Part shown: in pieces, positions 1 through 41,639 of the stretch
Position numbering within the stretch: the first letter of the stretch is position 1
Layout: each line of letters starts with the position of its first letter
Source: Candidatus Binatota bacterium
GTDB taxonomy: Bacteria; Desulfobacterota; Binatia; UBA1149; CAITLU01
NCBI GenBank assembly: GCA_024276575.1
Contig: JAJRWY010000189.1
Location: 1 to 41,639 of the forward strand
DNA length: 41,639 nucleotides
Reading direction: 5' to 3'
Notes under the pieces: generated by a model
What the model saw: only the letters and a program-made list of their open reading frames with translations
What the model was told of the DNA's origin: nothing
The model's database searches: none
Made by a program: the position numbers and the translations under genes

Positions 1-141
1 CGCCCGCAATCTCGGCCCGTGCTCGCTTTTCGGCCCTCGACGTACTGTTAGTACGCCTGCGGGCCTCATCGCTGCGCTTGGGCCGATCTCACGGGCGCTT
101 GCGACTCTCGCGACGAGGTTTCATGAATAATGCGGGCTAGG
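1..141. repeat. Dispersed palindromic repeat, copy A (left part cut by window start)
   Basis: Matches the reverse complement of 19167-19353 at roughly nine in ten positions; ends in ...gaggtttcatgaataatgcgggctag; central hairpin gtactgttagtac. Confidence 0.85.
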
Positions 142-269
142 GTGCCCCGGCAATATTTTTCAGCTAATTAGCGAGCAGAAATCAAATGGCTCGCTAATTG
201 CAAAATGTTTACTCGTCTGGGGTTCGAGTATCCGCAGGGGCTGCGGTCTTAACATCTTCGAAGTCGCGT

Positions 270-335
270 GTCTTGTGGACGACTAAGAGCCGGACAGACG
301 GAGTCCTGTGGACAAAGAACCGCCGAACGGACGGA
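270..335. repeat. Two tandem 33-bp imperfect direct repeats
   Basis: gtcttgtggacgactaagagccggacagacgga (270-302) and gtcctgtggacaaagaaccgccgaacggacgga (303-335). Confidence 0.8.
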
Positions 336-483
336 TTTGTCATGGAAACGAGAAAAACTGAGCGAAGTGCTGTTGCTCCCCGGTGAAGACAGCGAGAAAC
401 TGATGGGGATCGTTCTCGGCCCCTCCCTAGACCCGGCGCCATACACCGCCGGAAGGCTGCACGAACAGCCTAGGCTTACAGTA

Positions 484-3147
484 ATGTACACCCAATTTGC
501 ACGAACCCTAACGCTTTCGTTGGCTCTCCTCATCGGCGTCTGCGCCAACGCGCTTGCAGTAGAGACCATTTCGGGAACCATCAGCGCAGCCGGCAGCGGC
601 CTGCCACTGTCGGGCATCGATCTGGACGCCTTCGACGCAGCCACAGGCGCCAGCGTGGCCATCACCGGCGGCAAGAGCGTCGCCGGCGGCAGCTACACTT
701 TCACCCTTCCCGGCCCCGGCACCTACATTGTTCGAGCCGATCCCAACGCGTTACAGGGCTACGCCGCCCAATATTACAATGGTTCCTTCCTCAAGAGCAC
801 AGCCCAACCCATAGTCGTCGGGCCGGGCGCTGCGATTGCGGGAATCAACTTCTCCTTGGGCACCGGCGTTTCAATCACCGGAACGATAACTTCGGGCGGC
901 CTTCCCCTCGACGCCATGGACATCGACGTCTACGCCGCCAATGGAGAATTTCTGGGAGCTTACCCCGGCAAGACCATCGCCGACGGCAGCTATGAGGTCG
1001 GGGCACTGCCTCCCGGCACCTACTACCTTCGCGCCGATCCCAACATCCTACTCGACACGCAGTTATACGTACGCGCTTACTTCGGCGGCGGCCCCGACCG
1101 GCTCACTTCCACCCCGATCGTAGTCGGCAGCCTGCCGGTCACCGGCATCAACATAGACTTGACCGCCGGCGGCACCATCCGTGGAACCGTCACCGATGCT
1201 AGCACCGGCGCCCCGCTGTCCGGCTTTGATCTCGATGTGTTCGACTTGCTCGGCAATCGCGTAAAGCTGCCCGGGAAGACCGACATCAACGGTGCGTTCG
1301 AACTCGGCGCCGTCGCTCCGGGAACTTACCTAGTGCGTGTCGATCCCTCTTTGCTGCAAGGCTACGAGCGCATGTATTACCCGGGCGTGGCCGCAGAAGC
1401 GGACGCCGCGCCAGTAGGCGTCGCCACCGGCGCACGGACCCTCAACGTTGATTTCGCGATCGGCTTAGGGGGCACCATTAGCGGCACCATAGTTGAAGCC
1501 GCCGGAGGCACTCCGCTTCTCGCGATCGACCTCGACCTCTATTCCAGCACGCTGAAGTTCATGGCGACCTATACTGCCAAGTCGGACCTCACCGGCGCCT
1601 ACCAACTCGGCCCGCTGGCGCCCGGCACTTACTACGTGCGTGCGGACCCCTCGGCACTGCAGGGATACGCCCAGCAGTACCACGCGGGACGAGTCGACAT
1701 CAATCTAGCCGATCCCATCGTGGTAACCGCGGGGGCCGACACCCCGGGAATCAATTTTGCGCTGATACCGGCCTCATCGATAAGCGGAACTATCACAGCC
1801 TCGCTGGCAACCCCGTTGGCCGGCATCGACCTCGATTTGCTCGACGCTACCGGACTGCGCCTGCGCAAGGGCGCAACCACGGCGATTGACGGAAGCTACA
1901 CCATCGACTCCTTGTCGGCGGGCAGCTACATCGTACGCGCCGATCCGAGCGTAGCGCAGGGTTTAGCCCGCGTTTATTACAACGGCAAGGTCACCTCGAC
2001 CAACGCCGATGTGCTCGCGATCACCGCAGGCGTCAACACCGTGGGCATCGATTTCGTGCTACCGGCAGCGGCCTCGATCTCGGGGACGGTTCGCACGGGT
2101 GACGGTGCTCCACTGCCGCAGGTCGCGATAGAACTCTACCATGTGCAAGGACTCACACAGAGTTTGGTCGATAAAGGTGCAACCACGGACCTCAACGGCA
2201 CGTTCACCGTCGAGTCCTTGCCGCCGGCCGACTACATAGTACATGCCGTGCCCGACCCGCTACTGTCGGCGCCGCTGTATCACGGCGATACTGTGGATCC
2301 GCTACTAGCAACGGTAGTCACGGTGGCAGCCGGGCAGAACGCGAGCGGTGCAGACGTTTCCTTCGCCGACATCGTCTCGACACCGCAGAGCCGCGACCAG
2401 CAGGCCTGCATCAACGGCCTCAACCGCGACTTCGCCAAAGTCTCCAAAGCGCAAAGCAAGCAAGTTGCGGGTTGTATCAAATCGGCAACCACCGGACGCC
2501 TGACCGGCACGGTCGATGCCTGCATGAACAGCGACCCACGATCAAAAGTCGCCCGCGCGTCGGCCAAGACCGTTTCCAACGAACTCAGGAATTGTATTGT
2601 ACAGCTTCCCGACTTCGGCCCCACCGATTCGGCGACGGTCAATCAGGCCGCGATCCTGGGCGAAACCGCTTTGATCCACGACATCTTCGGAATCGGCGTT
2701 GACGCTGCAATTTTTCCCTCCTCTGTGAGCACCCGAGTGCTGGGACGCTGCCAGAGCAGCGTGGTAAAGCAGTTACAGAAATGCCGGCTGTCGTTGGTCG
2801 GCGGCTTCAACGCGTGCAAGAAAGAAGGCCTCGACAACGGTTCACTGACAGTGGCGGGAAGCCTCCAAGCTTGCCTCGGCGCCGATCCGCGCGGCAAGGC
2901 GGCCAAGGCCTGCAGCGCCACCGTTGGCAAACTAGGCAAGACCATCAACGGTCCGCGCTGTGCCATCTCCGGCCCAGACATCGCCGCCGCTTTCCCGGCC
3001 TGCAACAGCGCAACCATCGCAGATCTCGGCATCTGCCTGGAGGCCAAGGCTCGCTGCAATGTCTGCAGAGCATTGAACAGCGCCGACGCCATGGCCGGTG
3101 ACTGCGATATCGTCGACGACGGAGTAGCCAACGCAAGCTGCCCCTGA
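484..3147 (+). CDS. Exported protein with six tandem carboxypeptidase-regulatory-like/SdrD-B-like beta-sandwich repeats and a Cys-rich C-terminal domain
   Basis: Signal peptide MYTQFARTLTLSLALLIGVCANALA; repeated 'ISGTI...PLSGIDLDxxD...GSYxxxxLxPGTYxVRADPxxLQGY...Y' units; Cys-rich tail ending CNVCRALNSADAMAGDCDIVDDGVANASCP. Confidence 0.8.
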   Translation: MYTQFARTLTLSLALLIGVCANALAVETISGTISAAGSGLPLSGIDLDAFDAATGASVAITGGKSVAGGSYTFTLPGPGTYIVRADPNALQGYAAQYYNGSFLKSTAQPIVVGPGAAIAGINFSLGTGVSITGTITSGGLPLDAMDIDVYAANGEFLGAYPGKTIADGSYEVGALPPGTYYLRADPNILLDTQLYVRAYFGGGPDRLTSTPIVVGSLPVTGINIDLTAGGTIRGTVTDASTGAPLSGFDLDVFDLLGNRVKLPGKTDINGAFELGAVAPGTYLVRVDPSLLQGYERMYYPGVAAEADAAPVGVATGARTLNVDFAIGLGGTISGTIVEAAGGTPLLAIDLDLYSSTLKFMATYTAKSDLTGAYQLGPLAPGTYYVRADPSALQGYAQQYHAGRVDINLADPIVVTAGADTPGINFALIPASSISGTITASLATPLAGIDLDLLDATGLRLRKGATTAIDGSYTIDSLSAGSYIVRADPSVAQGLARVYYNGKVTSTNADVLAITAGVNTVGIDFVLPAAASISGTVRTGDGAPLPQVAIELYHVQGLTQSLVDKGATTDLNGTFTVESLPPADYIVHAVPDPLLSAPLYHGDTVDPLLATVVTVAAGQNASGADVSFADIVSTPQSRDQQACINGLNRDFAKVSKAQSKQVAGCIKSATTGRLTGTVDACMNSDPRSKVARASAKTVSNELRNCIVQLPDFGPTDSATVNQAAILGETALIHDIFGIGVDAAIFPSSVSTRVLGRCQSSVVKQLQKCRLSLVGGFNACKKEGLDNGSLTVAGSLQACLGADPRGKAAKACSATVGKLGKTINGPRCAISGPDIAAAFPACNSATIADLGICLEAKARCNVCRALNSADAMAGDCDIVDDGVANASCP

Positions 3148-3185
3148 GCCGGCACCGATTCCACTTTACCGCTTCTCGCAACAAC

Positions 3186-3221
3186 GGCGGGGCCTGCCCC
3201 TATCAACGGGCAAGCCCCGCC
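3186..3221. terminator. Strong hairpin between convergent genes (bidirectional terminator-like, no clear U-tract)
   Basis: ggcggggcctgccc / gggcaagccccgcc arms pair with one mismatch; lies between the + CDS ending 3147 and the - CDS ending 3455. Confidence 0.5.
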
Positions 3222-3454
3222 GCGCGCAGGGGGCACCCGGGGTCGGACCCTGCAATCTCACCGTACTCCGTTGTTTTCTAAGGGGTTACTCCTACCGGCA
3301 ACACCGTTTCGCCTCTTAGACCTAACATTTCAGGGCAAAATCGAGGACTCCAAGAATAGCTCCATCCAGATCCCGACGATTGATACGAGGCCGGACCGGC
3401 GAGCTACGGCCGAACCCAGTTCGCGTCACTCGAGACCGGCACGGACCCGCAATG

Positions 3455-5095
3455 TCAGCTCCCGGCCATGAACGGGTAGCGGTAGTCGGTGGCAGGCACA
3501 TAGGTTTCCTTGATGCTACGCGGAGAAACCCAGCGCTCTAGATTGAGCCGGCTTCCGGCTTTGTCGTTGGTACCCGAAGCCCGTGAGCCTCCGAACGGCT
3601 GCTGTCCGACCACGGCCCCCGTGGGCTTGTCGTTGATGTAGAAGTTACCGGCGGCATTGCGCAAGGCCTTCGTGGCCTGAACGATCGCGTAGCGGTCTTG
3701 AGCAAAGATCGCGCCTGTGAGCCCGTAAGGACTCGTCGTGTTGCAGACCTCCATGGTCTCGGTGAACTTGCCCTCGGGATAAACGTGTATGGTGAGCACC
3801 GGGCCGAATATCTCCTCGCTCATGAGCTTGGAACGTGGATCCCTACTCTCCACCACGGTCGGCTCGATGAAGTAGCCACGGCTATCGTCGTAGCCGCCAC
3901 CGCAAAGGATCTCCATGTTCGGATCTTTTCTCGCGAACTCGATGTACTCGCTAATGGTTTTGAAAGCCGCGGCGTCGATCACAGCGTTCATAAAGTTCTC
4001 AAACTCGCAGACGTGGCCGACTTGTACAGTAGCAACCTCGTCGAGCAGCTGCTGCCTCACTTCAGGCCAGAGGGAGTCGGGGATGTAGGCGCGGCTGGCC
4101 GCCGAGCACTTCTGCCCTTGATACTCGAAAGCCCCGCGCAGTAGCGCCGTCACCAACACCTCGGCCTCGGCCGAAGCATGCGCGAAGATAAAGTCCTTGC
4201 CACCGGTCTCACCGACGATACGAGGATAGGACTGGTATTTGCGGATGTCGGATCCGATGGTCAGCCATATGCTCGAGAAAACATAAGTGGAGCCGGTGAA
4301 ATGCACTCCGCCGAGGTCTGTGTGGTTCAGCACCGGCGGTCCAATCGTCGGTCCGGGACCCGGTACGAAGTTGATCACACCCGCAGGCATGCCCGCTTCT
4401 TCGAGCACTTTCATGATGTAGTAAGCGGGCAGCACCGCCGAAGAGGCCGGCTTCCAAACCACCGCATTGCCCATCAGTGCCGGCGCAGTCGGCAGATTTC
4501 CGGCTATCGACGTGAAATTGAAAGGCGAGATTGCGAACACGAATCCCTCGAGCGGACGGTGCTCCATGTAGTTCAACACTTCAGCCGTAGAGATTGGTTG
4601 GTCGTCGTAAACCTCGGTCATGAAGTAGGGATTGAAGCGCCAGAAGTCTATCAACTCGCACGCGGAGTCGACCTCTGCCTGATGACAGGTCTTGCTCATG
4701 TTGAGCATCGTGGCGGCATTGATCTGATAGCGGTACTTGCCGGCCAACAGTTCAGCGGCTTTCAACAACACGGTCGCACGCGATGACCACTGCATCTCAC
4801 TCCAGGCGTGCTTGGCTTGGTTGGCCGCTGCGATCGCAAGTTCCGCCTGCTCAGCACCCGCACGATGGTAGCGGCCTAGCGGCCGGCCGAGATCATGAGG
4901 CTGTTGGATATCCATGAGATCGCCACTGCGGACTTCTTTGCCGGCGATGATGCATGGCAGTTCCACCGGGTTGTCGAGCATGTCTTGCAGCGCCGCCGCG
5001 AGTTCGGCACGTTCCGGGGAGCCCGGCCGGTAGGCAAGAACAGGCTCGTTCTTGGGCTCGCGAATCTGGAACAGACCGTTGAACATGACTGTCAC
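3455..5095 (-). CDS. pruA: L-glutamate gamma-semialdehyde (1-pyrroline-5-carboxylate) dehydrogenase
   Basis: ALDH fold motifs GETGGKDFIFAHASA, GAFEYQGQKCSAASRAYIP, EEIFGPVLTIHVYP; 546 aa. Confidence 0.9.
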   Translation of the reverse strand: MTVMFNGLFQIREPKNEPVLAYRPGSPERAELAAALQDMLDNPVELPCIIAGKEVRSGDLMDIQQPHDLGRPLGRYHRAGAEQAELAIAAANQAKHAWSEMQWSSRATVLLKAAELLAGKYRYQINAATMLNMSKTCHQAEVDSACELIDFWRFNPYFMTEVYDDQPISTAEVLNYMEHRPLEGFVFAISPFNFTSIAGNLPTAPALMGNAVVWKPASSAVLPAYYIMKVLEEAGMPAGVINFVPGPGPTIGPPVLNHTDLGGVHFTGSTYVFSSIWLTIGSDIRKYQSYPRIVGETGGKDFIFAHASAEAEVLVTALLRGAFEYQGQKCSAASRAYIPDSLWPEVRQQLLDEVATVQVGHVCEFENFMNAVIDAAAFKTISEYIEFARKDPNMEILCGGGYDDSRGYFIEPTVVESRDPRSKLMSEEIFGPVLTIHVYPEGKFTETMEVCNTTSPYGLTGAIFAQDRYAIVQATKALRNAAGNFYINDKPTGAVVGQQPFGGSRASGTNDKAGSRLNLERWVSPRSIKETYVPATDYRYPFMAGS

Positions 5096-5492
5096 TCCTT
5101 GTAGCGGGCAGCGGGAAACGGCGACACGGTTGGTTAATCACAAGGCCACGGGTGTCGGAAGCCCAGTCCAACGGCTTCGGCCTAGGAGTGTGCGCCGTAG
5201 AAACTTCGGCCACACACACTCGGCACCCCGAGTCACCATCTATCGGAGATCCAGCCCCTGCTTCGACTTCGAGCGGACGCGCTAGCGAGAAGCCCCCTCT
5301 GCTATGCATTCCGTTTACCCGCTCACGTCAACGGCCCCTTCCCCTTCCACTTCCACTTCCCCGACTGGCGAAACCGCATGGGGAAAAGCAAACGCACCGC
5401 GTCATTTCATTCGCATTGGAAGCTTGAAGCGCCTATTTTGAGACATTCGTTGATCCGAAATCGAGGGGTGGGTACGTGCCTGGGGTGGTGCC

Positions 5493-6656
5493 ATGTTGAT
5501 ATCGAAACCGAGTCGAGACCACCGGCTGTCAAACGCAAAGCGTAAGGGAAAAACACGGCGGCGTTCATCCAGACTGCCGGTATTAATGGTCCTTCAGATC
5601 CTTGGCCTGCAACTGCTGCTAGCAACGAACGGAAATACTCAAAGTCCTATCGCTACCCAATCCTCGGCCGAGGCCGAGGCAAGTTACGAACTACTACGAC
5701 AGTTGCTGGGCTTGCCGGAGGAGCAGCAGGCTCTACAGCCCCAAAACAAGCCCGAAATAGAGGCTAGAGAGACGAAATCCGCGACTGTTAGAAAGGCTAA
5801 AATGGCGACTGAATCCAGTGCCAAGCCGATGGTGGCCACGACCAAGGCTACGGCGAAAGTCGCGCAAAAGGCGACGATCGAAGCCAACGCGAAAGTCGCG
5901 CCAAAGGCCACGGCAAAAGCCAATGCGCAGGTTACACCGAAGGCCGGGCCGAAGGTCACGCCGAAAGTCGCACCGAAGACCACGGCTAAGACCAACGCGA
6001 AAGTCACGCCGAAGACCACGCCAAAAGCCAACGCGAAAGTCGCAGCTAAAGTAGAAGCCCAGCCGCCGAGTCCCGCGGCAGTCGATCAAGCCGCAGCCCT
6101 CGCCATAGCCGTCGTGCCAACGGTCGGAAACACCGCGAAGGAAGAGTCTGAGCCCTTGGCTTTAGCCTCCAGAACAAGGGCCGAGCTAACCACCAAGGCC
6201 GGTGCAGCAGCGTCCAAGCCCGCGTCGAAAGCGGCGCACGAGCCCTCCCTGCCCGCCAGAGGAACCCCACGGCAAGCCAGCGCCGCGCCTCATAGCCCGG
6301 CTGATAGCAAGCAGCCTTCACAGACACGGCCGGCCCTTCGCAAGCCGTCTCTACCACGCAGGCCGGTACCGGTGCCCACCGAGGCCTTGCCTTTACGAGC
6401 CCCCCGGCCCGTCGTCGTTTCGAAGCCGCCGGCGCCCAATCCGGTCCCGTCCAAAGCGAAGCCGAAACCTGCGCCTTTGACACCCGCCATCCACAAACCG
6501 AAGCTTCGTCCCGTACGGCCGTCGCCCTTGGCCGCGCTCCCCAAAAGAGCACAACCCACAACACCTACGGTTCAGAACCCGGAGCCGACAGTAACCGAGC
6601 GGAAAAAGAGCAAGAGCCCAGCGTTGCCCAAATTGTTTGCACCCGGCAAACGGTAG
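5493..6656 (+). CDS. Exported/membrane-anchored Lys/Ala/Pro/Thr-rich low-complexity repeat protein
   Basis: N-terminal basic plus hydrophobic segment (RRSSRLPVLMVLQILGLQLLLA), then AKVAPKATAKAN-type repeats; 387 aa. Confidence 0.55.
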   Translation: MLISKPSRDHRLSNAKRKGKTRRRSSRLPVLMVLQILGLQLLLATNGNTQSPIATQSSAEAEASYELLRQLLGLPEEQQALQPQNKPEIEARETKSATVRKAKMATESSAKPMVATTKATAKVAQKATIEANAKVAPKATAKANAQVTPKAGPKVTPKVAPKTTAKTNAKVTPKTTPKANAKVAAKVEAQPPSPAAVDQAAALAIAVVPTVGNTAKEESEPLALASRTRAELTTKAGAAASKPASKAAHEPSLPARGTPRQASAAPHSPADSKQPSQTRPALRKPSLPRRPVPVPTEALPLRAPRPVVVSKPPAPNPVPSKAKPKPAPLTPAIHKPKLRPVRPSPLAALPKRAQPTTPTVQNPEPTVTERKKSKSPALPKLFAPGKR

Positions 6657-6759
6657 CGGAGGACACGGAGATATTCCCCCGCCACTCGTCCAATGAACAG
6701 TTCGAGCCCTTGATCGACGGCAGGTAGCGGAAGACACGGAGGTATGCCCCGGCCACTCG
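6652..6759. repeat. 37-bp direct repeat pair (6652-6688, 6723-6759), period 71 bp
   Basis: ggtagcggaggacacggagatattcccccgccactcg vs ggtagcggaagacacggaggtatgccccggccactcg, 33/37 identical by eye. Confidence 0.85.
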
Positions 6760-6985
6760 GCAGCCGCTCCGGCTCCCCAATAGCCCGGCCCCTCGGCAAC
6801 TTAGCCACGGCATGGGCACCCCCGCGCCTTGGCTACTGCATGAACGGCCCCGGCAGCCAAGCCGCACCATCGGAACGGCCTCAGTAGCCTAGCCACCCCA
6901 CCCATCGGAGAAGCCCCTGCAGCCAGCAGGCCGCACCTTAGGAGCGGCTTCCAGCCAGGCCGCACCAACGGAGCAGCCTCAGCAG
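6755..6985. repeat. Degenerate ~31-35 bp tandem repeats running into the 3' end of the thiolase gene
   Basis: Units such as ccaagccgcaccatcggaacggcctcagtag, ccagcaggccgcaccttaggagcggcttcca, gccaggccgcaccaacggagcagcctcagcag. Confidence 0.6.
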
Positions 6986-8208
6986 CGCTCCAGGATGGTT
7001 GCGATGCCCATGCCGCCGCCTATGCACATGGTGATCAAGGCGGTGTTCAGGTCAGCGCGTTCCATCTCGTCGATGGCGGTCCCTATCAGCATAGCGCCGG
7101 TGGCACCGAGCGGATGGCCCATAGCGATGGCTCCACCGTTCACGTTGACCTTGCCACGGTCCACCCCGCTTTCTTTGAGGAACTTCAAGACCACTGCCGC
7201 AAAGGCTTCGTTGACCTCGAACAAATCGATGTCGTCCCAGGTCATACCGGCTTTTTTCAAAGCCGCCTGCGAAGCTGGCGCGGGCGCGGTCAGCATGATG
7301 ACGGGCTCGTCGCCCATGGTAGCCATCGAAATCACCTTGGCGCGAGGCTTGGCTCCATGGCTCTTCACATAGGACTCGGATGCGAGCAACACCACGGCAG
7401 CGCCGTCGACGATGCCGCTGCTGTTGCCACCGGTATGCACGTGGTTGATTTCGCTCAGTTCGGGATAAACCTTCATGGCCTTGCCATCGAAACTAAGTTC
7501 ATCGCCTTGCTGCACGTAACCACCCATGTCGGCGAAAGACGGCTTGAGGGTGGCTAGGCTCTCCACCGTGGTCCCGGGACGCGGATGTTCATCGCGGTCG
7601 AGCACCACATTTCCTTCGAGGTCGCGAACCGGAATCAAGCTCTTGTCGAAGCGGCCCTCGGCCACCGCAGCCTCACAGCGAGCTTGGCTACTTGCCGCGA
7701 ACTCATCCACGTCATGGCGCGTAAAACTCTCGCGAGTAGCGATCAAATCGGCGGAGATGCCTTGCGGAACCAAGGGATGCAACTCACGCAAGTGGCGGTT
7801 GTGCCCGTCGAGCCCGGACTTGTCCGAACCCATCGGAACCCGTGACATGTGTTCGACGCCGCCGGCAACCACTAGGTCCTGAAAACCAGAGGCACAGCCC
7901 ATCAAGCCGAAGTTCACGGCCTGTTGCCCCGAGCCACAGTAGCGACTCAATTGCACACCGGTTACCTCTTGCGGCCAACCCGCGTCGAGAACCGCATGGC
8001 GCGTTATCACCCCGCCCTGCTCGTTTACCGGGATGACACAACCCATGACTACGTCTTCGACTTCCTTGGGATCGAAGCCGCTACGTTCCGGCAAAGCTTG
8101 CAAGCACTGGGCGGCAAGCTGATGAGGATGGATCTCGTGCAAGGCCCCGGTGGCCTTTCCCTTGCCCCGTGGGGTGCGAACCGCGTCAAGAATGTATGCG
8201 TCTGCCAT
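6979..8208 (-). CDS. Acetyl-CoA C-acyltransferase (thiolase)
   Basis: Thiolase motifs: [16 protein letters not shown] (nucleophile Cys), [31 protein letters not shown]. Confidence 0.92.
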
Positions 8209-8234
8209 TGTTCTCTCCTTGTCGACTAGCTTCG

Positions 8235-8367
8235 TCAGTCTTTAGTGTTATTACCGGCCTGCCGTGCCTTCGCCGGCTTTCCCTGCCTTCGGCAGCTTGC
8301 CGTGTTTTAGCCAGCCTTATGTGCCTTCGCCGGCTTTCCGCGTTTTCATCAGCCTTACGTAATCTTC
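8235..8367. repeat. Degenerate tandem array, period 19 bp, ~7 units
   Basis: ccggcctgccgtgccttcg|ccggctttccctgccttcg|gcagcttgccgtgttttag|ccagccttatgtgccttcg|ccggctttccgcgttttca|tcagccttacgtaatcttc from 8254, preceded by a weaker unit at 8235. Confidence 0.85.
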
Positions 8368-8396
8368 ATCACTCATCTGAACTGCAGCCACGCCCG

Positions 8397-9608
8397 CTAA
8401 ACATCGTGCGGCAGGCCGAGTATTCGCTCCGCGATGACGTTTTTCTGGATATTGGGCGTGCCGCCGCCGATTACATACGAAGGCCACGACAGCATCTGCC
8501 TAGCCCAACGCCCGCCGGCCACGGCTCCAGACGACCCCCTTCTCAACTGTCCGTAGGAGCCGAGGATATCGTTAGCCAGCCTTCCAGTCTCGATTCCCAA
8601 CTGCGCGCGCAGCAGTTTGTTGATCGAAGTCTCGGCCCCGACCGGCTCCCCACGTAATTGTTTGGTCAAGAAGCGCAGTCCCGAAAGCCGCATCGCCTCG
8701 ATGGTCGACTGCATGTAAGCCAGGCGCCGGCGAATCTCGGGATCCTCGATCGCCAGCCTACCGCCGCGACGGCGCCGGCGGGCAAGCTCGATCAAATCCT
8801 CGAGATCTTGCACGAGCGCGGTTACTTCGGCGATGGAACTGCGCTCGTTGGCCAGCGCATGTTTGGTCACTTCCCAGCCTTGCCCCTCAGCGCCCAGCCG
8901 CTGTGAGACCGGCACGCGAACACCGTCGAAGAACACCTCGGCAAAGGGGGTCTCGCCGTTCATGGTCTTGATCGGCCGCACTTCAAGCCCGGGCGAATCC
9001 ATGGGTACCAACAGGCAGGTGATACCCTTGTGCTTGGGGGCCTCGGAGTCGGTGCGCACCAGCAGGATCATCCACTGCGCCCACTGGGCCAGGGAAGTCC
9101 ACGTCTTTTGCCCGTCCACTATGTACTCGTCGCCATCACGCACCGCCTTGCATTGCAGCGAGGCTAGGTCCGAGCCCGAACCCGGTTCCGAGTACCCGGT
9201 ACACCAGTGTTCTTCGGCTTTGAGTATCGGGGGAATGAAACGCTTCTTTTGCTCTTCACTGCCGTAGCGGATGATTCCCGGGCCCACCCAAGCCAGCCCC
9301 ATGTAGGAAAGTCCCAGCATGGGCGCACGCGCCTTGCCTACTTCCTCCTTCAGTATCATCTGCTCGACAAGCCCACCGCCGCCGCCACCGACTTCTTCAG
9401 GCCAGCTAAATCCTACCCAGCCGCGCTCATACAATGCCTGGTTCCAAGCCATCAGTTTGGGCAAGCGGTTCATCGCCCGCTCGATGTCGCCGCCCTCTTC
9501 TTCGTCCCCGCTCTGCCCGGGAAGCTCGGCGTTGGGGTTGGCCTCGGCGAGAAACGCACGCACCTCGGCACGAAACGCTTCTTCTTGTTCCGAAAACGAA
9601 AAATCCAT
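8397..9608 (-). CDS. Acyl-CoA dehydrogenase
   Basis: MDFSFSEQEEAFRAEVRAFL start; CTGYSEPGSGSDLASL; C-terminal GGGTPNIQKNVIAERILGLP; 403 aa from the internal Met. Confidence 0.9.
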   Translation of the reverse strand: MDFSFSEQEEAFRAEVRAFLAEANPNAELPGQSGDEEEGGDIERAMNRLPKLMAWNQALYERGWVGFSWPEEVGGGGGGLVEQMILKEEVGKARAPMLGLSYMGLAWVGPGIIRYGSEEQKKRFIPPILKAEEHWCTGYSEPGSGSDLASLQCKAVRDGDEYIVDGQKTWTSLAQWAQWMILLVRTDSEAPKHKGITCLLVPMDSPGLEVRPIKTMNGETPFAEVFFDGVRVPVSQRLGAEGQGWEVTKHALANERSSIAEVTALVQDLEDLIELARRRRRGGRLAIEDPEIRRRLAYMQSTIEAMRLSGLRFLTKQLRGEPVGAETSINKLLRAQLGIETGRLANDILGSYGQLRRGSSGAVAGGRWARQMLSWPSYVIGGGTPNIQKNVIAERILGLPHDV

Positions 9609-9655
9609 TGAAGTCTCCTGATCCGAGGACTCGGCGGCGCGCACGACGGGCGCGG

Positions 9656-10771
9656 CTAGATGCCCTGCAAGGTGAGCAAACGCTCGTGATGATACTCGGG
9701 AGAGCCGAGCAGGTTGCGGCAATAGCGGCCCCGCTTGTGATAAAGCTGTGCATCGCATTCCCAGGTGAAACCAATCGCGCCGTGAATCTGCACACCGTCT
9801 TCTCCGGCTTCGTCCAACGCACGCGACGCGTAGGCCTTGGCCATCGAAACATGGACAGCCGCATCGGGAACGTTATCCACCGCCCAGGAGGCGTAATAGA
9901 CCAGCGAGCGTGCGGACTCGACAGCAACGAGAATCTCCGCAAGGCAGTGCTTCACGCCCTGGAAACGCCCGATCGCTTGTCCGAATTGTTTGCGCACCTT
10001 GGCGTACCCGGCGGCCAACTCCAGGGCCGCGCTAGCGGCGCCAACCATCTCGGCCGACAAGGCCACGGTCGCCGCATCGACGACTTTCGACAGTTCCGCC
10101 CATACCGAAGCAGGCTCGCCCATATGATCGGCCGGTCCTACGCTGACCGCCTCGAAACTCACTTCAGCCGAGGCCTGAGTATCGTCGATCAAAACCAAAG
10201 GCGTAACGGTAAGCCCGGGAGCGTCCGCAGGCACTGCGAACAAGCTGACACCGCCGGCCTCACGCGCCGCCACCAACAACAAATCCGCGACCTGCCCGTA
10301 GGGGACAAACATCTTACGGCCACTCAAGATCATGTCGTCGCCGGAAGGCTCGGCCAGCAACTGCACACCGTGCTCGGATAGATCGTCGCTGTCTTCAAGC
10401 AAGGCAATCGTCGCGATCAACTCGCCCTCTGCAATCGCTGGAAGCCAGCGCCGCTTTTGCGCCTCCGAACCAATCTCGGCAATTGCCCGAGCCGCCGCCG
10501 CATTGGCAAGAAACGGTGACGGGTACAGGTTTTTACCCAACTCTTCGGCTATCACCACCAAGTCTTCCCAAGCCAAGCCCAGGCCCCCGTGTTCGGCGGG
10601 CACGGTAAGCGCATGCCAGCCGAGCCCTGCCATCTTGGCCCACAGAGCGCGGTCGAAGACTTCGCCGCTTTCACAGATGCGCCTGACACGTTCGAGCGGA
10701 CACTCACTGTCAAGGAAACGCCGCAGTTGCGTGCGGAGCTGTTCTTGCTCGTCGCTGAATCCGAAATCCAT
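9656..10771 (-). CDS. Acyl-CoA dehydrogenase
   Basis: MDFGFSDEQEQLRTQLRRFL; KQFGQAIGRFQGVKHCLAE; QIHGAIGFTWECDAQLYHKR. Confidence 0.88.
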   Translation of the reverse strand: MDFGFSDEQEQLRTQLRRFLDSECPLERVRRICESGEVFDRALWAKMAGLGWHALTVPAEHGGLGLAWEDLVVIAEELGKNLYPSPFLANAAAARAIAEIGSEAQKRRWLPAIAEGELIATIALLEDSDDLSEHGVQLLAEPSGDDMILSGRKMFVPYGQVADLLLVAAREAGGVSLFAVPADAPGLTVTPLVLIDDTQASAEVSFEAVSVGPADHMGEPASVWAELSKVVDAATVALSAEMVGAASAALELAAGYAKVRKQFGQAIGRFQGVKHCLAEILVAVESARSLVYYASWAVDNVPDAAVHVSMAKAYASRALDEAGEDGVQIHGAIGFTWECDAQLYHKRGRYCRNLLGSPEYHHERLLTLQGI

Positions 10772-10863
10772 GACCGCCGATTGTGCATGCACCTTTACTT
10801 ATTGCAAGAGCCTGCATATATAAGCGCGATCAAAACACCCGCAATTCTTTGGAGGATTATCTA

Positions 10864-11775
10864 ATGTCGGATAACGATCTCGGCCTCAAAGGCCGTACTG
10901 CTGTCATCACCGGCGCCGGAGGCGGCCTCGGCCGTGCCCACGCGCTTTTGTTCGCCCAGCACGGAGCCAACGTAGTCGTCAACGACCTCGGGGGAAACTT
11001 CGATGGCACGGGCAAAGGTTCGGCCATGGCCGACCAAGTCGTCGACGAAATCAAAGCCGCAGGAGGAAATGCGGCGGCCAACTACGACTCGGTGTCCACC
11101 GAGGAAGGCGCCAACGGCATCATAAAGACTGCCGTCGACACCTTCGGAACCATCGACATACTTGTCAACAACGCAGGCATCTTGCGCGACAAGTCCTTCG
11201 CCAAAATGACCGAGGAAGACTGGGATCTGGTTCAAGCCGTTCACGTCAAAGGCGCCTACTACTGCACCAAAGCCGCCTGGCCGATCATGCGCGAGAACAA
11301 ATACGGCCGTATCGTGCTCACCTCCTCGGCCTCGGGCATCTACGGGAACTTCGGGCAAACCAACTACTCGACCGCCAAGATGGGGCTGATCGGATTCGGA
11401 CAGACCCTGGCTCTAGAGGGTGAGAAGAACAACATCCGCACCAACATCATCGCACCGGTCGCGGCCAGCCGCATGACCGAATCGCTGATGCCACCCAATG
11501 TCTTGGAGAAACTCAAACCCGAGTTCGTGGCGCCTTTGGTGGTGTACTTGTGCTCGGAAAATATCGACGTCAACGGCGAGATCTACGAAGTAGGCGCCGG
11601 TGCGGTAAGCCGAATCGAAACCTTGCGGTCGGTGGGCTGTGCACTCAACCCCGATGATGGGGTCAGTGTCGAGGACATTGCGGCGAACTGGGAGAAGATC
11701 AACGACATGACCGACGCGAAGATCCTTCGCTCGATCGCCGAATCGACCCAGGCTTCTCTGCAACACTGCATGTAG
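10864..11775 (+). CDS. SDR-family 3-hydroxyacyl-CoA dehydrogenase (MFE-2/HSD17B4 dehydrogenase-domain type)
   Basis: TGAGGGLGRAHA Rossmann motif, NNAG, YSTAKMG catalytic motif; ggaggattatctaatg RBS context. Confidence 0.88.
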   Translation: MSDNDLGLKGRTAVITGAGGGLGRAHALLFAQHGANVVVNDLGGNFDGTGKGSAMADQVVDEIKAAGGNAAANYDSVSTEEGANGIIKTAVDTFGTIDILVNNAGILRDKSFAKMTEEDWDLVQAVHVKGAYYCTKAAWPIMRENKYGRIVLTSSASGIYGNFGQTNYSTAKMGLIGFGQTLALEGEKNNIRTNIIAPVAASRMTESLMPPNVLEKLKPEFVAPLVVYLCSENIDVNGEIYEVGAGAVSRIETLRSVGCALNPDDGVSVEDIAANWEKINDMTDAKILRSIAESTQASLQHCM

Positions 11776-11783
11776 TAAACGCG

Positions 11784-11814
11784 GGCGGGATGCGGCGCAC
11801 AGCCGCATCCCGCC
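11784..11814. terminator. 13-bp perfect hairpin with 5-nt loop (terminator-like or attenuator)
   Basis: ggcgggatgcggc-gcaca-gccgcatcccgcc immediately 3' of the SDR CDS. Confidence 0.5.
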
Positions 11815-11949
11815 GCAGCGCCGACAGTCCGGGTCGTAGCAGTAAACCCACGGCCTGGTACAAACCCGGCTTCCCGCAGCGCCGCGCTTGGCTATGCGAT
11901 TGCACAACGCCGGCGGCACGGCGGGAGGGCCGCTTCGAGGAGTCACGAG

Positions 11950-12813
11950 ATGCCAATAGATATTGATGCTGTAGTCGGCCAAGAACTCGATTCGATACCC
12001 TTTAGCTGGACTGAAAAAGACATAATTCTCTACGCGCTGGGACTCGGCGTCGGCTACAAGGAAGACGTGGTCAGCGACGCGGTCCTCGACTACACTTTCG
12101 AGCAACGACTGCGCGCGATCCCGACCTGGGGAACCATCCCGGCCTTCCCGGCCCTGGGAGGCCTGCTCGGCGCCAAGGGCTTCGACATCAACCCGATGAT
12201 GATCCTGCACGGCGAACAACTTTTCGAAGTGCTCTGCGAGGAGATCCCGACCCAAGCCGACACCCTGACCAAGAGCAAAGTCCTGGCGGTCTACGACAAG
12301 GGCAAAGGCGCCCTACTACGCCTGGAAGCCGTCACTCGGACCACAGACGACAATCCTCTATTCCGTAATGAGTTTGGAATCTTCGTACGCGGAGAAGGCG
12401 GCTTCGGAGGCGAATCGGGCCCGCCTCCGGGCAACGAGAAGCCGGAGCGCGACCCCGACTGCTCAGTCGAATATCCGACCATGGAACACCAAGCCATCAT
12501 CTACCGGCTCAGTGGCGACCTTAACCCACTGCACATAGACCCGCAGTTCGCGGCCATGGGCGGCTTCGACCGGCCCATACTCCACGGTATGTGCACCTAC
12601 GGGAATATGGCCCGCGCGGTCATACAGGCGCAGTGCGGCGGTGATCCTGCCAAGCTCGAGTCCTTGAAGGCGCGTTTCGCTTCTCCGGTAATGCCGGGAC
12701 AGACCATCGTGACCGACATGTGGAAGGAATCGGACACCGAGATACTTCTCGAAGCCCGGGTCAAGGAGACCGGGGCCACCGTGGTCAAGAACGCGAAAGC
12801 AACGATCAGGTAG
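11950..12813 (+). CDS. MaoC-like (R)-enoyl-CoA hydratase 2
   Basis: YRLSGDLNPLHIDPQFAAMGGFDRPILHGMCTYG hydratase-2 motif; 287 aa two-hotdog architecture. Confidence 0.9.
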   Translation: MPIDIDAVVGQELDSIPFSWTEKDIILYALGLGVGYKEDVVSDAVLDYTFEQRLRAIPTWGTIPAFPALGGLLGAKGFDINPMMILHGEQLFEVLCEEIPTQADTLTKSKVLAVYDKGKGALLRLEAVTRTTDDNPLFRNEFGIFVRGEGGFGGESGPPPGNEKPERDPDCSVEYPTMEHQAIIYRLSGDLNPLHIDPQFAAMGGFDRPILHGMCTYGNMARAVIQAQCGGDPAKLESLKARFASPVMPGQTIVTDMWKESDTEILLEARVKETGATVVKNAKATIR

Positions 12814-13466
12814 TGAGCAAAACAACTGCACCGGCGGGGCGTGGCTCGAGCGAGCAGCGCCCCCGTCGGCGCGATCGCGAACAAACGATTGCCTCGATAC
12901 TGGCGGCCGCCGAGGACCTGCTCGAACGCAAGGGCCCCGACGGCTTTGGACTGGCCGAACTCGGACGCGAGGCCGGCTTTTCCTTCGGCCTCATCCACCA
13001 CTACTTCGGCGGCAAAGAAGGCCTGTTGCGCGCCGTGCTGCAGCGCAATTTGCGCGAGATGGGACGTGAAATACAGCGCGTTCAGCAACAAGGCGAATTC
13101 TGGAACCGTGACGCCCCGGCCGTGCAAGCAGTATGGGAAGCCTTCCAGCGCCATCCGGGTTTGGCCCGGCTGATGGCTTGGGGATTGCTCACCGGATTGC
13201 TCAGCGCCGAGGACGTAGCGAAACAATTCGCTGAAGACCGGCAAGCCGTCGAAAAGATGATCGAGAGCCTGCACCAGGAGATGCCGAGCGCCTCGCGCGA
13301 GAGCGCCGGGGCAACCGCCGCGTTGCTGTTCTCGGCAGTGCTGGGCTTCAACCTGCTCAGGCCCGTAATGGTCAAAGGCTACCGCTGGAACGAGGAAAGC
13401 GACGACCTGCTACATGAGCAACTCGTTCGGGCCATGGGAACCCTGGCCAAAGCGAAACGCGGATAG
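12813..13466 (+). CDS. TetR/AcrR-family transcriptional regulator (GTG start overlapping the MaoC stop)
   Basis: REQTIASILAAAEDLLERKGPDGFGLAELGREAGFSFGLIHHYFGGKEGLLRAVL HTH; TAGTG overlap. Confidence 0.88.
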   Translation: MSKTTAPAGRGSSEQRPRRRDREQTIASILAAAEDLLERKGPDGFGLAELGREAGFSFGLIHHYFGGKEGLLRAVLQRNLREMGREIQRVQQQGEFWNRDAPAVQAVWEAFQRHPGLARLMAWGLLTGLLSAEDVAKQFAEDRQAVEKMIESLHQEMPSASRESAGATAALLFSAVLGFNLLRPVMVKGYRWNEESDDLLHEQLVRAMGTLAKAKRG

Positions 13467-13550
13467 GCGATACATTTTTCAGCGTGAACAGGCTAAACCC
13501 CCCCTTCCATTCCAATGGGCTCCAGCCCCCGAAACCCGAGGGACTCGACG

Positions 13551-14834
13551 ATGAATTCTCGCAGCAGCTTCTACATGGTCCTGGCCGCATCCTTGATGCT
13601 AAGCGCCGGGGCATGCAGCAAAGAGCAGGATAAGGCTCCAGTGGCCGCGCAGGTGACGGCTCCCGCACCCACACAACAGGCGCTCCGCGGACCGGTCCGG
13701 CCGGCCTTGCTTCTCACCCACGCCTGGTTCTGGAAAGACGAGAACGGCAGCCCGAAGCCGGGCCCGGCGCGGCTCGACATCTGGCGCCAGGGGCCCAAGG
13801 GATGGGACTATACACGCCTGGAGGACGACGACTCCAACGTTTTCCACAAAGCCCTGCCGTATCAAGACGGAATCCTGACCATCGGTGCCGAACGCGCAAT
13901 GCTCAAGAAATGGACCTTCAGCGACGGTGCCTGGCATTTCGACACGTTGTGGGAACGCGACTGGGGCGGACAGTTCGACCGCCTTCGAGACGTCGAGATC
14001 GGCGACGTCAACGGCGACGGGCGTGACGATATTGTCATCGCGACCCACGATGCCGGTGTGGTCGCGGTCGTGGAGCCGTCGGCCGATGGCTCGCCCCCCA
14101 AAGTTACCGAAATGGACCGCAAGCCCGACACTTTCGTCCATGAGATCGAAATTGCGGACATCGACGGTGACGGCAAGCTGGAGTTCTTCGCGACACCCAG
14201 CGATAGAAACAAAGTCGGCCATTCGCAAGCCGGCGGCGTAGTCATGTACCGATGGGACGGCAACGCTTTCCGGCGGTCCTGGGTAGAGCACCAAGAAGGC
14301 ACCCACGCCAAGGAAATCCTCGCATACGACATGGACGGAGATGGGCGAGCCGAACTGTTCTCCGTCCTCGAAGCGGAAGTCGACCCCGACGACCGGCGCA
14401 AGATCATCAAGCCCGTGGAAATACGCCAATACGATCCGCAGCCCGACGGAAGTTTCAAATATCATGTGGTAGCGACGATAAACGACCGCCAAACGCGCTT
14501 CCTGGTGCCCGGAGACTTCGACGGCGACGGGCGCATGGAACTGATAGCTGCGGCTTTCAAGACCGGCCTCTACCACCTCACACCCCCCTCCGATCCGGCA
14601 AGTAAGGAGCAATGGAAGATCGAAGTCATCGACTCCAACTCATCGGGTTTCGAGCACGCGGCCTATGCTACTGATCTCGATGGTGACGGAAAGATCGAAC
14701 TGTACGTAGCCGCTGATGATCAGCGCCAACTCAAACGCTACGACCGCTTGAGCGACGGGCGCTTCAAAAAAACCTTACTGGGACGTCTGGAAGAGGGCGT
14801 ACTGACCTGGAACATCACCGCCGGAAAGTTCTGA
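13551..14834 (+). CDS. FG-GAP/VCBS-repeat exported protein, probable lipoprotein
   Basis: Signal-like MNSRSSFYMVLAASLMLSAGAC; repeated DVNGDGRDDIVIA, DIDGDGKLEFFA, DMDGDGRAELFS, DFDGDGRMELIAA, DLDGDGKIELYVA. Confidence 0.82.
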   Translation: MNSRSSFYMVLAASLMLSAGACSKEQDKAPVAAQVTAPAPTQQALRGPVRPALLLTHAWFWKDENGSPKPGPARLDIWRQGPKGWDYTRLEDDDSNVFHKALPYQDGILTIGAERAMLKKWTFSDGAWHFDTLWERDWGGQFDRLRDVEIGDVNGDGRDDIVIATHDAGVVAVVEPSADGSPPKVTEMDRKPDTFVHEIEIADIDGDGKLEFFATPSDRNKVGHSQAGGVVMYRWDGNAFRRSWVEHQEGTHAKEILAYDMDGDGRAELFSVLEAEVDPDDRRKIIKPVEIRQYDPQPDGSFKYHVVATINDRQTRFLVPGDFDGDGRMELIAAAFKTGLYHLTPPSDPASKEQWKIEVIDSNSSGFEHAAYATDLDGDGKIELYVAADDQRQLKRYDRLSDGRFKKTLLGRLEEGVLTWNITAGKF

Positions 14835-14845
14835 CGCTCCGTCAG
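14831..14845. terminator. Perfect 6-bp hairpin containing the stop codons of two convergent genes
   Basis: ctgacg-ctc-cgtcag: TGA (14832-14834, + CDS) and TCA (14842-14844, - CDS stop) lie in opposite arms. Confidence 0.45.
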
Positions 14846-15270
14846 TCGTCGCCATGGCGGGACACCCGGGTCCGGCGGCGTTTTTTCTCTGCGACCGCAC
14901 GCTTGCGAGCCAGCCGGCGCTCGCGAGCCGCGCGCCCGGGCCTACTCGGCTTGCGCACCTTGGGCGGACGGGCGACTTCGAGCAGCATGCTGCGGAGTTT
15001 GTCGATACAATCGTCCACGTTGCGGCGCTGTTCGCGAAATCGGTCGCTGCTGATCAGCAATTCGCCGTGCGAATCCATACGATTGGAAAACCTGGCCATG
15101 AAACGCGCGCGCACCCCTTCGGGAAGCGCCGACGAAGCAACGACGTCCCAACGCAGCACCGCCTTGCTGTTGACCTTGTTGACGTTTTGCCCGCCCGGCC
15201 CGCTACTGCGAACGAAATCGAAGCGCAGTTCACGCAGTGGGACGATGATGGTGTCCGTTCGCATCTTCAT
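14842..15270 (-). CDS. arfB: Peptidyl-tRNA hydrolase ArfB-like (alternative ribosome rescue, RF-like)
   Basis: FDFVRSSGPGGQNVNKVNSKAVLRWD (GGQ) and a basic C-terminus RKPSRPGRAARERRLARKRAVAEKKRRR. Confidence 0.88.
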   Translation of the reverse strand: MKMRTDTIIVPLRELRFDFVRSSGPGGQNVNKVNSKAVLRWDVVASSALPEGVRARFMARFSNRMDSHGELLISSDRFREQRRNVDDCIDKLRSMLLEVARPPKVRKPSRPGRAARERRLARKRAVAEKKRRRTRVSRHGDD

Positions 15271-15301
15271 ATCGATATCGCTGCGTCTCGCATTTTCGCC
15301 T

Positions 15302-15320
15302 CACCATGGCGACCATGGTG
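15302..15320. promoter_or_regulatory. Perfect 8-bp inverted repeat in the divergent arfB/GT2 intergenic region
   Basis: caccatgg-cga-ccatggtg. Confidence 0.45.
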
Positions 15321-15364
15321 TCCACGAGCGGCTCGCTCCAGCCCCGGCATGGGCGCGGCGGAAA

Positions 15365-15391
15365 TTCCGCTGCGCCTTGAACGCAGCGGAA
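15365..15391. promoter_or_regulatory. Perfect 10-bp inverted repeat in the divergent arfB/GT2 intergenic region
   Basis: ttccgctgcg-ccttgaa-cgcagcggaa. Confidence 0.45.
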
Positions 15392-15455
15392 CCCGCACCT
15401 ACTTTATGCGCGAAGCTCGCTGGCAACGAATTCCTATCTACCTTTCGGAAAGCAA

Positions 15456-16439
15456 ATGCGACTGTCGGTTATTATAGTAAACTACAAGACCTGGGATGAC
15501 CTAGCCGCCAATCTCGAGCCTTTGAGCGACGGATTCATCGCCGGCGGCAAGCACGAAGTAATCGTCGTGGACAATGCTTCCGGAGGCGACGGGCTCGAAC
15601 GAATGCGCAAGAGTTTTTCCGGCGTCACTTTCGCCGAAAACCAGGGCAACTACGGTTTCGCCCACGCCTGCAACCTCGGCGCACGAATGGCCCGTGGAGA
15701 GATGCTGCTGTTCGTGAATCCCGATCTGCGCGCCGAACCCGAGCAGATCGAATCGCTGCTGGACGAAAAGCAGGCAAACGAGGACATCACTATACTGAGC
15801 GCCGCCCAAACCGACGGCTCCGGCCGCCCGCAAAAGGCCTTTGACGTGTTTCCAGGTCCTTTCACTTCAGTCAGATGGATCAGAGGCCTAGCCAAACTCT
15901 TCGATCCCGCCTCTTATCCCGACGCGCGTAAAGACCCGCGCTCACTTGCGTACTGCGACTGGGTTTCGGGATCGCTGCTGCTAATCAGCCGCCGGGATTT
16001 CCAACGCCTGGGAGGCTGGAACGCCGACTACTGGATGTACATGGAAGACGTGGACTTGTGCCGGCGGGCCCGTGACCTCGGTATGAAAGTGGCTTGCACC
16101 AAAGTCCGGACCTTCGTCCACCATCACGGCGCCGCAAGCCGCGCTAACGACGACATTGCCGCCGTGACCAAGAGCGAACGGACCATTTCCCAACACGTCT
16201 ACGTGAACCGCCACTACCGCGGCATCGAGCGCGGCATCTACCATCTCGTAACCATCAGCAGAGTAATGCCGCCACTGGCGCTCTACAGCTTGGCCAACCT
16301 GCTCAGCTTGGGCCGCATCCGCTCCTTTCGCGTGAAAACCCGGGTTATGTGGCTACTATCCCGCTACTACATGCGAGCCCTGGGACGCGGTGAGTGGCGA
16401 AGCGATAGAATCGACCCTGAGCGCTTGGCTACGCAGTAA
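15456..16439 (+). CDS. GT2-family glycosyltransferase
   Basis: MRLSVIIVNYKTWDDL, VIVVDNASGGDG, NQGNYGFAHACNLGA, WVSGSLLLISRRDF, MYMEDVDLCRRARDLG. Confidence 0.9.
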   Translation: MRLSVIIVNYKTWDDLAANLEPLSDGFIAGGKHEVIVVDNASGGDGLERMRKSFSGVTFAENQGNYGFAHACNLGARMARGEMLLFVNPDLRAEPEQIESLLDEKQANEDITILSAAQTDGSGRPQKAFDVFPGPFTSVRWIRGLAKLFDPASYPDARKDPRSLAYCDWVSGSLLLISRRDFQRLGGWNADYWMYMEDVDLCRRARDLGMKVACTKVRTFVHHHGAASRANDDIAAVTKSERTISQHVYVNRHYRGIERGIYHLVTISRVMPPLALYSLANLLSLGRIRSFRVKTRVMWLLSRYYMRALGRGEWRSDRIDPERLATQ

Positions 16440-16653
16440 CGAACCGCCGCCGGAGCCTCCGAACGCCGCATAACAGCAATGCCGGTTCCCGGGCCGCGCA
16501 TCCACCTCGATACCAGCCGTGGAGGCCGTAGCGGCAGCATCGATTCCTAGCGCCACGCCAGCGCTGTATATGTATAGATGTCGTCGAGCCACGTGCGCTA
16601 CCATCTCAAGATGTTGGTCCCAAGCTCGATAGAACGAGATCTTGCCGCCCGCG

Positions 16654-17379
16654 TCAGCGCAAGCGTGCCGCAGAAGGAGCCTCGGCCAGAACCACCCACT
16701 TGTCGGAAAAGAAGGTCGCAACCGGAATCACCTTCAGTATAGAGAGCCCGGCCGAACGAAATTCGAACTCCAGTTCGCGGCGATTGACGCGGTTGAGTAA
16801 AGGCTCGGCCTTCAGACCCAGCATTTTTCGCAAACGCCACAACCAATAGCGGTAACTGCGGCGATGGCGGTAGTCGACGATAATCCAGCGCCGCGACACC
16901 CGGCGCATCTCGCGTAGTATTCTCAAGCGCACTTTCAAATTCACATCGACCATGAAACGCACGGAAACCACGCAGTCGAAAGAACGATCGGCAAAGGGTA
17001 AACGCTCGGCCTCGGCTTGAACGTATCCCCGCGGAGGCGGGTATGAACTCTTCTTACGCTGAGCCAACCGGATCATCTCATAAGAGATGTCGGCACCCAC
17101 GACCCGGTAGCCCCTGCCCACCAAGGGGCCGGTAAAACGTCCGGTCCCGCAAGGAAGATCCAATACCGTACGCACGCGCCCCGCCGAGGCTAGCGCGGCA
17201 TCCAAAGCGCGCCACTTGGCTGCGGTCCGCCGCCTACCGGCTTCACTTTCGCACACCGAGGAGTGGTAGGAAGCCGCGTTCTCGGCACTGCGGTAATGCC
17301 GCCTTTTCGCCGCATACGCCCTGCTTCGTTCGCGCCGTCTGCGCCCCGTCCGGCGTACCTTGCGTACCTCTTGTACCAT
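16654..17379 (-). CDS. Class I SAM-dependent methyltransferase
   Basis: VLDLPCGTGRFTGPLVGRGYRVVGADIS motif I; LPFADRSFDCVVSVRFM. Confidence 0.82.
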   Translation of the reverse strand: MVQEVRKVRRTGRRRRERSRAYAAKRRHYRSAENAASYHSSVCESEAGRRRTAAKWRALDAALASAGRVRTVLDLPCGTGRFTGPLVGRGYRVVGADISYEMIRLAQRKKSSYPPPRGYVQAEAERLPFADRSFDCVVSVRFMVDVNLKVRLRILREMRRVSRRWIIVDYRHRRSYRYWLWRLRKMLGLKAEPLLNRVNRRELEFEFRSAGLSILKVIPVATFFSDKWVVLAEAPSAARLR

Positions 17380-17532
17380 GAGTTTAGAGAACCGTCCCGA
17401 GCCCGACGCCCGTTAGAGCCGGCCAGCCTTCGCCAGCGAGCGATCCGGTTCGAGGGGCAAAGTAAAATCCCGAGAGGCTCGTGTCAATGGCAAGATGCCA
17501 CTTGTAAGAGACTCTGCACCTCAACCCGCACT

Positions 17533-17732
17533 ATCAACCTTGATCGGACAATAATTTATGAGCGAAAAACGCGCTGGAGTGCGTCGGCCGTGGCCGGGCG
17601 GAGCGTTCGCCGCGCGAAGCGTACCCCACCGTACGTGAGCATCGGCGGGCGCGAGTACGGTAAGCAAATGGCGTGCTCCGGCGCGACCCGCGTGCGATTG
17701 GCGCCGTGAATGATTGTCCGATCAAGGTTGAT
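17533..17732. mobile_element. ~200 bp MITE-like element bounded by 20-bp perfect inverted repeats
   Basis: atcaaccttgatcggacaat (17533-17552) and attgtccgatcaaggttgat (17713-17732); no convincing ORF inside. Confidence 0.6.
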
Positions 17733-17794
17733 TCGTAAAATCTGGTCGCGAGGGCTGCGAGCCCCCAAGCCCGGCGCAGCCAGAAAGCCAGTGG

Positions 17795-18958
17795 TCAGTT
17801 CTCGTCCAGTCCCATCATGCGCGCCAGTATCAGCTTCATTACTTCGTTGGAGCCCGCGTAAATCGGCATCGCCCGGACATCCACGAAGTCGCGGGCAACG
17901 GGATACTCGGCCATGTAGCCGTAGCCGCCGTGTAACTGTACGGCCTCGTAGGCGACTCGGTTGGCGAGGTCGCTCATCCACCACTTGGCCATCGACACGC
18001 GCCGCGTAATGTCGTCTCCGGCCATGAACTCATCGATTATGGAGTCGAGAAAAGTCCGTCCCAACTCGATCTCGGTGGCCAGTTCAACCAGTTTGAAGGC
18101 GTTGTGTTGGAAACTTCCCACCGGACGGCCGAAAGCCTTGCGCTCTTTGACGTAAGGCAGGGTCTTGTCGAGAATCTGTTCGGCCGCGGTCTGCGCCGCC
18201 ACCGAGATCATCAACCTCTCGCGCTGCAGGTTGGCCATCAGATAAGAGAAACCCCGGCCCTCGGCTCCGAGCAGATTGGCCGCCGGCACCCGGCAGTCTT
18301 CAAAGAACAACTCGCCGGTGTCCTGGCAGTGCTGGCCCATCTTCTCCAACTGCCGCGACTTCACATAGCCGGGCGTGGCGTCCTCGACCACTATCAAGCT
18401 TATGCCCTTGCTCGCGGGCACGGCTTCCGCATCGGTGCGAACCGCCAGTATGATGAGATCGCTCTCCAACCCATTGGAGATGAAGGTCTTCTGCCCGTTT
18501 ATGATGTAGTCGTCACCGTCACGCAGCGCAGTGGTACGCAAAGCCGCTAGGTCCGACCCCACTCCCGGCTCGGTCATACCGATGGCGCAGACGATCTCCC
18601 CACTGGCGCATCCCGGCAACCAGCGCTGTTTCTGCTCCTCGTTTCCGAGCTCCGCTAAGTAGGGCACGGTAATATCGGAATGAACTGAGACGCCGGTTTG
18701 CAGGCCCATGAAGCCGGTCCGGCCCAATTCTTCACAAACCACCACTGAAAAACCGAAATCAGCTTCACTACCGCCGTAGCGCTCGGGCATCCATGGGCAC
18801 AAATACCCCTGCGCGCCCATCGCCCGCCAGAAATCCCGTGGCACCCGGCGATCATGTTCCCATTGCTCCAAGCGCGGACTGACCTCGCTGGCCAGGAAGG
18901 CCCGGAACGCGTCGCGAAATGCCTCGACCTCTTCACTTCGATAAGCCGGCTTTGCCAT
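17795..18958 (-). CDS. Acyl-CoA dehydrogenase
   Basis: CAIGMTEPGVGSDLAALRT, KAFGRPVGSFQHNAFKL, QLHGGYGYMAEYPVARDFVDVR. Confidence 0.92.
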   Translation of the reverse strand: MAKPAYRSEEVEAFRDAFRAFLASEVSPRLEQWEHDRRVPRDFWRAMGAQGYLCPWMPERYGGSEADFGFSVVVCEELGRTGFMGLQTGVSVHSDITVPYLAELGNEEQKQRWLPGCASGEIVCAIGMTEPGVGSDLAALRTTALRDGDDYIINGQKTFISNGLESDLIILAVRTDAEAVPASKGISLIVVEDATPGYVKSRQLEKMGQHCQDTGELFFEDCRVPAANLLGAEGRGFSYLMANLQRERLMISVAAQTAAEQILDKTLPYVKERKAFGRPVGSFQHNAFKLVELATEIELGRTFLDSIIDEFMAGDDITRRVSMAKWWMSDLANRVAYEAVQLHGGYGYMAEYPVARDFVDVRAMPIYAGSNEVMKLILARMMGLDEN

Positions 18959-19166
18959 CAGTCCTCAAACCTCGAGCTTGCCCCATAACCACGACTCATA
19001 TTTCCAACTCCTCGCACAAAAACGCTATCTTGGTGGATTCTCTCTTGTAGCCTCTTGCGACAACGCAACAGATCGTCGACTCTAACATACCGTTGGAAAA
19101 TCGGCTCCCGGTGCCTAGCTCGGTCCTGAGTTTTTCAACGCATTGTCAACCGGTAATGTTCGGAAA

Positions 19167-19353
19167 AGCCCGGACCTGCATTATTCGTGAAACCTCGTCG
19201 CGAGCCTCGCAAGCGCCCGTGAGACCGGGGCAAGCGCAGCGATGAGGCCCGCAGGCGTACTAATAGTACGTCGGGGGCCGAAAAGTGAGCACGGGCCGAG
19301 ATTGCGGGCGATTGAGGCTCATAGCAGAGGTTTCATGAATTATGCAGGCTAAG
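19167..19353. repeat. Dispersed palindromic repeat, copy B (orientation opposite to A)
   Basis: gcattattcgtgaaacctcgtcgcgag...gaggtttcatgaattatgcaggctaa; inner arms and central hairpin shared with A. Confidence 0.88.
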
Positions 19354-19407
19354 GCAAAGTTTCGTAAATAATCACGGCAAACGCCAACCGGGGCGGGGAG
19401 GCCGACC

Positions 19408-20289
19408 ATGAACGGAATTGGAGAACCAGTATACGTAGGCCGCCAGTTCGGCGGCAGAGAGATCCGTATCGAGGAAGAGCTAGTCAAGCGCTACACGGAC
19501 GCGGTTCGCAACGTGCTGCCGTGCTACGCTCAAACCGCCCCCGCACTACTGCTGCATTCGGAGTGCTACAACGATCTCGATTGGTATCTCGCCAATATCT
19601 ACGGGAACCTTCACGCTAGGCAGGAGTGGGAACTGTACCACCCGCTGGCGGTCGGCTCTACGGTCACAACCCGGTCGTTCATCCGCGACCGCTACCGAAA
19701 GCGTGGACGCGACTACGTGGTCAAAGAGACCTGGGTGCTAGACCCTGAGGGCCGTCTAGCCAATCGAGGCATCACTCATCAAAGTTTTCTGATCGACAAG
19801 GATCCCGCCGGTGGTGGTGCACCGGTCGTAGACAAGAAGAAGGCGGACTCGCGTGCGAACGACAAGCGCGCGAACAGCGCCGAGCGCACTGCCGGTGCCG
19901 GATCCGGCGACGGCCCCATGCTCGAGGCCCTCGAAAGAACCGTTGACGAGGACATGTGCATGGCCTTTTCAGGCCCCGGCGAAAACTATCACACCAACCG
20001 TGAAGCCGCCCGAGCGCTGGGCTTTCCCGATATCGTCGTGCAAGGAATGCTTTCGACTTGCTTCATATCCGAGCAACTCAGCGGAGAGTTCGGTGAGGGA
20101 TGGCTGTGTGGCGGCAAGATGGACGTAAAACTGATCAATGTCCTATGGGCCGGAGAGTCGGTGCGCACTTGCGCTCAGATAAAAGAAGAAGTCCCCGAAG
20201 CCGGACGCACCCGCGTACACATGGACGTGTGGGTGGAAAAGAGCGACGGGACCAAAGTCACCGTCGGCAACGCCAGCGCCATACGCTGA
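19408..20289 (+). CDS. FAS1-type/MaoC-like dehydratase family protein (double hotdog)
   Basis: MNGIGEPVYVGRQFGGREIRIEEELVKRYTDA; GPGENYHTNREAARALGFPDIVVQGML hydratase-like motif. Confidence 0.75.
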   Translation: MNGIGEPVYVGRQFGGREIRIEEELVKRYTDAVRNVLPCYAQTAPALLLHSECYNDLDWYLANIYGNLHARQEWELYHPLAVGSTVTTRSFIRDRYRKRGRDYVVKETWVLDPEGRLANRGITHQSFLIDKDPAGGGAPVVDKKKADSRANDKRANSAERTAGAGSGDGPMLEALERTVDEDMCMAFSGPGENYHTNREAARALGFPDIVVQGMLSTCFISEQLSGEFGEGWLCGGKMDVKLINVLWAGESVRTCAQIKEEVPEAGRTRVHMDVWVEKSDGTKVTVGNASAIR

Positions 20290-20313
20290 GCCGGCGGAAT
20301 CGTGCCGCGTAGA

Positions 20314-20352
20314 GGCTAAGCGTCTGTGCGGCCTCAGTGGGACCGCTTAGCC
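20314..20352. terminator. 9-bp inverted repeat downstream of the dehydratase gene
   Basis: ggctaagcg (20314-20322) / cgcttagcc (20344-20352). Confidence 0.4.
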
Positions 20353-20477
20353 CGTCGCGAAGACTTAGCGCCGCTTGACCACAGCCGGATCGCCGGGAAC
20401 GGGAACAAGTGGACTGCTCTCGAGTCCTCCCCTATATTCGGCACCGAGGTCGATCCACAGATGATCCGAGTTCGTCT

Positions 20478-21200
20478 ATGCAAAGCGTGAAGGGAACCCG
20501 GGCGGACGGTTCGTTCGCCCAGGCACAAGCGGTTCCTGTCGAATCGCAACGCACAGTTGCGTTTCTTGCCGATGTAGAACGCATTACAGCCACGGATTGC
20601 ACCGACTGCCGTAGACCGCTGTGTGGTCATGAGGCGGTAATTACGGTTCTGCTCGGATACAAGGAGTCTCCCTACTGCCTCTCCTGCGTCGCCCGTGCGC
20701 TTGGAGAAACACCCGCCCGGTTGCGCGCACGAGCCTGGCAGCACATCAGACGGCACGATTGTTTCATGCTCGGCTGGCGCCGTGCGAACCGGCTGGAGGG
20801 TATCGCAAATAGATCCCCGGACGACGGCGACCACGACGGCGATTCACGAGACGAGGGTGAGCCGGCCTGCCTAATGCGCCGGTACGGCGAAGAAATAGAA
20901 GAAGTAGAAGAAGTAAGCGACGGACGAGCAGTGGTGCGTGCATCCCGAACTGGTCATGCAACAACTGCCGGAACTGCGGCTTTGGACCGCGGTCACTGGG
21001 ATGCCGGCGATATGGCCTGCGGCGACCTAGTTCTCGAACTCAGACGGCGGCTCGCCAAAATGGCGCCGGGGCAACTGCTCGAACTCACCGCGTACGACAG
21101 CGCTGCAGCAGAGGACATCCCCGCGTGGTGCGGCCTCACACGCCACATACTGCTTGCCGCCGAACCTCCTGTTTACCTGATCAAGCGAAAGGAGAATTAA
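20478..21200 (+). CDS. Cys-rich (putative zinc-binding) domain plus C-terminal TusA/SirA-like domain (upstream start at 20409 possible)
   Basis: TDCTDCRRPLCG...YKESPYCLSCVA; C-terminal DAGDMACGDLVLELRRRLAKMAPGQLLELTAYDSAAAEDIPAWCGLTRHILL. Confidence 0.7.
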   Translation: MQSVKGTRADGSFAQAQAVPVESQRTVAFLADVERITATDCTDCRRPLCGHEAVITVLLGYKESPYCLSCVARALGETPARLRARAWQHIRRHDCFMLGWRRANRLEGIANRSPDDGDHDGDSRDEGEPACLMRRYGEEIEEVEEVSDGRAVVRASRTGHATTAGTAALDRGHWDAGDMACGDLVLELRRRLAKMAPGQLLELTAYDSAAAEDIPAWCGLTRHILLAAEPPVYLIKRKEN

Positions 21201-21203
21201 AAG

Positions 21204-21566
21204 ATGCCAGGAAAGTTTTGCGTTTCTTTGACCTCGGCGAAAAATGACACCGACAAGGCTACGGTTGCCTTTGTGGTGGCCAATGCCGCTCTAGGATCCG
21301 ACCAGGAAACCATCGTGTTTCTGAGCACTGAAGCCGTCAACCTGGCGGTGGCCGGATATGCCGACGACATACACGAACAAGGATTCGCTCCTCTCGAGCA
21401 GCTCATGACCGATTTCGCCGAAGGCGGAGGCAGCATCTACGTATGCTCGCCTTGCTTCAAGAAACGCGGCCTGGACGAAGGCACGCTGGTCGCCGGAGCC
21501 AAGATCGTAGGTGGCGCGAAGCTCGTGGAGTTTCTCGTCGGCGGTACGCCCAGCGTCTCCTACTAA
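21204..21566 (+). CDS. DsrE/DsrF-like family protein
   Basis: 120 aa; KATVAFVVANAALGSDQETIVFLSTEAVNLAV...GGSIYVCSPCFKKRGLDEGTLVAGAKIVGGAKLVEFL; ggag RBS upstream. Confidence 0.8.
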   Translation: MPGKFCVSLTSAKNDTDKATVAFVVANAALGSDQETIVFLSTEAVNLAVAGYADDIHEQGFAPLEQLMTDFAEGGGSIYVCSPCFKKRGLDEGTLVAGAKIVGGAKLVEFLVGGTPSVSY

Positions 21567-21569
21567 GCC

Positions 21570-23153
21570 GTGGCGGAAAGAGCGAAGCACGACTACGCGC
21601 CGGCGACGAGCTTCGACGGCGGTGAGTTGGATTGCGGGAACGGGCTACTGCTACTCATTCGCAAGCACATAGACCCGCTTGCGCGCGGACAGCTGTTGGA
21701 AATCGTCTCTCTGGAACCAACAGTGGAAGAGGAACTGCCGGCGTGGTGCCGACTTACGGGCAATGAGCTGATCTCGCTTGTAAAGCAAGGCCGGCGCATG
21801 AGCTTTCTGGTGAGCAAGGGGCCTTTCGTACCGGCGGCGACCGTGCATGAGGTGAAGCCGGGATCCGGCACCGCAGAAACCGATGCCGGCCCGGGATCGA
21901 GCAAGAGGCAGGCGCCGATAGTTCAGCCCATTGTCGAAGTAGAGATCCCCCTAAGCCTTCCGGAACCCGGGCCGGCACCCGTGATCGCGCCTCTGTCGGT
22001 CATGGGAATGGGAAGTTGGCCGCGTCCGCGCTGGATGCTACGCGCATTGCACGAACACCTCGAAGGCCGGATGAGCAGAGCAGAGTTCGAAGCAACCGCC
22101 GACGACGCCGTCAGGCTGGCGGCCGAAGCACAGCGACGCGCCGGTGTAGATGTACTGACCGACGGCGAGCAGCGTCGAGACAATTACTCAAGTTTCGTCG
22201 GCGGCTTGCTCGACAACTGCCAGCTCATTCCGATAACCGACCTATTGCCTTATGTGGACGACCCGGACGAGTTCGAGCGCGAGCTACGATCGCTCGATGT
22301 CCCCGCCGGCGAAATTCGCCACCCGGCCGTATTCGGGCGGCTCGGGCGTAGCCAAGCTCTGGCGCTGCATGAGTTCGAGTTCATGCGAAGTCTGGGCGAC
22401 GAACCGGTAAAGATCGCTCTACCCGGGCCGTACTTGTTGACACGTACGATGTGGATGGAGTGCATCTCCGATCGCGCCTACTAGACCCGCGAGGATCTGG
22501 CAGTAGACGTGGTACGCGTCTTGCGCGAGGAGCTGCACTATCTGCTGGCGGCCGGCGTCTGCCTGGTTCAATTCGACGAACCGGTGCTGACCGAGGTCGT
22601 TCATGGATCATCCAGCACCGGCGGCGGCCGCACCTTCATGTGCGGAGCACTGGGAGAGAAACGTCCCGTAGCCGAAGAACTGGCCTTTGCCGGCGATCTA
22701 CTCACCGGGTTGTTCTCGGGAATCCCGCGCGAGCGCATTGCGCTCCACGTATGCCGCGGCAACTGGACACCCGACGAAAGTGCCGCACTTGCGGGCGACT
22801 ACCGGCCGCTGCTCGACTTGCTGCGCCGTGTCCCAGCCGGCGTTTTGTTTCTCGAACTGAGCACACCGCGCGCCGGCGATATCGAAGTTCTGGCCTCCTT
22901 GCCTGAAGACATGCGAGTCGGTGTGGGTGTAATCAACCAGAAAGAACAAAGAGTAGAGACCGTCGACGAAGTTGTAGCCAAAGCCGAACGTGCGATCTCT
23001 TTATTCGGTGCCGAGCGGGTACTTCTGAACCCGGACTGCGGCTTCGCCACCTTCGCCGACAACCCTATAGTCGCAGCGGAAATTGCCGAAGCCAAGTTGT
23101 CATCCATCACTGCTGCCGCCGATCTGCTCCGCCGGCGCTTGCGACTCTCGTAA
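21570..23153 (+). CDS. N-terminal TusA-like domain fused to a cobalamin-independent methionine synthase (MetE) catalytic core, interrupted by an in-frame TAG at 22482-22484
   Basis: ORFs 21570-22484 and 22509-23153 share one frame with no indel; TusA-like LDCGNGLLLLIRKHID...EELPAWCRLTGN; MetE-like GVDVLTDGEQRRDNYSSF, LVQFDEPVL, LHVCRGNW, LLNPDCGFAT. Confidence 0.75.
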
Positions 23154-23174
23154 CGAGGTTTCACGAAGAGCACG
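23133..23174. repeat. Dispersed palindromic repeat, solo end D
   Basis: ggcgcttgcgactctcgtaacgaggtttcacgaa matches the right end of copy A (ggcgcttgcgactctcgcgacgaggtttcatgaa); supplies the TAA stop of the MetE-like CDS. Confidence 0.8.
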
Positions 23175-23257
23175 GTTTAACCCGTAGCCGAGAAGCAAGC
23201 ATCCAACCTGTCCCGCAGGCCGGTACCTGCTGCCGGAATGGGCTTTGCAACGGATTG

Positions 23258-24112
23258 CTAATCCGACGGGGTGCGCAACAGGATCTCCTGGGCTACCGAG
23301 CAGACCAACCGGCCGCTGTTGTCGTAGATCACTCCACGCGCCAGCCCGCGGGCACCGCAAGCAGCCGGGGAGTCTTCAACATAGAGCCACCAGTCGTCGA
23401 CCTTGATATCGCGGTGCAGCCACATGCAATGATCGAGACTGGCGGTCATCACCCCTGCATCCGTCCAGTGGCGCCCGTGGGTACGCATCACCGTTTCGGT
23501 CAGGGTGTAATCGGAAGCGTAAACCAGCAGGCAGGTATGTATGAACGGATCGGCGGGAACCTTGCCGTCGGCCCGCAGCCACACCATCGCACGGGCGTCT
23601 TCATTCTCGTTGGGCTTCCAACCGGGCGGATCGCACCAACGCATGTCGACGGCGCGAGGCCGCACGGCTTCGGGTGGTAGGTCGCGGCCAAAGCCTTCGA
23701 GACGTTCTTTGAGCGTAGGCAGAGTCTCGGGATCGGGCGCCTCGGGCATTTGCAGACTGTGCTCGAGCCCCTGTTCTCCAACTTGGTAGGAGACCGACAT
23801 GTTGAAAATTGCTTTGCCGTACTGGATCGCGACCACACGGCGCGTAGTAAAAGAACGGCCGTCGCGAATGCGGTCGACCTGGTAAAGAATAGGAGCGCGC
23901 ACATCCCCGGAGCGCAAGAAGTAGGAATGCAGCGAATGCGGGCGGCGGTCTTCCGGCACCGTACGGGTGGCGGCAACCAAGGCCTGCGCCGCCACCTGTC
24001 CGCCGAACACACGCTTGCGCCGCTCCTGCAGACTGACTCCGCGAAAAATGTTTACTTCGAGTTCTTCGAGATCAAGGATTTCAATTACGTCTTCGAGTCG
24101 GTCTCTTCCCAA
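23258..24112 (-). CDS. tesB: Acyl-CoA thioesterase II (TTG start inferred)
   Basis: RVFGGQVAAQALVAATRTV, SLHSYFLRSGD, SFTTRRVVAIQ, MTASLDHCMWLHR; 284 aa. Confidence 0.9.
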   Translation of the reverse strand: MGRDRLEDVIEILDLEELEVNIFRGVSLQERRKRVFGGQVAAQALVAATRTVPEDRRPHSLHSYFLRSGDVRAPILYQVDRIRDGRSFTTRRVVAIQYGKAIFNMSVSYQVGEQGLEHSLQMPEAPDPETLPTLKERLEGFGRDLPPEAVRPRAVDMRWCDPPGWKPNENEDARAMVWLRADGKVPADPFIHTCLLVYASDYTLTETVMRTHGRHWTDAGVMTASLDHCMWLHRDIKVDDWWLYVEDSPAACGARGLARGVIYDNSGRLVCSVAQEILLRTPSD

Positions 24113-24128
24113 GATTCAATGCTCCACC

Positions 24129-24342
24129 TAGCCCGGACCCGCCCGCATTATTCATGACAGCTCTGCTACGAGCCTCAATCTCCCGCAATCCCGGCCCGTG
24201 CCCGGCCGCCCGCTGCGCTGGCTCGAGGGCTCCCGGCCCTCGACCTAGTGTCACTACGCGAGGGCCGGGAGTCCTGGGCCGGGACCGGACTCACGAGCGC
24301 TTGCGATTCTCGCGGCAAGCTTTCACGAGTAATGCGGTCTAG
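24129..24342. repeat. Dispersed palindromic repeat, copy C (divergent centre)
   Basis: cccgcattattcatga...gctacgagcctcaatctcccgcaatcccggcccgtgc...cgagcgcttgcgattctcg...tttcacgagtaatgcggtctag; central 13-bp stem ctcccggccctcg/cgagggccgggag. Confidence 0.82.
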
Positions 24343-24399
24343 TCCTGCGAAGTTCTGCTACGAACAACGAACGTTTCGTTACTCGTCCCAATTCTGCTC

Positions 24400-26250
24400 C
24401 TACCAAACCGTCGAAAAACCGGCGTCGGGAATATCTACGGCGCTGCGGTCGGCCGACTGTATGGCCGAGCAATTCGCGATCACGTTCGGTAAGACGAAAT
24501 TCGCAAAGTACTTGCCCGACATCACACGGCCCGCGTAGAAGTCGAAGTCCTCCTGGGTCTGGTCCTCGCTTTGCGTCCGTCCCTCTTCGCCGATGATGGC
24601 AGCTTCCAGGAGCAGGTGCCCGATCGCCACCTCCGCCATCGCTTCAAGAAACAGATTGGCGCAAAGCGTAAGTTGGTCGAGTTTCGAGGTCATCATGAAC
24701 TCGATGATCTTGGCGCCCGCATCCTGAAGCGCTTGCGCCGCGTCTCCAAGCGCCCGAACCTCGGCGCCGACCGCCGGATCGTTGGCGTTGTCGGTGACAA
24801 ACTTGGTGAGTTCACCGGAGAAGTCCGCCAGATCGCGGCCCTGGCGCCCGCGCAACTTGCGCACTACCAGATCAAGAGCCTGGATGTGGTTGGTCCCTTC
24901 GTAAATCGAGAAGATCTTCGCATCGCGCAGGTATTGCTCCACCGGATTGTCGCACACGTAACCCGCTCCGCCGTATGTTTGCACGGCAAGTTCGGCGACA
25001 CGGAAACTTTGATCCGAGCAATAGGACTTGACGATCGGCGTGAGCAGATCCACCTGGCCTTTGTGGTAGGCGGCTTGGTCGGGATCGCTGTCCTTGTAAG
25101 CGCGCGACCAATCTTGATGCAGGCCGAGTTTGACGCACAAAGCCCTCATACCTTCGACCTTGCACTTCATCTCCATCAACATGCGCCGCACATCGGAGTG
25201 TTCGATAATCGCCACGCGGGGAGCGTTGGGATCCTTGAAAGACTTCACCGAAGATCCCTGCTTGCGCTCGCGAGCATAGGCCAGCGCATTCAAAAAAGCG
25301 GTGCCGGCTATCGAGAGGCCTTGAACTCCCACCGCTATACGCGCGCCGTTCATCATCAAGAACATTTGCTTCATGCCGACGTTCTCCTGCTCGCCGCAGA
25401 GAAAGCCCTCACAAGCGTCGTTGTCGCCGAAGTTGAGCACCGCCGTAGTCGAGGACTTGATGCCGAGCTTGTGCTCGATGGCCGAAGTCGTCACGTCGTT
25501 GGGCTCACCCACGCTGCCGTCGTCGTTGACCCGGTATTTGGGAACGATGAACAGTGAGATTCCGCCGGTGCCTTTGGGCGCGCCTTCCACACGGGCAAGC
25601 ACCATGTGAACGATGTTGTCGCTCATGTCCTGGTCGCCGCCGGAGATCCAGCACTTGGTGCCGGTGATTTTGTAGCGGTTGCCGTCAATCTTGACGGCCT
25701 TGGTCGTTATCTCGCCCACATCGGAGCCGGCTTGCGGCTCGGAAAGACACATGGTGCCCGCGAAACGGCCATCCATCATCGGCGCCAGAAACTTCTCGCG
25801 GTCCTTCTCCAGTGCAAACTCGGCGATCAATTCCGCCGCGCCCAGAGTCAAGCCCGGATACATACTGAAGGACATGTTGGCGGCGCCCTGCATCTCCGAG
25901 AGGATCAAGCCTACACTGCTAGGGCCTTGGAAACCGCCGTGCTCCATCGGAGTGGCAAAGTTCGGCAAGCCGAGTTCGTAGAGCTTGTGCCAGGCTTCCT
26001 TGTAACCCGGGGGTGTAGTGACCTGCCCGTCCTCGAGCTTACAGCCACGGCGATCGCCAACACCGTTCAAAGGTCCGATTTCCTCGTTGCAGAAACGCAC
26101 GCATTGGCGGATCACCTCGTCGCACTCAGCCCGCGAAAGATGCGAATAGTATTCGTGTTCGAACAGTTCCTGAACCTTCATATGCTCGTAGAGCGTGAAC
26201 TCTATGGAGCGAAGATCAGTCTTGAAAAAGTTTATGGCTGCTTCGGACAT
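24400..26250 (-). CDS. Long acyl-CoA dehydrogenase (616 aa, with C-terminal extension; DmdC-like subfamily possible)
   Basis: SFSMYPGLTLGAAELIAEFALEKDREKFLAPMMDGRFAGTMCLSEPQAGSDVGEI; QTYGGAGYVCDNPVEQYLRDAKIFSIYEGTNHIQALDLV. Confidence 0.88.
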   Translation of the reverse strand: MSEAAINFFKTDLRSIEFTLYEHMKVQELFEHEYYSHLSRAECDEVIRQCVRFCNEEIGPLNGVGDRRGCKLEDGQVTTPPGYKEAWHKLYELGLPNFATPMEHGGFQGPSSVGLILSEMQGAANMSFSMYPGLTLGAAELIAEFALEKDREKFLAPMMDGRFAGTMCLSEPQAGSDVGEITTKAVKIDGNRYKITGTKCWISGGDQDMSDNIVHMVLARVEGAPKGTGGISLFIVPKYRVNDDGSVGEPNDVTTSAIEHKLGIKSSTTAVLNFGDNDACEGFLCGEQENVGMKQMFLMMNGARIAVGVQGLSIAGTAFLNALAYARERKQGSSVKSFKDPNAPRVAIIEHSDVRRMLMEMKCKVEGMRALCVKLGLHQDWSRAYKDSDPDQAAYHKGQVDLLTPIVKSYCSDQSFRVAELAVQTYGGAGYVCDNPVEQYLRDAKIFSIYEGTNHIQALDLVVRKLRGRQGRDLADFSGELTKFVTDNANDPAVGAEVRALGDAAQALQDAGAKIIEFMMTSKLDQLTLCANLFLEAMAEVAIGHLLLEAAIIGEEGRTQSEDQTQEDFDFYAGRVMSGKYFANFVLPNVIANCSAIQSADRSAVDIPDAGFSTVW

Positions 26251-26456
26251 CGCCTCTGTACCCTCCTGAACTCTCGACGCTCGCGATGGTTTTCCGGCCG
26301 CCGGACCGGATCACGGCGTGGTCTCGCGGCTTCGGCGCACCCCACAGCGGCCGATGCTCGTGACGAACCGATGTTTGTTCAAGAACGATGCCGGATCAAA
26401 CGCGATTACGCGCCGCGGCAAGATTTGAACCCACCCGTCAGGGGGTGTAGCTGTCG

Positions 26457-27587
26457 TTACGCCGGAGGGACCCAACCGTCGAAAGCGTCGGTAAAACCAT
26501 AACGCTGATGCGGGCCAATCACTGCCAATTCGAAGATTCCCTGGCCGCTGTACTCGCCGCTGTCCGGCCCACCGACTATGAGGGTTTTTACGTCGCACAG
26601 CGTCTCGGTAAGCCAGCCGTGGATGATGGCGGTTTCCTCGTCCGCAGCGTCCCACACATCGCCTTCGACCACCAAGCGCCCCTTGTACTGGCCCTGCGCC
26701 CAGGGACCGCGATAGCCGAGCGCCGGCATCAGAAATTTCAAGTGCGGCTCATAGTCGCTTACGACCTTCTCGCCTTGCCCAAGATCCAAGGTAACGGTGG
26801 CTCCGGCAAAACGGCGGGTCCCCGGCTCGAAGCGGATATCGTGTTCCATACCTACGGCATGGCGAAAACCGGCATCCGGTTTGATCAACACACCGGATTG
26901 GTGCCAGCGCTGCCCGTCCGGGTACTCGCTTACGGTGTAGAGCGTCGCAAAGTCGCGGTAATGCACCGGAGACCAGTTCCAGAAGAAATCTATGCGTTCG
27001 GGATGCTCGACCAGGGCCCCTTCGGGTTCGGGGTCCCCGACCGGGCGCACGCCCCAGGAACGGTCACGAACCGATCGCCAAGCGCCGGGGTCGACGGTAA
27101 ATTCCTCCGCCGCAACACGCAGGTGTCCGCTCATCCTCCCGATCTGCGTAAGCCGGGTGTAGTCCATGGTGTAGCGGCCCAGCGGATTGCGAAACAAGAA
27201 ATGCGGTTCCTCGTATGCCGCCGACCAGGCATCGAAGGTAAGATCGAAAGCGAGGTCGTACTCGCTTTCTTCGCAGATGATGCGCAACTTCGACAGACCT
27301 TCGATAACCTCGATCGACAAAGGGCCGACACGGGTCAGGTGGCGGTCGTTGTCGAGTTTTCGCGAAGCCCGCACGATGTAGTGTTTACTTCCGCGTACCC
27401 CGCAAGCAAAGGCGTCCATCAAGCCGAGGTTGGGGTAGACGGCAAGCCCAAAAGCCAAGAACACCCCGCACTCGACGTCATGCACGTTGAAATAATAGCG
27501 ATCGTAGAAGTTACGGTCTGAGGTTCCGACCCTGCCGATCGGATAGGGAGATTGGTGAATAGGATAATCGTCGTAGGCTGAAAGCAT
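26457..27587 (-). CDS. Conserved hypothetical protein, possibly AttH/CrtC lipocalin-like fold
   Basis: 376 aa; FYDRYYFNVHDVECGVFLAFGLAVYPNLGLMDAF and paired HWxPVHYRDF...HDIRFEPGTRRFAGATVTLDL segments; family assignment uncertain. Confidence 0.5.
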   Translation of the reverse strand: MLSAYDDYPIHQSPYPIGRVGTSDRNFYDRYYFNVHDVECGVFLAFGLAVYPNLGLMDAFACGVRGSKHYIVRASRKLDNDRHLTRVGPLSIEVIEGLSKLRIICEESEYDLAFDLTFDAWSAAYEEPHFLFRNPLGRYTMDYTRLTQIGRMSGHLRVAAEEFTVDPGAWRSVRDRSWGVRPVGDPEPEGALVEHPERIDFFWNWSPVHYRDFATLYTVSEYPDGQRWHQSGVLIKPDAGFRHAVGMEHDIRFEPGTRRFAGATVTLDLGQGEKVVSDYEPHLKFLMPALGYRGPWAQGQYKGRLVVEGDVWDAADEETAIIHGWLTETLCDVKTLIVGGPDSGEYSGQGIFELAVIGPHQRYGFTDAFDGWVPPA

Positions 27588-27663
27588 GGATGAATCCCCG
27601 TCTTAAGTTGCAGCGGCGCCCCGCGGCGCCGTCGAATTCGCCGCCGCGGCCGCCGGCTTACGT

Positions 27664-28590
27664 TTACGCCCCATTGGAGGGAGCATAGGTAATCTTGGAG
27701 CCCGGCGGCACCGATGAAGTGAGCCACACATTACCGCCGATAACCGATCCTTCCCCGATCACGGTAGAGCCGCCGAGTATGGTTGCGCCTGCATAAATGG
27801 TCACATCGTCCTCGATGGTCGGATGGCGCTTGGCGGGCCTCTCCTTTTTCTCCCTCGTCACCGCCCCGCTGTCGTCTTGCGGAATCGACAACGCCCCCAA
27901 AGTCACCCCCTGGTACAGCTTCACATTATCGCCGATATCTGCGGTCTCGCCGATCACCACCCCGGTCCCATGATCGATAAATAAACTCTTGCCGATCACC
28001 GCACCGGGATTGATGTCGATCCCGGTGCAACTGTGGGCGTGCTCGCTCATGATCCGCGGTATCAAAGGAACATGGCGTTGGTAAAACTCGTGGGCCACCC
28101 GGTAGGCAGTAATCGCATCGAGCGCCGGGTAGCTGAAGATGATCTCTTCGAAACTCTCGGCTGCGGGATCGCCGTCGAAAGCCGCCTTGACATCAAGAGA
28201 AAGCCGTCCGCGCAACTCCGGAAGGCGGCCAAACACATCGAGAACCGCCCGCTCCGACCACGACACGTCGGCCCGCGAGGGTTCCCCCCCGCGCAGCCGC
28301 CGGTATACGACCGCACGGGAAATCTGCTCGACCAGCAACTCGAAGGCCTGATAGGCATGGTCGCCGATGTGCTGGCGCAGGTTGGTCTGGCTCAACTCCC
28401 GCGTGGAGTAGAAGCCCATGTAGATGACGTGATTGAGATGAATGAGCGCTTCGACGACCTTGCGCTCGCTGGGTAGAGCCGCACTCTCGAGGCTGTCTAT
28501 TTCGCGTCCGCTTTCGTAACTTTCGGCTACCGCGTCGATGACAGCTTCAAGTTTGATATGAGATTCGTCGCTGCTTCGGGTCTTGGCCAT
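27664..28590 (-). CDS. cysE: Serine O-acetyltransferase (left-handed beta-helix)
   Basis: GIDINPGAVIGKSLFIDHGTGVVIGETADIGDNVKLYQGVTLGALS; HPTIEDDVTIYAGATILGGSTVIGEGSVIGGNVWL. Confidence 0.9.
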   Translation of the reverse strand: MAKTRSSDESHIKLEAVIDAVAESYESGREIDSLESAALPSERKVVEALIHLNHVIYMGFYSTRELSQTNLRQHIGDHAYQAFELLVEQISRAVVYRRLRGGEPSRADVSWSERAVLDVFGRLPELRGRLSLDVKAAFDGDPAAESFEEIIFSYPALDAITAYRVAHEFYQRHVPLIPRIMSEHAHSCTGIDINPGAVIGKSLFIDHGTGVVIGETADIGDNVKLYQGVTLGALSIPQDDSGAVTREKKERPAKRHPTIEDDVTIYAGATILGGSTVIGEGSVIGGNVWLTSSVPPGSKITYAPSNGA

Positions 28591-28600
28591 AGCGATCTAG

Positions 28601-28638
28601 TAGCAGTAAACCAAAACAAAGACATGCCGGGCGGCATG
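28601..28638 (-). terminator. Intrinsic-terminator-like hairpin plus T-rich tract for the minus-strand lipoprotein gene
   Basis: Minus strand reads catgccgcccggcatg followed by tctttgttttggttt. Confidence 0.5.
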
Positions 28639-28663
28639 CGCGGGATGAGCCGGGCCCCTGTTC

Positions 28664-29581
28664 TCAGCCGGCCGGCAACGAGTCTTCGAGCACGGTAAAA
28701 CTCACGGCGTCATCGCTCACCTCGTGCACCTGTATACGCATGCCGAGCATGTCGAAGATCGCCTGGCTTGCCTGAAAAACCAAGTTCTGCTCATAGGCCG
28801 GGACCTGGCCGCCGTCGCGACGGTACTCCCGGTAAATGAGGTTGAAGTTAGGGCCTCGCTGATCGTAGCCTATGCCGTTGTAGAGCAACTCGTAGTTAAG
28901 GTAGTCGGCACCGCCGGCAACCATCGTCTCGTCGGTCTCATAGCCGAACAGCGCTCCCGAGGGCTCCAGCCGCACCTTGGTCTCGACCAAATCCAATGGC
29001 AGTCCCCGGCGGCTGAGCCGCGACTCATCCTTCTCACGCCAAGCCACGTAATCCTGAGGCCGCAGGTAACCGTCAGCGTCGGCAAGCAGATAAGCGGTGC
29101 CACCGTCTGTGGGAAACTCGACCAAGTAGTAGATGAAACCGTTCTCCGTAATCGAGCCCGCCACGTTGAAACTCTGGCCCAAGCTTCCGTGCAGGAGCCC
29201 CAAGGGCTCACCGCTGCACGGCTTCGTATCCGCACCGAAACTGCCCGGGCAAGGCTGTTCGAAGTCCTGCAGGCTGATAGCTCGCGCAACGCGTTCAGAA
29301 ACTGTGTAGTTCTTAACCCCGATCATTGGCTGCCCTACACCTACGGAATAGCGCTCGCCGGTCTGGTAACTCTTGGACATCACCGTGCGTTGCTTGGCTG
29401 GAACCGCGGAAAGATAAACCGAGTCATCGGCAATCTCGGGCGCTTCGCTCCCCGGTGGATTGAAAGCCGAGCATCCGGCCACCAAGGCTAGAGCGGCGAC
29501 GCCCGCCAACGCCGTGCCTCGGGCTGCCGCCGCAAGCGCCCGCCGGCGCACGATTCGGTACGAAGACTCTGCAGTGCTCAC
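28664..29581 (-). CDS. Hypothetical lipoprotein
   Basis: ALAAAARGTALAGVAALALVAGC lipobox; 305 aa, no recognisable domain. Confidence 0.6.
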   Translation of the reverse strand: MSTAESSYRIVRRRALAAAARGTALAGVAALALVAGCSAFNPPGSEAPEIADDSVYLSAVPAKQRTVMSKSYQTGERYSVGVGQPMIGVKNYTVSERVARAISLQDFEQPCPGSFGADTKPCSGEPLGLLHGSLGQSFNVAGSITENGFIYYLVEFPTDGGTAYLLADADGYLRPQDYVAWREKDESRLSRRGLPLDLVETKVRLEPSGALFGYETDETMVAGGADYLNYELLYNGIGYDQRGPNFNLIYREYRRDGGQVPAYEQNLVFQASQAIFDMLGMRIQVHEVSDDAVSFTVLEDSLPAG

Positions 29582-29739
29582 CTTCTAAGATTTACAGTGT
29601 TCGGCAAGCAAAGGTCAACGCCGGGCCCCAAGGCGGGCCGCCCTCACGCACGCTCACGGCGGTATCCCCGCGAACGAGAGTAGCTCCAACCCTGTCCGGC
29701 CTGGCGTCTGCGGCGATGTCGGCTACTGTGCGGTAGTGC

Positions 29740-31989
29740 TCAATCGCTGCCGTCCTTTAACTGAGAGCCGTCATTCTTCTTGAAGGGGGAACTGTAAACC
29801 CCCCCGAAACATGCGGCCGAACCGGCGTGCAACTGGGCGGTCAGGAAATCGCCCGCTGCGAACCCGAGTCCCGTAATAGAGAGGTTCTCGCGCCCGCCCT
29901 TTACCTTGAAACGGGCCTTCCCGCCACTGCCCGGCCTCGCCCCCACGGTCTTCAAGCCGTCGGGCGTCCGCGTGGAGTCCTTGTACTTGAACCCCTTCGC
30001 GCCAAGATCGCTCCAGGAAGCCCCGGCCGGAGCGGTAGTGCTCGACAGCAGCGTCGATACGCCCCCGGAGTTCTTGTAGATGCACAGCACATAGTCGTCG
30101 CTCACAGTAGGCTGGGCCAAGGCCGGAAGCGCAACATCCGGGCCCTTGCCCCACTTCCACAAGAGAAGATCACGGCTGCCTTTGTCCTTGAGCTTCAGAG
30201 ACGACTTGCCCGCAGCCAGCGGTTGCAGGCAAGCCGGATCCGGCGAGGCGTCGGCCAAACAAGTTCCGGCGCCGTCGCATTGGTCGAGCAGGGTGCAAGG
30301 TTCACCGTCGCTGCAAGCGGACCCCGCAGCTTCGAACGCACAGCTAGCGTCGCAACAGTCACCACCGGCAAGATTGCCGTCGTCGCATTGCTCGGCACCC
30401 GCGACAATGCCGTTACCGCAAGCACTGAAAGTGCAGTTGTTGTCGCAACCGTCACCGTTTGTCGTGTTTCCGTCGTCACACTCTTCTCCGGGATCGACGA
30501 CGTTGTCCCCGCAAGTCACTTCATCCGCGCCGATATCGACAGCGGCCCCGGATAGCCGGGTCGACAGGTCAAGATCGAGTTCCGTAAGGGCGGGGGTGTA
30601 AGCGGGATCGCCGGCGTCTACGGCAGGGGAAGCCGCACTGATGTGAAAGTCGGTGGCTGCGGCGTCGAGGAACAACGGGTCCGCGAACAGCGAGGCACCA
30701 TCCTGGCCAGAGGCCTGCCAGGAGGCGAAGCCGCTATAGCTTTGGTTGTTCAACGAGAACTCGGCCGCCCCTGCACCGGCATCCGCATAGTACAAGTTGT
30801 AGTTAAAAACATTCCCGCTGCTCGCATTGAAGGAAGCCACGAAAACGTTTTGCGAGTTGGCATAGACGAGGTTGTTCGCCACCGTGTTGCCGTCCCCATA
30901 CTGCACCCATATCTCGCCGAAGCCTTCAAAATCACGGTCGTTTCGATACAGAGTGTTGCCGCGGAAAGTGTTGTTGTCGGCGCGTCCGACCGAGGCGCTG
31001 TAACCGCCGAAAACTATGCCGGCGGCACGGTTGTCGAACAGCACGTTGTTTCGAACCGTAACATTCTGGGCAACGATGCCCGCATTCTCGGCCCCCACTT
31101 CGATGCCCAAGTCGCAAGCTGTGACCGAGTTGTTCTCGATGACGATGTCGCGGCCACCGTCCACGTAAATCCCGCCCGAAAAACCGCTGCCACAACGCTC
31201 CACGAGGTTGCCGCTACAAATTCCGTTGCGCGCAACTAGGCTGGAGTTCGGCTGTATGCTGGTTTCGCCGCCGATGAAGTCGATGGCGATATTGTTGACA
31301 TCGTGGACATAGTTGTTGCTGACCACGAAGCCGTCGACGTTGCCGTTGAGGACCAGCGCCTCGGAAGGGCGCGGATCACAGTCGAAGATCTCGTTGTTGT
31401 CGATGACCAGCGAACTCACTGGCACCGGATCGCCGGTTCCATAGACGGTAATTCCCATCGCATTGCGGCCGCGAATTTCATGAATCCGGTTGTCGCGTAT
31501 TTCGATGCCGCTGCCGCTGCCGGTTACCCGCACGCCCGAGCCGTCGTTCACTCCAAGATTATTGACGATTTCGAAGCCGCGTATCTGCACATAGCTCCGG
31601 TTGTCGATCAGCACGATATCGGAACCGGCGACGTTGCTGCCGTCGATCACCGGGCTGTGTCCGCTCTTGGCACTCAGCACGATGGGTTGCCCGGGCAAAC
31701 CCGAAGACACGAACACTATCTTCTCGTTATAGGTTCCGTTGGAAACCTCCACCACGTCGCCGGGACCGGCAGCGTTCAAAGCCGCCTGTATGCTCGTATA
31801 CTGAGCCGGAACGGCGAGCGTAGCGGCGTAAAGCCACTGCGGTGAAGCCAGCGCCGCAACGATACCGGCCACCGACGCAAGCACAACAGCCACCGGCCGC
31901 CCCGCGGCTGCTCGGTGGGCAATCACTGGCCGGAGACGCCCGGGCAACAGCCGGAAAGATGAGACCACGATCAAAAAAGGATAAGGCAT
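29740..31989 (-). CDS. Exported right-handed parallel beta-helix protein with DUF4215/myxococcal Cys-rich repeats and a distinct C-terminal domain
   Basis: PAQYTSIQAALNAAGPGDVVEVSNGTYNEKI; many IxxNxI/VxNN PbH1 coils; CGDNVVDPGEECDDGNTTNGDGCDNNC and CGNGIVAGAEQCDDGN; tail CFGGVYSSPFKKNDGSQLKDGSD. Confidence 0.85.
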   Translation of the reverse strand: MPYPFLIVVSSFRLLPGRLRPVIAHRAAAGRPVAVVLASVAGIVAALASPQWLYAATLAVPAQYTSIQAALNAAGPGDVVEVSNGTYNEKIVFVSSGLPGQPIVLSAKSGHSPVIDGSNVAGSDIVLIDNRSYVQIRGFEIVNNLGVNDGSGVRVTGSGSGIEIRDNRIHEIRGRNAMGITVYGTGDPVPVSSLVIDNNEIFDCDPRPSEALVLNGNVDGFVVSNNYVHDVNNIAIDFIGGETSIQPNSSLVARNGICSGNLVERCGSGFSGGIYVDGGRDIVIENNSVTACDLGIEVGAENAGIVAQNVTVRNNVLFDNRAAGIVFGGYSASVGRADNNTFRGNTLYRNDRDFEGFGEIWVQYGDGNTVANNLVYANSQNVFVASFNASSGNVFNYNLYYADAGAGAAEFSLNNQSYSGFASWQASGQDGASLFADPLFLDAAATDFHISAASPAVDAGDPAYTPALTELDLDLSTRLSGAAVDIGADEVTCGDNVVDPGEECDDGNTTNGDGCDNNCTFSACGNGIVAGAEQCDDGNLAGGDCCDASCAFEAAGSACSDGEPCTLLDQCDGAGTCLADASPDPACLQPLAAGKSSLKLKDKGSRDLLLWKWGKGPDVALPALAQPTVSDDYVLCIYKNSGGVSTLLSSTTAPAGASWSDLGAKGFKYKDSTRTPDGLKTVGARPGSGGKARFKVKGGRENLSITGLGFAAGDFLTAQLHAGSAACFGGVYSSPFKKNDGSQLKDGSD

Positions 31990-32659
31990 ATTCGAAACTC
32001 CGTTACTATACTCCGGCCACTCTCTATGTACTCTATAACTCTATACGCATCGTTGCGGCTCCAAACGTCCGCCAAGGAACTCCCAGTCCGGAACTTCCGC
32101 ATCCAAAGTTCCGTATAGCCGTATAGAAAGCTCCAAATTTAAACTTCCGGCTCCTGATCTCCCGGCGGCGGCCGCTTCGACCCGGGCAGTGACCCAGCCA
32201 AAGCAGCGGCCAAAGCGGCAACCAGAGCAACGGCCAGTGCACTACTCAGTGCCGCTTCGTACCTGGGGATCGAGAAACGACACTTGCCGTCAATCCTGTC
32301 CCGGCCCGGCCCGCCTGTCGAGACCCCCAAGCTCCACGGCCAAACAATCCACGAAAAGAATCCGTCAAGAGCTACTCGTCGCGTCTCCCAGCACCAGGCC
32401 CAACGCGCCTCCAGCCGGTGCTACTAAACAATCCGCGGCGGGACCCAGCAAAACCCGGTTCCGGAGCTTTCTTGCACAAAGATCCCCCCTACTCGGCCCC
32501 ACCGCTTGACGAAACCCGGTCAGTCCTAATAAACACCGCGGGTATACCTTATTTTCTGCATCCCCACACGCCGCAGCGGTGCCGGTGGGGTAGCGGGGGC
32601 ATCATTGATAACTTTTCGCGTTTTGCCTTATCGGCACGTTTCGCTAATCTCCGCCGCTT

Positions 32660-33307
32660 ATGGCCCAAGTCTTTAAGCCTGCCGCCAACACAATAGCGAA
32701 GTTGGCTGTCTTCGGCGGCGCCTTCTTTCTGGCGCTAGCGGTGTGGTCTCTCAATGAGTTCAATCGCTCGCAGTACATGACCCGAACCAAGGTCGCCCGC
32801 GAACAACCGGTGCCGTTCAGCCATAAACACCACAATGCCGAACTCGGCATCGACTGCCGCTATTGCCACACCTCGGTAGAAACGTCGGCATTCGCGGGGA
32901 TTCCGCCGACTCAGACCTGCATGAACTGTCATTCGCAGATCTGGAAAGACAGCCCCATGCTCGAGCCGGTAAGAGCCAGTTTCGCCAGCAACCGTTCGCT
33001 GGAATGGGTCCGCGTGCACGACCTTCCGGATTTCGTTTACTTCAACCACAGCATCCACATCCACAAGGGTATCGGCTGCGTAAGCTGCCACGGGCGCGTG
33101 GACCAGATGAATCTGACTTGGCAGCAGTCGCCGCTGCAAATGGAGTGGTGCCTGAACTGCCACCGCAACCCGGCAGCCGCCGTGCGGCCGCGAGAGGAAG
33201 TCTTCAACATGGCGTGGAAAGCCGAAAACCAAGAGGAACTCGGCGCCCGTCTCGTAAAAGCCTACAACATCGAGAGCCGAGACGACTGTTCGGTCTGTCA
33301 CCGCTAG
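32660..33307 (+). CDS. actA: Alternative complex III pentaheme cytochrome c subunit ActA
   Basis: Five CxxCH: CRYCH, CMNCH, CVSCH, CLNCH, CSVCH; single N-terminal TM; position upstream of actB. Confidence 0.9.
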   Translation: MAQVFKPAANTIAKLAVFGGAFFLALAVWSLNEFNRSQYMTRTKVAREQPVPFSHKHHNAELGIDCRYCHTSVETSAFAGIPPTQTCMNCHSQIWKDSPMLEPVRASFASNRSLEWVRVHDLPDFVYFNHSIHIHKGIGCVSCHGRVDQMNLTWQQSPLQMEWCLNCHRNPAAAVRPREEVFNMAWKAENQEELGARLVKAYNIESRDDCSVCHR

Positions 33308-33320
33308 AGCCGCTGGAGCC

Positions 33321-36300
33321 ATGCCCACACCTACCGAAGCACATCAAGTCGATATGACCGCGATCCGCCGCCGGCTACGCGAGCGCCTGGAAGCCGGCAA
33401 CGGCAAGAGCTACTGGCGAAGTCTCGACGAGCTGGCCGACAGCGACGATTTCCGGACTTTCCTCAATTCGGAATTTCCCAGTGAAGCCGAGACCTTAGTG
33501 GGATCTGTGGACCGGCGTCGTTTCCTGCAGTTGATGGGCGCCTCGCTGGCCCTGGCGGGGGTCAGCGCATGCACACGCCAGCCGGTGGAGAAAATACTAC
33601 CCTATGTAAAGGCCCCGGAAGAGATCGTGCCGGGAGAGCCCTTGTTCTTCGCCTCGGCCTACCCCTTGGCGGGGGCTGCGCAAGGAGTGTTGGTCGAAAG
33701 CCACACCGGACGGCCTACCAAGATAGAGGGCAACCCCGACCATCCCGGCAGCCTCGGCTCCAGCAACGCACTGGCTCAGGCTTCCATCCTCGACCTCTAC
33801 GACCCCGACCGCTCCCAGATCATAACCCGTGCAGGTGAAATCCGGACCTGGGAGAATTTCAGCGCGGAACTGCGTAAGGTCGCGGATTCACACAAGGAAT
33901 CCAAGGGCGAAGGACTGCACATACTGAGCAGAAGCGTCTGCTCACCAACGCTGCTTGCGGAAATCGAACAAGTTCTGAACGACATGCCGAAAGCGGCCTG
34001 GACCGTCTATGAGCCGGCCGGGCACGACCATGAACGTGAAGGCGTAAAGCTGGCGTTCGGAGACTACCGGCGCGTCCACTACGATTTTTCCAAGGCCAAG
34101 GTGGTGTTGTCGCTGGAGTCGGACTTTCTGTCTGCGGGCCCCGGGTCGGTACGCTACACGCGTGATTTCTCGGCGGCGCGGCGCGTAGAGAGCAGCCACG
34201 ACGAGATGAACCGGCTGTACGTAGTGGAAGCCCTGCCCAGCAACACCGGTGCCATGGCCGACCACAGGCTAGCGCTGAAAAGCTCGCATTTGCCAGTTTT
34301 CATTCAATCGTTGGCGGCGGAGTTGGGTCTACCGGTAGCCTCGCGTTCGGCCCTCCCGACCCATGCGCGGTGGATATCGGCGCTTGCCCGTGACCTCCGG
34401 GCCAATGCCGGTGCCTCGATCGTACTCGCAGGAGAGACTCAAGACCCCGCGGTCCATGCGGCCTGTCTGGCAATCAACGAAATGCTGGGGAACCTGGGCA
34501 AGACCGTCCTTTTCGCCGACCCCACCCCGGCCCCCCAAGGCTCGCAGAGCAAGAATCTGGCGGCCTTGGTCTCGGCCATGAAGGCCGGATCAGTTCAAAC
34601 CCTGGTAATTCTCGGCGGCAACCCGGTCTATGATACCCCGGCCGACCTCGGTTTCGCGGAGGCACTGGCCAAGGTTTCTTTCAGCCTGCATCTCTCACTT
34701 TACAACAACGAAACTTCCGAGCTGTGCCTGTGGCACGTTCCGGAAGCCCATTACCTGGAGGCCTGGGGCGACGCGCTTGCCTACGACGGTAGCGTATCGG
34801 TAGTGCAACCGTTGATCGCCCCGCTCTACGACTCCAAGAGCAGCCTCGAGTTGCTCGCTTTGATCAACGACCGGGTGGGGATGAGCGGATATGACTTGGT
34901 CCGGGATCACTGGCGCAAGCGCTATAGCGGCCCGGACTTCGAAAGTTTCTGGAAACAGAGCATCCACGACGGGATCATCGATTCGGCCGCAGTCGGAATC
35001 AGCACGAAAGCGGCGGCGCCGCCCATCCCCGGGCAGAGATGGGCGGCGGAGCTGAGCAAGGCGGCAAGTAAAGGTGCTTCCGGCGCCGGCCGCGGGCTGG
35101 AGTTGATCTTCCGGGCCGATCCTCACGTCGGTGACGGCAGTTTCGCCAACAACGGGTGGCTGCAGGAAACTCCTAAGCCAATCACCAAGCTCACGTGGGA
35201 CAATGCCGCGCTGATCAGCCCGGCCACGGCGGAATCGCTGGGTTTGGAAAACGAAGACGTGATAACCCTGAGCGTGGACACGCAAAGTGTCAACGCCCCG
35301 GTATGGATAGTTCCCGGGCAGGCCAAGGATACGGTGGCGGTGCACCTCGGATACGGACGTAGCCGCGCCGGCAAAATCGGTAACGGCCTGGGCTTCAATG
35401 CCTACAAGCTGCGTAGCAACGACGCGATGTGGACGCGGACGGAACTCAAGCTCGGAGAAACTGGAGAAAAGTACCCCCTGGCTTGCACGCAGCACCATCA
35501 CAGCATGGAAGGGCGCGAGTTGGTGCGTTCGGCAACCCTGTTCGAATACCGAGACAATCCCGGCTTCGCCACCGGCGACGACCACGGACTGGACCCGGAA
35601 GCGTCGATGTTCCCCGACCATCCCTACGAGGGCTACGCCTGGGGCATGACCATAGACTTGGCGGCCTGCACCGGCTGCAACGCCTGCTCGGTGGCTTGCC
35701 AGGCCGAGAACAACATCGCGGTGGTCGGCAAGGAAGAAGTCGCCAAGGGCCGTGAAATGTCGTGGATACGAATCGACCGTTATTTCGAAGGCGACATCGA
35801 CGAGCCCTCGGTACTTCACCAGCCGGTCAACTGCCAGCACTGCGAAAGGGCGCCTTGCGAGTTGGTCTGCCCGGTCAACGCCACCGTACACAGCGACGAG
35901 GGCATCAACGAAATGGTTTACAACCGTTGCGTAGGCACCCGTTATTGCTCGAACAACTGCCCCTACAAGGTCAGGCGTTTCAACTTCTTTCTATACTCGG
36001 ACTTCGACACCGAAGTCAGCAAGTTGCAACGCAACCCGGATGTAACCATCCGCAGCCGCGGGGTGATGGAAAAGTGCAGTTACTGCGTGCAACGCATCAA
36101 CTTGAAGAGAATAGAAGCCAAACGCGAGGACCGCAGCATACGGGACGGAGAATTGCAGACTGCTTGCCAGGCCGCCTGTCCCGCCCAGGCCATCTCCTTC
36201 GGCGACATCAACGATCCTGAAAGCAAAGTCGCAAAACTCAAGGCCAACGAGCGCAACTATGCACTACTCGGCGAGTTGGGCGTAAAACCGCGTACCACCT

Positions 36301-36383
36301 ACCTGGCCGGACTGAAAAACCCGAACCCCGAGCTGGCCGCAGAAGACGGCGGGAGTTCGCGGGCTGCTGGGGGGCATTCCTGA
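33321..36383 (+). CDS. actB: Alternative complex III subunit ActB (molybdopterin-oxidoreductase-like plus Fe-S protein fusion)
   Basis: [20 protein letters not shown] signal; [62 protein letters not shown] cluster motifs; 1020 aa. Confidence 0.92.
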
Positions 36384-37762
36384 TGGACAAGCACAGCGCC
36401 CCGGGCCCCCAAGAACCCAATGCCATGATCGGCCCCGGCCACAGTTTCAACTCGGTCACCGACAAAATCTCCTCGATCGTGTTGCGCGAAGGCGCACCGC
36501 GGGGCTGGTGGATCGGCTTCGGAATCGGTTTCGTGCTGACCAACATGATGCTGGTCTCGCTGATTTATCTGTTCGCGCGTGGGACCGGCATCTGGGGCGT
36601 CAACATCCCGGTAGGCTGGGGCTTTGCGATCATCAACTTCGTATGGTGGATCGGCATAGGACACGCCGGCACTTTGATCTCGGCCATCCTGTTGCTGCTC
36701 AGACAGGAGTGGCGAACCTCGATCAATCGCTTCGCTGAAGCGATGACCTTGTTTGCGGTAGCCTGTGCGGGAATCTTCCCGGTCATTCACACCGGGCGGC
36801 CGTGGCTGGCCTACTGGCTGTTTCCCTACCCCAACACCATGGGCCTGTGGCCGAACTTTCGCAGCCCCTTGATTTGGGACGTTTTTGCCGTCTCGACCTA
36901 CGCTTCGGTGTCGCTGCTGTTCTGGTACGTCGGCTTGATCCCCGACATGGCTACCTTGCGCGACCGCACCGTCAAGATCATCCCCAAGCGCATTTACGGC
37001 GTCTTGTCGCTGGGCTGGCGCGGCTCGGTGCGCCACTGGCACCGCTATGAAACCGCCTACTTGCTGCTGGCCGGCCTGTCTACACCGCTGGTGGTTTCAG
37101 TGCACACGATCGTAAGCTTCGATTTCGCAGTCAGCATCACCCCGGGCTGGCACGCGACTATCTTCCCGCCCTACTTCGTGGCGGGAGCGGTGTTCGCGGG
37201 TTTTGCAATGGTGTTGACCATCGCCATCCCCCTGCGCCGGGTCTACGAACTACAAGATTTCGTCACTGCCCAGCACCTTGACTACATGGCGCGGGTAATG
37301 CTGGCCACCGGTTTGATCGTGGGTTACGGCTACCTCACCGAGGCCTTCATGGCCTGGTACAGCGCCAACCCCTACGAGACTTTCATGATGAGCAACCGTA
37401 TGACCGGCCCCTACGCTCCGGTTTACTGGCTGCTGATCACCTGCAACATACTGTCTATACAGGCGCTGTGGTTCGAAAAAGTCCGAGCCACACCGATCGG
37501 ACTTTTCATCGTCGCGATGTTCGTGAACGTGGGCATGTGGTTGGAGCGCTTCATCATTGTCGCCACCAGCCTCCACCGCGATTTCTTGCCCTCTTCATGG
37601 GCCATGTACGCGGGCACCGTGTGGGATTGGAGCCTCTTTATAGGCACTCTCGGCTTCTTCGTATCGCTACTGTTCCTGTTCATACGCTTCCTGCCGATGA
37701 TCTCGATCTTTGAGATGAAAACCATGGTCCCCGAGGCCGAAGTGCGGGAGGACCTGCTATGA
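36383..37762 (+). CDS. actC: Alternative complex III NrfD-like membrane subunit ActC
   Basis: Multi-TM NrfD family: [53 protein letters not shown]. Confidence 0.9.
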
Positions 37763-38307
37763 GTGAGAACAGCAACGAGCAGCCCATCTACGGACTGTTG
37801 GCGGAGTTCTCCAGCGCGGGAGAGCTTGTCACGGCGACACGCGCGGCGCGCAAAGCCGGCTTCACCAAGATCGACGCCTACAGCCCCTTGCCGCTCGAAG
37901 AACTGTTCGAGGCCTTGGGGCTTCACAAAAGCCGCCTGCCATTGATCGTCTTGATCGGCGGCATCGTCGGCGCATGCGCGGGTTACGGGTTGGCCTACTG
38001 GACCTCGGTCATCGACTACCCCATCAACGTCGGCGGGCGCCCTTTCCACAGTTGGCCGGCATTTATACCCATTACTTTTGAAACGACAGTGTTGTTCGCG
38101 GCTTTCTCGGCGGTGCTCGGGATGCTCGCCCTAAACGGCCTGCCGCAGCTTTACCACCCGGTGTTCAACGTCAGCCGCTTCGCGGTTGCCTCCAAGGATC
38201 GCTTCTTTCTGTTGATCGAAGCCGTGGATCCGGAGTTCGACTACGACAAGACGTGGAGCTTCCTCACCAAGCTCGAGCCTCGGGTAATCTCGGACGTGGA
38301 GCACTAG
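37759..38307 (+). CDS. actD: Alternative complex III subunit ActD (DUF3341)
   Basis: IYGLLAEFSSAGELVTATRAARKAGFTKIDAYSPLPLEEL; YPINVGGRPFHSWPAFIPITFETTVL. Confidence 0.9.
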   Translation: MSENSNEQPIYGLLAEFSSAGELVTATRAARKAGFTKIDAYSPLPLEELFEALGLHKSRLPLIVLIGGIVGACAGYGLAYWTSVIDYPINVGGRPFHSWPAFIPITFETTVLFAAFSAVLGMLALNGLPQLYHPVFNVSRFAVASKDRFFLLIEAVDPEFDYDKTWSFLTKLEPRVISDVEH

Positions 38308-38313
38308 AACTAG

Positions 38314-38964
38314 ATGCGCGCCCTACGCTTTGCACTACTGATTGTAGCCGTGTTGCTGGCGTCGGCATGTCGCCAAGACATGCACGATGCGCCGCGCTAC
38401 GAGCCACTGGAATACAGTGTCTTCTTCGACGACCATCGCGCAGCCCGTCCGGCGGTGGAGAATACCGTCTCGCGCAGCGCTTTCGGGGAAAGCCCACTTT
38501 TGCTGCAGGCGAGAAGAGACGGACGATTCGTGAAGGTTTTCCCCTTCGAAATCGACGAAGCGGTTATCCGCCGGGGCCAAGAGCGTTACAATATCTACTG
38601 CTCGCCTTGCCACGCGCGTACGGGGCTCGGAGACGGGATGATAGTGCGGCGCGGCTACCCGCAGCCCCCCTCTTTCCACGACCAGAGGCTCAAAGAAGCC
38701 GCGCCCGGGTACTTTTTTCATGTAATCACCAACGGCTTCGGAGTGATGCCGTCTTACGCGGCGCAAGTTCCGCTGCGCGACCGCTGGGCTATCACCGCCT
38801 ACATTCGCGCTCTGCAGTTGAGCCGCAGCACCCAGGTCTCGAGTTTGGATAGTTCGGAAAAGAGCAAAATAGGCAAAGGCGACGTACGTGAGCCCAAAGC
38901 GGGCCATGGCGGACACGGGAACAACGCGGGACACGGCGAGTCCGGGGAGGCCTCCCATGGCTAA
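38314..38964 (+). CDS. actE: Alternative complex III monoheme cytochrome c ActE with His/Gly-rich C-terminus
   Basis: Lipobox-like LLASAC; RYNIYCSPCHARTGLGDGMIV; tail KAGHGGHGNNAGHGESGEASHG. Confidence 0.88.
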   Translation: MRALRFALLIVAVLLASACRQDMHDAPRYEPLEYSVFFDDHRAARPAVENTVSRSAFGESPLLLQARRDGRFVKVFPFEIDEAVIRRGQERYNIYCSPCHARTGLGDGMIVRRGYPQPPSFHDQRLKEAAPGYFFHVITNGFGVMPSYAAQVPLRDRWAITAYIRALQLSRSTQVSSLDSSEKSKIGKGDVREPKAGHGGHGNNAGHGESGEASHG

Positions 38965-40162
38965 GGCTAAACTCGACCGCTCGGCCTTCATGCTACCCGC
39001 CGGCCATCACCTCCACAGCGTACAGCGTATTGCGTTGATCGTCGGTATCGTCGCGGCAGGACTGACCGCTTTCGGGGCGATGTCGAACCCGGTCCAGTTC
39101 TTTCGTTCTTATCTGGTGGCCTACCTTTACTGTCTGGCTCTAGGATTGGGGAGCTTGGGCATCCTGCTGCTCCACCATGTGGTCGGCGGACGCTGGGGCT
39201 CGATACTGCGCAAATTTCTGGAAGCCGGCTCACGCACACTTCCGATGCTGGCCCTGGCCTTCGTACCGCTGCTGTTCGGCATGCATGAGTTGTACGAATG
39301 GAGCCATGCCGATGCGGTGGCTCACGATCCGGTCATCGCCCACAAGAGCCTCTACCTCAACAGCACCTTCTTCACGGTACGCGCCGCGGTGTACTTCCTG
39401 GTATGGATCACCCTGGCGACGCTGGCCTCACGTTGGTCCGCAGCTCAAGAAGAGGGCGGTGGCCCCGCGGTCAATAAGCGCCTGGAGTTTCTCGGGCGTG
39501 GCGGCACAATTCTTTATGCCGGCACCATGACCTTCGCCGCCATCGATTGGGTCATGTCGATCGACGTCCACTGGTTCTCGCATATCTACGGGCTGATCTT
39601 CGTGGCCGGACAGGTGCTGACCGCCATGGCTTTTATGGTGGTGGTAGCCTCTTCGTTCGCGGGGCGGGCACCTTTCGAACGCATTATGTGCGCGGACCGC
39701 TTCCACGATCTCGGCAAGCTGATGCTGGCCTTCATCATGGTCTGGGCCTACTTCGCATTGTCACAGTATCTGATCATCTGGTCGGGCAACCTCCCCGAAG
39801 AGACCCCGTGGTACATCAGCCGCTTGAGCGGCGGCTGGGAGCATTTCGGCAGCGCACTCATTATTTTTCATTTCGTGCTTCCCTTCGTGGTGCTGCTCTC
39901 ACGCGACGTCAAGCGCAACCCACGAAGCCTGGCATTGGTGGCCTGCGCCTTGTTGGTGTTCCGTTACATGGATCTTTACTGGCTGGTGGTGCCTTCGTTC
40001 TCGCCCGGCGTTTTCACCCTACACTGGTTAGATTTTTCAGCCATGGCGGCGCTCGGTGGTCTGTGGATCGCTTTGTTCGTACAGCAGATCAAAGGACATA
40101 CGCTATTGCCCTTGGGCGATCCCATGCTGGCCCCTGAACTGGCCGAGGGGGCTGAGTCGTGA
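38957..40162 (+). CDS. actF: Alternative complex III membrane subunit ActF (overlaps the actE 3' end by 8 bp)
   Basis: ATGGCTAA overlap; HHVVGGRWGSILRKFLEAGSRTLPMLALAFVPLLFG; NSTFFTVRAAVYFLVWITLA. Confidence 0.88.
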   Translation: MAKAKLDRSAFMLPAGHHLHSVQRIALIVGIVAAGLTAFGAMSNPVQFFRSYLVAYLYCLALGLGSLGILLLHHVVGGRWGSILRKFLEAGSRTLPMLALAFVPLLFGMHELYEWSHADAVAHDPVIAHKSLYLNSTFFTVRAAVYFLVWITLATLASRWSAAQEEGGGPAVNKRLEFLGRGGTILYAGTMTFAAIDWVMSIDVHWFSHIYGLIFVAGQVLTAMAFMVVVASSFAGRAPFERIMCADRFHDLGKLMLAFIMVWAYFALSQYLIIWSGNLPEETPWYISRLSGGWEHFGSALIIFHFVLPFVVLLSRDVKRNPRSLALVACALLVFRYMDLYWLVVPSFSPGVFTLHWLDFSAMAALGGLWIALFVQQIKGHTLLPLGDPMLAPELAEGAES

Positions 40163-40719
40163 GCGAGCAAGAGATGAGCGGACACGGTCAGATAAGCTAC
40201 GAAGGCAAGGATCTTCGCTTCCGCCCCATCGTTTGGGCCTCCATAGGGTTGGCACTGATCACTCTGGTTTTCTGCGCCTTGATGTGGGTTTTCTTTGCCT
40301 TCCTGTCGGCCCGTGAAGCTTCGCAGAGCCCGGCGCCCAATCCTTTGGCCGCCGCCGAGGCCCGCACCGAACCTCCTTCTCCACGCCTGCTGGTCGACCC
40401 GGTAGCCTCCTACCACGAGTTCAAGCAACAGGAAGAAGTACTGCTGAACTCTTACGGTTGGGTGGATAAAGAAGCAGGATTGGTTCACGTCCCCATCGAA
40501 AGAGCCATCAAGACACTTGCCGCCCAGGGACTTCCTTCCTACGACGCCGCCGCCGAACGAGAACGCGCCCGCAACGAGGCCGCCGCTTCGAACGGTGCTA
40601 ATGCAGCAGCAGCAGCGGGCACCGCAGCGCAGGGTTCCGCAACGCAGGGTGTGGCGCCCGCGGGCACGGGCACGGGAAGCGGCCAAGCCGCCGGACGGCA
40701 GGAGCACGGCGGACGTTGA
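40159..40719 (+). CDS. Single-TM protein of the ACIII/SCO locus, Ala/Gly/Gln-rich C-terminus, function unknown
   Basis: GTGA overlap with actF; TM IVWASIGLALITLVFCALMWVFFAF; LLNSYGWVDKEAGLVHVPIERAIKTLAAQG. Confidence 0.7.
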   Translation: MSEQEMSGHGQISYEGKDLRFRPIVWASIGLALITLVFCALMWVFFAFLSAREASQSPAPNPLAAAEARTEPPSPRLLVDPVASYHEFKQQEEVLLNSYGWVDKEAGLVHVPIERAIKTLAAQGLPSYDAAAERERARNEAAASNGANAAAAAGTAAQGSATQGVAPAGTGTGSGQAAGRQEHGGR

Positions 40720-41579
40720 TCACTCGCTCACCAATACTCGCCGGCGCAGCGTTTTTGACGCTGGCCGTGTTGACACCCTCTGCTTTGAGAGCCGGAGGCG
40801 CGCCCTCGGTTGCGCCGGGCGGTGCGGGGCTGGCGGCAAGCGTGGCGCCTGAACCGCTGAGCGGAGTGGATATCAAGGCTAGGCTCGGAGAGCAGGTTCC
40901 CTTGGCTCTGCCCTTTCGCGACGAAGAAGGCCGCGACGTGGCGCTCGGGGATTATTTCGGCAAACGCCCGGTAGTGCTTGCACTAGTCTACTACGAATGC
41001 CCGATGCTGTGTACGCTGGTGCTCAACGGATTGGTAAAAGCGCTGCGGCCGCTGACTTTCGAACCGGGAAAGGAATTCGAAGTGGTGGTCGTGAGCTTCG
41101 ATCCCGGCGAAGGCCCGGAACTGGCCGCGTCGAAGAAGAAAATCTACCTCGACAGTTACAAACGTCCGCAAACCGCCGGGGGCTGGCACTTCTTGACCGG
41201 GTCCCAAGAATCGATCAAGAACCTAACGGCTTCGGTGGGATTCTCCTACCGTTATCTCGAGCGCACCGACGAGTACGCCCACTCAGTGGCCCTGATGCTG
41301 CTGACGCCTAAGGGCATACTCGCGCGCTACTACTACGGAATCGAGTACTCCACGCGAGACTTGAAACTGGGAATCATCGAGGCCTCGAACGAAAAGATAG
41401 CCTCAACGGTAGACAAACTATTGCTGTACTGTTTCCGCTACGACCCCTCGACCGGACGTTATTCAGCCGTCGTGCTGAACATCATCCGTTTAGGGGGCAT
41501 CATCACGGTAGCGGCACTGGTTGGCTTCGTTTTGGTGATGCGCCGTCGCGACAAGCGGCGGTCCAAGGCAGGTAGCTGA
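40716..41579 (+). CDS. SCO1/SenC copper chaperone family protein (probable TTG start overlapping the upstream stop)
   Basis: VVLALVYYECPMLCTLVLNGL (CxxxC), VVSFDPGEGPELA, C-terminal TM LGGIITVAALVGFVLVM. Confidence 0.88.
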   Translation: MITRSPILAGAAFLTLAVLTPSALRAGGAPSVAPGGAGLAASVAPEPLSGVDIKARLGEQVPLALPFRDEEGRDVALGDYFGKRPVVLALVYYECPMLCTLVLNGLVKALRPLTFEPGKEFEVVVVSFDPGEGPELAASKKKIYLDSYKRPQTAGGWHFLTGSQESIKNLTASVGFSYRYLERTDEYAHSVALMLLTPKGILARYYYGIEYSTRDLKLGIIEASNEKIASTVDKLLLYCFRYDPSTGRYSAVVLNIIRLGGIITVAALVGFVLVMRRRDKRRSKAGS

Positions 41580-41639
41580 GCGTCGATGCTTTTTACAGGC
41601 TTTTTCATATTCCCAAAGTCCGCCTCGACCTTCGCCGGC

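Follow-up and report, generated by a model that had tools for sequence, protein, structure and literature searches.

A conserved TusA-DsrE-MetE operon found almost only in genomes with selenium genes, and its possible role in a chalcogen relay

Genes of the TusA-DsrE-MetE locus

The window analyzed here is a stretch of 41,639 nucleotides from a Candidatus Binatota bacterium (contig JAJRWY010000189.1). Three genes follow one another on its + strand, with 3-nt gaps between genes 1 and 2 and between genes 2 and 3, an arrangement reported in a preliminary description of the sequence and borne out by the positions of the open reading frames. Gene 1 (20409..21200, + strand) encodes a cysteine-rich CxxC..CxxC domain and a TusA-like domain with CG and PAWC motifs; its start is ambiguous, with a GTG at 20409 and an ATG at 20478. 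Gene 2 (21204..21566, + strand) encodes a DsrE-family protein with a CSPC motif, and gene 3 (21570..23153, + strand) encodes a TusA-like domain fused to a MetE catalytic core, the frame of which is interrupted by a TAG codon. The profile HMM searches that had been suggested as a check placed all three genes over the Pfam cut-offs: 36.1 bits to TusA (PF01206, cut-off 28.6) for gene 1, 53.9 bits to DsrE (PF02635, cut-off 22.7) for gene 2 and 92.9 bits to Meth_synt_2 (PF01717, cut-off 21) for gene 3. The TusA-like segment of gene 3 scored 27.7 bits as a protein, under the cut-off of 28.6, and 31.5 bits, over it, in the genome scan.

The CxxC domain of gene 1 is also present in the homologues of loci L051, L011 and L108 and of the unfused loci described below. 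The CSPC motif of gene 2 was kept across the DsrE homologues that were read, and the protein is 68-69% identical to the copies on the Paracoccus megaplasmids; it is not a TusD equivalog (TIGR03012, 12.6 bits against a cut-off of 89). The persulfide cysteine of the two TusA-like domains does not lie in a CPxP motif, but in CGD in gene 1 and in CGN in gene 3, where the residue (Cys22; 21633..21635, + strand) is kept in 82 of 83 fused cores. The replacement of CP by CG, pointed out earlier, therefore stands. The (I/L)PAWC motif, also pointed out earlier, matches a cysteine that ordinary TusA already has, as in DIPGFC of E. coli TusA.

A long, possibly DmdC-like acyl-CoA dehydrogenase (ACAD) gene and cysE had been offered as sulfur context for the three genes. 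Both lie on the opposite strand and were not conspicuous as conserved neighbours in relatives, and we have not retained them. Elsewhere in the window, positions 32660-41579 appear to hold a run of genes like those of alternative complex III (a multihaem cytochrome, a molybdopterin-like/FeS protein, NrfD-like membrane proteins and a cytochrome c), after which a putative SCO1-like protein is encoded.

The preliminary description treated gene 3 as one open frame. There is, however, a TAG at codon 305 (SDRAY*TRED; 22482..22484, + strand), found at this site only in the window copy. Relatives have no stop there and carry variable residues, which were D or A in those read first. Since TAG is the ordinary stop of 9 of the 29 genes in the window and the residue is not conserved, recoding of this codon, as pyrrolysine or otherwise, is unlikely; selenocysteine in the window module was also rejected, as no TGA lies in frame. 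The uninterrupted relatives and the normal use of TAG elsewhere in the window suggest that the window copy of gene 3 is either damaged or mis-sequenced. Decay of the whole module into a pseudogene in this genome would account for the TAG and is given somewhat less than an even chance, considering that gene 3 is intact outside the TAG, active-site residues included, that its two partner genes are undamaged as well, and that a base error is possible because the assembly is a draft of 321 contigs. Decay would concern the window copy only and is compatible with every functional reading discussed below. Another amber-interrupted fusion gene was seen in a Planctomycetota MAG (L072:11658-11660), with the TAG at a conserved DEP motif.

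Conservation, variants and neighbours of the module

The fusion was found at full length, with 68-71% identity, in 7 other Binatia genomes, and 228 GTDB genomes encode a relative of it, so that the fusion itself, as opposed to its single open frame in the window, was correctly described. We compared the best 80 of the 228 GTDB stretches together with two Paracoccus megaplasmids, giving 82 fusion loci. The hosts among those best 80 were Binatia, Beta-, Alpha- and other Proteobacteria, Planctomycetota and Actinomycetota, along with Myxococcota, Verrucomicrobiota, Acidobacteriota and Rokubacteria. A dsrE gene adjoins the fusion in 78 of the 82 fetched loci, usually in the order TusA-DsrE-fusion; of the four loci that lack it, two (L081 and L088) lie at contig ends. 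In about 70 of the 82, a TusA-like or CxxC-TusA gene separate from the fusion is present as well. The fused cores form a single clade (SH-aLRT 100), which points to one origin. MetE cores are thus linked or fused to TusA and DsrE across many phyla, and on these comparisons the module is real and conserved and not the coincidence that the preliminary description had allowed for. It is apparently also undescribed: we found no published description of TusA, DsrE and a methionine synthase together with such a fusion, in a literature whose coverage excluded most subscription papers.

Two other arrangements of the core were observed. In an unfused version from Planctomycetota, a separate MetE core (42-49% identical) is accompanied by a transglutaminase-like protein, a CxxC-TusA protein, a DsrE protein and a TusA-OsmC fusion; no paper on the TusA/OsmC/DsrE/transglutaminase set was found within the same coverage. 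Solo cores, in Planctomycetota and Binatia, are without TusA or DsrE, and their neighbours in the Planctomycetota loci that were read are a cytosolic PhnD-like binding protein, an ACAD-like flavoprotein or an OsmC protein. Solo cores beside a cytosolic PhnD-like protein and an ACAD-like flavoprotein are seen at L128:6400-9540, L130:8116-9396 (also with an OsmC protein) and L133:3548-9076 (also with a Cys/Met PLP enzyme). These loci recall Rv1679-Rv1680-Rv1681 of M. tuberculosis (NF049984, NF049985, NF049973), with its TusA-like N-terminus, PhnD-like protein and ACAD, but the latter set has a radical SAM partner and no MetE core; no paper on Rv1679-Rv1681 was found, again with most subscription papers outside coverage. 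A distant TusA-DsrE pair without a MetE core, its DsrE 37% identical, adjoins a DUF4242 (SCO4226-like) gene on plasmid pNOCA01 of Nocardioides sp. JS614 (L037:9080-10366).

Several further genes recur at the fusion loci. PhnD/PhnE-like genes were present at the module in 17 loci, mostly betaproteobacterial, and usually came with an ABC ATPase. Ten loci encode an exported protein of ~520 residues (Exp524), usually together with a small cysteine-bearing membrane protein (Mem); L036:10365-12449 and its relatives are an example of the two within the operon. Exp524 had no Pfam or NCBIfam match, and its AlphaFold model was poor (pLDDT 48). In eight Binatia loci the genes metY-metX-metW, named from sequence and not by profile search, lie divergently next to the DsrE-fusion genes, and one solo-core locus has a PLP enzyme related to this set. 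The adjacency of metY-metX-metW ties the core to homocysteine. The PhnCDE-type, OsmC and transglutaminase partners were absent from the preliminary description, as were the TAG of gene 3, the additional cysteine with its UGA variant and the selenium association, which are described below.

The MetE-type core and its additional cysteine

Gene 3 does not encode a folate-dependent MetE (TIGR01371, 66 versus 930 bits), and the N-terminal half that forms the folate domain is absent. By score it is not MesD either, with 107 versus 392 bits to NF006589 (PRK09121), which we take to be the MesD-type model. Alignment to MetE and MesD structures and to 103 cores showed that the zinc ligands H-C-E-C are conserved, as H393, C395, E429 and C490 in the window protein. 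The HxC motif that contains the first two (22746..22754, + strand) corresponds by structure alignment to the zinc ligands H641 and C643 of E. coli MetE and is invariant in the 103 cores. The homocysteine-contacting residues S433, E484 and D599 of E. coli are likewise conserved, as S149, E200 and D336 (for the roles of the zinc and homocysteine residues of MetE see PMC7857596). When the structure of the Duganella fusion was modelled (pLDDT 78.5), its best fold match was MesD with selenomethionine (3RPD; E 7.6e-21, TM 0.81 by target). The intact zinc and homocysteine sites fit methyl transfer to homocysteine, and with the metY-metX-metW genes of the eight Binatia loci they lend some substance to the earlier suggestion of folate-independent methionine synthesis or alkyl transfer.

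The core resembles MesD and the other core methionine synthases in having a MetE core without a folate domain, H-C-E-C zinc ligands and S/E/D homocysteine residues, and MesD is aerobic and corrinoid-independent (PMC7857596). It differs from MesD in the TusA and DsrE proteins that are fused or linked to it, in the lack of MesX among the neighbours seen, in an extra FMC(G/A) cysteine or selenocysteine and in its selenium association. One could suppose that the operon encodes a MesD-like enzyme, the fifth kind of methionine synthase to work without folate, which would take its methyl group from a donor outside chalcogen chemistry and use TusA and DsrE as redox partners. The nearest fold, the conserved homocysteine pocket, the metX/metY linkage and the window genome, in which no other MetE-type core was found, would all suit such an enzyme. 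We nevertheless regard it as quite unlikely, given that no MesX (DUF1852) was seen among the neighbours at the loci examined, that its regular partners are carriers of chalcogen and that selenium genes occur in 43 of the 44 fusion genomes tested.

The extra cysteine, C358 (FMCGAL; 22641..22643, + strand), lies in an FMC(G/A) motif and is the only additional cysteine that is invariant in all three groups of cores (fused, unfused and solo); it is absent from the outgroup paralogues. In two sister Planctomycetota, L122 (genome G531) and L123 (genome G663), a TGA stands exactly at this codon (L122:8048 and L123:7142), after which the frame resumes as a normal core, which makes the cores a candidate new selenoprotein family. 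SelA is present in both genomes; SelD was detected in G531 and not in G663. About 26 nt 3' of the UGA, both have a GCCC-GGA-GGGC hairpin that is absent from the cysteine homologues compared, and this SECIS-like hairpin folds hardly better than shuffled sequences (z of -0.5 and -1.1). The UGA at an invariant cysteine, the presence of SelA and the hairpin downstream indicate that the position is probably selenocysteine, and, L122 and L123 being sisters, the change from cysteine probably represents one event. A UGA at C358 also marks a residue with a likely catalytic or nucleophilic role, but is in itself no proof of a selenium-containing substrate. No MetE-type member appears in a list of prokaryotic selenoproteins from 2026 (PMC13188914).

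Thiol and selenol ligands might also bind a metal, and the system could then detoxify or demethylate organometals or metalloids, mercury or arsenic for instance. The cysteine-rich proteins, the selenocysteine variant and the small cysteine-bearing Mem would be in keeping with this, and a part in heavy-metal handling is ascribed to Sao-type selenocysteine proteins (PMC13188914). This explanation appears very improbable, however: inspection of the neighbourhoods showed no recognisable mer or ars genes, Mem has no Pfam match to the Mer families, the DsrE protein of gene 2 has no match to the Sao model, and the homocysteine pocket is left unexplained.

Selenium co-occurrence and a possible chalcogen relay

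The module is almost confined to genomes that have SelD, SelA or both. SelD passed its cut-off in 42 of the 44 fusion genomes tested, SelA was found in 39 and one or other of the two in 43, the one genome with neither being G083, of the Obscuribacterales. Phylogeny was controlled in part by comparison within groups. In Micrococcaceae, SelD was found in 6/6 fusion genomes against 52/193 (p 5e-4), and in Planctomycetota in 43/45 genomes bearing a fused, unfused or solo core against 185/301 (p 6e-7), with 14/15 for the fused tier alone (p 0.015), all by Fisher tests that ignore shared ancestry. Burkholderiaceae showed no enrichment (SelD 7/7 against 161/189, SelA 3/7 against 58/189), and are uninformative as a test since their SelD background is high (86%); SelD is also common in Binatia. 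Selenium genes lie near the module in two lineages only. In Paracoccus, selA and trxB are directly downstream of the fusion with selB nearby, and in a Verrucomicrobia MAG the module is followed by selB, selA and an oxidoreductase-SelD fusion. The SelD gene of the window genome (G000:C166:286-1212) has one TGA in frame and probably encodes a selenocysteine-containing SelD.

A function confined to sulfur would fit TusA and DsrE, which are classically sulfur carriers: the carriers and the MetE core would process methylthio or other organosulfur compounds, or pass sulfur from TusA to MetY, and selenium users would merely share the habitat. The metY-metX-metW genes next door, the SufS-type cysteine desulfurase gene that neighbours the operon in Paracoccus, the Obscuribacterales genome without SelD and SelA and the Burkholderiaceae without enrichment can all be read in this way. 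We think it somewhat unlikely, because a selenium gene is present in 43 of 44 fusion genomes, selA-trxB lies within the Paracoccus operon and UGA replaces the C358 codon in two genomes.

The reading that we tentatively prefer, at rather less than even confidence, is that the operon is a relay for chalcogen (selenium, possibly sulfur) whose central enzyme, a MetE-type methyltransferase independent of folate and corrinoid, would transfer a methyl group from methylated selenium (or sulfur) to homocysteine while TusA and DsrE remove the chalcogen. From the parts of the operon we infer its substrate, the direction of transfer, the acceptor and the role of each carrier as follows. The homocysteine and zinc sites suggest that the methyl acceptor binds at the core, TusA and DsrE that chalcogen arrives or leaves as a protein-bound persulfide or perselenide, and the PhnD-type protein that a small oxyanion, for example a methylated selenium oxyanion, may be taken up. 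The substrate would be a methylated compound of selenium or sulfur. It might be an oxyanion resembling methylseleninate that enters through the PhnCDE-type transporter, or it might be methylselenol of intracellular origin. It would be reduced and then captured on TusA, on DsrE or on C358 or its selenocysteine counterpart, whereupon the zinc site would move the methyl group to homocysteine to give methionine. Transfer would thus pass through TusA-bound chalcogen, and the demethylated chalcogen would exit as a TusA- or DsrE-bound persulfide or perselenide that could feed SelD. The near restriction of the operon to selenium users and the apparent selenocysteine in the enzyme of two genomes suggest that the relay may serve to regain selenium, or sulfur, from compounds that carry it in methylated form.

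Two known systems offer comparisons. Type 1 mlp clusters of anaerobes have been proposed to demethylate methylselenol or dimethylselenide by zinc methyltransferases with thiolate sites, and share with the present operon a strong co-occurrence with the selenocysteine machinery (PMC10418091). They use UROD-family proteins with a corrinoid protein and an activase, whereas here a MetE-family core is joined to TusA and DsrE, and neither a corrinoid protein nor a reductive activase was seen among the conserved neighbours of the module. YedF, a selenium-linked TusA-DsrE protein (PMC5322559), resembles the operon in its TusA-like and DsrE-like parts and their tie to SelD; unlike YedF, the parts are here encoded by separate genes, have CG in place of CPxP and are joined to a methyltransferase.

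A more specific form of the chalcogen relay, which we put forward as somewhat doubtful, is an aerobic, corrinoid-free acquisition or recycling of methylated selenium, in which the MetE-fold enzyme, a selenoprotein in some Planctomycetota, would demethylate methyl-selenium onto homocysteine and the selenium would pass by way of the fused TusA and DsrE to SelD. The selenium supply of aerobic bacteria is poorly known, and according to a 2026 review prokaryotes have so far yielded no specific, high-affinity system for selenium uptake (PMC13188914). Present in 228 sampled genomes, an operon that tracks selenium users and unites chalcogen carriers with a methyltransferase core, and in many cases with a PhnCDE-type importer, is a candidate selenium-acquisition system. 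If this is true, the selenoproteome would gain a MetE-fold member, and the enzymes resembling core methionine synthases would gain a further kind.
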